Part shown: positions 1 through 64,000 of the stretch, piece by piece | How the letters are laid out: every line of letters begins with the position of its first letter | Numbering within the stretch: position 1 is the stretch's first letter | Assembly: GCF_003431325.1 (NCBI RefSeq) | Contig: NZ_CP010515.1 | Coordinates: 744,001 to 808,000 of the forward strand | From: Acidilobus sp. 7A | Lineage (GTDB): Archaea; Thermoproteota; Thermoprotei_A; Sulfolobales; Acidilobaceae | DNA: 64,000 bases | Direction of reading: 5' to 3' | Notes under the pieces: generated by a model | What the model saw: only the letters and a program-made list of their open reading frames with translations | Told to the model about the DNA's origin: nothing | Database searches by the model: none | Program-made: the position numbers and the translations under genes

Positions 1-94
1 TGAAGGGGCAAGGCCTGCCTTTCGTTTTGCCATTGGCGACGTAAGTGCTAAACGTTTAGAGCCCTCTGCAGGCAAAGAATAGCTGGGGCCTGAC

Positions 95-325
95 ATGGGC
101 AAGGTTAAGGTCAAGTACCTCGGCTATCTGGCTGACCTGGCTGGGACCTCGGAGGCCGAGGTCGAGGTCAACGGGGAAGCCAAGGTCTCAGAAGTGGCAC
201 CGGTCATTAAGAAGCTGAGGAGGGACGACTACGTCCTCCTTGTGGACGGCAGGGGGGCACAGCCCGACACCCCAGTTAAGCCCGGCAGCATCGTGGTTCT
301 CCTCCCTGAGACGGGCGGCGGCTAA
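95..325 (+). CDS. MoaD/ThiS-like ubiquitin-fold sulfur carrier
   Basis: A 76-residue protein with the size and shape of a beta-grasp sulfur carrier or archaeal SAMP modifier. It ends in Gly-Gly-Gly directly before the stop; in this family the terminal di-glycine is adenylated and thiocarboxylated, either to supply sulfur for molybdopterin or thiamine, or to be conjugated to proteins. The sequence before it (about residues 45-76) has the usual strand, turn and strand with a Pro-Gly-Ser turn. The ATG start at 95 gives the family length. It converges on the pterin-synthase-like gene, overlapping it by 4 bp. No MoaE, MoeB or E1 enzyme is in the window, so molybdopterin, tRNA thiolation and protein tagging all remain possible. 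Confidence 0.8.
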   Translation: MGKVKVKYLGYLADLAGTSEAEVEVNGEAKVSEVAPVIKKLRRDDYVLLVDGRGAQPDTPVKPGSIVVLLPETGGG

Positions 326-723
326 AGGCTGAGCCTGACCTCCCTGTCAGGGACGCGGGCCTGCAGGTAGCACAGCCTCCCTCTCAGGCCCCTCGCGCTG
401 AGCGACCTAGCCACGTAGAGGAGCAGGTCCTCAAGCGTCCCCTCCCTGCCCGTCACCTCCCAGAGGGCGGCCCTCCTCAGGGGCTTCAAGGCCTCGTCGA
501 GGGCCTCGCCTATGGCCTCAAGGTCCTCCCTCGCCTCGCCCTCCCTGTAGCAGTAACAGGCCGTGACCTCAACGTCATGTCCGTGGAGGCCGTAGCCCAT
601 GGACTCGAGCCTCATCGCCACGCTTACCCTTAAGCTCGCGCAGAGCGACCACTCCAACGTGACCTCACCGCCCTGTACGCTACCACCGCCATGGCCGCCA
701 CGGCCAGCGCCAGTGATCCCCAC
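322..723 (-). CDS. 6-pyruvoyltetrahydropterin synthase/QueD-like protein (divergent)
   Basis: Resembles the PTPS/QueD fold: a His-Gly-His-Asp motif at residues 47-50 inside a beta strand matches the HGH zinc-binding strand, followed by a helix rich in Asp/Glu/Leu and a Thr-Leu-Glu-Asp-Leu segment like the conserved PT-x-E-N-L helix. Family members act on dihydroneopterin triphosphate. The first zinc histidine (usually in an S-A-A-H context near the N-terminus) is not visible; the matching place reads C-A-S-L-R. The enzyme may therefore be altered or non-catalytic. The GTG start at 723 gives a glycine-rich leader; the true start may lie up to 20 codons later. It lies opposite the MoaD-like gene, and both would touch pterin chemistry, but this is only suggestive. 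Confidence 0.55.
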   Translation of the reverse strand: MGITGAGRGGHGGGSVQGGEVTLEWSLCASLRVSVAMRLESMGYGLHGHDVEVTACYCYREGEAREDLEAIGEALDEALKPLRRAALWEVTGREGTLEDLLLYVARSLSARGLRGRLCYLQARVPDREVRLSL

Positions 724-810
724 TCAATTAGGCTCAAGGCCTCTTCCGAATCTCCTGGTGCTGTTTAACCTAAAAGCCTGAGCTCCCCCCTTTAAGCCTG
801 GTGGAGAGCT

Positions 811-1278
811 CTGGCCTGCGTCGACTCGCCCAGCGACTTCATCAGGAGGTACAGCATAGACGCCAGGATAGTCGAGTTTGAGGAGAGCGTCGAGACCGTG
901 GAGGACGCCGCCAGGGCATCCGGGGCAAGCCCAAACGACATAGTGAAGACGCTGCTCCTCATAGTTGACGGCAGGCCTATGGCCGTCCTCCTGCCGGGGG
1001 ACAGGAAGCTTGACTACAGGAAGCTCTCGGAGCTGACGAAGGCCTCAAAGATAAGGATGGCGTCCCCGGACGAGATAGAGGAGTTGACGGGCCTGATGCC
1101 AGGCGGCCTCACCCCACTCTCCGAGTGCATAAGGGGGCTAAAGGTGATAGTAGACGCCAGCGTACAGTCAAAGGAGAGGGTCTGGACCGGCGGGGGCTCA
1201 ATAAACGCCCTGGCCAACGTGTCAGTAAAGGACCTTTTAAGGGCCCTCAAGCCTTTGGTGGCCGACATCTCACAATGA
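811..1278 (+). CDS. YbaK/ProX-type aminoacyl-tRNA deacylase
   Basis: YbaK/EbsC-domain protein, a family that hydrolyses misacylated tRNAs (mainly Cys- or Ala-tRNAPro). The family landmarks are present: an early T-V-E-D-A-A segment, K-T-L-L in a strand, G-D-x-K-L-D, and a C-terminal G-G-G-S motif typical of the active-site loop. The first ordinary start codon in frame is GTG at 898, but the family N-terminus (the strand with D-A-R-I-V-E-F just before T-V-E-D) is encoded upstream in the same open frame. That frame has no ATG, GTG or TTG before the stop at 793. CTG at 811, 5 nt after a GGTGGAG-like sequence, is the likeliest start and is used here. Function is confident, the start is not. Confidence 0.75.
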   Translation: MACVDSPSDFIRRYSIDARIVEFEESVETVEDAARASGASPNDIVKTLLLIVDGRPMAVLLPGDRKLDYRKLSELTKASKIRMASPDEIEELTGLMPGGLTPLSECIRGLKVIVDASVQSKERVWTGGGSINALANVSVKDLLRALKPLVADISQ

Positions 1279-1984
1279 TGTCAAGGATCCTACCGCTGTG
1301 ATGCTAGCGCTCTACGTTAGTAGATCTGTTTGCGGCTGCGGAGGTCTACCGCTGCTACTGTCAGCGCAAGTTGGCATCCCTGGCACTTTCCCTGTCGGGG
1401 GCTCGGGCGTGGCAGTGAGCTGCCTTGACGTCATCTTGAGCAGCTGCTCCGGCGCGTATTATAAAGTGAGCCTTGACGACCGGCGCTGGCCTAGTTCTCG
1501 GTGGGCATAGCACTCTGCCGCAGGCCTGGCCCTGGGGCTGCCGAGGAGGCTCAGGACAGCGCAGCCTACCTGGACGGCCCTAGGCGCGGCGGCTGGGTCT
1601 TCAGGGAAACTTTCCAAACGCAGCGTCGCTCAATCAACCCCTCCTCATCGGCTCTAGGCCGTCAGCCTATGTCGGCTCGCTCATCTCGTAGGGTGTTGCA
1701 TGGAGCCTTTAAATAGCTGCTGGCTCAGCTTTTAGCAAAGGTTAAATTATGCTCAGCTTACTAAAGCCCTTCTATGTGTATTGCCATTACAGCCTATAAT
1801 CTTAGACATCCTCCCCGGCCCTGAAGGCGAGGGATCCCCGAGGTCTCAGGAACCTGTCCAAATACCTGAGGCCATACAAGATATTCTGGAAAAGGTGCAC
1901 GACGCCGGAGCTGAGGCCCTCCAAGAGGGAGAAGAAGTAGGAGGGGGCTGGGGATTAAGCCATTGCTTCTCCTTTTCCTCCCTC
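1279..1984. other. 700-bp intergenic stretch without a convincing gene
   Basis: Open frames here are short and lack the AGG-rich codon use of the neighbours. TATA-like strings occur near 1458 (tattataaa) and 1708 (tttaaata). A piece reading plausibly with AGG codons runs from about 1823 to 1944 on the + strand and ends K-R-E-K-K-stop, which could be the 3' scrap of a lost gene. Repeat copy E lies at 1807-1833. No tRNA-like cloverleaf was seen. Confidence 0.5.
1807..1833 (-). repeat. GC-rich hairpin repeat, copy E (degenerate)
   Basis: Read on the - strand: CCTCGCCTTCAGGGC then CGGGGAGGATGTC. It matches the hairpin repeat found at 5446, 37096, 54009 and 62834 (consensus left arm CCTCGCCCTTAAGGGC, tail GGGGAGGAGGTCAG). 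One base is lost in the left arm, one is gained in the right arm and the tail has changed. It lies about 150 nt 3' of the dihydropteroate-synthase-related gene, on the same strand as that gene. Confidence 0.5.
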
Positions 1985-3475
1985 CTAGCAGCTGTTGGAG
2001 TTCCCGTTCCTCTCCCATGGGGGAACTATTATCTGCTCGTCCTGAACGTAAGTCTTGCCCAGCTTGAGAGAGAGCTCCGCCTTGGCCAGCTCGTAGCCTA
2101 TGTAGGCCGCGTGCTCAGCGCTGACGTTGAACCTCCTCACGAGGGCCCTGGAGAGGCTCAGCGCGTGTCTCCCCTCAAGGCTTCCAACGGCGGCCCCTCC
2201 CCTGTAGAGGGTGACCCTCATTAGGCCCCTGGCGTGGTCAAGTGCTATCCTGACGTACTCGCTGGTGCTCACGTCGGGCTCAACATAGTCCACGAGCTCA
2301 GGCCTCGGGCCCTCCTCGGCCTGCGCCGGGGGAGGCGGGAGCTGCTGCTTCAGCACCAGCAGCCTGCTAAACATGCCCCTCTCGCTGGACCTCCTTGCAT
2401 AGGCCGTTGAGGCCAGCCTGAGGGCCTCCCTGGCCTCGGAGGTGCCGTGGACTGACTTGTATGTTTCCTCAACGACGAGGTAGGCGGAGGCCCTGACCTC
2501 AACGGCTATGAGGGAGAGCAGGGCGTGCACGCCGGCGCTGTCGGCCTCCACCTCCTCGGTGACGTTAGCGGCGGAGAATAGCATCGGTGACCTGAGCTCG
2601 GCGGAGGCCCTAAGGTACCTGGAGACGCTGGGGGCGAGGCCCAGAGGGGGGACGGCCAGTGAGGGGTCAATGATCAGCTTCGCCCTTGCCGAGAGGGCCT
2701 CCTCTATTGCCTTAAGTCCCTCAACACTGTCGCCCCCAACCACTAGCGCGACGCCAGGGTCAAGCAGGTCAATGACGTCATTGACCTGGTAGTCGGCCAC
2801 GCTTATGCCGTCGGCCCCAGCTGTCAGGGCCTCCTCGGCGTGCCTCTTGCTGGGCGCCTCGGCTATGACTGGCCTCCCTAGGGCCCTGACGACCTTAACT
2901 CTCCTGGCGAGCTCCTCTGGCCCGGTGTCACCTTCAGCTCCAACAAGAATTATGTCAGCCCCCTCCTTCACGTACCTCTTTGCAATCAGGGGGGCGTCGG
3001 CTTCGCTGACCTCGGGGCCGACCTCGGAGACAAGAAGCACAGGCGGCCCCCGCTGGGGCACCGGGACGTCGCCCAGCCTGAAGGCCTCGGAGTAGCTTAT
3101 CCTGGGCTCCACGGAGCCGAGGACCTCGTCTGCGGCCTTAACAGTGTCAAGCCTGGCCCCCTCGCTAACGTACCTAAGCGCTATGGGCAGCTCCCCGAGG
3201 TCCCTTGGGCCCTTGAAGGCGGGCCTCCCGATAACCTTTGAGACCTCCAGGGCGTCGCCCCTGACGGTCCCAGGCAGTATAACCACGTCGGAGCTAGCGA
3301 GCTGAGAGAGCAGGTCCTTTCTGCTGGCCAGTATGGACGCTATTGCACTTGCGCTCAGCAGTGATATGGCTGGCACGGGCAGGGCCACGACCACGAAGTC
3401 ATCGACCCCGCCCTCCCTCAGCACCTCTCTCACAGCCTGCTCGGCGGGCCTGCTGGTGACTATGCCGAACCTCAA
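1985..3475 (-). CDS. Dihydropteroate synthase-related protein (DHPS-like with C-terminal DUF4346-type domain)
   Basis: A 496-residue archaeal DHPS-related protein. The N-terminal third (about 1-130) is a Rossmann-like region, the middle (about 140-330) a TIM-barrel-like pterin-binding domain with strands such as A-D-I-I-L-V-G, V-I-A-E and L-I-I-D-P, and the last ~100 residues resemble the small domain found at the end of this family. In methanogens homologues have been linked to tetrahydromethanopterin synthesis; here a role in making a modified folate is an inference. The acidic patches and D-x-D-P of true DHPS are only partly visible. ATG at 3475 opens directly into a beta strand and fits. 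Repeat copy E lies 3' of it on the same strand. Confidence 0.7.
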   Translation of the reverse strand: MRFGIVTSRPAEQAVREVLREGGVDDFVVVALPVPAISLLSASAIASILASRKDLLSQLASSDVVILPGTVRGDALEVSKVIGRPAFKGPRDLGELPIALRYVSEGARLDTVKAADEVLGSVEPRISYSEAFRLGDVPVPQRGPPVLLVSEVGPEVSEADAPLIAKRYVKEGADIILVGAEGDTGPEELARRVKVVRALGRPVIAEAPSKRHAEEALTAGADGISVADYQVNDVIDLLDPGVALVVGGDSVEGLKAIEEALSARAKLIIDPSLAVPPLGLAPSVSRYLRASAELRSPMLFSAANVTEEVEADSAGVHALLSLIAVEVRASAYLVVEETYKSVHGTSEAREALRLASTAYARRSSERGMFSRLLVLKQQLPPPPAQAEEGPRPELVDYVEPDVSTSEYVRIALDHARGLMRVTLYRGGAAVGSLEGRHALSLSRALVRRFNVSAEHAAYIGYELAKAELSLKLGKTYVQDEQIIVPPWERNGNSNSC

Positions 3476-3605
3476 GCGTCGGCCCCATGGCTGGTCACGG
3501 TATCCAGGGAGTTAAATAGTTAGGTCGTGCGCGCAGGTCCCAGAGCCCTAGGCAATGTTAATGCTCCCTTAGGAAGGAGCCTCGACGCTTAAGGCCCAAG
3601 CTTAA

Positions 3606-3615
3606 GCTTTTATAT
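3606..3615 (+). promoter_or_regulatory. TATA box of the MDR dehydrogenase gene
   Basis: ttttatattt centred about 27 nt before the GTG at 3638, the spacing expected for a leaderless archaeal transcript. It supports that GTG over the internal ATG at 3662. Confidence 0.65.
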
Positions 3616-3637
3616 TTATTGATAGACTGCTACCACG

Positions 3638-4654
3638 GTGATCCTTTTGAAGGCAAACCTCATGAGGGCCTTCGGCGTGGACTCCCTGACGGTTGAGGAG
3701 GTCGAGGACCCAAGTCCTGGCAGGGGCCAGGTAGTGGTTAGGGTCGTTGAGGCCGGCGTTAACCCTGTTGACTACTTTGTCGTCAGCGGCATGAGGACCG
3801 TTGAGCCTATGCCTCACATACCTGGGGCTGAGTTTGCAGGTGTCGTGGAGGAGGTAGGCCCTGACGTAAAGAGCGTCAGACCAGGCGACAGGGTCGTGGT
3901 CTACCCGAGGGTCTTCTGTGGCAGGTGTGACATGTGCGTCAGCGGCAGCGAGCACCTCTGTAGGGTCGGCGGCATCGTTGGGGCTGTGACTAACGGCGGC
4001 TTCGCTGAGAAGGCGCTAGTAAGCGAGTCCAACGTTTTTAAGATACCTGACAGCGTGTCGTGGGACATCGCTGCCTCCCTCCCGGTGGCGGCGCTCACCT
4101 CATACCACGCCCTCAGGGAGGCGGGCGTCTCGCCGGGTGACGTGGTTGTAATAGTTGGGGCCTCGGGCAACACGGGCCAGTTTGCGCTCCAGCTCGCAAA
4201 GATGATGGGAGCCAGGGTGTTAGCGGTGAGCAGCAAGAAGTGGCCACTTGAGCTGGGGGCCGACGAGGTGGCGCCAGTAGAGCAGAGCTACGAGGTCCTG
4301 AGGAAGATGACGGGCGGCAGGCTGGCTGATGTCGTGGTAGACGCCGTGGGGACCCCCACGCTGCCGACAAGCTTGAAGCTACTCGACAGCAGGGGGAGGC
4401 TCATAATATTTGGGGCCCTGAGGGGCAGCTCCCTCTCGCTCTCGGCCACGGACCTCTACAGCAGGGAGCTCAGGATAGTGGGCACCACGGGCGGCACCAG
4501 GGGCGAGTTTATGAGGCTCATAGACATGGCCTCCCGAGGCCTGCTCAAGGTGAAGGTCTGGAGGAGGCATCGGCTCACGGAGGCCAGGGAGGCGTTAAAG
4601 CTTCTGTTCTCAAGGGAAAGGGACGGCAGAGTGATGCTGGTGGCAGGAAGTTGA
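3638..4654 (+). CDS. Medium-chain (zinc-type) alcohol dehydrogenase/quinone reductase family
   Basis: A 338-residue MDR oxidoreductase. The GroES-like domain covers about residues 8-135, with a structural-zinc loop Cys94, Cys97, Cys100, Cys108; the nucleotide domain has G-A-S-G-N-T-G near residue 174. The usual first catalytic zinc ligand (Cys of C-x-T-D) is replaced by N-P-V-D at about 42-45, the pattern of quinone-reductase-like MDR enzymes, so the catalytic zinc may be missing although the structural zinc is kept. It probably oxidises or reduces an alcohol, aldehyde or enone with NAD(P)H; the substrate cannot be told. A TATA box 27 nt upstream supports the GTG start. Its stop overlaps the start of the CBS gene, so the two are probably co-transcribed. 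Confidence 0.85.
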   Translation: MILLKANLMRAFGVDSLTVEEVEDPSPGRGQVVVRVVEAGVNPVDYFVVSGMRTVEPMPHIPGAEFAGVVEEVGPDVKSVRPGDRVVVYPRVFCGRCDMCVSGSEHLCRVGGIVGAVTNGGFAEKALVSESNVFKIPDSVSWDIAASLPVAALTSYHALREAGVSPGDVVVIVGASGNTGQFALQLAKMMGARVLAVSSKKWPLELGADEVAPVEQSYEVLRKMTGGRLADVVVDAVGTPTLPTSLKLLDSRGRLIIFGALRGSSLSLSATDLYSRELRIVGTTGGTRGEFMRLIDMASRGLLKVKVWRRHRLTEAREALKLLFSRERDGRVMLVAGS

Positions 4655-5415
4655 GCGAGAACGTCATAGCTGTTGCCTCGAGGCCTGTGCTCTCAATAGG
4701 GGCTGACAGCAGCGTTAAGGAGGCCGCTGAGTTCATGGCCTCGAGGAACGTGAGGAGGCTACTCGTAACAGAGGGCGGCAGGGCTGTAGGCGTCTTTAGC
4801 GCCTTCCACCTCATAAGGGCCCTCGCGACCGGGACCGACCCCTCAGCAAAGAGCGTCTCAGAGGCAGGCCTTGAGGTCCCGGTCTACGTCGAGCCCACGA
4901 CGCCAGTGATAGAGGCCGCGAGGATCATGGCCTCCAGGGACGTGACCTCTGTTTTAGTGGGCAGCGAGGACAACCCGCTCGGGATACTTACAACGCATGA
5001 CGTGGTCTTCTCCCTCCCCTCGCTTAGGTTCGGCCGCGAGGACCTCCACGGCGCCCTAGTCCAGGGCTACCCGACGCTTGACCCTGAGGCAACGCTTCTT
5101 GAGGCAGCATCCGTCATAAGCTCAAGGGGAGTGAGCGGGGTCCTGATAATGGATGGCGACGACTTCATAGGGGCCCTGACGGTCAGGGAGGTTCTTCAGG
5201 CCTACGCCTCAGGAGGGAGCCAGGCCCTCTCCTCAAGGGTCGCCGACTTCCCCATGCCCCCGCTCGCTCACACAGACGAGGGGGCCAGCGTTGGGGAGGT
5301 AGCTGAGGCCATGGAGTCAGTGGGCTCAGACATGGCGGTGGTGTTCTGCGGCAGGCGCGCCTGCGGCGCAGTTGACGATATAACTTTGACCAGATGGCTG
5401 GCCTCAAGGCTTTGA
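4651..5415 (+). CDS. Four-CBS-domain protein
   Basis: 254 residues built from four CBS repeats (about 1-60, 65-120, 128-190 and 195-254), each with the alpha-beta pattern and the G-V-F-S, G-I-L-T-T-H-D and G-A-L-T-V-R-E type strand ends. CBS pairs bind AMP, ATP, SAM or NAD and act as energy sensors. No catalytic domain is attached, so it is a stand-alone sensor or a partner of another protein. It starts at TTG within the stop of the MDR dehydrogenase gene (4-bp overlap), so the dehydrogenase could be its partner. Hairpin repeat A follows 31 nt after its stop on the same strand. Confidence 0.85.
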   Translation: MSENVIAVASRPVLSIGADSSVKEAAEFMASRNVRRLLVTEGGRAVGVFSAFHLIRALATGTDPSAKSVSEAGLEVPVYVEPTTPVIEAARIMASRDVTSVLVGSEDNPLGILTTHDVVFSLPSLRFGREDLHGALVQGYPTLDPEATLLEAASVISSRGVSGVLIMDGDDFIGALTVREVLQAYASGGSQALSSRVADFPMPPLAHTDEGASVGEVAEAMESVGSDMAVVFCGRRACGAVDDITLTRWLASRL

Positions 5416-5445
5416 GCCTCGTTGCCGTGACAAAATGAGCGACAG

Positions 5446-5476
5446 GCCTCACCCCTCAGGGCGGGGAGGGGGTCAG
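5446..5476 (+). repeat. GC-rich hairpin repeat, copy A
   Basis: Reads GCCTCACCCCTCAGGGC then GGGGAGGGGGTCAG. A stem-loop followed by GGAGG and the GTCAG tail shared with copies B and C. It lies 31 nt after the CBS gene, in the sense direction. The pattern resembles the right-end hairpin of IS200/IS605 elements, but no transposase gene is near. Confidence 0.65.
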
Positions 5477-5571
5477 ATACATGGTTCCCAGGCAGCCGTA
5501 GAGGGGCTGTCGGCCTGCACCGCTGAGCTAAGCCTTAAGTTACGCTCCCCCTAGCCTTCCTAGGGTCAGCT

Positions 5572-6870
5572 TTGGTTGAGCTGAGGCCGCCGAGGGGCTT
5601 CAGGGACGTGCCACCGGAGCTTGCAATTCTCAGGAAGGACCTCATATCAAGGCTTGAGGCAGTCTACAGGAGGTATGGCTTCGACCCCCTTGAGACGCCC
5701 GCCGTTGAGCACTGGGAGGTCCTGGCAGGGAAATACGGCGAGGAGGCCGAGGGGAGGCTGATATGGAGGTTCAAGGACCCTTGGAGCGACAGGGAGTACG
5801 CCCTAAGGTACGACCTGACGGTTCCCCTTGCAAGGTTTGTGGCCTCCCACCCTGAGATGCCGATGCCCTTCAAGAGGTACCAGATAGCCCCCGTGTGGCG
5901 CCACGACGAGCCCCAGAAGGGCAGGTACAGGGAGTTCTACCAAGCCGACGCAGACATAGTGGGTAGCCCGTACCCTGAGGCCGACGCTGAGGTCATAAAC
6001 CTCCTCATGGATGCCCTTGAGGCCCTAGGCATAAGCTCAGGCTACAGGGTCCTAATAAATGACAGGAGGATACTGGCGGGCATATTTGAGGTCGAGCTCT
6101 CGCTGAGCAACCCCCTGGCGGTCTACAGGGCAATAGACAGGCTTGACAAGGTCGGCGAGCAGGGGGTCAGGGCTGAGCTCGAGGGCCTCCTGGGCCCCTC
6201 GGCGGCCTCAAAGGTTATGGAGCTCATATCGCTGAGGGGTGACGTGGCCGATATAGCTGACAGGCTGCTGAGGGAGCACGGCTCAAACAAGGCCGTCGCT
6301 GAGGGCGCAGGGCACCTGAAGGAGGTTGCGGGCCTCGTGAAGAGGCCCTCAGTCCTGGCCTTCGACATGTCCCTGGTGAGGGGCCTCGACTACTACACAG
6401 GCCCCATACTGGAGGTTGTGCTTGACAGGCCTAAGATCGGGAGCGTCGCTGGGGGCGGAAGATACGACAACCTGATAGCCCTGTTTGCCAAGAGGCCAGT
6501 GCCCGCAACTGGGGTGAGCATAGGCATTGACAGGCTCATAGACGCAGGCATTGAGGTAGGCCTCTTCAGCGCCTCGAGGAGGACCTACACGCAGGTCGTG
6601 GTGGTTAACGTAAGGCCTGAGAGCTACAGGTACGCATGGAAGGTGGCAGACAGCCTCAGGTCATGGGGCTTCAGCGTGAGGGTTGACCTGAACAGGTCAG
6701 GCCAGGACGAGCAGAGGAGGAAGGCCTCAAGGCTTGAGGTACCGCTCCTCGCCTTCATAGGCCCGCAGGAGGAGGCCTCAGGAACAGTGACCCTGTTCTC
6801 GCCCTCTAGGGGCGAGAGGGTCACGGTGAAGCTGGAGGAGGCAAGGGAGGCCGTGGAGAGGCTGCTGTAA
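5572..6870 (+). CDS. hisS: Histidyl-tRNA synthetase
   Basis: Class II HisRS, 432 residues, the usual length. Charges tRNAHis with histidine using ATP. P-R-G-F-R-D-V at the N-terminus is the family signature; motif 2 spans about 101-130 (R-Y-Q-I-A-P-V-W-R ... E-F-Y-Q-A-D-A-D); R-G-L-D-Y-Y-T-G near 265 is the HisA histidine-binding motif and G-G-G-R-Y-D follows. The last ~100 residues are the anticodon-binding domain. The TTG start at 5572 precedes V-E-L-R-P-P-R-G and needs no extension. The next gene starts at its stop codon. Confidence 0.95.
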   Translation: MVELRPPRGFRDVPPELAILRKDLISRLEAVYRRYGFDPLETPAVEHWEVLAGKYGEEAEGRLIWRFKDPWSDREYALRYDLTVPLARFVASHPEMPMPFKRYQIAPVWRHDEPQKGRYREFYQADADIVGSPYPEADAEVINLLMDALEALGISSGYRVLINDRRILAGIFEVELSLSNPLAVYRAIDRLDKVGEQGVRAELEGLLGPSAASKVMELISLRGDVADIADRLLREHGSNKAVAEGAGHLKEVAGLVKRPSVLAFDMSLVRGLDYYTGPILEVVLDRPKIGSVAGGGRYDNLIALFAKRPVPATGVSIGIDRLIDAGIEVGLFSASRRTYTQVVVVNVRPESYRYAWKVADSLRSWGFSVRVDLNRSGQDEQRRKASRLEVPLLAFIGPQEEASGTVTLFSPSRGERVTVKLEEAREAVERLL

Positions 6871-7625
6871 TGAGCCTGACACCTCTTGAAGAGGCCGGCC
6901 CCCAGCACGGGTCCAAGGCCTACAGGCTCCGCCTTCTCGCGTCGGCGGGCCTCAGGGTGCCGAGGGGCGTAGTAATGTCATCCTTGGACCTCGTCGCTGC
7001 AGGTGAGAGGGAGATAGCCAGGGCCTGCGAGCTCGCTGGCTGCAGCTTCCCTGTGGCCGTGAGGCTCAGCCCGCCCCTCAGCGCGGGCCTCAGGGTTGAG
7101 TACGCCCTCTCAGCCCTAGGCCTCAGGGTGGCCGGCTCGCCAAGTGAGGCCAGGGCGGAGGGCCTCAGGCTCCTGGCCGAGGCCTCAAGGCTTCTCGGCG
7201 GGGCGGGCCCCGCAGGCCTGATACTGCAGGCCCTGGTCATCCCAAAGGCAGCCGGCGCCGCCTACACGGCGAGCCCAATAACGTGGGCTAAGAAGGTCAT
7301 AGTCGAGGCGGTCCCAGGTCTTGCCGACGTCTTCATGAGCGTCGGCTCCCCCAACGACTCCTTTGTCTTCAGCCCCTTGCTTCAGCTGCTTGAGAGAAGA
7401 GTCATGAAGAAGGACCTCGTCAGGGTCTACTCCTCTGGCCGCATAGACTCAGCCCCAGCCTCGGACCCGTGGGCCCAGTCCATCAGCGACGACGAGGCCG
7501 CTGAGGTGGCTAGGGAGGCCCTCAGGGCCTCAGAGGCCATAGGCGACGACGTGGAGCTTGAGTGGGCCTACCAGGGCGGCGTCTGGGCCCTCGGCGCCAG
7601 GCCCCTCCTCAGAAGTCAACTCTGA
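6870..7625 (+). CDS. Stand-alone PEP synthase/PPDK N-terminal-domain-like protein
   Basis: 251 residues similar to the ATP-grasp nucleotide-binding half of PEP synthase and pyruvate phosphate dikinase: an early G-S-K-A-Y-R-L...G-L-R-V-P-R-G segment, A-V-R-L-S-P, and a C-terminal V-E-L-E-W-A-Y ... A-R-P-L motif like the family's D-I-E-W-A ... A-R-P. The central phosphohistidine and C-terminal PEP/pyruvate domains are absent, so it cannot be a complete PEP synthase. It starts at the last base of hisS and is probably co-transcribed with it. It may bind ATP for another reaction or be a relic domain. Its 3' end overlaps the convergent neighbour by 17 bp. Confidence 0.6.
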   Translation: MSLTPLEEAGPQHGSKAYRLRLLASAGLRVPRGVVMSSLDLVAAGEREIARACELAGCSFPVAVRLSPPLSAGLRVEYALSALGLRVAGSPSEARAEGLRLLAEASRLLGGAGPAGLILQALVIPKAAGAAYTASPITWAKKVIVEAVPGLADVFMSVGSPNDSFVFSPLLQLLERRVMKKDLVRVYSSGRIDSAPASDPWAQSISDDEAAEVAREALRASEAIGDDVELEWAYQGGVWALGARPLLRSQL

Positions 7626-8121
7626 CGTAGCTCTCCTCGTTAGGCGTGTACTCGCCCTTAGAGTCAAGGGTGCTGAAGACTTCAGCTATCTCGGACGGAG
7701 GGCCATTCACGAAGAGTATGCCTACGTTGCTATCCTCCATAATGTTGCCTAGGTAGAGGTAGGCCGCCGTGGTCATGGTGCCCTTCCTCGAGTAGTAGAC
7801 GAGGACGACGTTCCCCTTAGCTCCCTCGGCCCACTCAAGCAGGTGGCCTATTTCATAGCTGGCCTCGGCGGCCAGGAGGGCGTGCCTGGGCGGCAGCACT
7901 ACTATCAGGGCCGTGGCCCTCCTCAGCCTGGCCTCCACCTTAGGCATCTCAGAGCCCAGTTTAACCTCCCTCGGCGACCAGCCCTCTACGGCCTTCACTA
8001 CCTCGGCCTTCTCCCTCTCCGCCTGCTCGACGCTGGGCCTCTGAAGCGAGCGGGCTCTGCCCTCTATCTCTTTATGTATCTCCTCAGCGCCAACTACTTC
8101 GAAGCCACCGTAATAGCTCAC
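7609..8121 (-). CDS. Uncharacterised protein
   Basis: About 170 residues, not recognised. It has a charged, helix-prone N-terminal half (about 10-60) and a C-terminal alpha/beta half with hydrophobic strands (A-L-I-V-V-L-P-P; N-V-V-L-V-Y-Y; V-G-I-L-F-V-N-G), suggesting a Rossmann-like or nucleoside-hydrolase-like fold. No signal peptide or membrane segment. Codon use (AGG, GAG, CTC) is like the neighbours, so it is probably a real gene. I prefer GTG at 8121 over the first possible GTG at 8142, because an AT-rich box (gattatt) lies about 25 nt upstream. Convergent with the PEP-synthase-like gene. Confidence 0.6.
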   Translation of the reverse strand: MSYYGGFEVVGAEEIHKEIEGRARSLQRPSVEQAEREKAEVVKAVEGWSPREVKLGSEMPKVEARLRRATALIVVLPPRHALLAAEASYEIGHLLEWAEGAKGNVVLVYYSRKGTMTTAAYLYLGNIMEDSNVGILFVNGPPSEIAEVFSTLDSKGEYTPNEESYVRVDF

Positions 8122-8177
8122 GCTACCGTTGTCCCTAGGCAATAATCTTCATCAATCCTCATATTTAATCGTTGCGC

Positions 8178-8585
8178 CTAAGGACCTCCACCTTGCCCAC
8201 AGGGCCCTGGGAACCCCTGCGGTAAGAGGTAGAGGTCCCTACGCTCGATCATGAACACACATAAAATGACTGAGGTAAGGGCGTGGGGCAAACGGCTCGG
8301 ACCTAATGGCAGCTGTCCTGGCAACTTAACCCACCCTTCTCGATCCTCCAGTAGCCTCCTGAAGGCCGTCAATGAGCTCCTCCTGCGCCTCCCCGTTCCG
8401 TAGAGCTTGCCAGCAAAGGAGCTAACGACCTCTAGCAGGTTCTCCATCAGCTCCTGGCGGTCCTCTGACCCATCGCCTAATACGACCTCTACCCTGACGT
8501 CATGCTTGTCAAAGAGGTGCTCGAGGTCGAACCTTGCCAGCCTGTCCCTGTAAGTTACAGCGACAATGTCCACTTGCCCGCTCAT
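8178..8585 (-). pseudogene. IS607-type serine recombinase (TnpA), C-terminal remnant
   Basis: The first ~75 residues are a close likeness to the second half of the IS607-family resolvase: V-A-V-T-Y-R-D-R-L-A-R-F, V-R-V-E-V-V-L-G-D-G, E-L-M-E-N-L-L and S-S-F-A-G-K-L-Y-G, followed by an arginine-rich helix. The DNA-binding N-terminus and the catalytic-serine region are missing; a TAG stop lies ten codons upstream of the ATG in the same frame, with family-like residues in between. After about residue 95 the frame runs into unrelated sequence. This is a dead fragment of an IS607 element; no intact tnpB follows. Confidence 0.75.
8234..8299. repeat. Degenerate segment shared with 25513-25578
   Basis: gtccctacgctcgatcatga and the following ~45 bases match the + strand at 25513-25578 at roughly three quarters of positions, with small indels. 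Both copies keep a self-complementary pair (GTCCCTACGC against GCGTAGGGAC) that is better preserved in the 25.5-kb copy. This one lies inside the 3' part of the recombinase fragment, so the segment is probably debris of the same mobile element family. Confidence 0.5.
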
Positions 8586-8720
8586 GACGTGGTCAAACGG
8601 CTTCCCAGCTACCTTCTATTTCAAGAGGAGGGTCTTGCTCAGAAAAGTGTTTTGCGCGCTAAAGCGTTGGCCATGCCGTTCATGGGACAGTGCCTGCAGG
8701 GCAGGAGCGCAGTAAGGACT

Positions 8721-8891
8721 TTAAGTGTAGATCTTCACGTACTTGCCCACGTAGGGCCTGTCCCTCTCGGCGTTTATGTACTGCTTGAGGGCTCTCCTTA
8801 TGACCTCGGACTTAGGTATGCCTCTCTTCCTGCTGTACTCCTCAAGGAGCTCAAGCAGGTCATCCTCAAGCTTGAAGCTTAACACCCTCAT
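8721..8891 (-). CDS. Ribbon-helix-helix (CopG-type) transcription regulator
   Basis: A 56-residue ribbon-helix-helix protein: an N-terminal DNA-contacting strand (R-V-L-S-F-K-L), helix 1 with L-L-E-L-L-E-E-Y, the turn G-I-P-K-S-E and helix 2 (V-I-R-R-A-L-K-Q-Y). Such proteins bind as dimers to short direct or inverted sites. The ATG at 8891 is chosen over the GTG at 8912 because GAGGTG lies 6-11 nt upstream and the strand begins immediately. It is transcribed away from a second RHH gene at 9074; the gap holds three GTACTACT sites, two of them 38 nt before this start. Probably autoregulated. Confidence 0.8.
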   Translation of the reverse strand: MRVLSFKLEDDLLELLEEYSRKRGIPKSEVIRRALKQYINAERDRPYVGKYVKIYT

Positions 8892-8928
8892 CCTGGACAC
8901 CTCACCTGGCACCCTTTGGCAGGGCTCC

Positions 8929-8948
8929 GGTACTACTTCGGTACTACT
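8929..8948. promoter_or_regulatory. Tandem GGTACTACT operator-like pair
   Basis: GGTACTACT at 8929-8937 and again at 8940-8948, spaced 11 bp start to start, about one helical turn, as expected for two RHH dimers side by side. An AT-rich box (caataaag on the - strand, about 8951-8958) lies just upstream for the 8721 gene, so bound protein would cover its start site. Confidence 0.6.
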
Positions 8949-9017
8949 AGAGGCTTTATTGAAAGCGGAGCCAGACTACAAGAGTCCACTTGCAATAGGA
9001 ATCTATAGAGCATAAGA

Positions 9018-9044
9018 GTATATTAGGCCTCCTGCAGTACTACT
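9018..9044 (+). promoter_or_regulatory. TATA box and third GTACTACT site for the 9074 gene
   Basis: gtatatta at about 9018-9025 is a TATA-like box; AGTACTACT at 9036-9044 follows 10 nt downstream, between the TATA box and the predicted transcription start. A regulator there would block initiation. Confidence 0.5.
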
Positions 9045-9073
9045 CTTACAACGGAGAGACAGAGGGGAGGGGA

Positions 9074-9433
9074 GTGCCAACTGTACACCTCTCGCTGAGC
9101 GACGCCATGTACAAGCAGCTGAAGGAGAAGAGTGACGAGATAGGGATCCAGATAACTGACCTGATAAAGCTATACATAAAGATGGGCCTCCAGGGCGGCC
9201 TAGCCTCAAGGCAGGAGGGGAGCGCCGACGTCCTAATGGCTAACCTCTCAAACAGGCTTGACAAGGTCGAGAGGGACCTGAAGCTCAAGGTCACAATGAT
9301 GGAGGGCAGGTACAGGCAGCTGGAGGAGGCCCTGGACTACATACTCCAGAGGCTCGACACCCTCGAGGACCTTGTGGGCGAGGTCAAGGCTAAGAAGGCT
9401 CTCGACGTGGAGCAGGAGAGCGTCAACACTTGA
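9074..9433 (+). CDS. Ribbon-helix-helix protein with C-terminal coiled coil
   Basis: 119 residues. Residues 1-45 read as a ribbon-helix-helix domain (T-V-H-L-S-L-S strand, D-A-M-Y-K-Q-L helix, G-I-Q-I-T-D-L-I turn and second helix). Residues 55-115 are a long heptad-like helix (L-S-N-R-L-D-K-V-E-R-D-L ... L-E-E-A-L-D-Y-I-L-Q-R-L-D-T-L-E-D-L-V). A DNA-binding dimer with an oligomerisation arm is the likely design. The GTG start follows a purine-rich ggagg. It is divergent from the smaller RHH gene with shared GTACTACT sites, and its 3' end overlaps the DUF1152 gene by 11 bp. Confidence 0.7.
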   Translation: MPTVHLSLSDAMYKQLKEKSDEIGIQITDLIKLYIKMGLQGGLASRQEGSADVLMANLSNRLDKVERDLKLKVTMMEGRYRQLEEALDYILQRLDTLEDLVGEVKAKKALDVEQESVNT

Positions 9434-10457
9434 GTGGCTTGCAGCCCTGCCTTATCAGCCTTCCTATACCCTCCCTCCTGATGTCCTCAAGTGTCATGGG
9501 CCTCGGGCTTGTGGCGCCCCTCATTTCAAACAGGTCATACTCAAGGTCGAGCTCGGTGTAAATGCACCTAGAGTTGAGTGACTGCCTGGCCTGCGATATG
9601 CCCATAGTGCCGTCAACTGCCTGGGCCAGGGGGCTCCTTAAGTAGACAACCTCTGTGTCAAGCACATAGGTCGAGGCCAGAGCCATGGAGAGCCTGACAG
9701 ACCTGCTGCCCTCCCTCATCTTCACGGGCCCCTGCCTCCCCCTGAAGGCAAGCAGCGGCATCAGGGAGGCCTCGGTCTCAATGGCCTTGGTCGCCCTCTC
9801 AAGGACCTCAGCCTCAGCCTCGTTTATGCCGTAGACCCCAACCAGCCCTCCTCTGCTGGCGACGTCAGAGATATATGACAGCACGAGCTCTGTCGGCAGC
9901 TCCCCGTCGGCGCCGGGGCCATGAACCGCCAGGAGGCTGTCCACCTTAGCCGAGCGCAGCCCCGTTAGAGACACGGAGTCAGCCAGGGGGCTCCAGAGGC
10001 TGTCCTCGCAGCCCAAGGCAAGAACGTCGCCGCCGACGTCAACGCCGAGGACGAGCTCGACCCCCAGCTGGTCCCTTGAGGCCTCCAGGGCCCTCCTCAC
10101 GCCCTCGCTGCCCTTGCTCAGGTCAACGAAGAGGACCTTCTCGTTGAGGAGCTCTGCAGCCCTGACGACCTGAGGCTTCACCTCCCTGCCGAACCTGAGC
10201 GCGTAGGAGCCCTTGTCCACGAGGGCGGCGGAGTCGCCGATAACGTCAATGTCAACCATGGCCTCAAGCGGTATGGGGCCTGGGTAAGGGTCTATGCTGT
10301 ACCTCTCCCAGACCACCGAGCCCAGGAGGGGCCTCCCGCCCAGCCTCCTCACCTTCTCGTACAGGTACATCGCCCCAGCGACGTCGCCGCCGCCACCTAT
10401 GCCGAGGACCAGCACCTTCCTCCCTGAGACGGCCTCCTCAAGGCTCCTGAACTTCAA
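9423..10457 (-). CDS. DUF1152 family protein
   Basis: A 344-residue DUF1152-type protein, a mostly archaeal family of unknown function. Visible traits: V-L-V-L-G-I-G-G-G-G-D-V-A-G-A at the N-terminus (a glycine-rich nucleotide-binding loop), V-V-W-E-R-Y-S-I-D-P-x-P-G-P, L-G-V-D-V-G-G-D, and a D-x-E-V-V-Y-L-R segment near the end. The TTG at 10457 is chosen rather than the far start at 10550 because the domain begins there and a TATA-like box lies about 30 nt upstream. The extra 31 residues of the longer form have no domain character. It follows the SDR gene on the same strand. Confidence 0.75.
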   Translation of the reverse strand: MKFRSLEEAVSGRKVLVLGIGGGGDVAGAMYLYEKVRRLGGRPLLGSVVWERYSIDPYPGPIPLEAMVDIDVIGDSAALVDKGSYALRFGREVKPQVVRAAELLNEKVLFVDLSKGSEGVRRALEASRDQLGVELVLGVDVGGDVLALGCEDSLWSPLADSVSLTGLRSAKVDSLLAVHGPGADGELPTELVLSYISDVASRGGLVGVYGINEAEAEVLERATKAIETEASLMPLLAFRGRQGPVKMREGSRSVRLSMALASTYVLDTEVVYLRSPLAQAVDGTMGISQARQSLNSRCIYTELDLEYDLFEMRGATSPRPMTLEDIRREGIGRLIRQGCKPLKC

Positions 10458-10485
10458 AGGGGCCCCTTGGGTCTGCGAGGGGGGC

Positions 10486-10496
10486 AAAGTTAAAAG
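10486..10496 (-). promoter_or_regulatory. TATA box of the DUF1152 gene
   Basis: On the - strand cttttaacttt, about 30-39 nt before the TTG at 10457. It supports the shorter start and an own promoter after the SDR gene. Confidence 0.5.
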
Positions 10497-10514
10497 GGGA
10501 TAGCCTTGGGCTAC

Positions 10515-10548
10515 GATATGGATTCTCCATGTAACAGGAATCCATATC
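10515..10548. repeat. Perfect 11-bp inverted repeat between SDR and DUF1152 genes
   Basis: GATATGGATTC at 10515-10525 and GAATCCATATC at 10538-10548 around a 12-nt loop. It covers the SDR stop codon and lies about 20 nt upstream of the TATA box of the DUF1152 gene. It could be an operator for a dimeric regulator or a 3' hairpin of the SDR messenger. It is AT-richer than its surroundings. Confidence 0.6.
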
Positions 10549-11311
10549 ATACCGCCTGCAGGGTCGCCCCGTCAAAGAGCACCGTCGCGCCCGTGAGGTA
10601 CTCTGGGGAGAAGGCAAGCCATGCTATGACCTCCCTCAGCTCCTCCGGCCTGCCGAGCCTCCTGAGGGGTGACATGGAGGCCACCTTAGTCCAGTAGTCG
10701 TTGGCGCTGAGCCCCTCCCTGGCCGCCAGGGCACCTATGAGCCTCTCCGCCCCCGGCGTCCTGAAGCTGCCGAGCTCAAGGACCAGCACCCTGAGCCTGT
10801 CGGGGTACTTCCTCGAGAAGAGCTTCGCCATGGCCGGGAGGTCTGCCCTTACAACGTCGCTCAGCCCTGTTGGCCACATGGGGGAGCGGGATGAGAAGCT
10901 AGATATGAGTATAACTGTAGCCTTTTTGCCGTTGACCCTGGCGAGCCTGCCCATGAACCTGGCGGGGAAGGTTATGTACATCCTCTGGGCCTGCTCCCAG
11001 TCGTCCCAGGAGGCGTCGGCGGGCTCGCAGGGCTCACAGGGAGGGTTGCCGTAGCTCAGGACTGCGACGTCTATGTCACCCAGCTTCCCCCTGGCTTCGT
11101 CCACTATTGACTCCGAGCCCCTCTGGGAGATGTCTGCATGGTAAGCGAGGGCCCTGACCCCGTACCTAGCTGAGATGTCCCTTGCCACCCCCTCGAGCCT
11201 CTCCCTCCCCCTGGCAATGAGCAGCAGGTCGCAGCCCCTTGACGCCAGCGCGTGGGCTGCCTCAAGGCCTACGCCGCTGCTGGCGCCCGTCACGACGGCT
11301 GAGCATATCAA
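10547..11311 (-). CDS. Short-chain dehydrogenase/reductase (SDR) family protein
   Basis: 254 residues with the classical SDR Rossmann start T-G-A-S-S-G-V-G near residue 8, an acidic A-D-I-S after strand 4 and a late S-x-E-Y-L-T-G-A-T-V-L-F-D-G end, as in 3-oxoacyl-reductase relatives. The catalytic region is odd: after the serine strand (V-I-L-I-S-S-F-S) the usual Y-x-x-x-K is not visible; the matching place reads T-G-L-S-D-V-V-R. It either uses other residues or is not a normal dehydrogenase. Its start at ATG 11311 is ordinary. A perfect inverted repeat covers its stop. Confidence 0.75.
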   Translation of the reverse strand: MICSAVVTGASSGVGLEAAHALASRGCDLLLIARGRERLEGVARDISARYGVRALAYHADISQRGSESIVDEARGKLGDIDVAVLSYGNPPCEPCEPADASWDDWEQAQRMYITFPARFMGRLARVNGKKATVILISSFSSRSPMWPTGLSDVVRADLPAMAKLFSRKYPDRLRVLVLELGSFRTPGAERLIGALAAREGLSANDYWTKVASMSPLRRLGRPEELREVIAWLAFSPEYLTGATVLFDGATLQAV

Positions 11312-11376
11312 GGGCGCTCACATTAACTCCAGGAGGGGCTGAGGATTTGAGCTTAAGCCGCCAGCAATACCTTAGC

Positions 11377-11384
11377 TATTAAAG
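11377..11384 (+). promoter_or_regulatory. TATA-like box of the ABC cassette
   Basis: tattaaag, 33-40 nt before the TTG at 11417. It is the only AT-rich box in the gap from the divergent SDR gene. Confidence 0.45.
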
Positions 11385-11416
11385 CTTCTGGGCACCTCGG
11401 CCGCGGGGCCGGGCGC

Positions 11417-12313
11417 TTGGCCGAGACAGTATTAGAGCTTAGGGACGTGGTGAAGAGGTTCGGCAGCAGGGAGGCGTTGAGGGGGGTCAGCCTGAGGCTT
11501 GGCGGCGGCGAGTTCATGGGCCTCGTGGGCCCCAACGGCGCAGGCAAGACAACGCTGATCAGGGTCTCCCTCGGCCTCCTGAGGAGGGACTCCGGCGAGG
11601 TCAGGCTCCTCGGCGGGGACCCCTTCATTGACCCCACGGCGAGGGAGGGCGTGGGCGTGATATTTGAGAGGCCTTCCCTGCCGCCCACTATGCCCGTGGC
11701 TGAGCTCCTTGAGAGGGTCGCAAGGATATACGGGGCCTCAAGGGACGACGTAAAGGAGGCCGTGGAGCTGGCGGGCCTTAAGGGGTACGAGGCAAGGCCC
11801 TTCGGGCAGCTCTCGGCGGGGCTGAAGCAGAGGGCTGCTATAGCCCACGCGCTCCTCTCAGACCCCAAGTTCATAGTTGCAGACGAGCCCACGAGCAACC
11901 TTGACCCAGTTGAGAGGGTTGCCGTGCTCCAGCTGCTCTCGCGCCTCAAGAAGGAGAGGGGGGTTACCATACTGCTCTCGAGCCACGTGCTCTCAGAGGT
12001 CCTCAAGGTCGTTGACAGGATAGCCGTAATCAAGTCAGGCAAGGTGGTAGCTGAGGGAGCGCCTGACGAGGTCGTGGGCTCGCTCAAGATAGCCAGGATA
12101 AGGGCCCCTGACCCAGCCTCCCTAGCTAAGGCGCTCGCTGGGAGGGGGCTAAGCGCGGAGCCTGGGCTTCAGGACGTGACAGTTAAGCTGAGGGGCCAGG
12201 AGGACGAGAGGCTCATGCTGCTTGTCCTCGCTGACGCCGTGGCCTCAGGCCTCAGGTATTACGGCATAGACCTGGTGGAGCCCGGCCTGGAGGAGCTGCT
12301 GAAGGAGGTGTGA
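11417..12313 (+). CDS. ABC transporter ATP-binding protein
   Basis: 298 residues of an ABC-2-type ATPase: Walker A G-P-N-G-A-G-K-T-T near residue 39, a signature loop reading L-S-A-G-L-K-Q-R (LSAGL in place of the common LSGGM/Q), Walker B F-I-V-A-D-E-P-T-S and a switch S-S-H. The C-terminal ~80 residues form a small extra domain common in exporter and antibiotic-resistance ATPases. It powers the permease encoded 3 nt downstream. Export or membrane-lipid work is more likely than import, since there is no binding protein in the cluster. Confidence 0.9.
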   Translation: MAETVLELRDVVKRFGSREALRGVSLRLGGGEFMGLVGPNGAGKTTLIRVSLGLLRRDSGEVRLLGGDPFIDPTAREGVGVIFERPSLPPTMPVAELLERVARIYGASRDDVKEAVELAGLKGYEARPFGQLSAGLKQRAAIAHALLSDPKFIVADEPTSNLDPVERVAVLQLLSRLKKERGVTILLSSHVLSEVLKVVDRIAVIKSGKVVAEGAPDEVVGSLKIARIRAPDPASLAKALAGRGLSAEPGLQDVTVKLRGQEDERLMLLVLADAVASGLRYYGIDLVEPGLEELLKEV

Positions 12314-12316
12314 GCC

Positions 12317-13075
12317 TTGTCCATCAGGAGGAGCCTTGAGCTGCTCTACCTTGACCTCTGGGACGCCCTCAGGCCGCCGGCCTTTGACATAATGCTCCTG
12401 GTGGTCGCGGCCCTCGGGGGAGCCCTCTCTGTGCTTCAGCCCATCACGAGCCCCGTCGAGGCCCTCAGCCCAGAGTTCACCTTCAGCTCGGCCCAGCTGG
12501 CGCTCTTCGTCACGACAATTTACATAGCCATCAGGGTCTCCTCTGACTTCGTTAACATAATCCAGGGCGGCATAATGCAGGTATACATGAGCTACCCGCT
12601 CTCAAGGGGCTCCGTGGCCTCAGTGCTTTACGTGACCAGGTCCCTGCTGCCCGCCGTGATACTCCTCGGCGTCCCGGCGGCCGTAACTGCAATAGTTCTT
12701 TACCCGGTTGTCCTGAAGGGCCCGGCCGAGTACCTAGCCATGTGGCTTTCCTACCTGCTTCAGAGCCAGTTCTACGGGATCATATTCCTGGTGCTGGCTA
12801 GCAGGTTCAGGTCCACAGGGACAGCAATAGTGGCCAGCATCTCTTTCTACTTCGGCTACGTCGCCATCTCGGGCGTGCTCTACCTCATAGGGTTCCTTGA
12901 CAACATACAGTCGCTCATAGACGCGTCAAACGCCATGGGCTTCTACTACGTGGCCTACTACGGCCTCACTGGCCAGAGCTTCCCGGCCTGGGAGTACCTT
13001 GTAGTTCCGCTGCTCTACGTTGTCTTATTAGTCCTCTACTTCTACTACTTCGAGAGGAGGTTCGAGCCGACTTGA
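12317..13075 (+). CDS. ABC-2-type permease
   Basis: 252 residues with about six hydrophobic segments (near 20-40, 55-75, 100-125, 138-158, 170-195, 225-245) and no binding-protein or ATPase motif. It starts 3 nt after the ATPase stop, and its stop overlaps the TTG start of the next gene. The cytosolic loop after the second segment (R-V-S-S-D-F-V-N-I-I-Q-G-G-I-M) is the usual coupling area of ABC-2 permeases. The substrate is unknown. Confidence 0.8.
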   Translation: MSIRRSLELLYLDLWDALRPPAFDIMLLVVAALGGALSVLQPITSPVEALSPEFTFSSAQLALFVTTIYIAIRVSSDFVNIIQGGIMQVYMSYPLSRGSVASVLYVTRSLLPAVILLGVPAAVTAIVLYPVVLKGPAEYLAMWLSYLLQSQFYGIIFLVLASRFRSTGTAIVASISFYFGYVAISGVLYLIGFLDNIQSLIDASNAMGFYYVAYYGLTGQSFPAWEYLVVPLLYVVLLVLYFYYFERRFEPT

Positions 13076-13686
13076 GGTGGCTGAGGTCAGCCGTGGCGAG
13101 GGCCCTGCTCTTCATAGCTGTGGCGCTCATAATATCGAGCGTCGTGGCCACCTACTATGGCGCTCAGCTGAGCACCTCATACAGCACTTCAGTGCCATCG
13201 TCAAAGGTCGGCGCAGTGGCTATAGTGGTGCTGCCCAGCTCGCAGGGAATAGCCAAGGTCAACGTTACTGGGGCCTCCCAGGTGCTCTACCTGAGCCTTG
13301 GCGTCAACCCGCTTAGCCTCCTTGAGGAGCTCCACGGCGTCGGCATCTCCATAGTCAGCCTCTCGACCCACGAGGACTTCAGGGCGGGCGTGCTGATAGA
13401 GGTGGCAGGCATGGCTGGCAACCCTATATTCGTTGAGCAGGCCTTCCAGGGCGTCGTAAAGTACTCCAAGCCGGTCAACGGGCTTTACACTATAAGCAGC
13501 CCCGTTAACAGCAACAGCAGCCTAGTCGTGGTTGCAATTCCGAGCGACAACAGCTCCGTCGTTAACGTTGGCGTGAGCTACAGGGTCACGGGCTACGGGA
13601 GGCTCTCAACACTTGGGGCCCTCGCGGCCGCGGCAGTCCTGGCAGTAATCTCCGTGGCCTATGACTGGCTGAGCGGGAGGGCCTAA
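13072..13686 (+). CDS. Bitopic membrane protein of the ABC cassette
   Basis: 204 residues: an N-terminal membrane helix (about 8-28), a ~145-residue outside domain rich in Val, Ser, Asn and N-glycosylation-type N-x-S/T sites, a second helix (about 177-195) and a short basic tail. No known domain recognised. It overlaps the permease stop by 4 bp, so translation is coupled, and it is most simply an accessory subunit of the ABC exporter, holding a beta-rich domain outside the membrane. This is inferred from position only. Confidence 0.65.
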   Translation: MRWLRSAVARALLFIAVALIISSVVATYYGAQLSTSYSTSVPSSKVGAVAIVVLPSSQGIAKVNVTGASQVLYLSLGVNPLSLLEELHGVGISIVSLSTHEDFRAGVLIEVAGMAGNPIFVEQAFQGVVKYSKPVNGLYTISSPVNSNSSLVVVAIPSDNSSVVNVGVSYRVTGYGRLSTLGALAAAAVLAVISVAYDWLSGRA

Positions 13687-13689
13687 GCA

Positions 13690-13698
13690 CTTATATTT
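13690..13698 (+). promoter_or_regulatory. TATA box of alba
   Basis: cttatattt, centred 37 nt before the ATG at 13731. A strong TATA-like string, consistent with an abundant chromatin protein. Confidence 0.6.
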
Positions 13699-13730
13699 CC
13701 TTAAGGCTACTGACCGCTAAGGCGATGTAG

Positions 13731-14042
13731 ATGTCGCAGGGGCAGCAGGAGGTCGAGGTGCTCATAGGTAAGAAGCCGGCAGTAAACTACGTGCTTGCTA
13801 TAATTGAGGCCTTCAACTCCTCGCCCAACGCCCTAGTCAAGGTAAAGGCGAGGGGGAAGGCAATATGCAAGGCAGTTGACGTAATAGGGGCGGTCAGGGG
13901 CAGGTACTTCAAGAACCTCTACGTTAAGTCGTTCAGCGCGGACTACGAGGAGGTTACGATGCAGGACGGCAGCAAGGTGAAGCTCCCAGCGGTTGAAATA
14001 GCGGTGGCGCTCACTCCTCAGCCTTCAGGCCAAACCTCCTGA
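13731..14042 (+). CDS. alba: Alba, chromatin and RNA-binding protein
   Basis: 103 residues of the Alba/Sac10b family: an N-terminal V-L-I-G-K-K-P-A-V-N-Y-V strand and turn carrying the paired lysines that contact nucleic acid (in Sulfolobus the acetylatable Lys16), A-R-G-K-A-I-C-K-A-V-D for helix 1-2, and a strand-rich C-terminus ending V-E-I-A-V-A-L. It coats DNA and RNA as a dimer. It has its own TATA box, and its last 32 bp overlap the end of srp54 on the other strand. Confidence 0.93.
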   Translation: MSQGQQEVEVLIGKKPAVNYVLAIIEAFNSSPNALVKVKARGKAICKAVDVIGAVRGRYFKNLYVKSFSADYEEVTMQDGSKVKLPAVEIAVALTPQPSGQTS

Positions 14043-15363
14043 GGAGCGACCTGTCCCTCTTAAGCCTCTTCACTACCGTCTTCACCGACCTGTAGTAGGC
14101 CAGCAGTTCCTTCACGTCGTTAACTGTGGCCCCGCTCCCTATGGCTATCCTCCTCATCCTGCCTCTGTCTATCATGTCAGGGTTATCAAGCTCCTCGTAG
14201 GTCATGCTCTCTATTATATGGAGCCACCTCTTAATCTTCTCCTCTCCCAGCTTAGCCTGCTCGTCCCCTATCTTGACGGGGAGCGTGGAGGTGGGCAGCA
14301 TCTCAAGGACCCTGCTGAGGGGGCCAAGCCTCCTTATAGACTTGAGCTGGGCGTATATGGTCCTCATGTTGACCCTGCCCTTCTCTATGTCCTCCTCAAC
14401 GACCTTAACCGCCCTCTCCTCGGCCTCAGCCTCCCTCACCCTCTCCAGCAGGGACTCTACGTCGCCGAGGCCGAGGACCCTCGCCACAAACCTGCGGGGG
14501 TCGAAGGGCTCGAGCTCCTCCACCTTCTCCCCTGTGCCTATGAACTTGACCCTGGCGCCCGTGGCGGCAACCGCTGAGAGGACGCCGCCTCCCCTCGCGG
14601 TGCCGTCAAGCTTTGTGACTATGATGCTCCCTATGGGCGTTGCCTCGTGGAACCTCCTCGCCAAATCGTAGGCCTTCTGGCCTATGGCGGCGTCTATTAC
14701 GAGGGCCACCTCGTCAGGCCTCACTGCGTCAGCTATCCTCCTCATCTCATCAAGGAGCGCCTGCTCGTCGCCGTAGCCGTGCCTCCCGGCGGTGTCGACG
14801 ATTATGACCTGGGCCCCCCTCGAGGCCAGCTCCTTGAGGCCCCTGGAGGCTATCTCCTCGGCCCTGCCTGACTGCTCGCCGTAGAAGAGGGCCCCGGAGA
14901 GCTGGGCCAGGGTCCTGAGCTGCTCAAGGGCCCCTGGCCTGTAGGTGTCAGTGCTGACTAGGCCCACCCTGTAGCCCCTGGCGCTGTAGAACCTGGCTAG
15001 CTTCCCGGCCGTCGTTGTCTTGCCGGAGCCCTGGACGCCCACCAGCAGGATGACCCACGGCAGCTTCCTCGGCTCAGCGCCTGGCTGCTCCTCGCCCCCG
15101 AAGAGGCTCACAAGCTGGTCATAGACTACCTTGAGGAACCAGTCCCTCCTGCTGACCCCAGCTGGAGGCTCCTGCTGGAGGGCCGCCTGCCTTATGGAGT
15201 CACTAAGCTTCTTGACCAGGGCAACGTTGACGTCAGCCCTTATCAGCTCCCTCTGCAGGTCCCTTATGAACTCCTCGACTGAGTCCTTGTAGCTCGGCCC
15301 GCCGCCCAGGAACTTCCTCACTGCCTCCTTAAGGCCCTCCAGCACCAAAACCTTTCCCAGCAC
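14011..15363 (-). CDS. srp54: Signal recognition particle GTPase SRP54 (Ffh)
   Basis: 450 residues: N domain (about 1-90), GTPase G domain with G-V-Q-G-S-G-K-T-T at 109-117, D-T-A-G-R-H near 200 and [11 protein letters not shown] near 260, then the helical, methionine-bearing M domain that binds signal peptides and 7S RNA. It targets secreted and membrane proteins to the translocon together with FtsY. The family length and a start at ATG 15363 agree. Its last 32 bp are antisense to alba. It is divergent from the DUF711 gene, with a short shared promoter gap. Confidence 0.95.
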
Positions 15364-15418
15364 ACCTCTAGCGTTGAGGCTAATATACTGTGAGCTGCTA
15401 AAAGGGGCGGTGCCAGCC

Positions 15419-16510
15419 GTGAGCTTTGAGGTCAGGGCAGTAACACTTCACCTTGGAGTCACGGCCTCGGAGGCCGACGAGCTTTCAGAGGCCCTCGAGG
15501 GCGCGGTGAGCTCCCTACTGGAGGCCGTCGACTCAGCTGCATCAGAGGTCGGCAGGAGGCCGACGTACGTCAGGGTAGCCCTTCCCAGCCCAGGGGGCGC
15601 TGAGCTCAGGGGCCTCGCGAAGGCCCTCGAGGGGCTGGCCTCCCAGGCGGCTATAAGCGTCGGGCAGCTGGAGCTGAGCGTCAGCCCAGAGGACCTTAAG
15701 GCGCTGGCCTCCGCCGGCCTCTACGCCTCCCTCATGCTGAGGGAGCCGAGCTGGCAGCAGGCGAGGGCGGCGGCCTCCCTCATAGCGTCTGTGGCATCAG
15801 AGGACCCCTCCCTTGCTACCAGGGTTGCTGTCAACGTCTCTGGGGAGGACCACTTCATAACACCATACTACCCTCTGGCCTCAGCGATCCCTGGGAGGCG
15901 CCTGGTCACGGCCGCCCTGACCTACCCCTCGTTCCTTGCAGCGGCCTACAGGTCAGGGGGGCTCGGCGGCCTCACGAAGGCAATAGCTGAGGCCCACGGG
16001 GTCGCGGAGGCCCTTGCAAAGGCCGTGGCCTCAGGGGTCAACGCTGAGTATGCCGGGGTCGACCTCAGCGTCTCACCCTGGATGGAGGACTCATCGCTGG
16101 GGCTCGTCGAGGAGGTCTCAGGCGTCAGGATGCCGAGGCCTGGCTTCGTAGTGGGCGTCAGGCTGGTCAACGAGGCCGTAGAGGCCGCCTCGTCAGGCCT
16201 TAGGGCTGTCGGCTTCAACGAGGTCATGCTCCCCGTGGGCGAGGACTCAAAGCTCAAGGCTAGGGTAAGCGAGGGCGACGTCAACGCCAGGTACCTTGCC
16301 ATGCTCACTGGGGCCTGCGTGGCCGGCCTAGACATGGTTGCCGTGCCTGCCGACACGCAGGGGGTGGCAGGGCTCATACTTGACGTGGCCTCCTACTCAA
16401 GGGCCAAGGGGAGGACGCTGGGGGTGAGGGTCATACCTGTGGAAGGCGCGGAGCCTGGGGACAAGGTAGACCTTGACCGCTTCGGCGAGGCCCCAGTAAT
16501 TGCCATCTAG
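15419..16510 (+). CDS. DUF711 family protein
   Basis: About 363 residues of the DUF711 (UPF0210) family: early V-R-A-V-T-L-H-L, a central G-V-D-L-S-V-S-P, then F-N-E-V-M-L-P-V-G-E-D and a late G-L-D-M-V-A-V-P. Function unknown; structures in the family show a mixed alpha/beta metal-binding fold. The GTG at 15419 is chosen rather than the TTG at 15374 because a TATA-like taatatac (15383-15390) lies about 30 nt before it and V-R-A-V-T-L begins there. It is convergent with and overlaps by 4 bp the small membrane protein gene. Confidence 0.75.
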   Translation: MSFEVRAVTLHLGVTASEADELSEALEGAVSSLLEAVDSAASEVGRRPTYVRVALPSPGGAELRGLAKALEGLASQAAISVGQLELSVSPEDLKALASAGLYASLMLREPSWQQARAAASLIASVASEDPSLATRVAVNVSGEDHFITPYYPLASAIPGRRLVTAALTYPSFLAAAYRSGGLGGLTKAIAEAHGVAEALAKAVASGVNAEYAGVDLSVSPWMEDSSLGLVEEVSGVRMPRPGFVVGVRLVNEAVEAASSGLRAVGFNEVMLPVGEDSKLKARVSEGDVNARYLAMLTGACVAGLDMVAVPADTQGVAGLILDVASYSRAKGRTLGVRVIPVEGAEPGDKVDLDRFGEAPVIAI

Positions 16511-16953
16511 CCGCTGTAGGTGAACTGGCAGCTCGCCTGGTAGCCTGAGGCCGTGAACACGGCGACCCTGTAGGGCTCATATGGGTTAAGGGCCATAACG
16601 TACATGACTATGGGCGCGTAGTGCCTGGGCGGCACGTATAATTGGGTCGTGTTGGAGGCGTCCTCAAAGCCGGAGCTGTCGTACAGGTATGCGCCTGAGA
16701 TCTCGACTCCCGAGGTGCCGTTGTTGTAGGCCAACGCGTAGACCTCAAGCAGTCCCTGGGGGGTGCTAACAGCGCCGCAGGACAGCAGCGAGACCCTCTG
16801 CTGTTCTATTGATATACCTGGCGACCCCACCCATGATGATATTATAGGGGCCAGCCTGGCAAGCATGGCGGCCACGAGTACGGCCGCCATAAATATAGCT
16901 ATCGCTGTTAAGTTCTCCCTCAGTGGAAGCCCTGGGAGCCTCGGCCTCCTCAA
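16507..16953 (-). CDS. Membrane-anchored outside protein next to the archaellum operon
   Basis: 148 residues: a basic arginine-rich N-terminus (R-R-P-R-L-P), one membrane helix (about 15-35) and a ~110-residue domain of beta-strand character with two cysteines and N-glycosylation-type sites. The general plan resembles ArlF/ArlG or a pilin-like protein, but no recognised signature is present and the pre-helix site lacks the K/R-G-Phe pattern of class III signals. It is divergent from arlB across a 130-bp gap, so a shared role in the cell surface is possible. Codon use matches the neighbours. TTG start at 16953. Confidence 0.5.
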   Translation of the reverse strand: MRRPRLPGLPLRENLTAIAIFMAAVLVAAMLARLAPIISSWVGSPGISIEQQRVSLLSCGAVSTPQGLLEVYALAYNNGTSGVEISGAYLYDSSGFEDASNTTQLYVPPRHYAPIVMYVMALNPYEPYRVAVFTASGYQASCQFTYSG

Positions 16954-17043
16954 GCTGGGGACCGGTAATACCCTGCGGGCTGGGAAGTATTACAGGGGCC
17001 AGGCCTAGGCCTTAATCAAGTTCCCATATGCCTGAGCGTACCC

Positions 17044-17069
17044 TTATGTATATGGGCACAATATAATAT
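17044..17069 (+). promoter_or_regulatory. Promoter region of arlB
   Basis: Two TATA-like strings, ttatgtatat (about 17044-17053) and atataatat (about 17061-17069), precede the ATG at 17085. The first places the start site about 10 nt upstream of the ATG, the second at it. The AT-rich tract stands out clearly from the GC-rich surroundings. Confidence 0.55.
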
Positions 17070-17084
17070 CCCTGGCCTGAGAAC

Positions 17085-17708
17085 ATGCCCAGGAGAAATA
17101 GGAAGGGAATGGTGGGCATCGACACGGCCATAATCCTCATAGCGTTCGTCCTGGTGGCAGCCGCGGTGGCGTTCGTGACTCTCGATATGGGAATGACCTC
17201 GGCCCAGAAGGCCAAGCAGACTATGGAGAGCGGCCTCCAGGAGTCCTCGACGGCGCTGCAGGTCGACGGCGACGTTATGGCTTACGTTAACACAAGCGGT
17301 AATGTGCAGGTTATATACATACCGCTGGGCGTGACCCCTGGCACCGGCTACGTGAGCTTTGCCAAGAACCTATTGTCGGTATCGCTGATAGGCGGCAACA
17401 TGAGCTACGCTAACATATACAACGGCGTCGCTGAGATGATCAGTGGCTCAAATTCAAACCTGACCGCTATTGCAGTTAGCCTCAAAGGTACTGGAGCCGA
17501 CGCCGTGGTCTACTTCATACATGGCAACATAACGCCCTTCGTGCTGGGTCCCTACGGCCAGGCCCTGCTGGTTATACACCTGCCGTACGGGCTGCCTGCA
17601 TATAAGAGCTTCACGGTCACAATATCTCCCAGCGTAGGAGGGGCCATCACTGTAAGCAGGATCATACCGCCTGACAACGTGACTAACACGGTAATAGATC
17701 TCGGATGA
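17085..17708 (+). CDS. arlB: Archaellin (archaellum filament subunit)
   Basis: 207 residues. A short basic class III signal (R-R-N-R-K-G) directly precedes the hydrophobic helix M-V-G-I-D-T-A-I-I-L-I-A-F, the typical cleavage context for the prepilin peptidase ArlK/PibD: cut after the Gly at residue 8. The mature helix forms the filament core; the outer domain has many N-x-S/T sites, as in glycosylated archaellins. First gene of the arl operon. A hairpin with a downstream T-tract directly follows its stop, which would let arlB be expressed more strongly than the motor genes downstream. Confidence 0.92.
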   Translation: MPRRNRKGMVGIDTAIILIAFVLVAAAVAFVTLDMGMTSAQKAKQTMESGLQESSTALQVDGDVMAYVNTSGNVQVIYIPLGVTPGTGYVSFAKNLLSVSLIGGNMSYANIYNGVAEMISGSNSNLTAIAVSLKGTGADAVVYFIHGNITPFVLGPYGQALLVIHLPYGLPAYKSFTVTISPSVGGAITVSRIIPPDNVTNTVIDLG

Positions 17709-17759
17709 GGTGCGCAGCTTTGCGCACCAAGGGACCTAACAGACAACCTTCTTTTTTTG
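17709..17759 (+). terminator. Hairpin and T-tract after arlB
   Basis: A perfect 8-bp stem GGTGCGCA/TGCGCACC (17709-17716, 17721-17728) with a GCTT loop starts right at the arlB stop; about 21 nt later a T-rich run (cttctttttttg, 17748-17759) follows. This is a likely partial terminator giving excess arlB message over the rest of the operon. Confidence 0.65.
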
Positions 17760-17782
17760 TAGCTGAGGGCTCCGCCAGGGCA

Positions 17783-18097
17783 GTGAGCGAGGTCTCAGCC
17801 GCCCTGGCGGGCCTCTTCCTTGCACTTGGCGTTGTGGGGGCACTTATTATCGTCGAGGGCCGCGGCCTCCTGGCGTTCGTGCTTGGAATAACGGCCCTAC
17901 TGGTTGCAGCCCTCGACGTTCCTGTGCCCCTCTCAGTTATGTTTAGCCTCAAGGGCAGCTGCAGTCCCCCAGCTTTTTTCCTCTCGGGGCCAGGCCCCTC
18001 AGCGAAGAGCTCGGCCCAGCAAGGTTCACGCCCGTGGGGGTCCTGGAGTCCCTCTTTCTCAGGAAGGTCACACTTGCAAGGGGGTGCGTGGCCGTGA
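17783..18097 (+). CDS. ArlX-like region, N-terminal frame (frameshifted)
   Basis: Frame 2 of the second archaellum gene. From GTG at 17783 it reads V-S-E-V-S-A-A-L-A-G-L-F, two hydrophobic segments (about 5-25 and 30-50) and a short polar stretch. Near 17970, at a run of six T, the AGG-rich coding character leaves this frame and continues one base back in the frame of the next feature. After the run this frame changes to codons foreign to the genome (CGG, CGC, TGG), so its last ~40 residues are not real. With one more T the product would be one protein with the following frame, an N-terminal membrane part and a helical C-terminal part. Crenarchaeal arl operons carry arlX at this position. Confidence 0.5.
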   Translation: MSEVSAALAGLFLALGVVGALIIVEGRGLLAFVLGITALLVAALDVPVPLSVMFSLKGSCSPPAFFLSGPGPSAKSSAQQGSRPWGSWSPSFSGRSHLQGGAWP

Positions 18098-18744
18098 GCG
18101 AGCAGCAGAAGCCCCAGGAGCAGCAACAGCAGGTCGCCCAGGGCCCTGGGGAGCTCACGGAGGTGGCCAGGATGCTGAGGGACGCCGCGGCACAGCTCAG
18201 GTCAATAATTGACAGCGTCAACAACCCCCTGGCCGCCATAGCTGCCAACGCTATGCAGCCGCAGCCTCAGGCCAGGCAGGAGCCGTCCAGCAGGACCCAG
18301 GCAGGAGTCGCAGAGCGCGCCGAGGCCCAAGGGCCCTTGGTCGAGGAGCGGCCAAGCGAGGTAGAGGTTGCAGCCCCATTGACAGCAGCTCCTCTTCAAG
18401 CTGAAGAGTCAAGGCAGGTGGCCTCCCAGGGCATGAATGTGGAGAAGGTCATGAAGCTTCTGAGCCTCTTTGCTGACATGAGCGCGCTGTCAAGCGACTT
18501 CTTTGAGAACGTGGTAAAGGCCATGGGCTCCCTTGGTGTGTTAAGCGAGGGCGAGAGGGACGCCCTGGTTTACCTGCTTAACACCATAAAGCTTGGAATG
18601 GACAAGGGCCTGTCGCCCCAGGAGGTCATCTCGCTCCTCGCCATACTATTTAGCGAGGCTGGGGTCAGCAGCGACGATGTCATAAGGAGCGGCCTGACCA
18701 AGGTAATACTCTCGAAGCTCAGCAGGCAGGAGGAGTCGAGGTGA
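18034..18744 (+). CDS. arlX: ArlX-like archaellum ring protein, C-terminal frame
   Basis: 236 residues or fewer. The real coding sequence enters from the left in this frame (AGG-rich codons from about 17976). If the gene is independent, GTG 18094 (V-S-E-Q-Q) is a likelier start than GTG 18034. It has a Gln-rich segment, a helix (E-V-A-R-M-L-R-D-A-A-A-Q-L), a low-complexity Ala/Gln/Pro linker and a helical domain (about 135-225). In Sulfolobus ArlX forms a ring around the motor. The family assignment rests on position (between arlB and arlG), the upstream membrane segments and the helical C-terminus, not on a sequence signature. arlG starts 4 nt after its stop. Confidence 0.6.
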   Translation: MGVLESLFLRKVTLARGCVAVSEQQKPQEQQQQVAQGPGELTEVARMLRDAAAQLRSIIDSVNNPLAAIAANAMQPQPQARQEPSSRTQAGVAERAEAQGPLVEERPSEVEVAAPLTAAPLQAEESRQVASQGMNVEKVMKLLSLFADMSALSSDFFENVVKAMGSLGVLSEGERDALVYLLNTIKLGMDKGLSPQEVISLLAILFSEAGVSSDDVIRSGLTKVILSKLSRQEESR

Positions 18745-18748
18745 GAGC

Positions 18749-19120
18749 TTGAGCGACGTTGCGGTGAGTCACACGATCTTCATAATAGTTACCGTGATAC
18801 TGGTCTCGGCGGTCAGCGCCGCGGTTATACTTAAGACATACCAGATAATGAGCGCTTACTCCCAGAGGTCCAGCGCTGAGGCCCAGTCGCTGGAGACGCA
18901 GCTGACCCCTGTGTACGCCTACTATAACGCCTCCGACTCCTCATACTACATCTTCGTCAGGAACAGCGGCTACCTCACCTTAACTCAGGCGGAGCTCAGG
19001 TACGTTGAGGTCTTCCTTGGCCCCGCCAACGGCACCCTGAACATGTACCTCTACTCACAGCAAGGCGGCCCGGGGACCTGGGGGCTAGTTACCATCTACG
19101 GCTCCCAGGGGGCCAGCTGA
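18749..19120 (+). CDS. arlG: Archaellum stator protein ArlG, N-terminal frame (frameshifted)
   Basis: 123 residues: an N-terminal membrane helix (A-V-S-H-T-I-F-I-I-V-T-V-I-L, about 5-30) and a beta-sandwich with N-x-S sites, as in ArlG, which caps the motor in the pseudoperiplasm. The frame stops at TGA 19118 right after a G5 run (19107-19111, cccagggggcc). The expected last strands, A-E-I-V-V-R-T-G and V-I-V-S-L-P-D-G, are encoded directly after it in the -1 frame (19121-19242). Joined, the protein would be about 164 residues, the normal ArlG size. Either one G is missing here or the gene is broken or recoded. Confidence 0.75.
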   Translation: MSDVAVSHTIFIIVTVILVSAVSAAVILKTYQIMSAYSQRSSAEAQSLETQLTPVYAYYNASDSSYYIFVRNSGYLTLTQAELRYVEVFLGPANGTLNMYLYSQQGGPGTWGLVTIYGSQGAS

Positions 19121-19242
19121 GCCCGGGCGCCATGGCTGAGATAGTTGTGAGGACCGGGGCTAACTTCGGCAACACAGTTCACGTCATAGTGTCGCTGCCG
19201 GACGGCCAGGAGTTCAGCACATACCTTCAGCAGTCCCCTTAG
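19121..19242 (+). pseudogene. ArlG C-terminal part in the -1 frame
   Basis: Codes, from the in-frame stretch before ATG 19132 to TAG 19240, an end typical of ArlG: A-E-I-V-V-R-T-G, N-T-V-H-V-I-V-S-L-P-D-G-Q-E-F-S-T-Y. The codon use is that of the genome. It has no own ribosome-binding site and is best read as the missing end of the preceding gene. arlF starts at the next base after its stop. Confidence 0.65.
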
Positions 19243-19641
19243 GTGGTACGCGTGGGCGTTGAGGTAGCCGTAGGTATGGCAATAGCTGCAGTCGCCCTGG
19301 TGGTGGTGCTGGGGTCCCTGGCTGGAATGATATTGAACGCCTACCAGGTCGCATCGCTGCCGCGCAGCTACCAGCCCCTGGCTTACGTCAGGGTGCCCTC
19401 GGCGCTCCTCGCTGCTAATAACAGGACGCTGCTCGTAAACGTGACAAACTACGGCCAGGAGCCCCTGTACCTGGTCGAGGACACCTACGTTATAGTTCTT
19501 TACTACACGCCCGCGGGACGTGAGGTCCAGGTGTTCAACCTGACCTCAAGCCCTCCTGTGCTCTACTTCGTGGGCGGTACTCAGCGCCTTACTCGGCCGG
19601 CTCAGGGCTCATGCCAGGCGAGACCATGGAGCTCAACCTGA
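19243..19641 (+). CDS. arlF: Archaellum stator protein ArlF (frameshifted near its end)
   Basis: Up to about residue 116 this is ArlF: a membrane helix (V-A-V-G-M-A-I-A-A-V-A-L-V-V-V-L-G, about 8-32) and a beta-sandwich that binds the S-layer. At cgccttactcgg (about 19587) the frame changes: this frame ends in T-R-P-A-Q-G-S-C..., while the -1 frame reads Y-S-A-G-S-G-L-M-P-G-E-T-M-E-L-N-L, the proper ArlF end, and continues to about 19735. No stop codon then separates it from arlH in that frame. A further -1 step would end it at TAA 19736, 4 nt before the arlH GTG. GTG 19252 is an alternative start. Confidence 0.7.
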   Translation: MVRVGVEVAVGMAIAAVALVVVLGSLAGMILNAYQVASLPRSYQPLAYVRVPSALLAANNRTLLVNVTNYGQEPLYLVEDTYVIVLYYTPAGREVQVFNLTSSPPVLYFVGGTQRLTRPAQGSCQARPWSST

Positions 19642-19739
19642 CGCTGTCGCAGCAGGCCCTAAGGGGTCAGCCAATAACGGTAACAGTGGTACCCCTTAAA
19701 GCACCCCTGCCCAGTATTCCTTTACACCGGGCCCCTAAA

Positions 19740-20429
19740 GTGATACTCAGCACTGGGAACGAAGAGGTGGACTCAAGGCTTGGAGGAGGCATACCTCACC
19801 CAAGCCTTATAGCCATTGAGGGCGACAACGGCTCGGGCAAAACCAGCATCGCGCTCCTGCTCGCACAGACCTACCTGAGGGCGGGCCTCTCGGTGGCTTA
19901 CTTCACCAACGAGGGAAGCAGCTACACTTTCATAAGCAAGGCTAAGGAGTCCGGCTTCGACCTCTTCGGCTACTTCATCGGGGGGTCGCTGAGGGTCTAC
20001 ACCATGAACGTGGGGATTCCAGTGACAAGAGACACCGCTGAGAGGCTCCTGGGGGCCCTCGCTTACGTGTTCACCTCAGGGAAGCTGAACTTCAACGCAG
20101 CTGTGATAGACACGCTCTCATACCTGTCATCGGCCGCCCCAGAGGGCTCAATAAAGATGCTCTTCGAGGCCCTCAGGAAGTCTGCTGACAGAGGCATGAG
20201 CGTGGTCGTCACGTTTCACCCTAACACGCTGCCGAAGACACTCTCGGAGCCCATAAAGGCTACCTGCGACGGCTACATCAGGCTGAGCGAGGCGAGCCTC
20301 GGCGGCAGGAGGCTAAAGGTGCTGACTGTGGTTAAGTTCAAGGGCCTCCCCTCCGGGGCCCAGAGCTCCATAACCTTTGACGTGGACCCCGCCTTTGGCA
20401 TCAAGGTGATACCCATAGTTCTGTCCTAA
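19740..20429 (+). CDS. arlH: Archaellum ATP-binding regulator ArlH
   Basis: KaiC-like P-loop protein of the archaellum motor. From GTG 19740 it is 229 residues, the family length, opening with V-I-L-S-T-G-N-E-E-V-D-S-R-L-G-G-G-I-P, the usual ArlH start. Walker A G-D-N-G-S-G-K-T-S lies near residue 30; the Walker B aspartate (A-A-V-I-D-T-L-S-Y) is near 125. It binds ATP and regulates ArlI assembly. The open frame extends upstream to 19611 and beyond without a stop, but that part encodes the end of ArlF. arlI follows after 11 nt. Confidence 0.88.
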   Translation: MILSTGNEEVDSRLGGGIPHPSLIAIEGDNGSGKTSIALLLAQTYLRAGLSVAYFTNEGSSYTFISKAKESGFDLFGYFIGGSLRVYTMNVGIPVTRDTAERLLGALAYVFTSGKLNFNAAVIDTLSYLSSAAPEGSIKMLFEALRKSADRGMSVVVTFHPNTLPKTLSEPIKATCDGYIRLSEASLGGRRLKVLTVVKFKGLPSGAQSSITFDVDPAFGIKVIPIVLS

Positions 20430-20440
20430 GGTGATGGCTT

Positions 20441-22141
20441 TTGAGGTTCAGCCTGTTGCCCAGAAGGCATAGGGGCGCTGGGCCTGCAGAGGTCAAAGAG
20501 CCCGACTTCGGCGAGAGACCCCAGTACCTTCAGGACTACATTTCGAAGGTCAGCGGCGAGCTGGGGGAGCCTGTTTACATGGAGAAGCTCGACTCCTCGC
20601 TGAAGAAGCAGAGGGCCTACAACGTGGTTTACCCAGTGGGAGGGGGCGTTTTCATCCACGCCTACTCTATCAAGGGCAGCGACATGGGTAAGTACGCAGT
20701 TATAGAGCCCCCAAGGCCCTCGCTCGAGCTCATGAAGGCGATAGACGTCGCCCTGGCAAACGTGATAAGCGGCGAGGCCCCAGAGTCGGCGGAGGAGAGG
20801 AAGAGGCTTCTCCTCTCACTCCTGGACAGGATACTTGAGCCAACGGACTCTGAGGTGGACTACTCGTCACTAGCCAGCGACATTGAGCTCAGGAGGGTTC
20901 CAGTGAAGAGGGAGTGGGCTGACTACGTAAAATACCACGTCATCAGGGACAAGATAGGGGTTGGGGTGCTGGAGCCCTTCCTCAGGGACCCCTACCTTGA
21001 GGACATATCGGCCAGCGGCGTTGGCAACATATACATAGTGCACAAGATATTCAACAGGATGGAGAGCAACGTGGGCTTCTCCTCAGAGGACGAGCTGGAC
21101 TCCTTCGTGCTCAGGCTCGGCGAGAAGATAGGGAAGCCCATAACCAGGGCCAGGCCAATAGTGGACGCTACGCTGCCCGACGGAAGCAGGTTAAACATAG
21201 TGTTTGGCACTGACGTGAGCCTGAGGGGCACGAACTTCACGATAAGGAAGGCGTCAAAGGTGCCCATAAGCGTGACCCAGCTGATAGACTGGGGCACCAT
21301 AGATGAGAGGGTCGCGGCCTATACGTGGATGCTGCTGAGGGAGGGCATGAGCGGCTTCATATGCGGCGAGACGGCCTCGGGGAAGACCACGGCGTTGAAC
21401 GCCATAGCTGTCTTCATAAGGCCCACATATAAGGTTGTGACCATTGAGGACACTGCTGAGGTCCAGCTGCCCCACCCCAACTGGACCAGGGAGCTTGCCA
21501 GGGACACCGGGAGGCCTGAGACGAGCGTCGCCCTCTTCGACCTCCTCAGGGCCGCCCTGAGGCAGAGGCCTGACTACATAATTGTCGGTGAGATAAGGGG
21601 TGCCGAGGGCGCCGTGGCATTCCAGGCCATGCAGACGGGCCACCCAGTGCTCTCCACCTTCCACGCGGGCGACTTCACCAGGCTTATACAGAGGCTCACG
21701 GGACACCCCATAGATATACCCAAGCCCTACATGGATAACCTGAACTTCGCCTGGTTCCAGGCGTCCACGTACTCCAAGACGGGCCTGCTGGTCAGGAGAA
21801 TGACGGCGCTTTACGAGATAGTGGGCTATGACCCTAACACGGACTCCGTGAGCGCAATTCCAGTGTTCACCTGGGACCCCTCCACGGACCGCTTCATGTT
21901 CTCGGGCAGGGGGTCCAGCTACCTGCTCGAGGAGAAGATAGCAAGGATGAGGGGCCTCCCCAGGAGGGACTACAGGCTCATATATGACGAGCTTGACATG
22001 AGGGCCGCCTTCCTCAGGGAGCTGGTCAACAGGAAGGTCTTTGACTACTTCCAGGTGTTCAAGGCTGTGGTGAAGGCTGAGAGCCTGGGCGTGGAGAGGG
22101 CCCTGGCGGAGCTGAGGGCAGGGAGGCTTGACCTATCTTGA
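20441..22141 (+). CDS. arlI: Archaellum motor ATPase ArlI
   Basis: 566 residues of the secretion-superfamily ATPase that both assembles and rotates the archaellum. N-terminal helical and alpha/beta domain to about 280, then the RecA-like domain: Walker A G-E-T-A-S-G-K-T-T near 309, an Asp box (T-I-E-D-T-A-E-V), Walker B (Y-I-I-V-G-E-I-R-G) and a His box (G-H-P-V-L-S-T-F-H-A-G). Length and motif order are normal, so the motor genes are intact despite the broken arlX/G/F upstream. Its stop overlaps the arlJ start by 4 bp. TTG start. Confidence 0.95.
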   Translation: MRFSLLPRRHRGAGPAEVKEPDFGERPQYLQDYISKVSGELGEPVYMEKLDSSLKKQRAYNVVYPVGGGVFIHAYSIKGSDMGKYAVIEPPRPSLELMKAIDVALANVISGEAPESAEERKRLLLSLLDRILEPTDSEVDYSSLASDIELRRVPVKREWADYVKYHVIRDKIGVGVLEPFLRDPYLEDISASGVGNIYIVHKIFNRMESNVGFSSEDELDSFVLRLGEKIGKPITRARPIVDATLPDGSRLNIVFGTDVSLRGTNFTIRKASKVPISVTQLIDWGTIDERVAAYTWMLLREGMSGFICGETASGKTTALNAIAVFIRPTYKVVTIEDTAEVQLPHPNWTRELARDTGRPETSVALFDLLRAALRQRPDYIIVGEIRGAEGAVAFQAMQTGHPVLSTFHAGDFTRLIQRLTGHPIDIPKPYMDNLNFAWFQASTYSKTGLLVRRMTALYEIVGYDPNTDSVSAIPVFTWDPSTDRFMFSGRGSSYLLEEKIARMRGLPRRDYRLIYDELDMRAAFLRELVNRKVFDYFQVFKAVVKAESLGVERALAELRAGRLDLS

Positions 22142-23775
22142 GCCCCAGGGCGACAAAGCTTAAGATGCCAAGGCTAGGCCCGCTCCACGCCTCAGCGATA
22201 ATCATAGCGGCTGGCCTCCTGCTGATGGCGTTGAGCAGGGGCAGGCTTGAGGTCCCCTCACTGCTCATAATGTTCTCTGGCGCTGGAGTTCTCCTCTACT
22301 GGCTGCTCTCCCACAGGACTTTCATAAAGCTTGACGTGGATTTCCTGTACTCCCTGCTTCACATGTACGTCGTCTCCACGGGGTCCCAGCCGCCGGGCGA
22401 GGTGGTTAGGAGCGCCTCCAAGGGGCCATATGGTCACTACTCAAAGGTCTACAGGAGGGCCGCGGAGCTCGCAAAGAGGTGGGGCTACACGGTGCCCGAG
22501 GCCCTCTCCCTATCATCAAGGGGCGAGAGGAACAAGGCTTTCAAGGAGTTCATGGAGAGGCTCTCGGTGATATCAGCTGTGGGCGAGGAGGTGACGTCCT
22601 TTCTAAAGGTCGAGTACGAGACCATAAAGTTCAACTACCAGAACTATTACAACAGAAGCCTTGATGCGCTCAACGTGCTCTACGGGGCCTACGCCTCAAC
22701 CATGGTTTCAGTGATCTTTGCGGTCACTACAATGATGCTTCTGTTCTTCTTCTTTGGCGGCACCAGCCTTAGGATAGTTATACTGAGCTACATAGCAGCC
22801 CTGATAGCCATAGCGGTGCTGGGCGTGCTCGTGATACTGAAGGCCCCTAAGGACCTCTTCGAGGCCAGGAGGTCCAGGAACCCTACGGCGCTCCTTGCCG
22901 ACCTGCTTGCTGTGGCCGGGCTCGTGCTGGGCGTGACTATATCATATATGATACTGTCCCATGGGGTTAACTACGTCACTGTGGGTATCTCATTCATAGT
23001 GTTTGGCCTACTCTTTATACCGGCAGGCTACGTAATAAACAACATGGAGAACACGATAGACGACTATGACAGGTTCTTCCCGGTCGTTATAAGGAGCCTG
23101 GGGATATACCTGTCCCAGGTGCCAGACCTGAGGCAGGCCATCAAGGAGCTCTCCAGGATAGAGGTAGGCAAGCTTAGGAAGCTGTTGGAGAACCTGCAGG
23201 CCTCCCTCTCCATGGGCGTCGACAAGAGCGTGGCCATGGCTAAGTTCGCGGCCCAGACCAGAAGTGAGAACATATACAGGTCACTTCAGGTGTTCTCGGA
23301 AGTCATAGATCACGGGGGTGACCTGAGCGAGGCGGGCGTGGCGCTCTCTGACCACATGAACCTCCTGCTTACGCTGAGGGAGAGGAAGCTGCAGGTGACT
23401 GGCAACTTCCTCTCGACGCTTATACTCATGCACGCCAGCGTAGTAGCAATAATGGCCTTCATGGCTGAGATGATGTACTACTTCTCACAGCTGCTCATAC
23501 CCCTAAGGGCCAGCATAAGCGCCTCCTTCGCTAACGTCTTCGTCTTTGGCAACATTAACGTGCCCCTGCTGGAGTCCTCGACCATAATATTTGCAGCTGT
23601 GATAACACTCATAAATGCCTACATACTCGCTGTTACCAAGGTTGGGAGCCCTAGGTCATTCTACCTCTTCCTGGCAATACTGTCAATAATGAGTGGAGGC
23701 GCTATAGTTGGGGTGGCTGTCTTGATGTCATACCTTTTCCACATATTCCCAGTGGCCACAGCAGGCCTCCCCTAA
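22138..23775 (+). CDS. arlJ: Archaellum membrane platform protein ArlJ
   Basis: 545 residues with two TadC-type halves. About seven to nine membrane helices: a pair near 18-60, a pair near 190-240, a pair near 258-300 and several in the last 130 residues. The cytosolic stretch between about 305 and 415 is helical, with conserved-looking D-D-Y-D-R-F-F and G-D-L-S-E-A-G. It anchors ArlI and moves the archaellins. Last gene of the arl operon; the first copy of the inverted structured repeat starts 36 nt after its stop. Confidence 0.93.
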   Translation: MSPRATKLKMPRLGPLHASAIIIAAGLLLMALSRGRLEVPSLLIMFSGAGVLLYWLLSHRTFIKLDVDFLYSLLHMYVVSTGSQPPGEVVRSASKGPYGHYSKVYRRAAELAKRWGYTVPEALSLSSRGERNKAFKEFMERLSVISAVGEEVTSFLKVEYETIKFNYQNYYNRSLDALNVLYGAYASTMVSVIFAVTTMMLLFFFFGGTSLRIVILSYIAALIAIAVLGVLVILKAPKDLFEARRSRNPTALLADLLAVAGLVLGVTISYMILSHGVNYVTVGISFIVFGLLFIPAGYVINNMENTIDDYDRFFPVVIRSLGIYLSQVPDLRQAIKELSRIEVGKLRKLLENLQASLSMGVDKSVAMAKFAAQTRSENIYRSLQVFSEVIDHGGDLSEAGVALSDHMNLLLTLRERKLQVTGNFLSTLILMHASVVAIMAFMAEMMYYFSQLLIPLRASISASFANVFVFGNINVPLLESSTIIFAAVITLINAYILAVTKVGSPRSFYLFLAILSIMSGGAIVGVAVLMSYLFHIFPVATAGLP

Positions 23776-23810
23776 GCTCGCCTCCTGCTCTAAACATATT
23801 CCCTAAGGTA

Positions 23811-23934
23811 AGAGTTCGGCCTTCATAGCGGCTAGCAGTCACCTCTAGTGGCTATTAGCCGCTCGGCCTCATCACTCCTCACCCCCTCCCCGCGCCTAGG
23901 TTAGGGAGCGTGGGCTCCCAGCCACGACGCGGGG
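23811..23934 (-). repeat. Structured inverted-repeat element, copy 1 (right end lost)
   Basis: About 124 bp nearly matching the reverse complement of 54335-54470. It keeps the terminal repeat AGAGTTCGGCC, the long hairpin arm AGCGGCTAGCAGTCAC and the CCCCGCG...CGCGGGG stem with an inner GGGAGC/GCTCCC. The far terminal repeat is missing: the match stops at gacgcgggg and the sequence diverges. Changes in the long hairpin mostly turn G-C pairs into G-U pairs. It lies 36 nt after arlJ. No protein is encoded, so a MITE-like non-autonomous element or a structured RNA is likely. Confidence 0.75.
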
Positions 23935-23998
23935 AGCTTCACTGGGCGCCCTCTCCACCTCGCGACTGCTCATCGACTTCACGGTGGCGCCCTCCGCT

Positions 23999-24390
23999 CA
24001 AAAAGTTGATGGGAAAGTTTATAAAGGTGATGAGAGAGAATGGTTTTTTGATAGGCATATGGCCTCAGCTTACTTAATAGTATTAAGGGATTAGAAGGAT
24101 TAAAAATAACGAGTAGTTACGTTAAAAAAGTTACAGACAGCCTCGGGGTCCTGCTTGAGGGGAAGAAGGCTTTCTACTTAGCGCTGCTGGTCAGCCTACG
24201 CGGCCTACTCGGTTTACGTATGCATCGTCCCTGCCCCTGGACCTTCGTGGGGCTGGCTCAGTTTCTCCACTCCCAGGCAACGTCGACGGGGCGCTCCTGA
24301 TAAGGGGCTTCACAGTTACCCAGACACCCCTCCTTCCTAAGTATAAGCGTCTCCCCTTTTACCTCCCCCAACTAACTCCTAGCCGGGGAG
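23999..24390 (+). pseudogene. Decayed coding sequence between arlJ and the endonuclease IV-like gene
   Basis: Pieces of protein-like sequence in shifting frames. One AT-rich frame at about 24003-24092 reads D-G-K-V-Y-K-G-D-E-R-E-W-F-F-D-R-H and ends at TAG. Another, about 24059-24195, reads K-I-T-S-S-Y-V-K-K-V-T-D-S-L-G-V-L-L and K-K-A-F-Y-L-A-L-L-V. A third, about 24237-24330, reads D-L-R-G-A-G-S-V-S-P-L-P-G-N-V-D-G-A-L-L-I-R with genome-like codons. No family recognised; it looks like one or two lost genes. The AT-rich first part is unlike the neighbours. Confidence 0.4.
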
Positions 24391-24394
24391 AGGC

Positions 24395-25231
24395 TTGACC
24401 ACTCTAAGGTTCGGGCCAGCCGGCAAGCCAACTAACTTCAGCGGCGACTATGAGGATGTGCCCCCCCTCCTCAGGCAGATGGGCCTTGACGCCCTAGAGT
24501 ATGAGGCCGTCAGGGGCGTCAGGGTGGCCAGGGAGAAGGCTGAGAGGATAAGGGAGGTCGCCCAGCAGAATGACGTGGTCCTGAGCATGCACGCCCCCTA
24601 CTTCATAAACCTGGCCAGCCCTGAGGAGGACACCGTTGCAAAGAGCGTAGAGAGGCTGAGGGAGGCCGCCCAGGCGTCCGAGTGGATGGGTGCCTACGCC
24701 GTCGTCTTCCACCCGGGCTACGTAAAGGGGAACGCGAGCAGGGAGGAGGCCCTCAGGAGAGTAGTAGAGGCCATGGGGAGGGTATTTGAGGGTCTCGAAC
24801 TTAAGGTGGCATGGCTGGCCCCTGAGACCACCGGCAAGGAGTCACAGGTGGGCGACGTGGAGGAGACCATAAGGATATGCCAGTCCCATGAGAGGGTCAG
24901 GCCCGCTGTTGACTGGGCTCACCTCCACGCTAGGACTGAGGGGAAGGACATAAACAGCGAGGATGACGTGATAAAGGTGATAGACAGGATAGAGAAGGAG
25001 CTGGGCACGTGGGCGGTGAAGCCTCTGCACACTCACTTCTCAAAGATAGAGTACGGCAAGGGGGGCGAGAGGGAGCACCACACGCTTGGGGAGCAGGGCT
25101 TCGGGCCTGAGTGGGAGTACGTCTGCAAGGCCTATGTTGACACGGGCATAGATGGCGTGATAATAAGCGAGAGCCCCATACTTGAGCAGGACGCGCTGCT
25201 CATGAAGAGGGTCTGCGAGAAGTACCTGTGA
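24395..25231 (+). CDS. Endonuclease IV-like AP endonuclease (xylose-isomerase-type TIM barrel)
   Basis: 278 residues of the AP endonuclease 2 fold. The metal ligands of endonuclease IV can be placed: H-A-P-Y-F near 67, F-H-P-G-Y near 109, a glutamate in A-P-E-T-T-G-K near 148, D-W-A-H-L-H near 180, H-T-H-F near 216 and a final glutamate in I-I-S-E-S-P near 262. It would cut DNA 5' to abasic sites in base-excision repair. TTG start at 24395 (T-T-L-R-F-G). Monocistronic, with decayed DNA on its left. Confidence 0.85.
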   Translation: MTTLRFGPAGKPTNFSGDYEDVPPLLRQMGLDALEYEAVRGVRVAREKAERIREVAQQNDVVLSMHAPYFINLASPEEDTVAKSVERLREAAQASEWMGAYAVVFHPGYVKGNASREEALRRVVEAMGRVFEGLELKVAWLAPETTGKESQVGDVEETIRICQSHERVRPAVDWAHLHARTEGKDINSEDDVIKVIDRIEKELGTWAVKPLHTHFSKIEYGKGGEREHHTLGEQGFGPEWEYVCKAYVDTGIDGVIISESPILEQDALLMKRVCEKYL

Positions 25232-25648
25232 CGATCAAAATCGTGCCGCTGACGCCGCTAACGTTAATGTTCGGCAATAACGCCCCCTCCTAAGGCTATT
25301 AAATTAAGGCGCCTGTAGGGCTGAACCCTTTTCACGTCAATAGAGATCCTTCATGGTATTACGTCCGAACAGGCTAAGTGGTGACCCCTCACCTGATGGG
25401 GGAGATGCCCCAAGGGCTAGGGGAACGGGGCCTTAGATGGGGCCTCGCGCCGCTGGGCTTGACGGCTGCCCATGAGCCACGCCGATTGCCTATGAGACGC
25501 GGGCGATGTGGGGGTCCCTGCGCTCTATCATGAATAAGCAGGTGATTGAGGTGAGTGCGTAGGGACAAACGGTCTGTCCGCTTTAAGGCCTCCTTTGACG
25601 AGAGCGAGCTGGCGGGCCCTCTCCAGGGAGCGTTATCAGCGGAGAAGC
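25232..25648. other. Intergenic stretch with a shared mobile-element segment
   Basis: No intact gene. About 25376-25470 is very GC-rich with several short complementary runs (for example GACCCCTCACC and TGATGGGGGAG). The segment 25513-25578 recurs at 8234-8299. Directly after it the + strand reads A-S-F-D-E-S-E-L-A-G-P-L with genome-like codons, possibly a coding scrap. A TATA-like tattaaatta lies near 25297. Confidence 0.45.
25513..25578. repeat. Degenerate segment shared with 8234-8299
   Basis: gtccctgcgctctatcatga and the following bases match the segment inside the IS607 recombinase remnant at 8.2 kb. Here the ends are self-complementary (GTCCCTGCGC against GCGTAGGGAC). Differences fall mostly on third positions if read in the + frame S-L-R-S-I-M-N, as for a once-coding sequence, perhaps an IS607 tnpB end. 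That identity is a guess. Confidence 0.45.
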
Positions 25649-25969
25649 CTAGCGGTCGCCGCCGGCCGTCGCCCTGGCCTCGGCCCCGGCCTTGATGTCA
25701 AGGAGCGACACCTCCGTGAGAACCTTCGCCCTCTCTATAACAGCCATTGCCTCGGGCACCAGCAGGTACCTGAGCCTGTACAGGCCTTCAAGAGGCACGT
25801 AAACAGTGCCCTCCTCGGTGTGGCCGCAGACCTCACACTTGAAGTGGTACTTGACCTCTATGAAGGTGTCTCCGTCCCTGTTGACGGGCCCTGACACCAC
25901 GTAGCTGTATGTCCCTGGGGCCCCGCAGGAGGGACAGACGGCTGGCCTCTCTATTGCCCTCGTCTCCAA
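25649..25969 (-). CDS. Small zinc-ribbon protein
   Basis: 106 residues with two paired-cysteine knuckles, C-P-S-C-G near 13-17 and C-E-V-C-G near 44-48, a classical zinc ribbon, with a beta segment between them and a helical tail (L-V-P-E-A-M-A-V-I-E-R-A-K). Typical of small archaeal transcription- or translation-associated proteins; no closer assignment. TTG at 25969 is chosen over the far start at 26074 because tattaaag lies 31-38 nt upstream and the extra residues are low-complexity. Confidence 0.65.
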   Translation of the reverse strand: METRAIERPAVCPSCGAPGTYSYVVSGPVNRDGDTFIEVKYHFKCEVCGHTEEGTVYVPLEGLYRLRYLLVPEAMAVIERAKVLTEVSLLDIKAGAEARATAGGDR

Positions 25970-25999
25970 GTCGGCCCCCGTAATACTCTTGCGGGGCCC

Positions 26000-26007
26000 T
26001 ATTAAAG
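26000..26007 (-). promoter_or_regulatory. TATA box of the zinc-ribbon gene
   Basis: ctttaata on the - strand, 31-38 nt before the TTG at 25969, inside the reading frame of the longer alternative start. Confidence 0.5.
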
Positions 26008-26346
26008 GGGCTGAAGCTCTTGAGCGGGCCAGGCCAAGGCCTGAGCCGCCTGGCGGTGGGCCAGTTATCAGCATCCTCTGATGGCAACTAACGTCTTAAG
26101 CATCTGCAGCGCCGCTTGAGGTGCTACATCTCCACTGGGCTCAGCGGCATCACAAGTACGTCATAAGCGGCCGTCAGCCCCAACGGCACGAGGTCCCCCA
26201 TCTACGGTGACTAAGGCCCTCTGGCGGCCTGGGGCATGGCTCCAATCGCCGCCCAGGCCCCTCAGCGACGGCAAACGTCGTCAAAGCCTTTAGACATAGC
26301 CTCTGAACGCTTGTTATAAGTCCGCCCCATACCCTTAACTGCGGCC

Positions 26347-28863
26347 GTGGTGGCCGTGAGAAGGAGTCCCGAGGAGAGGGAGAGGGTAAAGAGGGAGGCT
26401 GAGGAGGCCTCATACGAGCTCGGCAAGGAGATGCCTGAGTCCCTGCTGAGGCTCAGGCGCCTCCTCAGGAAGGCCGTAAAGTACGCGGCCGCCTCGGGGA
26501 CCAGGGTCATGGTTGTGCTGAGCGGCTCCGACCCAGTTAAGGTCGGGGTCGCCACGGCATTCACGTTAATAACGTACGAGCAGGTCATGAGGTCGCTCAA
26601 GGGGAGGCCGCAGATAAGGGTCCTCTACGCCTTCAACCAGTACTTTGAGGACTCCCAGCTGAGGAAGGAGCTTGTCAAGAGGTCAGTCAAGGAGAGGGGC
26701 AACTTGCTCAAGCTCTCAATAATAAAGTCGGAGGACGCCAGGAGGTACCTCGGCACCACCTTCCAGGGCCTCGTGCTCGACCTTGTCAACGACCTGAGGC
26801 CCAACAGGCTCGGCATACTAGTTGGCATAGTCGAGGGGGGCGGCATGATAGTCCTTCAGGCCCCCTCGTGGGATTCGTGGGACCAGCAGCTGACGGAGTT
26901 TAAGAGGAACCTCGTAGTGCCGGGCCATGAGCAGCCGAGGCACGTCTTCATAAGCTGGTTCAAGAGGAAGCTGCTGGAGCACAACAGGAACGTTTTCGTG
27001 ATAGACCTTGATAACGACAGGCTGGTCAGCGGGGAGCCGGTCAAGCTGCCCCCTGCCAAGGAGAGGCAGGTGAGCCTGCCTGAGGAGGCGGAGTTCCCAA
27101 GGGAGCTCTACTCGCTGGCCCTCACGCAGGACCAGGTGGAGGCCATAAGGCAGGCAGAGTGGCTCATAGAGCCGCCGGGGAGGGGCAGGAGGAAGCTGCT
27201 TGTCATAACAGCGGACAGGGGCAGGGGGAAGAGCTGCGCCGCTGGCATAGCTATGGCGGGGCTCGCCAAGGCGCTGGGCGGCCAGAGGAGGCTCAGAGTT
27301 GTGGTGACCTCGCCTGACCTCCAGAACACCCAGAGCCTCATGGAGCTTGCTAAGAAGGCCTTCGAGGCTGAGGGGCTCGACGTCGAAGTCATCGCTGACA
27401 GGGGCCTCATAGAGGGCTTCAAGGGGAAGGGCTTCATCATAAAGTACGTCAGCCCAGACAGGGTGCCTGAGGCAGAGGCCGACATAGTTATAATAGACGA
27501 GGCCAGCGGCCTGCCGGTCCCCCTCCTGCACAAGATATGGAGGAGCCACTCAAGGGTGCTTGTCGCCTCAACAGTGCACGGCTACGAGGGGGCCGGCAGG
27601 GGCTTCAGCGTCAGGTTCCTCGGAGAGGTCAAGCAGGACCCCAACACTGAGCTCAGGCAGTTTGAGATGAGGGAGCCCATAAGGTACTCCGAGGACGACC
27701 CGATAGAGGCCTGGCTCTTCGACGTGCTCCTCCTTGACGCGGAGCCCGCAAAGCTCGAGGAGCCAGACCTGACTGACATAAAGGAGGGGAGGCTCCAATA
27801 CCTCGTGCTTGAGCCTGAGGAGCTCTTCCTCAAGAGGGAGGACCTGCTCAGGCAGGCCTTCGGCATATACGTGCAGGCCCACTACAGGAACGAGCCTGAC
27901 GACCTGGCCCTCGTGGCTGACGCCCCGCACTACAGCATAAGGGCGGTGGCGACGGGCTCAGGCAGGATAGTGGCGGCCTCCCTCCTCGCAGAGGAGGGAG
28001 GGCTTGACGAGGAGCTCTGCAACACCCTCCTCAACCAGGACAAGACCAAGGGCAACATCATACCTGACAGGGTCATAAAGCACCTCAGGGTGCCATCCTT
28101 CGGCAGGCTGAGGGGCTGGAGGATTGTTAGAATAGCAACCCACCCGAGCGTCCAGGACAGGGGCGTCGGCTCGGCCCTCCTGAGGTTCATATTCGACGAG
28201 GCCGTGAAGAGGGGCTACGACTGGGTGGGCAGCGGCTTCGGCGTTAACGAGAGGCTCGTGAGGTTCTGGCACAGGAACGGCTTCCAGCTGATACACGTAA
28301 GCCCTGACAGGAACCCTGTCAGCGGGGAGTTCACGGTCCTGGTCCTCAGGCCGATAGGCGAGCAGGCCTCAAAGCTCGCGGCTGTGGCAAACAGGGAGGT
28401 CAAGGTAAAGCTTCTTGAGGCGCTGCAGGACAGCTACAGGGGCATGGAGCCTGACGTAGCCGCCGCCATGCTGAGCTCAACAGCGCCCGTGACGGAGGAG
28501 GTGCCTCCCCTGACGGAGCTCAGGTACCAGAGGCTGTGGGCCTACCTCTACGGACCTATGACCTATGAGACCAGCAACGACGTCATAAAGGAGGTAGTGA
28601 GCGCCTACTGGGCCAGGGCGCCGCTCGACAGGGGGCTCCTAACGAGGGAGGAGGAGCTGGCGCTCATAGTTAAGGTCATGCAGGGCAGGCCTTGGCCCGA
28701 GGTCTCAAGGGAGCTCGGCATTCAGTTCGAGGACGCTCTCTCCCTCGTGAGGGCCGCCGTCAGGAAGATAGCTGAGAGGTACTACGGCCTCGGCGAGGGC
28801 TCCATGAAGGCGCTGGGCTTTGACGAGCTGGACAGCCCGGCAAGCGCAGTAGGCAAAAAGTAG
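26347..28863 (+). CDS. tmcA: tRNA(Met) cytidine acetyltransferase TmcA
   Basis: 838 residues with the four-part TmcA/Kre33 plan: N-terminal DUF1726-type domain (about 1-240), RNA-helicase-like ATPase with Walker A T-A-D-R-G-R-G-K-S near 288-296 and I-I-D-E-A-S-G near 381, a GNAT acetyltransferase domain with R-I-A-T-H-P-S-V-Q-D-R-G-V-G-S-A near 597-612, and a C-terminal RNA-binding helical region. It makes N4-acetylcytidine in RNA from acetyl-CoA and ATP; in thermophilic archaea ac4C is widespread in tRNA and rRNA. A TATA-like ttataa lies near 26312, about 35 nt before the GTG start. Monocistronic. Confidence 0.95.
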   Translation: MVAVRRSPEERERVKREAEEASYELGKEMPESLLRLRRLLRKAVKYAAASGTRVMVVLSGSDPVKVGVATAFTLITYEQVMRSLKGRPQIRVLYAFNQYFEDSQLRKELVKRSVKERGNLLKLSIIKSEDARRYLGTTFQGLVLDLVNDLRPNRLGILVGIVEGGGMIVLQAPSWDSWDQQLTEFKRNLVVPGHEQPRHVFISWFKRKLLEHNRNVFVIDLDNDRLVSGEPVKLPPAKERQVSLPEEAEFPRELYSLALTQDQVEAIRQAEWLIEPPGRGRRKLLVITADRGRGKSCAAGIAMAGLAKALGGQRRLRVVVTSPDLQNTQSLMELAKKAFEAEGLDVEVIADRGLIEGFKGKGFIIKYVSPDRVPEAEADIVIIDEASGLPVPLLHKIWRSHSRVLVASTVHGYEGAGRGFSVRFLGEVKQDPNTELRQFEMREPIRYSEDDPIEAWLFDVLLLDAEPAKLEEPDLTDIKEGRLQYLVLEPEELFLKREDLLRQAFGIYVQAHYRNEPDDLALVADAPHYSIRAVATGSGRIVAASLLAEEGGLDEELCNTLLNQDKTKGNIIPDRVIKHLRVPSFGRLRGWRIVRIATHPSVQDRGVGSALLRFIFDEAVKRGYDWVGSGFGVNERLVRFWHRNGFQLIHVSPDRNPVSGEFTVLVLRPIGEQASKLAAVANREVKVKLLEALQDSYRGMEPDVAAAMLSSTAPVTEEVPPLTELRYQRLWAYLYGPMTYETSNDVIKEVVSAYWARAPLDRGLLTREEELALIVKVMQGRPWPEVSRELGIQFEDALSLVRAAVRKIAERYYGLGEGSMKALGFDELDSPASAVGKK

Positions 28864-28884
28864 GGCTAGCTAAAGAAATGCCTC

Positions 28885-29373
28885 TTAAACGTCAGAGTCC
28901 CCTATGACGTAGACGTAAAGGGTCCTCTGCCAGCCTCCTCTATCGCCTATTACCTTGACGGGCTTCCAGCCAGGTATCTGGAAGTCAAGCGTCACGACCC
29001 TGGTGCCTGGCTTCAGCTCCTGCTTGAGCTTAGGCTTGAGCGCCTCGTTGACGCTGGTCAGCAGGTACATGTAGACGACAGTGGCCTCAGATATGGGTAC
29101 CCTGAAGAAGTCGCCGTGAATTATCTCAACCCTGCTATCGAGGCCCTCCCTCTTGACCCTCTCGGTGGCCTCCTTGTAGAGCTCATCCCTCAGCTCGACG
29201 CCCACCGCCTTCTTTACCGGGTACCTCTTGGCGGCCTCAACCACTATCCTGCCGTCGCCGCAGCCGAGGTCGTAGAGGACGTCGCCCTCCTTGAGGTCAA
29301 GCGCCTGGAAAACAAGGTCAAGCACCTCTGGCCTCGTGGGCACAAACGGCACCGACGGACCTCCCAACGCCAT
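28885..29373 (-). CDS. aKMT-type protein lysine methyltransferase
   Basis: From ATG 29373 it is 162 residues and closely resembles crenarchaeal aKMT: P-S-V-P-F-V-P-T-R-P-E-V at the start, V-L-Y-D-L-G-C-G-D-G-R-I as SAM motif I, V-G-V-E-L, I-H-G-D-F-F-R-V, a long helix with L-K-P-K-L-K-Q-E-L-K-P-G-T-R-V-V and a Y-V-Y-V-I end. In Sulfolobus this enzyme methylates lysines on many proteins, including Alba-type chromatin proteins, so Alba in this window could be a substrate. The frame is open to 29547, but the extra 58 residues lie outside the family fold. Confidence 0.85.
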   Translation of the reverse strand: MALGGPSVPFVPTRPEVLDLVFQALDLKEGDVLYDLGCGDGRIVVEAAKRYPVKKAVGVELRDELYKEATERVKREGLDSRVEIIHGDFFRVPISEATVVYMYLLTSVNEALKPKLKQELKPGTRVVTLDFQIPGWKPVKVIGDRGGWQRTLYVYVIGDSDV

Positions 29374-29571
29374 GGCTATCCACCCTAGGTCCTCTTCAAA
29401 CCCCTCATTATCCCCCGTAGTGGGTACCCTTATTACGCGTTGGCCCCGTACTGTTAAAGGCCTTTTCTCCATGCGTTTGCTAGCGCGCGGCAACAAGGGC
29501 CTGCGGCCCCTGCGATTGAATATCAGTGAGGCCCTTCGTGGCCTCACAGTAGAATTAGGCCAGCCGTGAGC

Positions 29572-30063
29572 CTAGGAGACCTCGCAGCCCTGAGTGGTAG
29601 TGTACTCCCTGTTATAGTAGAGCAGGGGGCACCTGACCTGGGGCGCCTCGCCATCTATGACCTCGCCTACTACTATTGAGTGGTCGCCGCCGTCGTAGAT
29701 AGCCCACCTCCTGGCGACAAGGTACGGCCTGGCGAGAGGCAGCATGGGTCCATACTTCCCCTCAACGTAGTTAACCCTCCTCAGCCTGTCAAGGGGGTCC
29801 CCTGGCTCAGCCATTATGCGGGAGACCCACTCATCCTCCTTTGAGAGGAGGGTCACTATAAAGTGGGGGGCATTGACAAGGACCTCATGGCTCCTGCTGG
29901 ACTTATCTATGCACACGAGTATGAGAGGGGGATTTACGCTGAGGCTCGTCATGCTGCTCACTGTAAGGGCCGCGTAGGAGCCCCCGGCTCCCCTCGCCGT
30001 TACAACGTAGACCTGCTGGGCTGCCGACCTCATGAAGCCCTTTACCAGCTCCCCTGCGTCCAA
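29572..30063 (-). CDS. Flavin reductase-like (HpaC-type) protein
   Basis: 163 residues with the split-barrel flavin-reductase plan: V-Y-V-V-T-A-R, A-L-T-V-S-S-M-T-S-L-S-V-N-P-P-L-I-L-V near 32-52 (the FMN-binding signature), a helix-turn with S-H-E-V-L, F-I-V-T-L-L and a late D-H-S-I-V-V-G-E-V. It supplies reduced flavin to an oxygenase or acts alone as an NAD(P)H:FMN reductase. The coiled-coil gene lies 16 nt upstream on the same strand, so the two may be co-transcribed. Confidence 0.85.
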   Translation of the reverse strand: MDAGELVKGFMRSAAQQVYVVTARGAGGSYAALTVSSMTSLSVNPPLILVCIDKSSRSHEVLVNAPHFIVTLLSKEDEWVSRIMAEPGDPLDRLRRVNYVEGKYGPMLPLARPYLVARRWAIYDGGDHSIVVGEVIDGEAPQVRCPLLYYNREYTTTQGCEVS

Positions 30064-30078
30064 GTCACGTCCCGGGGC

Positions 30079-30651
30079 CTAGTGTGTGGCCAAATTAAAC
30101 GTCCTTCTCGCCTTCCTCTCCTCGCCTCCCCCGCCTCCCTCATCCTGACCCTCTTCCTCCTCACCCCCCTTCATCTGGGCCCTGTAGACCTCATATGAGA
30201 CCTCCATGGCGTACTTAAGGGCAGCCTTTGCCTTGAGGAACTCGAGCGTGGAGTAGAGGCCGTCGAACTTTATCTCCGCCACGCTGCCGTCAGGCCTCTC
30301 CTTGATTGTGAGCTTCACGCCTCCGCCCTCCCCAGTAGCCTGCTCCCCGCCCTGGTAGGCCTTGATCTCGGCCTCAACAGTGTCGAGGTACTCCCTGACC
30401 TCCTTGGGCAGCGCAAGCGGTATGTCAGGCACAACCCTCACGTAGCCCTCGCCCCTGAGGAGCCTGGCAACCCTCCTCCTGCCCACCTTGACGTCCTCGG
30501 CCCTCTCCGCTGGGCTCACCTTGCCCGCGTCCTCTATGTATGAGAGCAGCGTCCTGAGGGCGTTAAGTTCATCCTCGAGCTCCTGTATCCTCCTCTTAAG
30601 GTAGGCCTCAAGGGTCTCCTTGCTGACGGCCCTCTCAGACTGCTGGCTCAA
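30079..30651 (-). CDS. Conserved-looking coiled-coil protein, unknown function
   Basis: 190 residues, not recognised. A strong N-terminal coiled coil (about 10-45, with E-A-Y-L-K-R-R-I-Q-E-L-E-D-E-L), a middle with V-R-V-V-P-D-I-P-L-A-L-P, a small beta part (V-K-L-T-I-K-E-R-P-D-G-S-V-A-E-I-K-F), a helix (T-L-E-F-L-K-A-K-A-A-L-K-Y-A) and an acidic, glycine-rich tail ending in a basic patch. Genome-like codons. It lies 16 nt before the flavin reductase gene. A nucleic-acid or protein-binding role is possible, but nothing shows it. Confidence 0.6.
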   Translation of the reverse strand: MSQQSERAVSKETLEAYLKRRIQELEDELNALRTLLSYIEDAGKVSPAERAEDVKVGRRRVARLLRGEGYVRVVPDIPLALPKEVREYLDTVEAEIKAYQGGEQATGEGGGVKLTIKERPDGSVAEIKFDGLYSTLEFLKAKAALKYAMEVSYEVYRAQMKGGEEEEGQDEGGGGGEERKARRTFNLATH

Positions 30652-30925
30652 GGCCCACTCCCTGAAAACATTAGACTAAAGGAGGCTTTCGCAGGGAGGG
30701 GCAAGTAACACCTGCGGCCAGTATGCTCCCTGTCCTAGCACTCCTCCACCACGATTTTTATGGTGGCCTTATTCATTTTAGTTACCTTATTCACGGCTAA
30801 CCCTGCTTACTGCAGCGGTTTGTCTTCAATAAAGAAAAAGTAACTCCTGCCGTAGTGATCAGTTTTATCATTGAAGAAAGGCTTTAGTTTGTCAGGGTCC
30901 CAGCGTTTACTATGGCATATTCGCT
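30652..30925. other. AT-richer spacer before tspO
   Basis: Contains a small hairpin CCACCA/TGGTGG around 30749-30769, two CCTTATTCA repeats near 30767-30793 and TATA-like strings near 30858 (gttttatca) and 30907 (gtttacta), the latter about 18 nt before the tspO GTG. No gene seen. The drop in GC begins here and runs through tspO. Confidence 0.45.
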
Positions 30926-31402
30926 GTGGTCCGAAACTTAACCGCTTTAATCGCATTTATAGTGCTATGCGAACTAGCAGGCGTAATCGGCTCAATATTT
31001 ACTATACCTGCGATTCCGAGCTGGTATTCTACGCTGAGAAAGCCTTGGTTTAATCCACCCAACTGGCTTTTTGGACCTGTATGGCTTATACTTTACTTCT
31101 TGATGGGGCTGTCACTCTACCTGGTATTTGAAAGCGGAGGGAATAGAGCAATAGTAGAGCCCGCGTTATGGGCTTTTGGTGTTCAGTTGGTTTTGAATGT
31201 GCTGTGGTCCGTGTTGTTCTTTGGTATGCATAAACTGTTTTACAGTTTCGTTGAGATAGTGCTGCTTTGGATCTCTATAGCAGTCACTACAGTACTGTTC
31301 TTCATGACTAGTAGAGCTGCGGCATACCTACTGCTTCCTTACATAGCGTGGGTAACCTTTGCGGCTTTACTAAACTATTATGTATTCATACTGAATACCT
31401 AG
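30926..31402 (+). CDS. tspO: TspO/MBR family membrane protein
   Basis: 158 residues with five membrane helices, the TspO plan. Family signatures: W-Y-S-T-L-R-K-P-W-F-N-P-P-N-W-L-F-G-P-V-W (about 33-53), Y-F-L-M-G-L-S-L-Y, L-N-V-L-W-S-V-L-F-F-G near 92-102 and a late A-A-L-L-N-Y-Y-V-F. TspO proteins bind porphyrins and sterol-like ligands and are linked to stress and tetrapyrrole handling. The gene is clearly AT-richer than its surroundings, uses AGA, TTA and GTT where neighbours use AGG, CTC and GTC, and has degraded DNA after it: strong signs of recent transfer. GTG start. Confidence 0.9.
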   Translation: MVRNLTALIAFIVLCELAGVIGSIFTIPAIPSWYSTLRKPWFNPPNWLFGPVWLILYFLMGLSLYLVFESGGNRAIVEPALWAFGVQLVLNVLWSVLFFGMHKLFYSFVEIVLLWISIAVTTVLFFMTSRAAAYLLLPYIAWVTFAALLNYYVFILNT

Positions 31403-31438
31403 TTTTAAAAGATGGCTTAAAACTTTGCGAAAGTATAA

Positions 31439-31463
31439 CCCTATTCAAGCTCGAGGAATAGGG
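31439..31463 (+). terminator. Hairpin after tspO
   Basis: CCCTATTC (31439-31446) and GAATAGGG (31456-31463), a perfect 8-bp stem with a 9-nt loop, 37 nt after the tspO stop. No T-tract follows, so it may be a 3'-end stabiliser and not a terminator. Confidence 0.4.
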
Positions 31464-31698
31464 GCTATGCAACTAGGAGGGCGCTCCTTGAGATCGCGTC
31501 GCCGCCTAAGCTTACGCCCCCTTGAAAACGTACCTATACATGCTGTGTAGGTCTCCTCAGCCTAGGCGGGCCTCTCGTCTGGGCTGATGCTAACAACACT
31601 TTACGGGGTGTCCACCTCTTCAAATGAAGTACAGGTAGCAATCTCCCGTCTCAATGGGCGGAGGGACTGCGATGCCTCGCCTTTAGCATCTGGCGCCG
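31464..31698. other. Spacer without a gene
   Basis: Between tspO and the ABC-2 permease. Short open frames only. Near 31673 gcctcgccttta recalls the left arm of the hairpin repeat, without the right arm. Confidence 0.35.
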
Positions 31699-32466
31699 TT
31701 ACTCTATTATCTTGCTTAGCTCCTTTATGGCTATGGCTAGGAAGAGGACGTTAAATATAGTTAGCGCCAGCAGGTCCATGGAGATGTCCAGCTTATCGTA
31801 CAGTATCAGGCCCCTCGTCGCGTCCACTGCATACGTAAGCGGGTTAAACAGGGCAACGGCTTGGAGCGGCTTAGGCATTATCTTTAGAGGGTATAGCGCG
31901 TTACTTGTGAAGAACAGCGGCATCGATATCGCGCCAATTATCCCCATGAACCTCTCCCTGGTCTTCATCACTGACGCCAGGAGTATCGACATGGCTGTAA
32001 AACCTATGTCCACATATATAACTATGAGGTAGCCTGCTGTCAGCAGCAGAGGGTTGTCGGTGAACTTAGCCCCAACCAGGGCCGCTGAGGCCAGCACTAT
32101 TATGTACTGCGTTGACGCCCTCACGGACCCCGCAAGGGCCCTCCCTATAACTATGTTTGCCCTCGGGATCGGCGATGAGAGGAGCCTCTTGAGGACGCCT
32201 GACTCCCTCTCGAACACCATCATGATGCCGTAGCCTAGCGCTATGAAGGTCGCTGACTGGAACACGACGCCAGGGGCTATGAAGGAGGTGTAGTCCTGGA
32301 CGCCTAGCGCTACCCTGTGGGCCATGACGACGCTGAAGACTGTCACCCAGAGGATCGGCTGTACGGCCCTAGTGACAATTTCCACCGGGTCGTGCCACAC
32401 CCTCCTTAGCTCCATCTCAACCATAGCCAAGACGCTTGTGAACGCCCTCAGCGTCCTGGCGTTCAT
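31699..32466 (-). CDS. ABC-2-type permease
   Basis: 255 residues with six hydrophobic segments and the ABC-2 signature near the end of the fifth helix (F-T-S-N-A-L-Y-P-L ... L-F-N-P-L-T-Y-A-V-D-A-T-R). The cytosolic E-R-E-S-G-V-L-K-R-L-L-S-S-P-I-P loop near 85-100 is the typical coupling region of drug and polysaccharide exporters. The ATPase gene ends 3 nt upstream on the same strand, so together they form an exporter. The substrate is unknown. Confidence 0.9.
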   Translation of the reverse strand: MNARTLRAFTSVLAMVEMELRRVWHDPVEIVTRAVQPILWVTVFSVVMAHRVALGVQDYTSFIAPGVVFQSATFIALGYGIMMVFERESGVLKRLLSSPIPRANIVIGRALAGSVRASTQYIIVLASAALVGAKFTDNPLLLTAGYLIVIYVDIGFTAMSILLASVMKTRERFMGIIGAISMPLFFTSNALYPLKIMPKPLQAVALFNPLTYAVDATRGLILYDKLDISMDLLALTIFNVLFLAIAIKELSKIIE

Positions 32467-32469
32467 GGC

Positions 32470-33483
32470 TCAGCCACCCCTCCTGATCATACCCCTGGTC
32501 GACAGGACCTCCCTTACGCGCTCCCTCTCCTCCCCCTCAGAGATCCCTCTGCCCGTGAGCTTGATGAAGACGTCGTCAAGGGAGGCCTCTACGACCCTCG
32601 CCTCAAGCACTTTGATGTCAGCGCTGTAGAGCCCCTCTATAATCTTTGGCAGCGCCGTCGCGGGCTCCTTCGTGACGACCGAGATCTCACCGTTGTTACC
32701 AGCGACCGCGCTGAAGCCGAGCCCCGAGAGTACCTCCTTGGCCCTCTCCGCGTCCCCGCCTACCCGAAGGACTACCTTGTCAACTCCGTAGGTCTTCTTG
32801 AGCTCTAGGGGCGTTCCCTCCGCTATTATCTTCCCCCTGTTAATCATGGAGATCCTCTCCGCGTACCTGTCTGCCTCGTCCATGTAATGGGTTGCAAAGA
32901 ATATGGTAGTGCCATACTCCTTCTTGTATGATAAAAGGCTTTCCCATACGAGCATCCTCGCCCTCGGGTCTAAGCCGATGGTGGGCTCATCAAGTATAAT
33001 CAGCCTTGGCCTGCTCATCAGCGCTATGGCTATCTCTAACCTCCTTATCATGCCGCCGGAGTACGTCTTCACGAGCCTCCTAGATGCCTCCCTCAGCCCC
33101 ATGAACTCTAGGGCCTCCTCAACGACTTCGGCCCTCCTGCTGGACTCTATACCGTATATCTTGGCGTATATGAGGGCGTTCTCATACCCGGTCAGGTCGG
33201 TCCACAGGCTCATCTCCTGGGGCACGTAGCCTATCAGCTCCCTGACCCTCTCCCCCTGGGACGAGACGTCAAAGCCGAAGACCTTGACAGAGCCCCGAGT
33301 AGGCTTGATCTGGGTGGTGACGATCCTTATGAGTGTGGTTTTGCCAGCCCCGTTGGGGCCTAGGATAGCGTGGGAGGCCCCCTCCTCAACGGTGAGGTTG
33401 ACGCCGTTTAACGCGGTGACGCCGCCGGAGTAGACTTTAACTAGATCCCTTACCTCTACGGCTAACGTTACTAAAGTCACCAA
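32470..33483 (-). CDS. ABC transporter ATP-binding protein (DrrA-like)
   Basis: 337 residues: Walker A G-P-N-G-A-G-K-T-T near 39-47, signature Y-S-G-G-M-I-R-R-L-E, Walker B L-I-I-L-D-E-P-T-I-G-L-D-P, switch F-A-T-H-Y-M-D-E-A. The last ~110 residues are the C-terminal domain common to DrrA/daunorubicin-type ATPases. A TATA-like cctataag lies about 30 nt before the GTG at 33483. It heads a two-gene exporter operon with the permease. The gene reads in normal genome codons, in contrast to the decayed spacer upstream of it. Confidence 0.92.
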   Translation of the reverse strand: MVTLVTLAVEVRDLVKVYSGGVTALNGVNLTVEEGASHAILGPNGAGKTTLIRIVTTQIKPTRGSVKVFGFDVSSQGERVRELIGYVPQEMSLWTDLTGYENALIYAKIYGIESSRRAEVVEEALEFMGLREASRRLVKTYSGGMIRRLEIAIALMSRPRLIILDEPTIGLDPRARMLVWESLLSYKKEYGTTIFFATHYMDEADRYAERISMINRGKIIAEGTPLELKKTYGVDKVVLRVGGDAERAKEVLSGLGFSAVAGNNGEISVVTKEPATALPKIIEGLYSADIKVLEARVVEASLDDVFIKLTGRGISEGEERERVREVLSTRGMIRRGG

Positions 33484-33540
33484 GGGTGTAACGGAAAACC
33501 GAGCTTATAGGTTTAATGCAATAATTAATTGAAAAGTTTG

Positions 33541-33796
33541 CTTTAAAAAAATATAGTGGCACTGTGAGAAGGAAGCACTAAATAACCTCAAGCGCTTAGG
33601 ACGCGAGGCCGCAAGGCTGCTCTCAAGCGCATAAAAGCCCTAGTCCATGAGGCCCTGCGCTCTTCGAGGAGGCTTGGAGAGCGCGCTTACCTAACAATGC
33701 CATACAATGACGCCTTGGCCCGCGCCTGGCATTGTTACGAGCAAGATAGATTGCTAGCCGCCACGCGTCACCCAGCAGGGCGAGGCTTCCGTGAAG
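33541..33796 (+). pseudogene. Decayed coding sequence with an 11-bp inverted repeat
   Basis: The + strand reads protein-like in two frames: N-L-K-R-L-G-R-E-A-A-R-L-L-S-S near 33579-33625, then, after a one-base shift, I-K-A-L-V-H-E-A-L-R-S-S-R-R-L-G-E-R-A from about 33630, open to 33796. CGC arginine codons are mixed with AGG, unlike the neighbours. TAACAATGCCA at 33692-33702 and TGGCATTGTTA at 33727-33737 are perfect inverted repeats. Basic, helical, transposase-like in feel, but no family was recognised. Confidence 0.35.
33765..33792 (-). repeat. GC-rich hairpin repeat, copy F (left arm only)
   Basis: On the - strand GGAAGCCTCGCCCT, identical to the left half of the repeat family (compare CGAAAGCCTCGCCCC at copy D), then degraded. 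It begins about 4 nt after the mevalonate kinase stop, in the sense direction. Confidence 0.35.
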
Positions 33797-34774
33797 CTAA
33801 GGATTCACCTTGATAACCCTTGTCCCAGGGGCTCCACCATCAAGTACCCTGACCCAGCTCGACCTGGAGGTGAGGGCAGCCGCCACCCTCTCGGCCTCGC
33901 CGGGCCTTGTAATGGCTATTATTGAGCCTCCCCAGCCTGCCCCCGTCAGCTTGGCGCCTAGCGCCCCAGCCCTCCTGGCCGCGTAGACAAGCTCCTCAAG
34001 CTCAGGGGTTGAGACGCCTATGGCGGAGAGGAGGCCGTGGTTTATGTTCATGAGGGCCCCTATGTCCTCGAGCTGGTTGCCCCTTATGGCCGACCAGGCC
34101 AGGTCGATCAGCTGCTCGACAAGGCCCAGCAGGGAGACCCTGAGGGGGCCGACCCTGTCAAGGAACTTCAGCACGTTGAGCACTGGGGCCGCCGTGCTCC
34201 TCCTCAAGCCAGAGTCCGCCACCACCAGGGGCACGCTGAGCCCTCCCTGGAGCCTCTCCAGGACGCCCTGTCCCCTCCTGAAGACTATGGTGCCGCCGTA
34301 GACCACAGTAGCGGGGTCAACGCCGCTTGGGTTCCCGTGGGCCACCCTCTCGCCCTCCATGGTCACCTCGAAAAGCTCCTCAGGGTCTATGTCCTGGCCC
34401 GCCAGGGCTGTAAGGGCAGCCGCGGCGGCCGCTGAGGCGGAGGCGCTTGAGCCCAGTCCAGCCGATGGGGGTATGTCGCTCTCTACGGTGAGCCTGGCCG
34501 GAGGCACGTCATAGTCCCTTGAGCGCAGGGCCCTTATTATTGATAACAGGGGCTCAAGCTCCCTTGAGCTGCACGTCAGCTCAGGGCCCGTGACGCACCT
34601 CAGGCCGAGCGACGTCGACTCTATCTCGAGCGGCCACGAGGCCTTCTCTATCGCGGTTGCAACTGTAGGCAGGTCAAGGGCTGTGGCTATGGCCCTTGAG
34701 CCGTTGACCACGAAGTGCTCGCCGAACAGTATCACCTTGGCTGGCGCGCTGGCCCTCGAGTACTTCATAGGCAT
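33797..34774 (-). CDS. mvk: Mevalonate kinase
   Basis: 325 residues of the GHMP kinase fold: A-P-A-K-V-I-L-F-G-E-H-F-V-V near 10-23, the ATP loop P-P-S-A-G-L-G-S-S-A-S near 100-112, G-E-R-V-A-H-G-N-P-S-G-V-D near 143-155 and motif 3 K-L-T-G-A-G-W-G-G-S near 277-286. It phosphorylates mevalonate for isoprenoid lipid synthesis, an essential archaeal pathway. Other GHMP kinases differ at G-N-P-S-G-V-D, so mevalonate kinase is favoured. Divergent from the CoA ligase gene. Confidence 0.93.
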   Translation of the reverse strand: MPMKYSRASAPAKVILFGEHFVVNGSRAIATALDLPTVATAIEKASWPLEIESTSLGLRCVTGPELTCSSRELEPLLSIIRALRSRDYDVPPARLTVESDIPPSAGLGSSASASAAAAAALTALAGQDIDPEELFEVTMEGERVAHGNPSGVDPATVVYGGTIVFRRGQGVLERLQGGLSVPLVVADSGLRRSTAAPVLNVLKFLDRVGPLRVSLLGLVEQLIDLAWSAIRGNQLEDIGALMNINHGLLSAIGVSTPELEELVYAARRAGALGAKLTGAGWGGSIIAITRPGEAERVAAALTSRSSWVRVLDGGAPGTRVIKVNP

Positions 34775-34967
34775 CCTAGCAGAATCCGCTGTTGACCTTT
34801 ATTATGCTTGCCGCGTCTTTCTATAACAGTTGTCGAGTAGCCCCCACCTATTCAACATTACAGCCTTCAAGCCAAGGCCTCCCAGCAGCCGCTGTCTGCA
34901 AGGCATCTGGTTGGCGTATAGTTGGCCACAATATCTTATACAGACCCTCATTAACGACTTAATACCG

Positions 34968-34977
34968 CTTTATAGGA
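34968..34977 (+). promoter_or_regulatory. TATA box of the acyl-CoA synthetase gene
   Basis: gctttatagg, centred about 29 nt before the GTG at 35002: leaderless spacing. The gap to mvk (about 225 bp) holds other AT-rich strings near 34798 and 34930 but no gene. Confidence 0.6.
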
Positions 34978-35001
34978 GTTCTAAAATAGTGGGAATAAGG
35001 C

Positions 35002-36909
35002 GTGGAGGAGTTTTACTCCTTCAAGAGGGTCAAGGCCCTCACCGAGAGGGCCTCCAGGGACCCTGCGGGCTTCTGGGCCCAGCAGGCCAACCTGATATCG
35101 TGGTTCAGGTACCCCGAGAAGGCGCTCGAGGGAACACCGCCCTACGAGAGGTGGTTCGTCGGCGGCCTGACAAACGTTGCCTACAACGCCGCCGACAGGC
35201 ACCTCGAGGAGTTCCCCAACAAGGTGGCCTTCTACTGGACAAACGAGTCCCTTGACGTGAAGGCCATCACATTCAGGGACCTGTACCTCGAGGTCAACAG
35301 GGCCGCCCACGTCCTCAGGGAGCTCGGCGTTAAGCACGGCGACGTTGTCTCAATGATGATGCCCAGCATACCTGAGGCTGTCTACTTCGGCCTGGCCGTC
35401 CACAGGCTCGGCGCGGTGCTGGCCATCCACTACACGGGCCTCAGCGACGACGTCCTGGCCTTCAGGCTCCAGGACGCCAGCTCCAAGGTCATGGTGGTGG
35501 CGTCCAAGGGCTTCAGGGCCGGCCAGGAGGTCAGGATAAAGGACATGGTCGACAGGGTCCTGGAGCGGTACCAGACGCCTGTTGAGAAGGTGCTTGTTGT
35601 GAGCAGGGGCTTCTCGGACTTCAACCTCAGGGGCGGCAGGGACGTGGTCTATGAGGACATAGCGCCCAAGGGCAAGGTCTACGTCCCCCCTGAGCCCGTC
35701 GAGGCCAACGAGGTGGGCACCATATACTACACCAGCGGCACCACCGGGAGGCCTAAGGGGATAACCCAGACCCAGGGGGGCTACGTGGTGGCGCTCAACT
35801 GGACCTTCAAGGCCCTCTTCAACCTGGGACCTAACGACGTCTGGTGGACGATATCTGAGCTCGGCTGGCCGGTTTGGCCCATGGCTAACCTCTACACGGC
35901 CCCCGCCTCAGGCGTCACGGCTGTGCTCTTCGAGGGCTACGTGGGGGCCAGGCCTGACCTGTTCGCGAGGGTCATCGAGAGGTTCGGCGTGACCCACGTG
36001 TGGTCATCAACGACGACCCTCTACGCCCTCAAGGGCCTTGGCGCAGAGTCCGTCAGGGGGGCGGACACGTCAAGCCTCAGGGTCATACTTAACACCGGCG
36101 AGCCGCTTAACGTGGGCGCCTGGCAGTGGTTCAGGGAGAACCTGCCCGACGTAATGATAGGCGACGCCTACTGGATGACGGAGCACCTCAGCCCTGTGGC
36201 AGGGACCCCCTATGGCATGGGCGAGATACCCTTCAGGCCAGGGTCGGCCGGGATAGCCTTCTCCCCGACCCAGGTCTTCATACTTGACGACGAGGGCAGG
36301 CCCCTGCCCCCAGGCCAGAAGGGCTACATCGCCCTCAAGCCGCTCAGCCCGGCCCTGGGGAAGATGTGGAACGACCCCAACCTTGAGAGGTACGCCAAGA
36401 CCTACTGGAGCAGGTTCCCAGGCTACTTCTACACGGGGGACTACGGCTATATGGACGAGGACGGCTACCTGTACGTACTCGGCAGGGCCGACGACGTCCT
36501 GGCCGCCGGGGGCCAGAGGGTAGGAACTATGGAGGTCGAGAGCACCATAGGCACCCACCCCGCCGTGGCTGAGGTCGCAGCAGCCGGCATGCCCGTGCCA
36601 GGCGGGAAGGGCGAGGCCCTGCTGGCCTTTGTCGTCCTGAGGCCGGGCTACCAGCCCTCTGACCAGCTGGCCAACGACATAAAGGCGTACGCCAGGAACG
36701 CCGGCTTCATCGTGGACAGGGTCGTCTTCGTCAGGAAGCTGCCCAAGACAAAGAGCGGCAAGATTATGAGGAGAGTAATCAGGGCCGTCCTCAGGCAGGA
36801 GCCGCTGGGGGACACATCAACGCTTGACGACCCAGCTGCCTTTGAGGAGACGAGGAAGCTCATAGAGCAGGTCAGGGACGAGTTCAAGAGGGCTATGCAG
36901 GGGCCCTAA
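35002..36909 (+). CDS. Acetyl-CoA synthetase-like acyl-CoA ligase (AMP-forming)
   Basis: 635 residues, acetyl-CoA-synthetase size. The adenylation core has I-Y-Y-T-S-G-T-T-G-R-P-K-G near 242-254, E-L-G-W-P-V-W-P near 290-297, Y-W-M-T-E near 391-395 and Y-T-G-D-Y near 477-481; the C-terminal lid has the catalytic, acetylatable lysine in K-T-K-S-G-K-I-M-R-R near 589-598. It joins a short acid to CoA with ATP giving AMP. Acetate is the default guess; propionate or 3-hydroxypropionate are possible. It has its own TATA box; hairpin repeat B lies 187 nt downstream on the same strand. Confidence 0.85.
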   Translation: MEEFYSFKRVKALTERASRDPAGFWAQQANLISWFRYPEKALEGTPPYERWFVGGLTNVAYNAADRHLEEFPNKVAFYWTNESLDVKAITFRDLYLEVNRAAHVLRELGVKHGDVVSMMMPSIPEAVYFGLAVHRLGAVLAIHYTGLSDDVLAFRLQDASSKVMVVASKGFRAGQEVRIKDMVDRVLERYQTPVEKVLVVSRGFSDFNLRGGRDVVYEDIAPKGKVYVPPEPVEANEVGTIYYTSGTTGRPKGITQTQGGYVVALNWTFKALFNLGPNDVWWTISELGWPVWPMANLYTAPASGVTAVLFEGYVGARPDLFARVIERFGVTHVWSSTTTLYALKGLGAESVRGADTSSLRVILNTGEPLNVGAWQWFRENLPDVMIGDAYWMTEHLSPVAGTPYGMGEIPFRPGSAGIAFSPTQVFILDDEGRPLPPGQKGYIALKPLSPALGKMWNDPNLERYAKTYWSRFPGYFYTGDYGYMDEDGYLYVLGRADDVLAAGGQRVGTMEVESTIGTHPAVAEVAAAGMPVPGGKGEALLAFVVLRPGYQPSDQLANDIKAYARNAGFIVDRVVFVRKLPKTKSGKIMRRVIRAVLRQEPLGDTSTLDDPAAFEETRKLIEQVRDEFKRAMQGP

Positions 36910-36910
36910 A

Positions 36911-37063
36911 TTACTTGACGACCAGGGCAGGTATCACTTTAGGCTCCACGACAGCTGTAATTATGTTGACGTCGCTAAACGCGCTGGCGGGCCACTCAAG
37001 GCGCTTAGGTACTACTAAGTACATGCCACGGACTTGAAGTAGCGATAGCTGAAAAAGCCGCAC
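36911..37063 (-). CDS. Possible small AbrB/SpoVT-like protein or gene fragment
   Basis: A 50-residue frame from GTG 37063, preceded by GGCGGAG, to TAA 36911. It reads E-V-R-L-F-Q-L, V-R-G-M-Y-L-V-V-P-K and, near the end, V-V-E-P-K-V-I-P-A-L-V-V-K, which has the strand pattern and the Y-L-V-x-x-P-K motif of swapped-hairpin AbrB domains. The frame is open a little further upstream, up to the hairpin repeat B region, so it may be the 3' piece of a lost gene. It ends 1 bp from the ligase stop, convergent. Low confidence. Confidence 0.3.
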   Translation of the reverse strand: MRLFQLSLLQVRGMYLVVPKRLEWPASAFSDVNIITAVVEPKVIPALVVK

Positions 37064-37095
37064 CTCCGCCGAAGGGTCTGATAAAAACAAAAGGC

Positions 37096-37128
37096 AAACC
37101 TCGCCCTTAAGGGCGGGGAGGGGTCAGA
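37096..37128 (+). repeat. GC-rich hairpin repeat, copy B
   Basis: AAACCTCGCCCTTAAGGGC then GGGGAGGGGTCAGA: a perfect GCCCTTAAGGGC core with GGGGAGG and the GTCAGA tail. It is 187 nt after the CoA ligase stop on the same strand. A pyrimidine tract (37229-37254) follows about 100 nt downstream. Confidence 0.65.
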
Positions 37129-37228
37129 GGGCAGCATGGCAGCGTTGCAAGCGCAAAAACTCAGCGTGTAAAAGGACTATCTGAGGAGGCTCTTCAGTGA
37201 GGTGTTTGAGTAAACCTAAGCATCCCTT

Positions 37229-37254
37229 CCACTTTTCTTTTTCCCTTTAATTTC
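37229..37254 (+). terminator. Pyrimidine-rich terminator-like tract
   Basis: ccacttttctttttcccttt then aatttc: a T-rich run on the + strand, about 320 nt after the ligase stop. It could end the ligase transcript including hairpin B. The rest of the 36910-37403 spacer holds AT-rich strings near 37350 that may be trmI 3' signals. Confidence 0.4.
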
Positions 37255-37403
37255 TACCTCTGCCTTAACAGGTCCTCCAGCGCCTCGCCGCCCCTCGTTT
37301 CATAAGATCATGTCGTACAATTATCTTCGCCTTAAAGCGCTTCAATGAGAATATCATAAGACCCCCATTAAAACTCTAAACTTGCCATATAAAGGTGGCA
37401 CGT

Positions 37404-38186
37404 TTATGAGGTTAGGGATCTGAGGAGCACTATCATGCCCGTGTGCCCTATCATCCTCACGCTTGGCCTCAGCGCCTCGGCCCTCGCCTCCCACTCCCTC
37501 TTTACCACCTCGCTGACCTCCTGCACGGCGAAGCCGCCGAGGCGGGACACTGCCTCAAGGAGCTTTATGACCTGGTTAACGGTTGGCACGAAGACCACAA
37601 CGGGGGCAGCGGGCCTCAGGGCCCTCCCTACTGAGGGCAGGGCCTCCCAGGGGTCAGGCATGTCAAGGAAGGCGGCGTCCAGGTCCCTCTCCTCAACGCC
37701 GGCCTTCACGTCCCCCTTCTTTACCTTAACGCACCCCTCAAGGCCAGCAGCCTTAACATTTGCGGAAGCTATCTCTATCATGTCATCCCTCACCTCGTAG
37801 GTGAAGACTGAGCCGCCTGGGCACACGTGGGCGGCTATCCATATTGTGAGGAAGCCGCTGCCGGCCCCGGCCTCAAGCACTCTCATGCCCGGCGTGAGGC
37901 CGGCGAGGGAGGTCATGTAACCAGCGTCCTTCGGGTAGACCACCTGGCTCCTTCTGGGGTAGACGTGCATCATCATGTCGTAGAGGGTCGGCCTTAGCAC
38001 GTAGGCCGCTCCCCTCTCAAGCTCAAGCCTTGAGCCCCAGGCAGCGCCCACGAGCTGGGAACCCCTGACAGCCCCGGCGAAGGTTGAGTACGAGGCCTTC
38101 CCCCTGGCCCTGAAGACGTAGGTCTTCCTCCTCTCCCTGCCCTCAACGAGCAGTAGCACCCAGTCGCCCTCGCCCACAGCGGACAA
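37404..38186 (-). CDS. trmI: tRNA (adenine-N1)-methyltransferase TrmI
   Basis: 260 residues. The N-terminal ~75 residues form the small beta domain of TrmI; then Y-P-K-D-A-G-Y-M and motif I V-L-E-A-G-A-G-S-G-F-L-T near 102-113, T-Y-E-V-R near 130, and the catalytic-region F-L-D-M-P-D-P-W near 173-180 that marks TrmI (usually D-L-P-D-P-W). It methylates N1 of A57/A58 in the T-loop, important for tRNA stability at high temperature. GTG or ATG near 38186 opens the domain. Monocistronic; the sdh operon lies upstream on the same strand, with a T-rich terminator between. Confidence 0.92.
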   Translation of the reverse strand: MSAVGEGDWVLLLVEGRERRKTYVFRARGKASYSTFAGAVRGSQLVGAAWGSRLELERGAAYVLRPTLYDMMMHVYPRRSQVVYPKDAGYMTSLAGLTPGMRVLEAGAGSGFLTIWIAAHVCPGGSVFTYEVRDDMIEIASANVKAAGLEGCVKVKKGDVKAGVEERDLDAAFLDMPDPWEALPSVGRALRPAAPVVVFVPTVNQVIKLLEAVSRLGGFAVQEVSEVVKREWEARAEALRPSVRMIGHTGMIVLLRSLTS

Positions 38187-38251
38187 GCCGCATCCTTCAG
38201 CTCAGGGGACCGCCAGCTTATAGGGAGCTCGCTGACGCGTGCAGGTGACGC

Positions 38252-38276
38252 CTAAGAAAAAGGAAAGAAAAGGGGT
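38252..38276 (-). terminator. T-rich terminator after the sdh operon
   Basis: On the - strand ccttttctttcctttttctt, beginning about 14 nt after the sdhB stop: the typical archaeal oligo-T terminator. Confidence 0.65.
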
Positions 38277-38289
38277 TTAGGAGGAGCGC

Positions 38290-39198
38290 TCACTCCTCGG
38301 GCAACTTTATAACTACGGGCTCCTCCTCGAGCTTCTTCAGGTCAACGCCCGGCAGCAGGGTCGCCTCAGGCGGCAGCTGTATCCTCTCACCCTTCTCAGG
38401 CGGCGGCCCCACGACCTTGCTTACTCTCCTCTTGTAAAGGCCCAACCTATACCTGAACAGCTTGCTCCTTAGCGCCTGTATCGCCCCAGCTGGGTCGACG
38501 GCCTTCGGGCAGACGGCGCTGCAGGAGGCGGCGAAGTGACACCTGTGGCAGCCGTGCTCCGTGTCAACTATCAGGAACCTCTCGCCCCAGCCCTCGTCCC
38601 TTACGTCATTTACGAACCTGAGGGCGTACATGAGCGCCTGAGGCCCAAGGAACTGGGGGTCAGCCGCCACAACTGGGCAGGCGGCGTAGCAGAGGCCGCA
38701 GTAGATGCAGTTAGTGTACTGATATGTCTGAAGGTACTCGTCCGGGTACATGTCGTACTGTCCCTTGGGGCTCTCCTGCTCCTCCTTGTCCTTCCTTATG
38801 AGGTACGGCTTGACGCTCCTGTGCTTGTTGAAGAAGTCCATGAAGTCAGTCATCAGGTCCCTTATCACTGGGAAGTTGTAAAGCGGCTCAACCGTCATAA
38901 CTGGGTTGGCCTCGCTGACCACCTCTGTCAGCTGCGTCTGGCACGCAAGCCTCGGGGTCCCATTGATTGTCATGCCGCAGCTGCCGCATATGCCCTGCCT
39001 GCAGCTGTACCTCAGCACCAGCGTGTGGTCCTGCTCCTCCTTTATCTTGAGCAGCGCGTCGAGAACAGTCATGCCCCTATGGGCTTCTATCTTGTACTCC
39101 TGCCACCACATCCTCTTGGCCTCAGGGTCGTACCTCCTTACCCTCACGATGACCTGTTTGGGTGGAACCCTCCTCGCGGCCTCTACGTCCATCGCCAT
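38290..39198 (-). CDS. sdhB: Succinate dehydrogenase iron-sulfur subunit
   Basis: 302 residues. [2Fe-2S] domain with C-R-Q-G-I-C-G-S-C-G near 65-74 and a later A-C-Q; [4Fe-4S] and [3Fe-4S] domain with C-I-Y-C-G-L-C-Y-A-A-C-P near 160-171, and C-H-R-C-H-F-A-A-S-C-S-A-V-C-P-K further on. It carries electrons from the flavin to the membrane quinone site. Last gene of the sdhA-C-D-B operon (12 nt after sdhD), followed by an oligo-T terminator. The extra ~45 C-terminal residues are Pro/Glu-rich. Confidence 0.94.
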   Translation of the reverse strand: MAMDVEAARRVPPKQVIVRVRRYDPEAKRMWWQEYKIEAHRGMTVLDALLKIKEEQDHTLVLRYSCRQGICGSCGMTINGTPRLACQTQLTEVVSEANPVMTVEPLYNFPVIRDLMTDFMDFFNKHRSVKPYLIRKDKEEQESPKGQYDMYPDEYLQTYQYTNCIYCGLCYAACPVVAADPQFLGPQALMYALRFVNDVRDEGWGERFLIVDTEHGCHRCHFAASCSAVCPKAVDPAGAIQALRSKLFRYRLGLYKRRVSKVVGPPPEKGERIQLPPEATLLPGVDLKKLEEEPVVIKLPEE

Positions 39199-39209
39199 GT
39201 GCTATCACC

Positions 39210-39566
39210 TCATGGGAGAGGCGGAAGCTTGACCACCGTGACGGTGGCTATGGCGGCGAACACTAAGAAGACTATCCAGAACAGCACGTTGATGGTCGTC
39301 TCGTAGAGCTTTCCCTGGTGAAGCTCAAGCAGCATCCCCTTTACCCCGTTGAGGCCGTGGAACAGGGCCACGTAGGCCAGCAGAAGCAGGGCCCAGCCGT
39401 AGGAGACGTAGTCATGGTAGACCCAGGAGGAAGTGAGCGTCTGGTCCATGGTGGACGCGCCCCATATCCATGGGACCCTCTGGAGCAGGTGGAAGCCGAG
39501 CAGCCCAATCATGAGTATAGCAGTTATGTACTGCCAGAGCTGAATACTTGAGGCCCTACCAGCCAT
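39210..39566 (-). CDS. sdhD: Succinate dehydrogenase membrane anchor SdhD
   Basis: 118 residues with three membrane helices (about 10-28, 50-72, 92-112). H-x-x-N-G-V-K-G near 71-78 resembles the heme- or quinone-side helix end of SdhD-type anchors. It pairs with SdhC to hold heme b and the quinone site. This is the classical anchor type, not the cysteine-rich CCG-type SdhE found in Sulfolobus. It lies 11 nt after sdhC. Confidence 0.8.
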   Translation of the reverse strand: MAGRASSIQLWQYITAILMIGLLGFHLLQRVPWIWGASTMDQTLTSSWVYHDYVSYGWALLLLAYVALFHGLNGVKGMLLELHQGKLYETTINVLFWIVFLVFAAIATVTVVKLPPLP

Positions 39567-39577
39567 CCCCCATCACC

Positions 39578-40084
39578 TCACGAGAATATTATCACCCCAG
39601 CTATGAGCCACAGTACTATCCAGACGACAAAAACTGCGTAAAGCCACTGGCGCTGGGCCGCCCTGAATGTACCAGGCACATAAGGCGGCCTCGGGTCGCC
39701 AGGCCTCCCAACCCCTACCCCGAAGAACTCAGCCAGGAGCAGCCTGACCCCGTTGGGGGCGTGGAAGAGCACGGCGCCGGCCACTATGAACTCGCCTATC
39801 CTGAACGCCAGGCCCGACTCTATCGCCATTATGTGGTTCCACAGCGCCCAGCCCGAGAGCCCGCTATACGGGAAGTACTGGGACCAGACGGGCGAGTCAG
39901 TCTCAATTATGTGGGCCAGCAGGAAGGCCAGTATTATGAAGCCCGTCACCCTGTGGAGCACGAAGGCGACCCTCTCGGGGTTGTCCCTGGTCCTGACCGT
40001 CCAGGGGTTTAGGCTTGACCTCCAGAAGCCAGGCCTGTTAGGTAGCTCCTCCGGGTCCCTCCTGCCCTCTGCCAAGGTCATCAC
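39578..40084 (-). CDS. sdhC: Succinate dehydrogenase cytochrome b subunit SdhC
   Basis: 168 residues: an R-P-G-F-W-R-S-S-L-N-P-W-T-x-R N-terminus, then H-R-V-T-G-F-I near 45-51 (the SdhC signature with a heme-ligand histidine), three membrane helices (about 48-68, 90-115, 140-165) and H-A-P-N-G-V-R-L-L near 107-115. It starts 1 bp before the sdhA stop, consistent with translational coupling. Confidence 0.88.
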   Translation of the reverse strand: MMTLAEGRRDPEELPNRPGFWRSSLNPWTVRTRDNPERVAFVLHRVTGFIILAFLLAHIIETDSPVWSQYFPYSGLSGWALWNHIMAIESGLAFRIGEFIVAGAVLFHAPNGVRLLLAEFFGVGVGRPGDPRPPYVPGTFRAAQRQWLYAVFVVWIVLWLIAGVIIFS

Positions 40085-40085
40085 C

Positions 40086-41837
40086 TCAGTACTTCCTCTC
40101 CACAGGCTTCCAGGTAGTGAGCGTCACGGGCTGGTATGTAAACGAGACGCCGAGGTTCGTACTTACGTCCTTTACCGCAATTGTGTGCTTGAGCCAGTTC
40201 ACATCGTCCCTCTTGGGGTAGTCGGTCCTGTAGTGGGCGCCCCTGCTCTCGGTCCTGTTGAGGGCTGCCGCCGCGACGATCACGGCGTCCTGGAGCATGT
40301 TGTACGTCTCCAGGGCGGCCACCAGGTCCGTGTTGTAAATGGTGTCCTTGTCCTCGATGTAAACCGACGTCAGGAAGGAGTCCCTGAGCTTGAGGAGCTC
40401 TGAGAGGCCCTCGCTCATGTTGGTGTTGTCCCTGAAGACGTAGAAGTCCTTCATCATTATGTCGTGCATCTGTTTCTTCACCTGGTACGAGGGGGTGCCG
40501 CTCTCCCTCTTCAGGAGCCCCCAGACGAAGTCCTCCTCCTTCTTGGCCACATCAGGCTCCGGGCTTGAGGGCTCGCCTGCCTTGAGGGCGTACTCGCCGG
40601 CCAGCATCCCAGTTATCCTTCCGCTCACGAGGCACTCCGCCGTGGCGTTCCCCCCGAGCCTGTTGGCCCCGTGCACCGAGGCCGCGGCCGCCTCGCCTGC
40701 GGCGAAGAGGCCCTTGACCCACTTGCCGTCTGGCGTCATAACGCGATAGTATATGTCCGTTGCTATGCCCCCCATGTGGTAGTGCGCTGCCGGGAACACG
40801 GGCAGAGGCTCCTCGACGGGGTCTATGCCGACGTACCTTATCCCTATCTCCCTAATGTTCGGCAGCTTCTCGTTGATCTTCTCCTCGCCCAGGTGGGTCA
40901 TGTCAAGCTGGACGTACGGCATGCCCGAGGCCTCATCTATGAACGCCCTGCCCTGCAGGTACTCCGTGTATATCGCCCTGGAGACCACATCCCTTGGGGC
41001 CAGGTCGAGGAACTTCGGCGCGTACCTCGTCATGAACCTCTCCCCGTTCTTGTTCTTAAGTATGGCGCCCTCCCCCCTGGCGCCCTCGGTTATCAGGATG
41101 CCGTTGGGCACCAGGCCGGTTGGGTGGAACTGGACCATCTCCGGGTCCTTTATCGCGAGGCCGGCCCTGTAGGCCGCTGCCATCCCGTCGCCTGTCACCG
41201 TGTGGGCGTAGGTCGTGAACGGGTAGAGCCTGCCCAGGCCTCCCATTGCTATTATGGCTGCCTTGCTCCTGAACATGTACAGCTTGCCGTCCTTGAGGTT
41301 TATGGCGAAGAGGCCCTTGTAGGCGTTGTTCTCAATTATGAAGTCCGTGACGAACCACTCGTCATACCTCTCCCAGCCGTCGTACTGGAGCAGCTTGTTG
41401 TAAAGGGTCCTCATAGCTGCGTGCCCGAGCCTGTCGGCAGCCATGGTAGTTCTTGGGAAGCTGTGGCCCCCGAAGGGCCTCTGCATTATCCTTCCGTCAG
41501 GCCTGCGGCTCCACGGCATGCCCCAGTGGTCCAGAAGCAGTATCTCCTCAGGCATGATCTTAACGAAGTTCCAGACCACGTCCTGGTCAGCAAGGAAGTC
41601 AGACCCCTTTATCGTGTCCCAGGCGTGCAGGGTGAAGCTGTCGCCCTCCTGAGGGTAGAGGGCCGCCGCCGTGCCGCCCTCGGCGGCCACGCTGTGGCTC
41701 CTCATGAGCTGTACTTTGCTTACCATGCCCACGTTGAGCTTGTCGCCGTACCTCCTCTTTATCTCAACGGCGGCCCTAAGACCCGCTATGCCCGACCCTA
41801 CGATTACGATGTCATGATAAATGGTCTCCACGGGCAT
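40086..41837 (-). CDS. sdhA: Succinate dehydrogenase flavoprotein subunit
   Basis: 583 residues. FAD-binding start I-V-G-S-G-I-A-G-L-R-A-A near 11-22, H-S-V-A-A-E-G-G-T-A-A near 48-58 (covalent FAD histidine region), H-P-T-G-L near 240 and E-G-A-R-G-E-G near 252 (active site), H-Y-H-M-G-G near 360 and G-A-N-R-L-G-G-N-A near 396. It oxidises succinate to fumarate in the TCA cycle. First gene of sdhACDB; an AT-rich promoter lies in 41850-41940, with TATA-like strings near 41888 (cttttaaa) and 41862. Confidence 0.95.
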   Translation of the reverse strand: MPVETIYHDIVIVGSGIAGLRAAVEIKRRYGDKLNVGMVSKVQLMRSHSVAAEGGTAAALYPQEGDSFTLHAWDTIKGSDFLADQDVVWNFVKIMPEEILLLDHWGMPWSRRPDGRIMQRPFGGHSFPRTTMAADRLGHAAMRTLYNKLLQYDGWERYDEWFVTDFIIENNAYKGLFAINLKDGKLYMFRSKAAIIAMGGLGRLYPFTTYAHTVTGDGMAAAYRAGLAIKDPEMVQFHPTGLVPNGILITEGARGEGAILKNKNGERFMTRYAPKFLDLAPRDVVSRAIYTEYLQGRAFIDEASGMPYVQLDMTHLGEEKINEKLPNIREIGIRYVGIDPVEEPLPVFPAAHYHMGGIATDIYYRVMTPDGKWVKGLFAAGEAAAASVHGANRLGGNATAECLVSGRITGMLAGEYALKAGEPSSPEPDVAKKEEDFVWGLLKRESGTPSYQVKKQMHDIMMKDFYVFRDNTNMSEGLSELLKLRDSFLTSVYIEDKDTIYNTDLVAALETYNMLQDAVIVAAAALNRTESRGAHYRTDYPKRDDVNWLKHTIAVKDVSTNLGVSFTYQPVTLTTWKPVERKY

Positions 41838-41942
41838 TCAGGGCTTCGCCTCTTGTTAACTTACACAGGGGAGAAGGCACAGGAGGTTTAAAAGCAAGAA
41901 GTAATTGTTTACACATATACATCTTAAGGTAACAGCTAATGA

Positions 41943-42368
41943 CTACTTGGCCCTCAACTTCAAGCTCTCAACGTAGGACGAGTGGTCCAGGAACTTGGAC
42001 TTGTCGAGAATCCCCTTGACCTCTATCACCGCTATCCAGCCGCCGTCATATGGCTCCTTGTTTATAAGCTCAGGCCTGTCCAGGAGCTGCTCGTTGACAT
42101 CCTTAACGGTGCCCGTGACGGGCGAGTAGACCTCCGCCGTCGCCTTAACGGACTCCAGGACAGCGAGGTCCATGCCCTCCTTGACCTCCTGGCCCACCTT
42201 GGGCAGGTCAACGCCGACTATGTCCTTGAGCTGCCTCTGGGCGTAGTCAGTTATCCCGACCCTTATGGAGCTGCCCTCTACCTTAATCCACTCGTCGCTC
42301 TGCGTGTAGAGCAGGGAGTCGTCAACTAGGAAGGTCACCTTCCCGAGGCTCATCATGTACCTTGCCAA
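41943..42368 (-). CDS. gcvH: Glycine cleavage system H protein
   Basis: 141 residues, lipoyl-carrier fold: Y-T-Q-S-D-E-W-I-K near 21-29, V-G-I-T-D-Y-A-Q-R-Q-L, V-D-L-P-K-V-G, the lipoylation site V-L-E-S-V-K-A near 70-76 (lysine near 75), the Y-S-P-V-T-G-T-V turn and N-K-E-P-Y-D-G-G-W-I near the end. It shuttles the aminomethyl group between GcvP and GcvT, which are not in this window; in some archaea H-like proteins also serve lipoylation. A TATA box lies about 35-43 nt upstream of TTG 42368. Confidence 0.92.
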   Translation of the reverse strand: MARYMMSLGKVTFLVDDSLLYTQSDEWIKVEGSSIRVGITDYAQRQLKDIVGVDLPKVGQEVKEGMDLAVLESVKATAEVYSPVTGTVKDVNEQLLDRPELINKEPYDGGWIAVIEVKGILDKSKFLDHSSYVESLKLRAK

Positions 42369-42402
42369 GCCAGACGCCCCGAGCTTTGCCTGAGGTGGAT
42401 AA

Positions 42403-42411
42403 TTTATATAT
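42403..42411 (-). promoter_or_regulatory. TATA box of gcvH
   Basis: atatataaa on the - strand, 35-43 nt before the TTG at 42368. The strongest TATA-like string in the gcvH-tldD gap. Confidence 0.6.
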
Positions 42412-42506
42412 GTTCAAAGGGCCGCTCTCATCATCTATCAGCACATCGCAGCAGGGTTACACGAAGGTCTTGGCAGGGTCGGCCGACCAAGCTTAATGTT
42501 AACATC

Positions 42507-43910
42507 TTGAGCCTCGAAAACATTATTAATGCTTTAAACCTTGGGCCGCTGAGCCTCCTTCGGCGTAGGGCTGTGGAGTCCATAGACGAGGCGATGAGGC
42601 TCGGAGCCTCCTTCGCTGACCTAAGGTACTTCAGGGCTAGAACCATGGCGGTCAGCAGCACGGAGTCCAGGGAGGTCGTAAACAACTACGGCGTGAGCGA
42701 GGGCCATGCCCTGAGGGTCCTCGTCAACGGCTCCTGGGGCTACTACACCACCTCTGAGAGCTCGGTAGGCGCAGGGGCGGCGCGCGAGGCCTTCAAGTCG
42801 GCCTCCGGCCAGGGGAACGTCAGGGTCTACGAGCTCAGACCGCTGAGGGACAGGGTTGAGGTCAAGGTGAGGAGACCCCTGGCCGAGGACCCCGCTGAAG
42901 TGATGAGGGAGCTCAGGAGGATAAGGGAGCAGGTGAGGGCCCAGGAGCCCAGGGTTAAGTCAATAACCGTCAACTACTCCCAGGTGGAGTACGACAAGGG
43001 CTACTGGAGCAGCGACGGCAGGGACCTGGAGCTAAGGTACTCGATATCGAGGGTTTCGCTTACGGCGGTCGCCAGGGAGGGCGACGTCGTGGCCTCAGCC
43101 TACGCCTCAAAGTCCACCTACCTCGGCTACGCCCTTGAGGTGTTTGATGTAAATGAGCTCATAGACCTGCTGCTGAGGAGGCTGAGGTCCCAGCTCAAGG
43201 GGGTGACGGTGAGGCCGGGCCAGTACCAGGTGGTGCTGAGCCCTGACGTCTCTGGCGTCTTCGCCCACGAGGCCCTGGGCCACCTGGCGGAGGCGGACAT
43301 AGCGGTTGACGGCATACTCGGGAAGCTGAGGGGCAGGAGGGTGGCGGCTGACTTCGTCAACGTCTCTGACTCGCCCCAGCTTGACGACCCGATGGCCATA
43401 GGCATAACCCCGTACGACGACGAGGGCGTGAGGGGAAGGGAGGTCAAGATAATAGAGGGAGGCGTCATGAGGGAGCTCATGAACGACAGGTCCTACGCCG
43501 CCTCCCTGGGCGAGGAGCCCACGGGCAACGGGAGGGCGGAGGACTTCAGGAGCAGCGTCGTGGTGAGGATGAGGAACACCTACTTCAAGCCCGGCGACAT
43601 GAGTCTCGAGGAGCTGCTGGAGGGCGTGAAGGACGGCTTCCTGATGGAGTCTGTGATGGGAGGACAGACGAGCAATGACGGCACGTTCCAGTTCGGCATA
43701 CAGGAGGGCTACCGCGTTGTTAACGGGGAGGTGAGGGAGCCCATAAGGGGCGCCGGCATAGCGGGCTACACCATAGAGACCATAGGCAACATAGACGGGG
43801 TCAGCAGGGACTTCAAGGTGTGGCCCGGTGTGTGCGGCAAGGCAGGGCAGAGTGTCTTCGTGGGCACTGGCGGGCCCTACGTCAGGGTCTCTAAGATGAA
43901 GGTGGGATGA
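42507..43910 (+). CDS. tldD: TldD, metalloprotease subunit
   Basis: 467 residues of the PmbA/TldD family. The zinc-site H-E-A-L-G-H near 253-258 (an H-E-x-x-x-H motif) marks the catalytic TldD subunit; later G-G-Q-T-S-N-D-G and G-x-G-G-P-Y near the end match the family. With TldE it forms a heterodimer that degrades unfolded peptides and, in bacteria, matures microcins and cleaves CcdA. TTG start at 42507, with a weak cttaatg TATA-like string about 17 nt upstream. tldE starts 1 nt after its stop. Confidence 0.92.
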   Translation: MSLENIINALNLGPLSLLRRRAVESIDEAMRLGASFADLRYFRARTMAVSSTESREVVNNYGVSEGHALRVLVNGSWGYYTTSESSVGAGAAREAFKSASGQGNVRVYELRPLRDRVEVKVRRPLAEDPAEVMRELRRIREQVRAQEPRVKSITVNYSQVEYDKGYWSSDGRDLELRYSISRVSLTAVAREGDVVASAYASKSTYLGYALEVFDVNELIDLLLRRLRSQLKGVTVRPGQYQVVLSPDVSGVFAHEALGHLAEADIAVDGILGKLRGRRVAADFVNVSDSPQLDDPMAIGITPYDDEGVRGREVKIIEGGVMRELMNDRSYAASLGEEPTGNGRAEDFRSSVVVRMRNTYFKPGDMSLEELLEGVKDGFLMESVMGGQTSNDGTFQFGIQEGYRVVNGEVREPIRGAGIAGYTIETIGNIDGVSRDFKVWPGVCGKAGQSVFVGTGGPYVRVSKMKVG

Positions 43911-43911
43911 G

Positions 43912-45168
43912 ATGGAGGCTATCTCAAGGCTCCTGGGCGAGGCCTCAGCCTCAGGGGCGCAGGCAGAGGTGATCTACGTCAGGTCGCGCTCAGTGGAGCT
44001 CTCCTGGGAGAAGATGAAGCAGTACGGCATGACTTACGTCGAGGAGGGCTGCGGCCTCAGGGTCGTCAAAGATGGCAGGGTTGGCTTCGCTTACTCTAAC
44101 AGGTGCAGCGGGGACCTAGTCAAGATGGCCCTCTCGGCCGCCAAGGCCTCGGAGCCGGACAGCGCCAACTCCCTGCCCGCCCCCGAGCCCGTGCAGCCCA
44201 TCGAGGGCTCCTACGACAGCTCCCTCGAGGAGCCCTGGGAGGCCCTGAGGGGCTTCATGGAGGCGGTGCTCTCCTACAGGGGAGGGCACCTTAACATAAT
44301 CTCTGCAAGGGCATGGGGAGGCACCGCCCTGGTCAGCGTGGCGAGCACGGAGGGCGTCGACGTCAGCTCCAGCGCCTCCTTCGTCGGCGCCGCGGCCACG
44401 GGCAACTACATGGGGGAGAGCTACGTCGGGCCTGAGATATACGAGTACGGCGACTCAAGGGCGGCCAGGGGCGTCAAAGTTGACGACTTCATGAGGGAGC
44501 TCTCGAGGAAGGCGGAGCTGACAGGCAAGAGGGAGCAGCTGAAGAGGACTGACAGGCCGGTGGCGCTCACCCCTAAGGCCATCAACGAGCTCCTCTTCCC
44601 CCTGCTAAACCACGCCGTAAGCCTTGAGAGCGTCTACAGGTCAAGGTCCCCGCTCAAGCCAGGGGACTTCGTGGGCAACAGGGTCACAGTAATTGATAAC
44701 CCGAGGCTGCCGGAGGGCGCCTGGTCCAGGCCCTTCGACGGCGAGGGCCTGCCGACTAGGGAGGTCGCAGTGATTGACGCAGGCACCTTCAGGACGCCGC
44801 TCTCAAACACCTTCTGGGCCAACAAGGCTGGCGGGGTCAACACCCACTCCTCCTGGAGGACCTTCATGACGCTCCCAGCAATATCAGCTACCTACCTAGT
44901 GATTGACGCTCAGGGCGCCGGCGACCTGGGGGACGCGGTCTTTGTTGATCAGGTCCAGGGGGTTCACACGAGCAACTTCGACACAGGCGAGTTCGCTGTA
45001 AACGCGGCGATAGCCTGGGACGGCGACGGGGGGCTGAGGGAGTTCGTGCTCTCAGGCGACCTAAAGCAGCTTCTTGGGGGTCTAGTGGGCCTGGCCCCAG
45101 ACAGGAGGAGGTACGGGAGGGTGGTCAGCGGCACGGCCCTAGTGCAGGGCCTCCGCATCTCCTCATGA
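43912..45168 (+). CDS. tldE: TldE (PmbA-like) partner subunit
   Basis: 418 residues of the same fold as TldD but without H-E-x-x-x-H, as expected of the non-catalytic TldE/PmbA partner. Shared traits: an early V-E-E-G-C-G-L-R-V-V-K-D-G-R strand, a late Q-G-V-H-T-S-N-F-D-T-G-E-F and a G-T-A-L-V-Q-G-L-R end. One base separates it from tldD, so it is certainly co-transcribed. Confidence 0.9.
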   Translation: MEAISRLLGEASASGAQAEVIYVRSRSVELSWEKMKQYGMTYVEEGCGLRVVKDGRVGFAYSNRCSGDLVKMALSAAKASEPDSANSLPAPEPVQPIEGSYDSSLEEPWEALRGFMEAVLSYRGGHLNIISARAWGGTALVSVASTEGVDVSSSASFVGAAATGNYMGESYVGPEIYEYGDSRAARGVKVDDFMRELSRKAELTGKREQLKRTDRPVALTPKAINELLFPLLNHAVSLESVYRSRSPLKPGDFVGNRVTVIDNPRLPEGAWSRPFDGEGLPTREVAVIDAGTFRTPLSNTFWANKAGGVNTHSSWRTFMTLPAISATYLVIDAQGAGDLGDAVFVDQVQGVHTSNFDTGEFAVNAAIAWDGDGGLREFVLSGDLKQLLGGLVGLAPDRRRYGRVVSGTALVQGLRISS

Positions 45169-45216
45169 GCGTCTCAGCTTTTATTTCCCGGCGGACATCA
45201 GCAGGCACGAGCAGCC

Positions 45217-45720
45217 TTGGGCGCCTCAAGGGCCTTCGCAATAGTAGTGCTCGTAATATTCCTGGTCGCCATCTTCTCAGCGCTAGCCTACGTCGTACCG
45301 CTGCCCCGCAGGGGCCAGCTAACTACGTCAACGCGTGCAGCCTCAAGCACCAGGACGGCCAGGGTAACCAGAACTACATCAACGACAGCCACTGAGACCA
45401 CAACTAGCCCGCCTGCCCCGCAGGGCAGCGCCCTCGCCATAGTTGAGGTGATCCCAAGGAACACGAGCGGGGTCCTTAACGTCACCGCCCTGGTTTTCTA
45501 TGACGGCTTCAACTCAACCAACCTCACCTACGCCGCGCTTAGGTGGCCCAACGGCACGGTGGCCTGCAGCAGGGAGCTGAACATAACCGTGAAGTACTAC
45601 TCTGACACCAGGGTATGGGTGAGCTGCGAGGGCGTGCCCTTCAGGCCGGGTGAACAGATCTACATAACAGTGATGGGTTCAGCTAACGAGACCGCGTCCT
45701 ACGAGATTACCGTTCCCTGA
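45217..45720 (+). CDS. Membrane-anchored outside protein with Ser/Thr linker
   Basis: 167 residues: a membrane helix (A-I-V-V-L-V-I-F-L-V-A-I-F, about 7-26), then about 40 residues almost all Thr, Ser, Arg and Ala (a likely O-glycosylated spacer, about 35-70), then a ~95-residue beta-sandwich-like domain with several N-x-S/T sites and two cysteines. No known family. It lies 10 nt before the SLC13-like carrier gene. A TATA-like cttttattt lies about 35 nt upstream of TTG 45217. It could be an accessory of the carrier. Confidence 0.65.
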   Translation: MGASRAFAIVVLVIFLVAIFSALAYVVPLPRRGQLTTSTRAASSTRTARVTRTTSTTATETTTSPPAPQGSALAIVEVIPRNTSGVLNVTALVFYDGFNSTNLTYAALRWPNGTVACSRELNITVKYYSDTRVWVSCEGVPFRPGEQIYITVMGSANETASYEITVP

Positions 45721-45730
45721 GGTGTAGCAC

Positions 45731-47392
45731 TTGCTCTCCATAAAGGCCTACGAGGCCCTCGCTTTGCTGGCCTTCTCTGCTGCACTGCTGATCTCAAGGA
45801 GGCTGAGGCACGACGTAGTGGGCGTCATAACTGCCCTGGCCCTTGTGGCCCTCGGGCTGGTTAGTCCATTACAGGCGCTCTCTAACCTGTCCTCAGTGGC
45901 CGTGGTGGTCCTCGCCTCAGCCATGATAATAGCTGGCGTCGTGGCCGACTCAGGAGTCCTTGACGTCCTGGGCGACAGAATAGCCTCGAGGGTCACGAGC
46001 GGCCTCCTGGTAATAGTAATCGTACTGTTGATATCACTGTTCAGCTCCGGCTTCGTGAGCGACGTGGCCCTGACGTTCATGTTCATGCCCCTGATATACA
46101 GCGTGGCGTCACGTGTGAGGAGGCCCGCCTCTAGGTACCTGATGCTGCTCTCATATGCAGCCATACTCGGCGGGAGGTACACTATAATTGGCACCTCGTC
46201 AAACATAGTGCTTGAGGGCCTCTGGACCCAGAGGTTTGGGAGGCCCCTTGGCATATTCTCGACGCTCCCGGTTGGCCTCGCTGCCGCCCTGGCCGGCCTT
46301 GGGGTTGCCATAGCCTTAGTGCCCCTCCTGGTCAGGGGGAGCGCCAAGGGGACTGCAAGCCTTGAGATGGTTGGGAAGCATGAGATACTGATAGAGGCTG
46401 ACGTTGAGGAGGGGAGCGAAGTGGTCGGCCTAAACATAAGGCAGGCTGAGGAGAAGCTGGGGGCCAGGATAAGGCTGCTGAGGGGGGCGCTGTCGATATA
46501 CTCGAGACGCACAATAAGGGCAGGGGACAAGCTCATACTTTCAGTTGAGAGGGACAGGCTGCCGGTCATAATGAGCGTCAAGGGCCTCAGGACAGGGCTT
46601 GGCCAGGGCCCCTTCTACGAGCTCCTGGTCACGGGGAGCTCCGCAGTTGTTGGAAACACTATATATGAGGTTAACATGAGGCTCAGGGACGTTAAGGTTG
46701 TTGGCGTTGCCACCAGGAACAGCCTCGGGAGCATAAGGAGCTACGCCCTGGCCCCGGGCGACATAGTCCTTGTAGAGGGCGATGAGAAGGCCGTGGCGCA
46801 GGCGGCCGACGCCTACAGGCTCACGCCGCTGACCACGACGCCCGTCAAGTCGCTTAACGTCAGGGCCGCGGCCTCAGGCCTCCTGGGACTCTCCGTGGCC
46901 CTAGCTGCCTCAGCTGCCGGACTCAACATGGCGCTGAGCTTCCTTGCCGGGGCGCTGCTTGCAGTCATCCCGCAGCCAGGGTCGCTGAGGAAGGTCTACT
47001 CCTACGTGGACTGGTCGGCAATAGTCTTCATCGGCACCTACCTCTCGATGGGGGAGGCGCTGATAAGCTCAGGGCTTGGGAGCGCCATGAGCTTCATGGC
47101 CTCCTCCCCGCTCCTGCTCATGCTGGCCGGCGTTGTCCTTGCAAACCTGGTGGGCAACGTGGCGTCGGCGATAATACTTGGACCCCTGGCCATCAGCTCG
47201 CCCCACCCCCTCACAGCAGTGATTGCCCTCTCCATGGCCGTGTCATCAACTTTCATAACGCCGTTCTCCCACCCGGCCAACCTGGTTGTCTACTCAGCTG
47301 GGGGCTACACCCCCAGTGACTTCGCCAAGGCCGGCGTGCCCGTGGCTCTGACAGTAATTGTGGTCACGGCCCTGATGCTTCACCTGTTCTAG
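45731..47392 (+). CDS. SLC13/DASS-type anion carrier with TrkA-C (RCK_C) domains
   Basis: 553 residues: about 5-6 membrane helices (1-205), two soluble TrkA-C/RCK_C-like domains (about 215-290 with I-R-A-G-D-K-L-I-L-S-V and 295-370 with L-A-P-G-D-I-V-L-V-E-G-D), then 5-6 more helices. G-T-S-S-N-I-V near 156-162 and T-P-F-S-H-P-A-N near 515 match the two substrate- and sodium-binding hairpins of DASS carriers (SNT-type motifs). It probably moves sulfate or dicarboxylates with Na+ or H+. The soluble domains may sense a ligand. Paired with the upstream anchored protein. Confidence 0.85.
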   Translation: MLSIKAYEALALLAFSAALLISRRLRHDVVGVITALALVALGLVSPLQALSNLSSVAVVVLASAMIIAGVVADSGVLDVLGDRIASRVTSGLLVIVIVLLISLFSSGFVSDVALTFMFMPLIYSVASRVRRPASRYLMLLSYAAILGGRYTIIGTSSNIVLEGLWTQRFGRPLGIFSTLPVGLAAALAGLGVAIALVPLLVRGSAKGTASLEMVGKHEILIEADVEEGSEVVGLNIRQAEEKLGARIRLLRGALSIYSRRTIRAGDKLILSVERDRLPVIMSVKGLRTGLGQGPFYELLVTGSSAVVGNTIYEVNMRLRDVKVVGVATRNSLGSIRSYALAPGDIVLVEGDEKAVAQAADAYRLTPLTTTPVKSLNVRAAASGLLGLSVALAASAAGLNMALSFLAGALLAVIPQPGSLRKVYSYVDWSAIVFIGTYLSMGEALISSGLGSAMSFMASSPLLLMLAGVVLANLVGNVASAIILGPLAISSPHPLTAVIALSMAVSSTFITPFSHPANLVVYSAGGYTPSDFAKAGVPVALTVIVVTALMLHLF

Positions 47393-47493
47393 GTGCTCAG
47401 GCAGCTCGTGCTGCGGTCATCGCGGCCCCGCGCTCTCCAGAGGTGCATCCTCCTCATCGCAGTTTTAGCATTCTTTGGGCGGCCTAATAAGCT

Positions 47494-48672
47494 TCAGCTC
47501 ACCTCAGGCCCCCTGAGGTACCAGGCTATCGACGCCGTTGCCCCCACGGCCCAGAGGACCACGTTATATATCATGTACTGGAGCTGTGTGAAGTTCGCCA
47601 GGTAGAACACTGAGGCGGCGTAGAGCGCGTAAGGCACTACCCTGACTATTGCTATTGCCGTGCCCCTGTAGCCGACAGGGAATGCGAGGGGCTCGAGTAT
47701 GACCCTCGCCGCCCACGCCATCTCCCCGAAGACCCCGTTGACCAGGAGGAGGTAGGTGAAGAGCATGAAGCTGTGAGCGACGTAGCCGAGGACCGCGGCT
47801 GCGACAGCCATGGAGGCCAGGCCGCCAACGTAGCTCACAGCCGTCAGCGCCCTGCTCCCGGCCGGCCTTAGGACTGCCAGAGCGAGCGGGCCCCCCACGA
47901 GCTCGCCGACGTTGTAAATCACCAGCAACAGGCCTGTGCTCCTGGGGAAGAGGTAGGGGCCTATGGTGAGGGCAAGGAAGGCGTAGGTGAGCGCAGTGGC
48001 TATGACGAGGGAGGTGAGCACGGCGACCCTGAAGGCCAGCCCAGGCCCCTCGCCCGGCCCCGCCACCCTGCCCCTGGCCTCCTCTGGCAGGGACTCCCAC
48101 TCAGGCGACTCGGGCAGCAGGAACCTGGTGACCAGGAGCACAGCAATGGCAGCCCCGAGGGTTACGGCGAGCGAGTATATGGCGGCGCTGACAGGTATTG
48201 CGTTGCTCTGGTAGAGCATCATTATGAGGCCGTCTATGAGGACCCCAAGGTTGGATATGTCAGTTATAAGTATCAGCGCCGCCGTCCTTTGGCCCCTCCC
48301 GAAGACCTCGGCGAGGTAGGCCAGCACAGCCGGCATTTCGCCGCCGAGGCCGACCTGAGCCACGGCGAGGCTCGCTATGAGGGCCGCCAGGGGCCATCTG
48401 TACTCAAGGGCCAGGAGGGCCGCGAGGGAGCCAAGGCCGTAGAGGGCGAGGGTCACTATGAATGAGGGCTTCCTGCCAATGACGTCAGCTAGCCTGCCCA
48501 CAGTCAAGTTGCCTATCAGCGTGCCCACCGGTATCATGAGGAACATGAGCGTGTCGGCCCACTGCGGCGCCGAGGACCATATTGCCACCACGGGAACCAT
48601 GCCGAGGACCAGGCCGTAGGCAACCATGGAGACGCTCATGGAGGCAGCTATCAGGGCCCTGCCGGCCTTCAA
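47494..48672 (-). CDS. Major facilitator superfamily transporter
   Basis: 392 residues, twelve predicted helices. Motif A G-R-L-A-D-V-I-G-R-K-P near 58-68 and its half-copy A-E-V-F-G-R-G-Q-R-T near 125. It looks like a metabolite:H+ symporter-type MFS. Its TTG start lies 46 nt downstream of the palindrome CTGAACGTTCAG (48719-48730) shared with the two genes upstream, so it is likely controlled with the amino-acid permease and aminotransferase. Confidence 0.88.
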   Translation of the reverse strand: MKAGRALIAASMSVSMVAYGLVLGMVPVVAIWSSAPQWADTLMFLMIPVGTLIGNLTVGRLADVIGRKPSFIVTLALYGLGSLAALLALEYRWPLAALIASLAVAQVGLGGEMPAVLAYLAEVFGRGQRTAALILITDISNLGVLIDGLIMMLYQSNAIPVSAAIYSLAVTLGAAIAVLLVTRFLLPESPEWESLPEEARGRVAGPGEGPGLAFRVAVLTSLVIATALTYAFLALTIGPYLFPRSTGLLLVIYNVGELVGGPLALAVLRPAGSRALTAVSYVGGLASMAVAAAVLGYVAHSFMLFTYLLLVNGVFGEMAWAARVILEPLAFPVGYRGTAIAIVRVVPYALYAASVFYLANFTQLQYMIYNVVLWAVGATASIAWYLRGPEVS

Positions 48673-48718
48673 GGGGGTGCGCCTGGAGGGCCTGGGCGCC
48701 TGAGGGAAAAGAGGCCTG

Positions 48719-48730
48719 CTGAACGTTCAG
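48719..48730. promoter_or_regulatory. Palindromic operator upstream of the MFS gene
   Basis: CTGAACGTTCAG, a perfect 12-bp palindrome; on the - strand the following CAGCAGGCCTCTTTTCC is similar to the sequence at 50223. The TGA stop of the APC permease lies inside it. The first base of the palindrome is 46 nt from the MFS start codon. Confidence 0.65.
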
Positions 48731-50187
48731 TACTGTGAGGTCCTAGGCCATGAAGTGACAGACATGGGCCTCCTCAGCCTCCTCGCTATTAGGTAGGCGG
48801 CGATGGACGCCACCAGCGAGGCCAGGAAGACGTACATGTAGGTTATGTACGCCACTGAGAAGTAGAAGGTTATACCGAGCAGGGCTATGCCAACCGCTAT
48901 CACGGCCTTGCCAACAGGGCCGATGACCTTCACTGCTGAGGCTGCCACAAGCGCTAGGCTGAACACGTAGAACAGCGTGTCGGCGGCATATGCTATCTCC
49001 ATAGCATTATAGGTGAGGGCGACGCCCCTGTAGCCCATGGCGGCCGCTATAGCGTATGACATTATTGTTGAGAGCACCGCGAGGGCGCTGCTTGTAAAGA
49101 GCGCGACGTCGGGCGACCTAAACTTCAAGTGGACGGAGCTGAGTGGGCGGGGCATGAGGCCGTCCCTCGACATGCCGTATAGCATCCTGGCAGTGGCGTT
49201 GAGCGTCGCCAGGTAGCAGCTGAGGACGCTTATGAGTACGCTGATAGCAAAGACTACCTCCCCCGGGTAGCCCAGGTACGCCCTTATGAGCGCGTATACA
49301 GGGTTAAGGCCCGCCCCTTCGGCCGCGCTGATGAAGCTGCTTATGCTTCCCTGGCTCACGCCTATGTCCACCAGGACGGAGTACATGACTATGACGTAGA
49401 GGAGCCCCATGAGGAGGGTTGCCGAGAGCGTCGCCCAGGGCACGGACCTCCTCGGGTCCCTGGCCTCCTCTGATATCATGGTGCTGACCTCAAAGCCCAT
49501 GAAGTACGTTATCCCGAATACGAGCCCAGCGCTTATGGCCTTCAGCACGGCCGGGAGGCTAGACTGGAAGGTCGCCTGGGGCGTGAAGGGGTAGAGGCTG
49601 AGGCTCGACAGGTGGGTCGCTACGCTGAGGGCTGAGAAGGCCAATAGCACGGCGACCTCGATTGAGGTCAGGGCCACCTCCGTCCTCACGCTCGGCCTTA
49701 TGCCAAGGTAGGCTATAGCAAGGTCTAGGACGATTGGGGCAGAGACCAGTATAAGGGGGCTCACCTTGACGCCCGTAATCGCATATATGCTCTCGTAGCC
49801 CAGGTAGCCGAAGGCTATAGCCACTGAGCCTACGCCAAGCACGCTGTAAAATATAGTGTAGACGAAGCCGTTGACGAAGCCCGCGCCCTCGCCGAAGCCC
49901 TCCTTGACGTAGTCGTAAAAGCTGGCGGCGTTCACATATCTTTTGGACAGGACGTATATGGCGTACACCACGGGCAGCACGCCGAGGAGTGTTATAAGCA
50001 TGGCAAGCGGTGCGGCCCCCAGGCTGCTGCCTATTATGAAGGCGGCCCCGCCCGCAACGCTGTAGGCCGGAGCCTGGCCCGCGAGGGAGTTGTAGAAGGC
50101 CTCCAGAGGGCTCACGGCCGAGCTCCTAAGAGAGCGTTGCTTCAGCTCAACAGCAACGTCCGTCGCCTCGCCCCTCAAGGCGCTCAC
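48727..50187 (-). CDS. APC-family amino acid permease
   Basis: 486 residues with about twelve membrane helices of the LeuT/APC fold. The first helix is broken by a G-S-S-L-G-type loop near 52-58, and the region V-F-G-I-T-Y-F-M-G-F-E-V-S-T-M near 222-236 matches helix 6 of amino acid permeases. Imports amino acids or amines with H+. GTG start 34 nt downstream of a CTGAACGTTCAG palindrome, with a CCCTTTTCC stretch at the TATA position. Flanked by an aminotransferase and an MFS carrier with the same site. Confidence 0.9.
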   Translation of the reverse strand: MSALRGEATDVAVELKQRSLRSSAVSPLEAFYNSLAGQAPAYSVAGGAAFIIGSSLGAAPLAMLITLLGVLPVVYAIYVLSKRYVNAASFYDYVKEGFGEGAGFVNGFVYTIFYSVLGVGSVAIAFGYLGYESIYAITGVKVSPLILVSAPIVLDLAIAYLGIRPSVRTEVALTSIEVAVLLAFSALSVATHLSSLSLYPFTPQATFQSSLPAVLKAISAGLVFGITYFMGFEVSTMISEEARDPRRSVPWATLSATLLMGLLYVIVMYSVLVDIGVSQGSISSFISAAEGAGLNPVYALIRAYLGYPGEVVFAISVLISVLSCYLATLNATARMLYGMSRDGLMPRPLSSVHLKFRSPDVALFTSSALAVLSTIMSYAIAAAMGYRGVALTYNAMEIAYAADTLFYVFSLALVAASAVKVIGPVGKAVIAVGIALLGITFYFSVAYITYMYVFLASLVASIAAYLIARRLRRPMSVTSWPRTSQY

Positions 50188-50222
50188 AGACCTAGCCTGA
50201 CCTAAGGAGGAAAAGGGCTCTG

Positions 50223-50234
50223 CTGAACGTTCAG
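50223..50234. promoter_or_regulatory. Palindromic operator upstream of the APC permease gene
   Basis: CTGAACGTTCAG, identical to 48719-48730 and again overlapping the stop of the preceding gene. On the - strand CAGAGCCCTTTTCC follows, placing CTTTTCC about 25-30 nt before the GTG start, where the TATA box of a leaderless message belongs. Confidence 0.65.
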
Positions 50235-51391
50235 TATCTGAAGCCCTCTAGGGCAGCCCTTGAGGCTTCCTCGGGGCTCACGTTAAGGCCCAGGTCCCTG
50301 AGGGCCGAGCCCAGGGCCAGGAAGGCCCTGGCCAGCCTCTCAGCCGAGGCCTGGACCCCCATGTGGCCCACCCTTATCAGCTTGCCCTGGAGGGGCCCCC
50401 AGCTGCCGGCTATCATTGTGTTATACTTCCTCCATGCCAGCTCCCTCACCCTCGCCTCGTCAACCCCCCTGGGCAGCTCCATGGCCGTCACCGTCGGGGA
50501 GCTGTGCTCCACAATGTCAGGGTAGTGGGCGAGGCCTAGGGCTTCAACGGCCCTCCAGGCCGCTGACCTGGCGGCCAGGTGCCTCCTGTAGGCGCTCTCA
50601 AGGCCCTCGGCCAGCACTACGTCTATAGCCCTTGAGACGGCGTAGAGCAGGGGCTCGCTGACAGTGTAAGGGAACAGACCTTTCTCGTCAAGCCATGACT
50701 CCCACTGGAGGAGGCTCATGTAGTAGCCCTGGTAGTTTACCTTCCTGGCCCTCTCCATGGCCGCCTCGCTGACGCTCATCAGCGTGACCCCGGCTGGGGC
50801 GTTGAGGGCCTTCTGGCTGCCCCCTATGGCTATGTCAACCCCCCAGCTGTCAACGCTGAGCGGCACGGCGCCCACTGTGGAGACCACGTCGGCTATCACG
50901 AGGAGGCCGTAGGACTTGGCGACCTTGGCCACGCCGGAGAGGTCATTCAGCATGGCCGATGGGGTGTCGCAGTGCACCACAGTTACAGCGACGGCGTCCC
51001 TGTTGGCCTCTATGACCCTCTCCAGCTGGCCCAGGTCAACTGCCCTCCTCCAGTCAGCGCCGAGCTTAACTGGGACGCCGCCGTAGGCCCTGACCAGGTC
51101 GGCGAAGGAGTCGCCGTAGACCCCGTTGTCAACAACTATCACCTTGTCACCCCTGCTGATCAAGTTAGCTATGGCAGCCTCGAGGCCAAGCATGGCCTCC
51201 CCTATCATCAGGTAAACCCTCGACTTGGTGGCCCCGAAGAGCCTGGCGGCCCTCGACCTCAGGTCGCTGTAGAAGCTGAGGAAGTCAGGGTCTAGGTCTG
51301 AGTTCGTCTCAGGCCTGAGCATGGCACTCATGACGTCGTACGGCACCTCTGTGGGCCCGGGGGTCATTATAAGCCTGTCCGGGAAGCTCAA
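50231..51391 (-). CDS. Class V aminotransferase (alanine/serine-glyoxylate type)
   Basis: 386 residues, PLP fold type I. M-T-P-G-P-T-E-V-P at 9-17 and R-P-E-T-N-S-D-L-D-P near 27-36 are the N-terminal signature; V-V-D-N-G-V-Y-G-D near 86-94; D-V-V-S-T-V-G near 167-173; and the PLP lysine in G-G-S-Q-K-A-L-N-A-P near 191-200. It moves amino groups among serine, alanine, glyoxylate, pyruvate and oxoacids. TTG start. A weaker copy of the palindrome lies 44 nt upstream. With the permease it suggests amino-acid uptake and use. Confidence 0.9.
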   Translation of the reverse strand: MSFPDRLIMTPGPTEVPYDVMSAMLRPETNSDLDPDFLSFYSDLRSRAARLFGATKSRVYLMIGEAMLGLEAAIANLISRGDKVIVVDNGVYGDSFADLVRAYGGVPVKLGADWRRAVDLGQLERVIEANRDAVAVTVVHCDTPSAMLNDLSGVAKVAKSYGLLVIADVVSTVGAVPLSVDSWGVDIAIGGSQKALNAPAGVTLMSVSEAAMERARKVNYQGYYMSLLQWESWLDEKGLFPYTVSEPLLYAVSRAIDVVLAEGLESAYRRHLAARSAAWRAVEALGLAHYPDIVEHSSPTVTAMELPRGVDEARVRELAWRKYNTMIAGSWGPLQGKLIRVGHMGVQASAERLARAFLALGSALRDLGLNVSPEEASRAALEGFRY

Positions 51392-51434
51392 GGCAGGTCA
51401 AGGGCCTTAAGGGCTTGCGGGGAAAAACGCTTTG

Positions 51435-51446
51435 CTGAGCGTTCTC
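51435..51446. promoter_or_regulatory. Degenerate operator upstream of the aminotransferase gene
   Basis: CTGAGCGTTCTC, 9 of 12 positions as in CTGAACGTTCAG; the - strand continues CAGCAAAGCGTTTTTCCCC, the same arrangement as the other two copies. Confidence 0.5.
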
Positions 51447-51858
51447 TACCTAAATGCTGGCCTGCGGCTATTAGCTTGGACGCGAGGGCCCCAGGGGCGC
51501 CTCTAAACGCCTAGAGGGCCCCATCGAGCCTCTACGAGTGAAGGCCTTAGCGGTAAGCTTTTGAGTCCTGGCTTCGATTTAAACGAGGGGCTGGGGCTCA
51601 GGGCTCAGCCTGGACTGGATTCATCATGATCAGTTGCCACGCGGTACATCATTGCCCCAGCCCCTTGTAATTGTCTGTATAGAGTACTCTTACAGGACCC
51701 CAGGCCGGGAGCTACCTCCTTGACTGCCAGCTCTGGGCGAGTTCGGAGGCGGTCGATGGCTGACGCCCGCTCATCAATTATCCTGACCTTGCGGGAGAGG
51801 CCACCTGCGTTTCAACGTAGGCCTTCACAAGGCAAAGCTACTGCTCTGGCGTCAGCGC
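51447..51858. other. Spacer with a long inverted repeat
   Basis: No gene seen. GGGGCTGGGGC (51587-51597) and GCCCCAGCCCC (51654-51664) are perfect 11-bp inverted repeats around 56 nt; tcatcatgatcag lies in the loop. A TATA-like gatttaaac lies near 51577, so a small structured RNA on the + strand is conceivable but unsupported by similarity. Confidence 0.4.
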
Positions 51859-53583
51859 TCAGCCAAGCTCCACCATCTTTATGTCGGCCAGCAGGTTGAA
51901 GAGCTCTAACAGCCTATCAACGGAGACTGAGCCCGTGCCGTACTCGGCGGCCAGCAGCGAGGCCACCTCGCCGAGCGTCCTCTCCGGGATAGCCAAGAAC
52001 ATGCCCTCCCTGAGGTAAACCGTGGCGGCACCTGGCCCGCTCTCAGCCAGGAGCTGCGCCACCCTCAGGGCGGCGTCAAGGGACCTCCTGGCTATGACCC
52101 TGGGGCCCTCTATCATGGGCGGCCTTGACTTTACTGTCACGTCAGCCTTCGGCGGCCACCCCTCGGGGGCCCCCTGGGACCCCTCAATGCCCAGGGCCCT
52201 GGCCATAAAGCTCCTGGCGAGGGCCGCAGCGGTCGGGTCGCCCCTGAGCAGGTGCCCTCTGACCACCGACGAGAGCAGCTCGCCCCTGAAGCCTGCCGGG
52301 TCCGGGGGCGAGGCGGAGAGCAGGTAAATTGAGGAGGCGGCTATGGCAGAGGACAGCCTAAGCATGCGCCTTGACACGGAGTCGAGGTCGTCCAGGTCAG
52401 TGTGGTAGTTGACGTCGGGCCAGCCGTTGAGCATGGCTGAGGGTATGCCGAGCGCTGAGGCCACGTCGTGGTCGCTGCCGCCATCGTAGGGCACCAGCCT
52501 GAGGGAGTCGAAGCCGAGGAGCTCCGAGGCCAGCCGGGAGGCCTCCATGAGGGCGGCGTCTGCCTGGCCGAGGGCTGAGAGGCTGCTCGCCACCACCCTC
52601 AGCGGGCCGTTCCCGCCGCCGGGCTCAGCCCCAACCATGTCGAAGTTGAGGAGCTGGGTCACCTGCCCCTTCACAGTCTTGGTGAGGGCCACGGAGCTGC
52701 CCGTGTACTCGGGCACCCAGATGAAGCGCACGGTCCAGGGGGGCTGCTCCAGGGCGCCGGAGTCTATCAGCCTCGAGAGCGCTATTGCGGCCTCTGTGAG
52801 CGCCGCCGAGCCGCTCCCGTTGTCGTTGGCCCCCGGCGTCGGGTGACATATGTGGGCCATAGCCGCTGGGCCCTTCCCGTCCTTGTCGCCGACCCATGCG
52901 ACGACTATCGGGAACCCGGGGTCCCTCCTGACGTCGGAGTCCACGAGCAGGCTCAGCCTCCTGCCGGCGCGGAGGGCCTCCACGAGGCCCCTTGGGATTG
53001 AGACCGCTGGCACCGTGCTGTTAGCAGCCTCCGTCCTGCTCAGGAAGAGGCTCTTGTAAGGCACGGCCTCAGGAGGGGCTGACTCGCTGTAGAGGGCAAC
53101 CGCGGCGGCCCCCGCCTCGCTGGCCAGCCTGTAGACTATGTAGGGGTCGCCGGGGCTCACTACTACCTTGCCCTTAGCGTTTGAGTACGACTCGGGCCTC
53201 CACCACTCCCTGTCAACCATGAGTGGCTCCCCGCTCACCTCGCCGCCGCTGGGCGGCGAGTGGGCGGCCACAAGCGTTGGGTGGGCCTCAAGCGTTAGCT
53301 CACCGCCGCCCTCAGCCTTCACGTAGGCCCTGTGCACCGCCCACCCAGTAGGGGAGGGCACCCAGTCAGGCACGTTAGTGCCCCCGAACTTCACCAGCTC
53401 CACCTCAAGCGAGTCCCCGGCCTCCTCAAGGAGCACCTCCTGGACGTGCTTTGCGGCGTCGACGAGATCTATGGTGCCCTGCACCCTGTTGTAGGCCGTG
53501 AGAGACGCCAGGACCCTCATGGCCCTGTGGTCGCTCACCCCTGAGGCGACAGCCCTCACCACTTCCTCGGCAGCCTTGGCCAC
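51859..53583 (-). CDS. M28-family metallo-aminopeptidase (DUF4910/PA-domain type)
   Basis: 574 residues. N-terminal helix-rich part, a PA-like inserted domain (about 95-230), then the M28 zinc peptidase core: the H-I-C-H-P-T-P-G-A-N-D-N-G-S-G segment near 248-262 carries the first His and bridging Asp, P-E-Y-T-G near 297-301 the catalytic Glu, L-N-F-D-M-V near 319-324 an Asp, and N-Y-H-T-D-L-D-D near 398-405 the last His. The last ~140 residues are a helical domain. It would remove N-terminal amino acids from peptides, in keeping with the neighbouring amino-acid genes. No signal peptide, so cytosolic. Confidence 0.88.
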   Translation of the reverse strand: MAKAAEEVVRAVASGVSDHRAMRVLASLTAYNRVQGTIDLVDAAKHVQEVLLEEAGDSLEVELVKFGGTNVPDWVPSPTGWAVHRAYVKAEGGGELTLEAHPTLVAAHSPPSGGEVSGEPLMVDREWWRPESYSNAKGKVVVSPGDPYIVYRLASEAGAAAVALYSESAPPEAVPYKSLFLSRTEAANSTVPAVSIPRGLVEALRAGRRLSLLVDSDVRRDPGFPIVVAWVGDKDGKGPAAMAHICHPTPGANDNGSGSAALTEAAIALSRLIDSGALEQPPWTVRFIWVPEYTGSSVALTKTVKGQVTQLLNFDMVGAEPGGGNGPLRVVASSLSALGQADAALMEASRLASELLGFDSLRLVPYDGGSDHDVASALGIPSAMLNGWPDVNYHTDLDDLDSVSRRMLRLSSAIAASSIYLLSASPPDPAGFRGELLSSVVRGHLLRGDPTAAALARSFMARALGIEGSQGAPEGWPPKADVTVKSRPPMIEGPRVIARRSLDAALRVAQLLAESGPGAATVYLREGMFLAIPERTLGEVASLLAAEYGTGSVSVDRLLELFNLLADIKMVELG

Positions 53584-53654
53584 GTCAAGTGCCCCAGGAC
53601 AAGGGCGTTAGCTAAGCATAAATCCTTACCTGCAGCTGGACTCCAGGGCTACCA

Positions 53655-54023
53655 TTGAAGGCCGAGGGCCTCGCCACAGGCTACAGGGTTGACGGTGACT
53701 CCGTCGTCGTGGAGACGCCGGCTGGCGAGCTCAGGGTGAAGGGCAGGGCTATAGAGGGCAGGGCAAGCCTTGGGGGCGGCAAGGCAGCTGCAGCGCTCGT
53801 TGTATCCCTCCTCCTCGCGGCCCTGATGATAGCTGGCTACCCGCCCTGGTCCCTGAGGGCCAGCTTCGCCATATCAGTAGCCTACTACGGCGTCCTACTT
53901 GGGCTGGCCTTCGCTGCCTACCTCTCGGCGGACGCGGCCAGGCCCAGGAGGGCTGTGATAGTGGAGGGGCCGGGCTACAGGAGGGCATTCATAGTGATAA
54001 ACGACTGCAAACCCCGCCCTTAA
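53655..54023 (+). CDS. Small two-helix membrane protein ending in a repeat
   Basis: 122 residues: a ~45-residue beta-rich N-terminal part, two membrane helices (about 47-65 and 72-92) and a basic C-terminal strand. No known family. The last five codons and the stop are supplied by hairpin repeat C (the TAA lies inside GCCCTTAAGGGC), so the original end has probably been cut or replaced by arrival of the repeat. TTG start at 53655. Divergent from the M28 gene. Confidence 0.6.
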   Translation: MKAEGLATGYRVDGDSVVVETPAGELRVKGRAIEGRASLGGGKAAAALVVSLLLAALMIAGYPPWSLRASFAISVAYYGVLLGLAFAAYLSADAARPRRAVIVEGPGYRRAFIVINDCKPRP

Positions 54024-54042
54024 GGGCGGGGAGGAGGTCAGA
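54009..54042 (+). repeat. GC-rich hairpin repeat, copy C
   Basis: AAACCCCGCCCTTAAGGGC then GGGGAGGAGGTCAGA: the most complete copy, with a perfect CCCCGCCCTT/AAGGGCGGGG stem, then AGGAGGTCAGA. It overlaps the end of the membrane-protein gene and is on its strand. Confidence 0.7.
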
Positions 54043-54334
54043 GGTGACTTCAAGGCCGCTGGCGCGGCCAACTGATGGGAGAGGTCGCGCCGACGGCGGC
54101 TGACGCCATAGCGCCCTCCGAGCCACGGAGGCCCAATCGAGCCAAAAAGCATACGCTAAGCTGTAGGTGAATTAACGTGAGATTCCAAGACAGCGCGTAG
54201 ATGAGGTCTGCCAGAGGATTACGCCCAGGAAGCGACGTCCGCTGCCGGTGAAAGACCCCTACGAGGGCCCTAACGAAAAAGGCCCTAGAGCCGCTTCCTG
54301 ACGTAGACTCCTATCATGTTCCCTATTACGCAGT
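54043..54334. other. Spacer between repeat C and the structured element
   Basis: Contains a small hairpin CTCCG/CGGAG near 54116-54130, an AT-rich string near 54140-54180 and no frame with genome-like codons. Nothing recognised. Confidence 0.4.
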
Positions 54335-54470
54335 AGAGTTCGGCCGGCCCCCGCGTCGTGGCTGGGAGGCAATGCTCCCTAACCTAGGCGCGGGGAGGGG
54401 GAGGAGTGATGAGGCCTAGCGGCTAGCAGTCACTAAAGGTGACTGCTAGCCGCTATGAAGGCCGAACTCT
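54335..54470 (+). repeat. Structured inverted-repeat element, copy 2 (complete, MITE-like)
   Basis: 136 bp bounded by AGAGTTCGGCC (54335-54345) and GGCCGAACTCT (54460-54470). Inside are two hairpins: CCCCGCG/CGCGGGG (54349-54355, 54389-54395) enclosing GGGAG/CTCCC, and a perfect 17-bp stem TAGCGGCTAGCAGTCAC (54417-54433) with loop TAAAG. The reverse complement of the first ~124 bp of this order matches 23811-23934. It ends 46 nt before the enoyl-CoA hydratase start. Confidence 0.8.
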
Positions 54471-54516
54471 AGCTTGCTTTAATATCCCCTCAAGATAGCT
54501 GACAGAGGTGACAGGC

Positions 54517-55284
54517 ATGGTCATAAGGGTCGAGAGGACCGAGCACACATCCTGGGTCATAGTGGACAGGCAGGAGTCGGGCAACGCACTGGGCTACGCG
54601 GACCTCCAGGAGCTCATGAGGGTCATGTCAGAGGAGTGCTCGAGCAGCTCAACAGCTGCAGTTGCAATAACGGGCGCGGGGGAGAAGTTCTTCATAACCG
54701 GCATAGACCTCAGGGAGTCGGCGGACGCCCAGAACGAGGAGGACGCCTGGAGGCTCATGTACGACGGCCTCGGGGGCTTCTGCAGGGCCGCCTTCAGCTG
54801 CAGGAAGCCCGTCATAGCTGCCATCAACGGCTACGCCCTGGGCGCGGGCTTCGAGGTCCTCTACGCCGCGGACCTCGCTTACGCCGTCAGGTGGGCCAAG
54901 TTCGGCCTGCCCCCCGTACGCTACGGCATGGTGCCCCCCGCCTCCTCAACAATAGGCATGCTCCTTGGCCCCTCCAAGCTGATATCCTACCTAGTGCTCA
55001 CAGGCGACTACATAGGCGCGGAGGAGGCCGAGAGGGCGGGCATAATAAACGGCGTCGTTGACAGCGTCGAGGAGCTGAGGAGGAAGGTTGAGGAGGTGTC
55101 AGCGAAGATAGCCATGGCCGAGCCCAGGGCCCTCGCGGAGGCCAGGGCGCTGATGGCCGAGGCCAAGATGCAGGCGCTCAGCGACAAGGGCGTGAGGACG
55201 CTGGCCGCCCTCACCGCGAGGCCAGTTGTGAGGGAGAGAATCCTTCAGTTCCTGGAGGGCAGGAGGAGGAAGGGGAGCGCCTAG
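54517..55284 (+). CDS. Enoyl-CoA hydratase/isomerase family protein
   Basis: 255 residues of the crotonase fold: I-T-G-A-G-E-K-F-F-I-T-G-I-D-L near 52-66 (the first oxyanion-hole strand), A-I-N-G-Y-A-L-G-A-G-F-E near 102-113 (second oxyanion hole) and F-G-L-P-P-V-R-Y-G-M-V-P near 129-140, where hydratases have the catalytic glutamates. Substrate class CoA esters; hydratase or isomerase cannot be told apart. ATG 54517 is preferred to GTG 54508 because GAGGTGA precedes it. Its 3' end overlaps upp by 4 bp. Confidence 0.88.
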   Translation: MVIRVERTEHTSWVIVDRQESGNALGYADLQELMRVMSEECSSSSTAAVAITGAGEKFFITGIDLRESADAQNEEDAWRLMYDGLGGFCRAAFSCRKPVIAAINGYALGAGFEVLYAADLAYAVRWAKFGLPPVRYGMVPPASSTIGMLLGPSKLISYLVLTGDYIGAEEAERAGIINGVVDSVEELRRKVEEVSAKIAMAEPRALAEARALMAEAKMQALSDKGVRTLAALTARPVVRERILQFLEGRRRKGSA

Positions 55285-55925
55285 CCCGGCGTCACGCCCA
55301 GGCCCCTGTCCCCGGCGTCCCCCAGGCCGGGCACTATGAAGAAGGAGGCGTTCAGCTCTGGGTCGACGGCCAGCGTGTACACTGTGACGTCAGGGTGCCT
55401 TGATGTTATGTAGGCCAGCCCCTGCCTTGAGGCTATGACTGATCCCACTATAACCTTGCCGGAGCCTAGCGACTTGACCTCGTTTATCACCCTGTCCACG
55501 GTCTTTCCCGTCGCCAGCATAGGGTCAACGACTACCGCGACCCCTCCGTGCACCCTGGGCAGCCTCCTGTAGTAGAGCTCCACCCTGACGCCGTCCCTCT
55601 CCTCCACCCTCCTGGCCGCCACGAGGCCTACCCGGGCCTGTGGGTATACGTCTGAGAAGCCCTCGAGCAGGGGGAGGGCGGCGCCCAGAATGCCAACGAG
55701 CAGGGGCTGCGAGGCCAGCTCAAGCTCCTCGGCCTGGACGCCCAGGGGCGTGGTCACAGCCTCCTTGGTCCACTCCAGCTCCCTTGAGGCCATTATTGCC
55801 AGTAGCCTGCCGGCCTCCCTCATGTAGAGCCTGAAGGCGGGCGGGTCCGTCCTCCTGTCCCTCAGCTTGAGGAGCAGCCACCTAGCGTAGGGCAGCTCCT
55901 CGCCAAGCACTCGGACGCGCTCCAA
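55281..55925 (-). CDS. upp: Uracil phosphoribosyltransferase
   Basis: 214 residues, normal UPRT size. The PRPP-binding loop V-V-V-D-P-M-L-A-T-G-K-T-V near 129-141 and the uracil-binding end F-F-I-V-P-G-L-G-D-A-G-D near 196-207 are diagnostic. It salvages uracil to UMP. ATG at 55925, single gene, divergent from the A-ATPase genes. Confidence 0.94.
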   Translation of the reverse strand: MERVRVLGEELPYARWLLLKLRDRRTDPPAFRLYMREAGRLLAIMASRELEWTKEAVTTPLGVQAEELELASQPLLVGILGAALPLLEGFSDVYPQARVGLVAARRVEERDGVRVELYYRRLPRVHGGVAVVVDPMLATGKTVDRVINEVKSLGSGKVIVGSVIASRQGLAYITSRHPDVTVYTLAVDPELNASFFIVPGLGDAGDRGLGVTPG

Positions 55926-55999
55926 GCGCTGACGCCCCAGCTATCTGCCTGCAGAGGTTTTTAGGACTAGCTGGTGAGCCCTTGGCACATTCTAAAGTA

Positions 56000-56014
56000 T
56001 TTTAAAAGCTTTTA
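56000..56014 (+). promoter_or_regulatory. Promoter of the A-ATPase gene pair
   Basis: The AT-rich ttttaaaagctttta gives a TATA-like box 34-48 nt before the TTG at 56048. Confidence 0.5.
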
Positions 56015-56047
56015 AGTAAGGTTAAGGCCCTAAGCCTGGGAAGCGGG

Positions 56048-56386
56048 TTGTCTTCAAAGGGGCCAGTTGACAGGCTGCTGGGTGCCGTGCTGACCTTCGA
56101 GTCCAAGATAAGGGAGACCGAGGCCTACGTGAAGGAGCAGCAGGCGGCCATAGTTAAGCTGGCGGACGGCCTCTCAGCCAATATGTCGTCCTCGGTGGAG
56201 CCCCTGCTCCAGGAGGCACTGAAGGAGCTCCAGGAGGCATATGATGCAGAGAGGAGGAGGGTTGAGGAGGACATGCAGAGGAGGCTGCAGGAGGCTGAGC
56301 GGGGCCTGAGGGAGCAGGTGGAGAGGAACAGGGAGACCGCCGTGCAGGCAGTGCTGGACACGATAAAGAAGGCGCTGTCAGGCTGA
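56048..56386 (+). CDS. A-type ATP synthase peripheral-stalk subunit H/G-like coiled coil
   Basis: 112 residues, almost wholly one charged helix with heptads (about 10-110; E-A-L-K-E-L-Q-E-A-Y-D-A-E-R-R-R-V-E-E-D). Size, charge pattern and position directly before subunit C match AhaH/AtpH, the peripheral-stalk helix that pairs with subunit E. Without a signature motif the call depends on the neighbour. 1 nt separates it from subunit C. Confidence 0.65.
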   Translation: MSSKGPVDRLLGAVLTFESKIRETEAYVKEQQAAIVKLADGLSANMSSSVEPLLQEALKELQEAYDAERRRVEEDMQRRLQEAERGLREQVERNRETAVQAVLDTIKKALSG

Positions 56387-56387
56387 G

Positions 56388-57425
56388 GTGCGGCCCTTGC
56401 CAGGGTCTGCCGACTACGCCCGCCTGGTCCCCGTGCTCAGGTACATGAAGTCAAGGATGCTGGGGCCTAAGCTGAAGGAGATAGCCCCTCCCCTCAGCGA
56501 GGCCGTCATGGCGCTGAGGGAAAGCCTGTACTCGCGGGCCGCGGAGGCCAAGGACCCTGAGTCGCTCGAGAGGGCGCTCGCCGCGGTCTACTTCTCAAAC
56601 CTTGAGGAGGTCTACAGGCTGGCCCCAGCTGAGGCAAGGGGGCTCATAAACGCCTTCGGGAGGCTCAGGGAGCTCGAGGACCTTATGACTGTGGCCAGGG
56701 CTCTCGCCGAGGGCCAGCCCCCGCCCAGGTGGCTGCCCTCAATGGAGTGGGGGCTCAGCTCCACCGCCCACGTGCTGCAGGAGCTTGAGGCGTCGGCGAG
56801 CCTCTCAAGGCTTCAGGAGGCGGTGAGGGACAGGGACCTTAAGAGGGCAGTAGCCATGGCGTTGGAGGCCTATACGGATCTCAGGCAGCCTGAGGTCTTC
56901 ACCTTCCTCTCGCTGCTCGGCGGCTCCCTCGTGCTCAGGGGGGCCCTTGCGGCCGTAGGCGGCCCTGAGGCAAAGGACGTGGAGAGGATCATGTGCCCCC
57001 TGGTGGAGGAGAGGGCGGCCCTTGGGCTCCTGGAGGCCTGGGCACTAAGGCTGAACCCCAAGACCTTTGCTAGGGCGGTGGAGGGGCCGAAGGTCTGCGG
57101 CGTTGACTGGGCCCTCCTGGCGGCGGCGTACGAGAGGGGCCTCGAGGGCGAGGTCACAGGACTGGTCATGGACGTCTCCCCGGCCCTGAGGTACGTCAAG
57201 CTTGAGGGCAGGAGCGTTAAGGAGCTCATGGCCTCAGCCAGGAGGTCAGCGAGGCTAGCCGCCCACAGGGCCTCCCTCGCGGCCTTCGAGGGCTACCCCT
57301 TCACGCCTGCCCTTGTGGCTGCTGCACTGACGCTCCTGACGCTTGAGGTTGACAGCGTTAGGGCCCTGGTCGGCGGCATAATGCTGAACCTGACGCAGGA
57401 GGAGCTTGAGCAAGCCGTTATTTAG
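56388..57425 (+). CDS. atpC: A-type ATP synthase subunit C
   Basis: 345 residues, all helical, with three repeats of the V-type d/AtpC plan. The closing G-Y-P-F-T-P-A-L-V-A-A-A-L-T-L-L-T-L-E-V-D-S-V-R-A-L-V near 303-329 is the recognisable end of the family. It forms the funnel joining the central stalk to the membrane ring. Subunits A, B, D, E, F, I and K are not in the window, so this crenarchaeon has its ATPase genes split up. GTG start. Confidence 0.85.
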   Translation: MRPLPGSADYARLVPVLRYMKSRMLGPKLKEIAPPLSEAVMALRESLYSRAAEAKDPESLERALAAVYFSNLEEVYRLAPAEARGLINAFGRLRELEDLMTVARALAEGQPPPRWLPSMEWGLSSTAHVLQELEASASLSRLQEAVRDRDLKRAVAMALEAYTDLRQPEVFTFLSLLGGSLVLRGALAAVGGPEAKDVERIMCPLVEERAALGLLEAWALRLNPKTFARAVEGPKVCGVDWALLAAAYERGLEGEVTGLVMDVSPALRYVKLEGRSVKELMASARRSARLAAHRASLAAFEGYPFTPALVAAALTLLTLEVDSVRALVGGIMLNLTQEELEQAVI

Positions 57426-57460
57426 TAGCTTGCCCAGAGCTGCCTTGGAGCTGGGCCCCG

Positions 57461-58210
57461 ATGTCAGGCCTTGAGGGCGAGCTGTGGGACCTCATAGTTA
57501 ATGACATACAGATGCTCTCAACCAAGGGCTGCTACGAGCCCGTGAGCGACGCCATAAGCCTCTACCTCGCCAGGAGGCTGAGGCTCCTGGCCGCGGCCTT
57601 GATAGGGTACGGCAGGGACCCCCCGTCTACAATACTTGACGCGGGCTGCGGCCCCGGCACCTCAACTAAGGTGCTGAGGACCCTCTACCCCAGGGCCAGG
57701 ATAGTTGCCATGGACCCGGGCACCCTGAACCTCAGGAGGGCCGCGCTGGCTGCGGGCGACGGCACCGGGCCCGTGAGGGGGGTCTTTGAGGGCATGCCGT
57801 TCAGACAGGGGGCCTTCGACGGCGCGGTTGCTATGTTCTCCTTCAGGGACGCCGCCAACTACCTTGGGGCCCTAGACGAGTTCTCAAGGGTGTTGGCTGA
57901 CGATGGGAGGCTCGCTATGGTCGACCTCTACAGGCCCGAGAGCCCCCTCGAGCTCGGCCTCTCGCTCTTCCACTTCAGGTACGTGGGGCCAGCCATAGGG
58001 CTGGCCATGGGCTGCGGCAAGGATGGGCTGAAGTTCGGTGACATACACAGGACGGTGCTTAGCATGATGACGCCGAGCCAGCTCATCAGGGAGGCCTCGA
58101 GGCGCTTCAGGGAGGTTAGCTTTAGGCCGACGCCTTTCCTGGTGGGCATACTATACGCCGAGGGGCCTAGGAGGGCGTTTACCCACGGCGCAACTAACCC
58201 TCACCATTGA
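57461..58210 (+). CDS. SAM-dependent methyltransferase (UbiE-like)
   Basis: 249 residues, class I methyltransferase: motif I I-L-D-A-G-C-G-P-G-T near 59-68, V-A-M-D-P after strand 2, an F-R-Q-G-A-F-D-G-A-V-A post-I region and A-M-V-D-L-Y-R-P near 147. The general build resembles UbiE/COQ5-type enzymes, so a quinone or small-molecule target is possible. It follows atpC by 35 nt on the same strand, perhaps co-transcribed. Confidence 0.85.
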   Translation: MSGLEGELWDLIVNDIQMLSTKGCYEPVSDAISLYLARRLRLLAAALIGYGRDPPSTILDAGCGPGTSTKVLRTLYPRARIVAMDPGTLNLRRAALAAGDGTGPVRGVFEGMPFRQGAFDGAVAMFSFRDAANYLGALDEFSRVLADDGRLAMVDLYRPESPLELGLSLFHFRYVGPAIGLAMGCGKDGLKFGDIHRTVLSMMTPSQLIREASRRFREVSFRPTPFLVGILYAEGPRRAFTHGATNPHH

Positions 58211-58423
58211 TTACTTTCAGCGCCGCGGGCGCCCCTCCTGATGCATTACCCGCGCCACCCTCAGGTCATAGGGGCTGATCGAGGGCAGCGCCGCTACCCT
58301 CCCATCCGCGGCCCCCTTTCGCCCTCGCCTCGTGAGCGGGGCCCATCATCAGCTGAGGACATTAAGGGGAGGCCAGGTAACTCCGTATTAAACGTGATGC
58401 GATGGCTTTAAAGGCGTTAAAGG

Positions 58424-58654
58424 TTATGTAGGGGCGCTCAGCCTCGTGAACCTGAACTTTATCACGCTCCCCTCCTTATCGACGTCAACCTTCACCCTTC
58501 TGTTGTCCTTTAGCGAGTAGGCTATCATGGCGGCGCAGCGCCACGAGTCCATTAAAACCTCCGCCTCCTCGCCGGGCGACAGGCCGTCTATGACCCTCAT
58601 GGCCAGCACGTAGCCCTCGGGGCACTCCTTCCCCCTGTAGTCAAAGACCTTCAA
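58424..58654 (-). CDS. tusA: TusA-family sulfur carrier
   Basis: 76 residues: a beta-alpha-beta-alpha-beta-beta protein with the N-terminal active-site C-P-E-G near 11-14 in the TusA position (usually C-P-x-P), G-L-S-P-G-E-E-A-E-V-L and a second cysteine W-R-C-A-A. Carries persulfide sulfur for tRNA thiolation, cofactor or sulfur-oxidation pathways. TTG start. An AT-rich string (gctttaaagg) lies near 58412, after its end. No rhodanese or DsrE partner is nearby. Confidence 0.8.
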   Translation of the reverse strand: MKVFDYRGKECPEGYVLAMRVIDGLSPGEEAEVLMDSWRCAAMIAYSLKDNRRVKVDVDKEGSVIKFRFTRLSAPT

Positions 58655-58708
58655 GCGGCCTCCCCGTTCGCCCTTGCCTTAGGTGATCTTAACGGCTCCT
58701 CCTTACTC

Positions 58709-59065
58709 TCAGGCCGGGAACATCACGTTGGTGATTATGTACTCAACCAGGGACCTGTGCGGGTCACCCTCAAGGACCTCGTCAACGCTGTTCATGAGGC
58801 CCTCCTTCACCCTCTGCGCGCAGGCGGGGTCGTTGAACTTCTCGTTCCTCATTGCTAGGTAGAAGCCGGCCCCGCTCTCGTTGAAGTAGAGGAAGTATGC
58901 CCACTCCATGTCCTGGGACACCGCAGGTATGAGCGAGCCCGGCCTCAAGTACTTGAAGATCATCATGTGCTCCCCAAGCTCCTCTGGCAGGCCCGAGGGG
59001 CACACCATCCAGTTCGCGCCGCAGTCCTCGGCGCTCCCCCTCTCGCACTCCAAGGCGTTCGACAC
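58709..59065 (-). CDS. Small acidic protein of unknown function
   Basis: 118 residues, not recognised. It has four cysteines (near 7, 15, 22 and 82), aromatic-rich strands (W-A-Y-F-L-Y-F, G-A-G-F-Y-L-A-M) and a C-terminal helix-strand ending I-I-T-N-V-M-F-P. No signal or membrane segment. Codon use is genome-like. It lies upstream of tusA on the same strand (55 nt), so a sulfur- or redox-linked role is possible but unproven. Confidence 0.55.
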   Translation of the reverse strand: MSNALECERGSAEDCGANWMVCPSGLPEELGEHMMIFKYLRPGSLIPAVSQDMEWAYFLYFNESGAGFYLAMRNEKFNDPACAQRVKEGLMNSVDEVLEGDPHRSLVEYIITNVMFPA

Positions 59066-59118
59066 CGGGTTCTTGTCACCTTTAACGCATAAATTCCTTG
59101 CTATAGCTCTGCCCAGGG

Positions 59119-60195
59119 GTGCAGGTTAGCTTGAAGTTCCTCAGGTGTAAGCCTAACCAGGTGCCCCCAAGCAACGGAAAGAAGGTCGCCATAGTTGGGG
59201 CGGGCACGGCTGGCCTTGGGGCAGCTGGGCTGCTCAGGTGCAAGGGCTACGACGTCACGATCTACGACATGATGCCAGAGCCCGGAGGCATGCTCATCTT
59301 CGGCATACATGTGGACAGGATACCGAAGCCCCCGGTGAGGGAGGGCGTGAGGGAGCTGATGGACGCCGGCGTCGAGTTCGTGCTCAACACGAAGGTCGGC
59401 AACAGGAACCTCGAGAGGATGGACGAGCTGGTGAAGGCTAAGAACGTAGTTGACCTTGAGGATATCATAAAGTCATACGACGCCGTCCTCATAGCCACCG
59501 GCACCTGGACGAGCAACAAGTCAAACGTCCCTGGGGAGGAGATGCCCTGGGTCTACCCGGCCATGGAGTTCCTCATAGCCACCCACCTGGCTAAGTTCGG
59601 CTACAGGCCCTGGGACATAGTGCCTGACATCAAGGGCGATCTGCTCGTCGTGGGGGGCGGCTACACAGCTGAGGACGCTGCCTACGTGCCGAGGACCTAC
59701 CCTGAGTACAAGGAGAGGATGAAGAAGATAGTGCTGAGCTACAGGAGGACCAGGAACGAGGCCCCCATGGGGCCCATGGAGATGACAAACCTCGAGGCCT
59801 CAGGGGTCGAGATCTGGGAGCTCACCGTGCCTATAGCCTACAGGGAGGAGGCCGGCAAGAGGATTGCAAGGATAATAAGGAACAGGCTGGTGCAGGTCCC
59901 AGGCGAGAGGAGGCCTAGGCCTGAGCCCATACCTGGGAGTGAGTTCGACGCATACTTCAACTTCGTCCTAGAGGCCATAGGCGAGAGGGCCACACCGCCC
60001 TTCGAGGGCGAGTGCTGCGGCATAAAGATCGACCCGAAGTGGGGTACAATAGTGGTCAACAAGGACATGATGACTGACAGGAAGGGGGTATTCGCCGCAG
60101 GCGACGTGGTGCACGGGCCAAGCCAGCTGGGGCCGGCCCTCAAGAGCGGCATGGACGCTGCGAACGCGATAATGAGGTACCTCAGCCAGCGCTAG
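59119..60195 (+). CDS. FAD/NAD(P)-dependent oxidoreductase (GltD-like)
   Basis: 358 residues of the two-dinucleotide-domain reductase type found in the glutamate synthase small subunit and ferredoxin:NADP reductases: FAD loop V-A-I-V-G-A-G-T-A-G-L-G near 17-28, E-P-G-G-M-L-I-F-G-I near 54-63, NADPH loop V-V-G-G-G-Y-T-A-E-D-A near 176-186, and the closing F-A-A-G-D-V-V-H-G-P-S-Q-L-G near 322-335. The N-terminal iron-sulfur domain of GltD is absent. No large GltS subunit is nearby, so it likely reduces ferredoxin or another partner. Its end overlaps the NUDIX gene by 4 bp. Confidence 0.88.
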   Translation: MQVSLKFLRCKPNQVPPSNGKKVAIVGAGTAGLGAAGLLRCKGYDVTIYDMMPEPGGMLIFGIHVDRIPKPPVREGVRELMDAGVEFVLNTKVGNRNLERMDELVKAKNVVDLEDIIKSYDAVLIATGTWTSNKSNVPGEEMPWVYPAMEFLIATHLAKFGYRPWDIVPDIKGDLLVVGGGYTAEDAAYVPRTYPEYKERMKKIVLSYRRTRNEAPMGPMEMTNLEASGVEIWELTVPIAYREEAGKRIARIIRNRLVQVPGERRPRPEPIPGSEFDAYFNFVLEAIGERATPPFEGECCGIKIDPKWGTIVVNKDMMTDRKGVFAAGDVVHGPSQLGPALKSGMDAANAIMRYLSQR

Positions 60196-60626
60196 CCCCT
60201 CTCCTTGGAGGAGAGGGCCATAGCTAGCATGACCGCCCTCCTCACGTTATCGTAGGTTTTAGCCCTGGCGAGCTCCTCAGGCGTCATCCACGTGCCCTCC
60301 CTCAGCTCCCCGCCGACCCTCCTGACCCTGAAGACCAGGTCGTAGTGTATGTGGGTCTCATCGGGGTACCTCACGGTCTCGAGGAGTATGACCATGGGCA
60401 TTGGCTCGTCCGTGACCTCCCCGTCGCCTATGCCGTAGGTGGGCCCAACCGCCTCGACCCTGAGGCCCGTCTCCTCCTCGAACTCCCTTATGACGGCCTC
60501 CCTGGGGGTCTCGTTGGGCTCCACGTGGCCCCCTGGGTAGAGCCAGACGCCGAGCTTCCTGTGCCATATCATGAGGGCCCTGCCGCCCTCGACCAGGATG
60601 CCGCTGGCCACTATGCACTTCCTCAA
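60192..60626 (-). CDS. NUDIX hydrolase
   Basis: 144 residues from TTG 60626. The Nudix box reads G-G-H-V-E-P-N-E-T-P-R-E-A-V-I-R-E-F-E-E (about 42-61), then E-T-G-L, matching G-x5-E-x7-R-E-U-x-E-E-x-G-U. It cleaves nucleoside diphosphate-X bonds; mutT-like, ADP-ribose or dinucleotide substrates are possible. The TTG start is preferred to 60716 because a TATA-like ttttattttc lies about 27-36 nt upstream and the upstream residues are low-complexity Pro/Ser/Gly. Confidence 0.85.
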   Translation of the reverse strand: MRKCIVASGILVEGGRALMIWHRKLGVWLYPGGHVEPNETPREAVIREFEEETGLRVEAVGPTYGIGDGEVTDEPMPMVILLETVRYPDETHIHYDLVFRVRRVGGELREGTWMTPEELARAKTYDNVRRAVMLAMALSSKERG

Positions 60627-60652
60627 GGCGATCCCGGGTGTTCTGAAAGGGG

Positions 60653-60662
60653 AAAATAAAAA
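60653..60662 (-). promoter_or_regulatory. TATA box of the NUDIX gene
   Basis: tttttatttt on the - strand, 27-36 nt before the TTG at 60626. Confidence 0.55.
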
Positions 60663-60720
60663 GGGTGAAGGGCTAGGAGGGGAGGGCTCACCGCTTTGAG
60701 CTCCCCCGCTGCCCACGCCA

Positions 60721-60744
60721 AGATATAAAAGAGAAAGGAAATTA
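60721..60744 (-). terminator. T-rich terminator of the 60761 gene
   Basis: On the - strand ttaatttcctttctctttta, about 17-40 nt after the stop of the gene ending at 60761. Confidence 0.5.
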
Positions 60745-60760
60745 AGGGCCCTGCAGAGGG

Positions 60761-61126
60761 CTACTTAAGCAGCGACATTATCCTGCTGCTGTAGGGGCTC
60801 TCCTGTATAGCCTTCGTCAGGACGCGCTGGTCCCTCTCCCTCAGGTCTGGCGGAAGCCTTGACTGCGCCTCAAGCCTCATCTGAATGACCTGCTTAGCGG
60901 TCGCGTCAGGCAGCCTGGCTATTATGCCGACGTTGGTCTTGCAGACCTCCTTGTACTGGTCGTCGTTCGCGGCGGCTGAGAGCTGCTTCATGAACTCAAC
61001 GAGCGTCGACACAACCTGCTCCCTGCTCATGGTCAGGAGCTGGCTTAAGACCTGGCTCATAAGCCTCTCCCGCTCCTCAGGCTCATCCTCACGAGCTGCT
61101 TTACGTCTAGGGACATCCTGCGTCAC
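60761..61126 (-). CDS. Small helical protein of unknown function
   Basis: 121 residues, predicted almost all helix: an acidic/basic N-terminal tail (about 1-22), then helices such as L-M-S-Q-V-L-S-Q-L-L, V-V-S-T-L-V-E-F-M-K-Q-L and T-A-K-Q-V-I-Q-M-R-L-E. No motif recognised; the general look is of a small DNA- or protein-binding scaffold. Genome-like codons, its own T-rich terminator, and an upstream AT-rich region (near 61150, acaaataaaagtat) support a real gene. Divergent from gapN. Confidence 0.55.
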   Translation of the reverse strand: MTQDVPRRKAAREDEPEERERLMSQVLSQLLTMSREQVVSTLVEFMKQLSAAANDDQYKEVCKTNVGIIARLPDATAKQVIQMRLEAQSRLPPDLRERDQRVLTKAIQESPYSSRIMSLLK

Positions 61127-61267
61127 AGTGAGGCAAGGGTGACATACAAATAAAAGTATAAGTACGTATGTGTTTGCTCAAGAGGTCCCTAGGCCCTAGC
61201 ATCAAGGGCGGCCCCTTATGAAGGGTCACATATAACTTTGCCCCGCATGTATTAAGGGGTAATAACG

Positions 61268-62800
61268 TTGAGGAAAGCGGAGCTGAGTCTCAGCTCGGAG
61301 CTGCTGAAGGGGCTCGTAAGGCAGGGCGACGTGCCCGCCTTCCCCTACTTCGCTGCCGGCGAGTGGAGCCTTGAGGGCGAGAGGCTTGACGTCATGTCCC
61401 CCATAGACCTTAGGGTCGCCGCTGCGACGGCGAGGCCCTCAGCACAGCGGGGGCTTTCGGTGCTCGACAGGGTTTACTCCGTTGGAAGGAGGAGCATAAG
61501 GGACATGCCGGGCGAGGAGAGGGTTGAGGTCTTCGAGAGGGCCGCCGACGCCCTCGAGGGGGCCCGCGAGGACCTGGTCAACATACTCATAATCAATGCT
61601 GGTAAGACCAGGAGGGCCGCTGAGGGCGAGGTTGACGCGAGCGTCGAGAGACTTAGGCTCGCAAAGCTTGACGTGAGGAGGATATACGGCGACTACGTTC
61701 CAGGTGACTGGTCCCACGAGACCCTTGAGACGGAGGCCATAGTCAAGAGGGAGCCACTCGGCGTCGTAGCTGCCATACTCCCCTTCAACTACCCGCTCTT
61801 CGACGCCGTTAACAAGGTCGTCTACTCTGCCGTGGCGGGGAACGCCGTCATGGTTAAGCCTGCCGAGGCTGACCCCCTGCCAGCCCTGGCCCTAGCAAAG
61901 GCGCTAGTAGACTCGGGCTTCCCGCCGGAGGCGCTGGCAGTGCTCCCCATGAGGGGCAGGGATTTCGGCGAGGTGATAGCCGACAGGAGGGTGGCGGCAG
62001 TCTCCTTCACTGGGAGCACGGAGACGGGCCTCCAGGTCATGAGGGAGGCGGGCGTAAAGCAGTACGTCATGGAGCTCGGGGGAGGGGACCCAGCAATAGT
62101 TCTGAGCGACGCCAACGTCAAGGAGACTGCCTCAAAGATAGTGACTGGCATAACGAGCTACTCGGGCCAGAGGTGCGACTCAATAAAGTACGTGCTCGCC
62201 GAGCCAGAGGCCTACGACGAGCTGAAGGAGGAGATCGTTGAGGGGCTCTCAAAGGTTAAGGTTGGAGACCCGAGGGATGAGGGCACTCACATGGGGCCGC
62301 TAATCGACGTTAAGACCGCTGACGAGGTTATAGAGGCCACGAAGGACGCCGTGTCAAAGGGCGGCAGGGTTCTCCACGGCGGGGAGAAGGTTGAGGAGCT
62401 GGGCCCCAACTACATAAAGCCCACTCTCATAGAGGTTGACGCCTTGAGGCTGCCGGAGCTCTACATGTACAACAAGGAGGTCTTCGCCTCCATAGCAGCT
62501 ATAGTTAAGGTGAGGGACCTGGACGAGGCCATAGCCCTTGCCAACGGCAGGAGGTACGGCCTTGACGCCGCCCTATTCGGCAGCGACCTCTCAAAGATAA
62601 GGAGGGCGGCCAGGCAGCTTGAGGTGGGGGCCGTCTACATTAACGACTACCCAAAGCACGGCATAGGCTACTACCCCTTCGGCGGCATGAAGGACTCAGG
62701 CATAGGGAGGGAGGGCATAGGGTACACCATAGACTTCGTCGCTGCCTACAAGTCTATAGTGTACAACTACAAGGGCAGGGGCGTGTGGGACTACTTGTAA
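61268..62800 (+). CDS. gapN: Non-phosphorylating glyceraldehyde-3-phosphate dehydrogenase (GAPN)
   Basis: 510 residues of the aldehyde dehydrogenase superfamily. F-N-Y-P-L near 178 and S-F-T-G-S-T-E-T-G near 245 line the cofactor site; the catalytic Glu is in M-E-L-G-G-G near 267 and the catalytic Cys is residue 303 in G-Q-R-C-D-S, the GAPN-type context (crenarchaeal GAPN: G-Q-R-C-D-A). It oxidises glyceraldehyde 3-phosphate straight to 3-phosphoglycerate, the usual route of archaeal Embden-Meyerhof or semi-phosphorylative ED glycolysis. TTG start. A close ALDH with another substrate cannot be excluded. Confidence 0.88.
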   Translation: MRKAELSLSSELLKGLVRQGDVPAFPYFAAGEWSLEGERLDVMSPIDLRVAAATARPSAQRGLSVLDRVYSVGRRSIRDMPGEERVEVFERAADALEGAREDLVNILIINAGKTRRAAEGEVDASVERLRLAKLDVRRIYGDYVPGDWSHETLETEAIVKREPLGVVAAILPFNYPLFDAVNKVVYSAVAGNAVMVKPAEADPLPALALAKALVDSGFPPEALAVLPMRGRDFGEVIADRRVAAVSFTGSTETGLQVMREAGVKQYVMELGGGDPAIVLSDANVKETASKIVTGITSYSGQRCDSIKYVLAEPEAYDELKEEIVEGLSKVKVGDPRDEGTHMGPLIDVKTADEVIEATKDAVSKGGRVLHGGEKVEELGPNYIKPTLIEVDALRLPELYMYNKEVFASIAAIVKVRDLDEAIALANGRRYGLDAALFGSDLSKIRRAARQLEVGAVYINDYPKHGIGYYPFGGMKDSGIGREGIGYTIDFVAAYKSIVYNYKGRGVWDYL

Positions 62801-62806
62801 TGAGGT

Positions 62807-62822
62807 GAAAAAAGAAAGGGAA
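62807..62822 (-). terminator. T-rich tract after repeat D
   Basis: On the - strand ccctttcttttttcac, 60-75 nt after the solute-binding-protein stop and about 12-27 nt after hairpin D. Hairpin plus T-tract is terminator-like. Confidence 0.5.
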
Positions 62823-62833
62823 GAGCGCTTGAG

Positions 62834-62868
62834 CTGGCCTCCTCCCCGCCCTGAGGGGCGAGGCTTTC
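62834..62868 (-). repeat. GC-rich hairpin repeat, copy D
   Basis: On the - strand AAAGCCTCGCCCCTCAGGGC then GGGGAGGAGGCCAG: stem-loop and tail as in copy C, with GGCCAG for GGTCAG. It starts 14 nt after the stop of the solute-binding protein gene and in its sense direction; a T-tract follows. Confidence 0.65.
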
Positions 62869-62881
62869 GGCTGTAAGCCCT

Positions 62882-64000
62882 TTAGGACGAGCTCGTGGTA
62901 GCGCTGTAGCCGCTGTAGTAGGCCTCAATGGCCTTAGCCAGGGCGGCGGCGGCCTCCTGGAGGGCCTGCTGGGGGCTCGACATGGACCCAGTTATGTAGT
63001 TGAACAGGTACTCGCCCACCTGGCTGTTGACCGATTTAGTTATCGCCGGGAAGTAGGGGGCCACGTAGGCGGTGGTGTTAGCGGCCGCTAATGCTGACTG
63101 GGCCCACTGCCTCAGGTAGAGCGGTATTGAGCTGTTCGACAGTATCAGCTGATAGGCATGCCTGGAGGACGGGAACACGTAGGTCTGCACGAATGCCTCC
63201 TCCTGGAACTGAGGCGACTCGACAAGCTGGAGGAACTCCAGGGCGAGCTTCTTATGGGCCGAGTACTTGCTTACCCCTATGTACGTCAGCCCTATCCTTA
63301 TGGTGTTCCCGGGCAGCGGGGCTACGCCTATTACGCTGGCGTTGGGGGTCCCAGCGATGCTCGGCAGCTGGCCCAGGTAGCCAGCTATGGCTACGGCCTG
63401 GCCGCTCATGAGGAGCTCAAGCGAGTTGTAAAATGTCACCTGGAGCTGTGTCGGGTTAGGCTCATAGCTGACCAGCTCCTTGAGAGTTTCAAGGGCCTGC
63501 ACGCCGACGCTGTTGTTGAAGGAGGGCGGAGGGAACCTCCAGCCGCTCGGCACGCATCCCATGAAGAGCGTGCCGAAGCCAGTAACGCCGAAGGGGCTGC
63601 CGCAGTTCAGGGTCGAGTTGTGCACGTAGTAGTAGCCGAAGACGGCCAGGAAGGTGTCCCCCGGCAGATCGTTCTGGTCAGTGTAGAGGAGCACCCCGTA
63701 CTTAGTTATATTGTGTGATGTGAAGAACTGGTCAACGTCAAGCACCGTGGTCCAGTTGCCCCAGGTCTCTGGGTTGAGCTGTACGTGGTACTCGCTGTAG
63801 AACTCCTGCTGAAGGGTCGCGTTGTTGAACAGGTTCTTGTTGTAGAGTATAACTATGCCGTCGGTCTGTATGGGCACGCCCACCCACGTCACGTTGCCCG
63901 TGAGCGGGTTCCGGTAAAGCCCAGCGGCATTGAGGTCTGGCGGCAGTATGTCAGTCTCATTTATGACCGAGGAGTTGAGGGGCAGCAGGTAGGGGGCCAG
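62882..64000 (-). CDS. ABC transporter extracellular solute-binding protein (5' end beyond the window)
   Basis: The coding frame continues unbroken to the window edge, so the N-terminus (signal peptide, lipobox or anchor) is missing. The visible ~372 residues match family 1 (MalE-like) sugar-binding proteins: V-P-I-Q-T-D-G-I-V-I-L-Y-N-K-N-L-F (about 36 residues in), a central Trp/Asn-rich region, I-A-G-Y-L-G-Q-L-P-S, and Y-S-A-H-K-K-L-A-L-E-F-L-Q-L-V near the end. It ends in a Ser/Thr-rich tail. It likely feeds a sugar or oligosaccharide permease encoded outside the window. Repeat D and a T-tract follow its stop. Confidence 0.85.
   Translation of the reverse strand: MAPYLLPLNSSVINETDILPPDLNAAGLYRNPLTGNVTWVGVPIQTDGIVILYNKNLFNNATLQQEFYSEYHVQLNPETWGNWTTVLDVDQFFTSHNITKYGVLLYTDQNDLPGDTFLAVFGYYYVHNSTLNCGSPFGVTGFGTLFMGCVPSGWRFPPPSFNNSVGVQALETLKELVSYEPNPTQLQVTFYNSLELLMSGQAVAIAGYLGQLPSIAGTPNASVIGVAPLPGNTIRIGLTYIGVSKYSAHKKLALEFLQLVESPQFQEEAFVQTYVFPSSRHAYQLILSNSSIPLYLRQWAQSALAAANTTAYVAPYFPAITKSVNSQVGEYLFNYITGSMSSPQQALQEAAAALAKAIEAYYSGYSATTSSS

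Follow-up and report, generated by a model that had tools for sequence, protein, structure and literature searches.

A predicted programmed −1 ribosomal frameshift in the archaellum gene arlX of several Sulfolobales genera, adjoining lineage-specific deletions in arlG and arlF of Acidilobus sp. 7A

The window analyzed here, a 64,000-nucleotide stretch of contig NZ_CP010515.1 of Acidilobus sp. 7A, carries an archaellum gene cluster in which arlX sits between arlB and arlG/arlF-H-I-J, as expected of ArlX; all features described below are on the forward strand. The arlX locus opens with a 0-frame reading frame (ORF1, 17705–18097) that encodes an N-terminal two-helix membrane part, up to about position 17973, followed by a tail of 38 codons ending in a TGA stop (18095–18097). 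A T_TTT_TTC slippery heptamer (17974–17980), in 0-frame phase (GCT TTT TTC), is the predicted site of a −1 shift, and an overlap read in the −1 frame (17980–18093; PLGARPLSEELGPARFTPVGVLESLFLRKVTLARGCVA) links ORF1 to ArlX, as judged from substitution bias and codon usage. Close to the end of this overlap, a Shine-Dalgarno-like GGGGGTG (18080–18086; anti-SD duplex of −12.8 kcal/mol) lies upstream of an internal GTG start, which forms a GTGA overlap with the ORF1 stop and begins a short ArlX of 216 amino acids comprising the cytoplasmic ring domain (18094–18744). Downstream are a truncated arlG (18749–19120), an arlF with two one-base deletions (19243–19738), and arlH, an intact open reading frame (19740–20429). 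As a preliminary description of the region had reported, arlB, arlH, arlI, and arlJ are open.

The N-terminal anchor plus cytoplasmic domain that characterizes ArlX is found in the window only when both frames are joined. The protein had no match in Pfam and no ArlX match in NCBIfam, where its sole hit was a weak one to the unrelated Rv3852 family (18.3 bits vs. a cut-off of 100); given the absence of a curated family-model match, its identity rests on synteny and on similarity to ArlX proteins of other arl operons. ArlX/FlaX of Sulfolobus acidocaldarius likewise lies between arlB and arlG/F and combines a ring/scaffold domain with an N-terminal anchor, but comes from one uninterrupted gene and has a single transmembrane helix (PMC8978795, PMC4307647), whereas the anchor in the window has two hydrophobic stretches and is in another frame. 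ArlX is a ring/scaffold component, unlike ArlF and ArlG, and its earlier grouping with the stator genes was incorrect.

The preliminary description had also placed a passage into the −1 frame at a T6 run in arlX, and this was borne out: the frame changes from 0 to −1 at T6C (17974–17980), and downstream codons match genome usage in the −1 frame only. The same switch and heptamer are present in a second, separately assembled Acidilobus species (G001, locus L037), in which ORF1 (10049–10441) has an identical 130-codon layout; the switch is therefore not a defect of the window's genome. A −1 switch at the equivalent site, right after the two-helix membrane domain, was found in three further genera (two families), and all 12 sequences with this architecture (four genera, hereafter class B) carry at the switch an X_XXY_YYZ heptamer phased to the 0 frame. 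This is T_TTT_TTC in genus g20 of family f3 (five copies) as in Acidilobus, C_CCT_TTC in g3 (Candidatus Hestiella, UBA158, and Caldisphaera sp.), and C_CCT_TTA in g7 (two copies). Across 612 conserved ORFs of the window's genome, T_TTT_TTC occurs in phase at 2 of 185,788 codon sites, one of them in arlX; by codon shuffling, the chance of some heptamer in the permissible stretch of a single sequence is 4–37% in these AT-rich genomes. The N-terminal part of arlX was not found in genomes G002 or G003. In three relatives (G019, G024, and G048) the membrane part and ArlX are fused in a single frame, which indicates that a fused protein occurs naturally. In class B lineages, ArlX is at present readable just as two unrelated-looking ORFs.

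The class B overlap is 33–44 codons long. Over three independent sequence pairs, substitutions within it were distributed 18/9/43 by −1 codon position, with 43 of 70 at third positions (p = 1.4e-6), and upstream of the heptamer the bias favors the 0 frame. The frames are indistinguishable by substitution in the first 10 codons past the heptamer (9/3/9), which leaves the heptamer as the basis for placing the slip site exactly. Codon-usage scores in the overlap were +0.48 bits per codon for the −1 frame and −0.48 for the 0 frame in the window, and +0.40 and −0.39, respectively, in G001; the order was reversed by a small margin, 0 frame above −1, in the pairs G059/G061 and G058/G058b. Purifying selection acts on the membrane part and on the −1 part alike. 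The 0 frame remains free of stops as far as the Shine-Dalgarno/start region beyond chance expectation (0.009–0.20 per sequence). All 11 other class B sequences have a counterpart of the window's GGGGGTG site, with the 0-frame TGA at or beside it and, in most, an NTGA start of the shorter ArlX.

We consider it quite probable, from these sequence features, that arlX expression proceeds by a programmed −1 ribosomal frameshift, which would fuse the ArlX ring domain to the membrane anchor. Ribosomes would initiate on ORF1 and produce the two-helix anchor. Once T_TTT_TTC is reached, the Phe tRNAs in the P and A sites would re-pair one base back; decoding would go on in the −1 frame, first over a linker of 38 codons and then through the cytoplasmic ring domain, for a membrane-anchored product of up to ∼346 aa. 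Ribosomes failing to slip would read the 38-codon tail and stop at the TGA overlapping the GTG start behind the Shine-Dalgarno sequence, where they may re-initiate and make the short ArlX without an anchor. The putative frameshift, through its efficiency, would then determine the proportions in which anchored and soluble ArlX are made. Joined ArlX is predicted to yield the trans-frame tryptic peptide GSCSPPAFFPLGAR and, from the −1 segment, FTPVGVLESLFLR, while GSCSPPAFFLSGPGPSAK would be specific to the unshifted product; the A. saccharovorans equivalents of these diagnostic peptides are GNCDLSGFFPLGAGTLR and GNCDLSGFFLSALAPSGK. The further proposition that arlX of several genera in the order Sulfolobales (GTDB) is a ratio-setting frameshift gene, which would control the number of tethered motor ring subunits, we regard as evenly balanced; it suggests that the archaellum motor ring may occur in anchored and free forms.

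Could ORF1 instead be a stand-alone membrane protein, with translation of the −1 segment beginning independently, perhaps at a non-canonical codon close to the heptamer, and no frameshift involved? We think this unlikely, although two-gene ArlX loci prevail in the order. At most loci, including those of most other families, a two-helix ORF is followed by an ArlX gene whose start (GTG, TTG, or apparently ATT) follows a Shine-Dalgarno sequence and overlaps the first stop (e.g., as TTGA in G032); these are coupled genes, and frameshifting at every two-frame ArlX locus was rejected on that ground. Such loci share with class B the order of the two parts and an internal Shine-Dalgarno sequence with a short-form start, which, where the class B overlap ends, could serve the short ArlX without a slip, and in some g20 members a GTG or TTG lies 13 codons past the heptamer. 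They differ from class B in that the second ORF has its own start overlapping the first stop and an N-terminus of the form W(P)CxCxxCR, and in lacking a heptamer combined with a long overlap. Moreover, the −1 segment of class B is conserved as protein 5′ of the overlap-end start, yet contains no ATG, GTG, or TTG in 3 of 12 sequences (G001, G012, and G058b) and a sole one in G060, 37 codons past the heptamer and near the segment's end; in no class B sequence is a near-cognate start preceded by a good Shine-Dalgarno sequence. As a protein sequence the 0-frame tail shows no conservation (second codon positions vary most), and separate genes would leave the phased heptamer without a reason.

RNA polymerase slippage at the T6 run, which would join the frames in a subset of mRNAs, suits the six-T runs of Acidilobus and g20, but the same switch occurs at CCCTTTC in g3 and CCCTTTA in g7, where runs are no longer than three; since a long homopolymer is not found in all members, we rejected slippage as a general mechanism and consider it very improbable. 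That arlX is mis-assembled or decaying like arlG and arlF, which adjoin it with three one-base deletions (arlJ of the sister genome G002 has a one-base insertion), is hardly credible given that G001, assembled separately, has an identical architecture and heptamer, that 10 more gene copies from three other genera show this switch, and that purifying selection acts on the parts to either side of it.

Programmed frameshifting is well established for viruses and bacteria, and stem-loop or pseudoknot stimulators are common, but not obligatory, for −1 events. Minimum-energy folding revealed no conserved RNA structure downstream of the arlX heptamer (z = 0.4, 1.5, 0.9, −0.2, −2.7, and 0.3), the lone low score belonging to copy G027b. 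A Shine-Dalgarno-like element just 5′ of the heptamer reaches about −10 kcal/mol in g3 and −8.5 in A. saccharovorans; as an upstream stimulator it is clear in g3 only, and neither the window nor g20 has it. Bacterial dnaX and magnesium chelatase genes resemble the predicted arlX arrangement in that one gene gives shifted and unshifted products at an X_XXY_YYZ site, but dnaX has both an upstream Shine-Dalgarno sequence and a downstream stem-loop, neither of which arlX has consistently, and magnesium chelatase, whose −1 frameshifts include methanogenic archaea, is a different gene with poly-A sites (PMC8211752, PMC3711429). The α-L-fucosidase gene fucA1 of Saccharolobus (Sulfolobus) solfataricus, with a proven −1 programmed frameshift, is like arlX a crenarchaeal cellular gene with a 0/−1 split, a short overlap, and a slippery heptamer; it is intact in most related species (PMC8211752, PMC8037382), whereas the arlX switch is conserved over four genera and two families, and arlX, unlike fucA1, encodes a motility-motor component. 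A 2021 review counted fucA1 as the one proven archaeal cellular −1 case, with use by other archaeal genes not known (PMC8211752). If the frameshift is real, arlX would be a phylogenetically conserved case, rare in archaea, in a cellular gene, and would offer a natural comparative model of archaeal recoding, with a defined role and close relatives that do without the frameshift; the annotation of arlX in class B lineages would change.

In arlG, a −1 correction had been proposed at a G5 run, and one base is indeed missing there (19108–19112): the run is G5 in the window, G6 in G002, and GGGAGG in G001. The G001 genome has ArlG as an uninterrupted ORF of 164 aa, the frame is also open in G002, and in the window homology continues in another frame to 19240. 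The −1 correction proposed for arlF is likewise needed, not at a single site near 19587 but at two one-base deletions, 19577/19578 and 19705/19706. All three deletions are absent from both other Acidilobus genomes with these genes (G001 and G002), and no slippery heptamer is in phase at any of them. Recoding, raised earlier as one possible joint cause, thus holds up for arlX (cross-genus conservation, phased heptamer, and −1 selection) and was rejected for arlG and arlF, where there is no phased heptamer, the frames are intact in G001 and G002, and arlF needs two shifts. A single cause for all three genes was rejected as well, the arlX switch being conserved across genera and the arlG and arlF lesions not: two unrelated phenomena happen to sit side by side in the three-gene cluster, and the lesions are lineage-specific single-base deletions, either assembly errors or very recent inactivation. 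The shared direction stressed in the preliminary description is correct in that each gene needs −1, but is trivial in the case of arlG and arlF, since every deletion calls for −1.

The arlX switch certainly exceeds chance. For arlG and arlF, the three deletions fall within 0.6 kb, vs. roughly half a dozen further one-base deletions in coding sequence when 864 kb of the window's genome was compared with all of G001, a rough census in which many apparent N-end shifts arise from stop-to-stop ORFs; on these numbers the arlG/arlF deletions do form a cluster. This density, the independent indel in arlJ of G002, and the failure to find an arlI ortholog in the 84%-complete G003 (best match, a distant ATPase) make it a serious, if tentative, possibility that the deletions are real and recent, reflecting strain-level loss of archaellum function. 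Against this, one deletion of the three falls within a G run, and deletions dominate the background indels of the assembly. Derived substitutions on the window's branch in arlG and arlF are still biased toward third positions (14/22) and give no sign of the relaxed selection expected of pseudogenes after a lesion, a pattern that fits error or very recent loss.

Compared with the two same-genus genomes that carry an archaellum operon, G001 (1,496,453 bases) and G002 (part of the operon, on a 5.5-kb contig), the three frame changes in the window (bases 744001-808000 of a closed genome of 1,539,049 bases) fall into two kinds. The preliminary description had treated arlX, arlG and arlF as one group, each needing a -1 correction; the arlX switch is common to G001, whereas the arlG and arlF deletions are absent from both G001 and G002. 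In arlX the 0 to -1 switch lies at GCT TTT TTC, with the heptamer T_TTT_TTC in phase at 17974-17980. G001 matches the window in having a 130-codon ORF1 (the two-helix membrane part plus its 0-frame tail), in the phase of its T6C and in the overlap, i.e., the stretch after the heptamer that is open in both frames. Among 185,788 codon sites in 612 conserved ORFs of the window's genome, in-phase T_TTT_TTC occurs twice, in arlX and near the start of a stop-to-stop ORF.

Overlap substitutions in three independent close pairs were distributed 18/9/43 over the first, second and third positions of the -1 codons (p = 1.4e-6), or 21/10/45 after addition of a fourth pair (p = 3e-6), which makes 0-frame second positions the most variable there. 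Before the heptamer, substitutions favour third positions of the 0 frame (29/13/13), and those in the first 10 codons past it are ambiguous between frames. Under the genome's own codon usage, the -1 reading of the window's overlap scored +0.48 bits per codon, equal to ArlX itself, against -0.48 for the 0-frame reading; the G001 overlap behaved similarly. At the sequence level, this frame conservation proves that the -1 segment (the -1 reading of the overlap) is translated in continuity with ArlX, while showing neither the efficiency of a shift nor its exact site. The agreement of two independent assemblies, together with selection on both frames, means that the arlX switch is neither an assembly error nor decay, two of the possible causes offered in the preliminary description.

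About 45 arlX loci of the family and order were compared by eye. In most (class A), a short two-helix ORF is coupled to a second gene for ArlX, whose start codon is GTG, TTG or apparently ATT and follows a Shine-Dalgarno sequence overlapping the first stop. The membrane part and ArlX are fused in one frame in G019, G024 and G048 (class C), and some genomes, including G004 and G005, have arlX without the membrane part (class D). The long -1 overlap (class B) was found in 12 sequences from four genera. The heptamer is T_TTT_TTC in Acidilobus (g1; the window and G001) and in five sequences of genus g20, family f3 (G058 twice, G059, G060 and G061), C_CCT_TTC in genus g3 (Candidatus Hestiella, UBA158 and Caldisphaera sp. 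KMA_Bin23), and C_CCT_TTA in both copies from G027 (genus g7). In every class B sequence a phased heptamer lies downstream of the second hydrophobic stretch, and this conserved, phased site supports the suggested -1 recoding well for arlX. With the -1 protein kept and synonymous choice free, the expected chance of an open 0 frame is 14-16% in g1, 2-3% in g3, 2-20% in g7 and 1-5% in g20. A Shine-Dalgarno-like stimulator before the heptamer stands out only in g3, and no conserved RNA structure was found downstream of the heptamer.

The -1 segment might instead have a start of its own. G060 does contain one candidate start, an ATG 37 codons downstream, and G058b (the second G058 copy) a late TTG at codon 30; G001 and G012 have no ATG, GTG or TTG in the segment. 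None of the 12 class B sequences has a near-cognate start preceded by a good Shine-Dalgarno. Judged from sequence, a frameshift would be the simplest way of translating the segment.

Published work describes ArlX as a ring protein of crenarchaea that is essential and has a single transmembrane helix (PMC8978795). Ribosomes slipping -1 at the heptamer would continue into ArlX, and unshifted ribosomes would terminate and re-initiate, yielding a shorter ArlX without the anchor. In all 12 class B sequences the TGA that closes the 0 frame coincides with, or lies only a few bases from, a Shine-Dalgarno and a possible ArlX-frame start; most have ATGA, GTGA or TTGA, with stop and start directly overlapped, and in G027b (the second G027 copy) and g20 the TGA sits inside the Shine-Dalgarno itself. 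An equivalent internal Shine-Dalgarno and start occur in many class A loci, suggesting that a second, shorter ArlX may be widespread in the order; class D genomes would make only this anchor-less form. These internal signals precede MSE, VSE or LSQ in ORF2 (the ArlX ring-domain ORF) of loci L078, L080, L082, L084, L091, L095, L218, L232 and others. In a review of recoding in archaea, the cellular -1 frameshift listed as proven is fucA1 of S. solfataricus, viral genes and magnesium chelatase are mentioned as predicted cases, and use by other archaeal genes is described as unknown (PMC8211752); our literature search found no papers linking arlX/flaX or the archaellum with frameshifting.

Relative to both G001 and G002, arlG of the window lacks one base in the G run at 19108-19112. 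The arlF frame break placed at about 19587 is present, as two single-base deletions (19577/19578 and 19705/19706) rather than one. G001 has open frames of 164 aa for ArlG and 165 aa for ArlF, and G002 too keeps the two frames open. Recoding of these two genes is rejected, since no X_XXY_YYZ heptamer stands at the deletion sites and the deletions are not shared with either genome. Third codon positions hold 14 of the 22 branch-specific substitutions in arlG and arlF, so selection acted on these genes until very recently or continues to act. When 864 kb of the window's genome were roughly compared with the whole of G001 (663 genes), some six further single-base coding deletions appeared on the window's side, a low background, so that three in 0.6 kb form a cluster. 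The deletions represent either a poor assembly patch or a very recent loss of function. In G002 (locus L038), a single T inserted into a short T run disrupts arlJ; counting this insertion, two of three Acidilobus genomes carry arl indels.

In class A the ORF2 N-terminus carries a conserved W(P)CxCxxCR motif, possibly metal-binding, which the frameshift lineages have lost. An unusual start codon, ATT, seems to open ArlX ORF2 in family f7 genomes (L078-L086); it follows a near-perfect Shine-Dalgarno (GGAGGTGAG....ATTGAG) and overlaps the ORF1 stop. Directly after arlB in the window is a perfect 8-bp hairpin, GGTGCGCA-GCTT-TGCGCACC (17709-17728), followed by T7 at 17752-17758, both kept in G001; together they are probably an arlB transcript terminator or attenuator, in which case arlX may truly begin at the later GTG in VSEVSAAL. 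In G011-G014 and G032 (L046, L049, L051, L052, L053), arlI contains a large insertion, in-frame or split, that is probably an intein. A small membrane protein gene (16507-16953, minus strand) adjoins arlB on the opposite strand, and a similar gene flanks the operon in G012 and G014.
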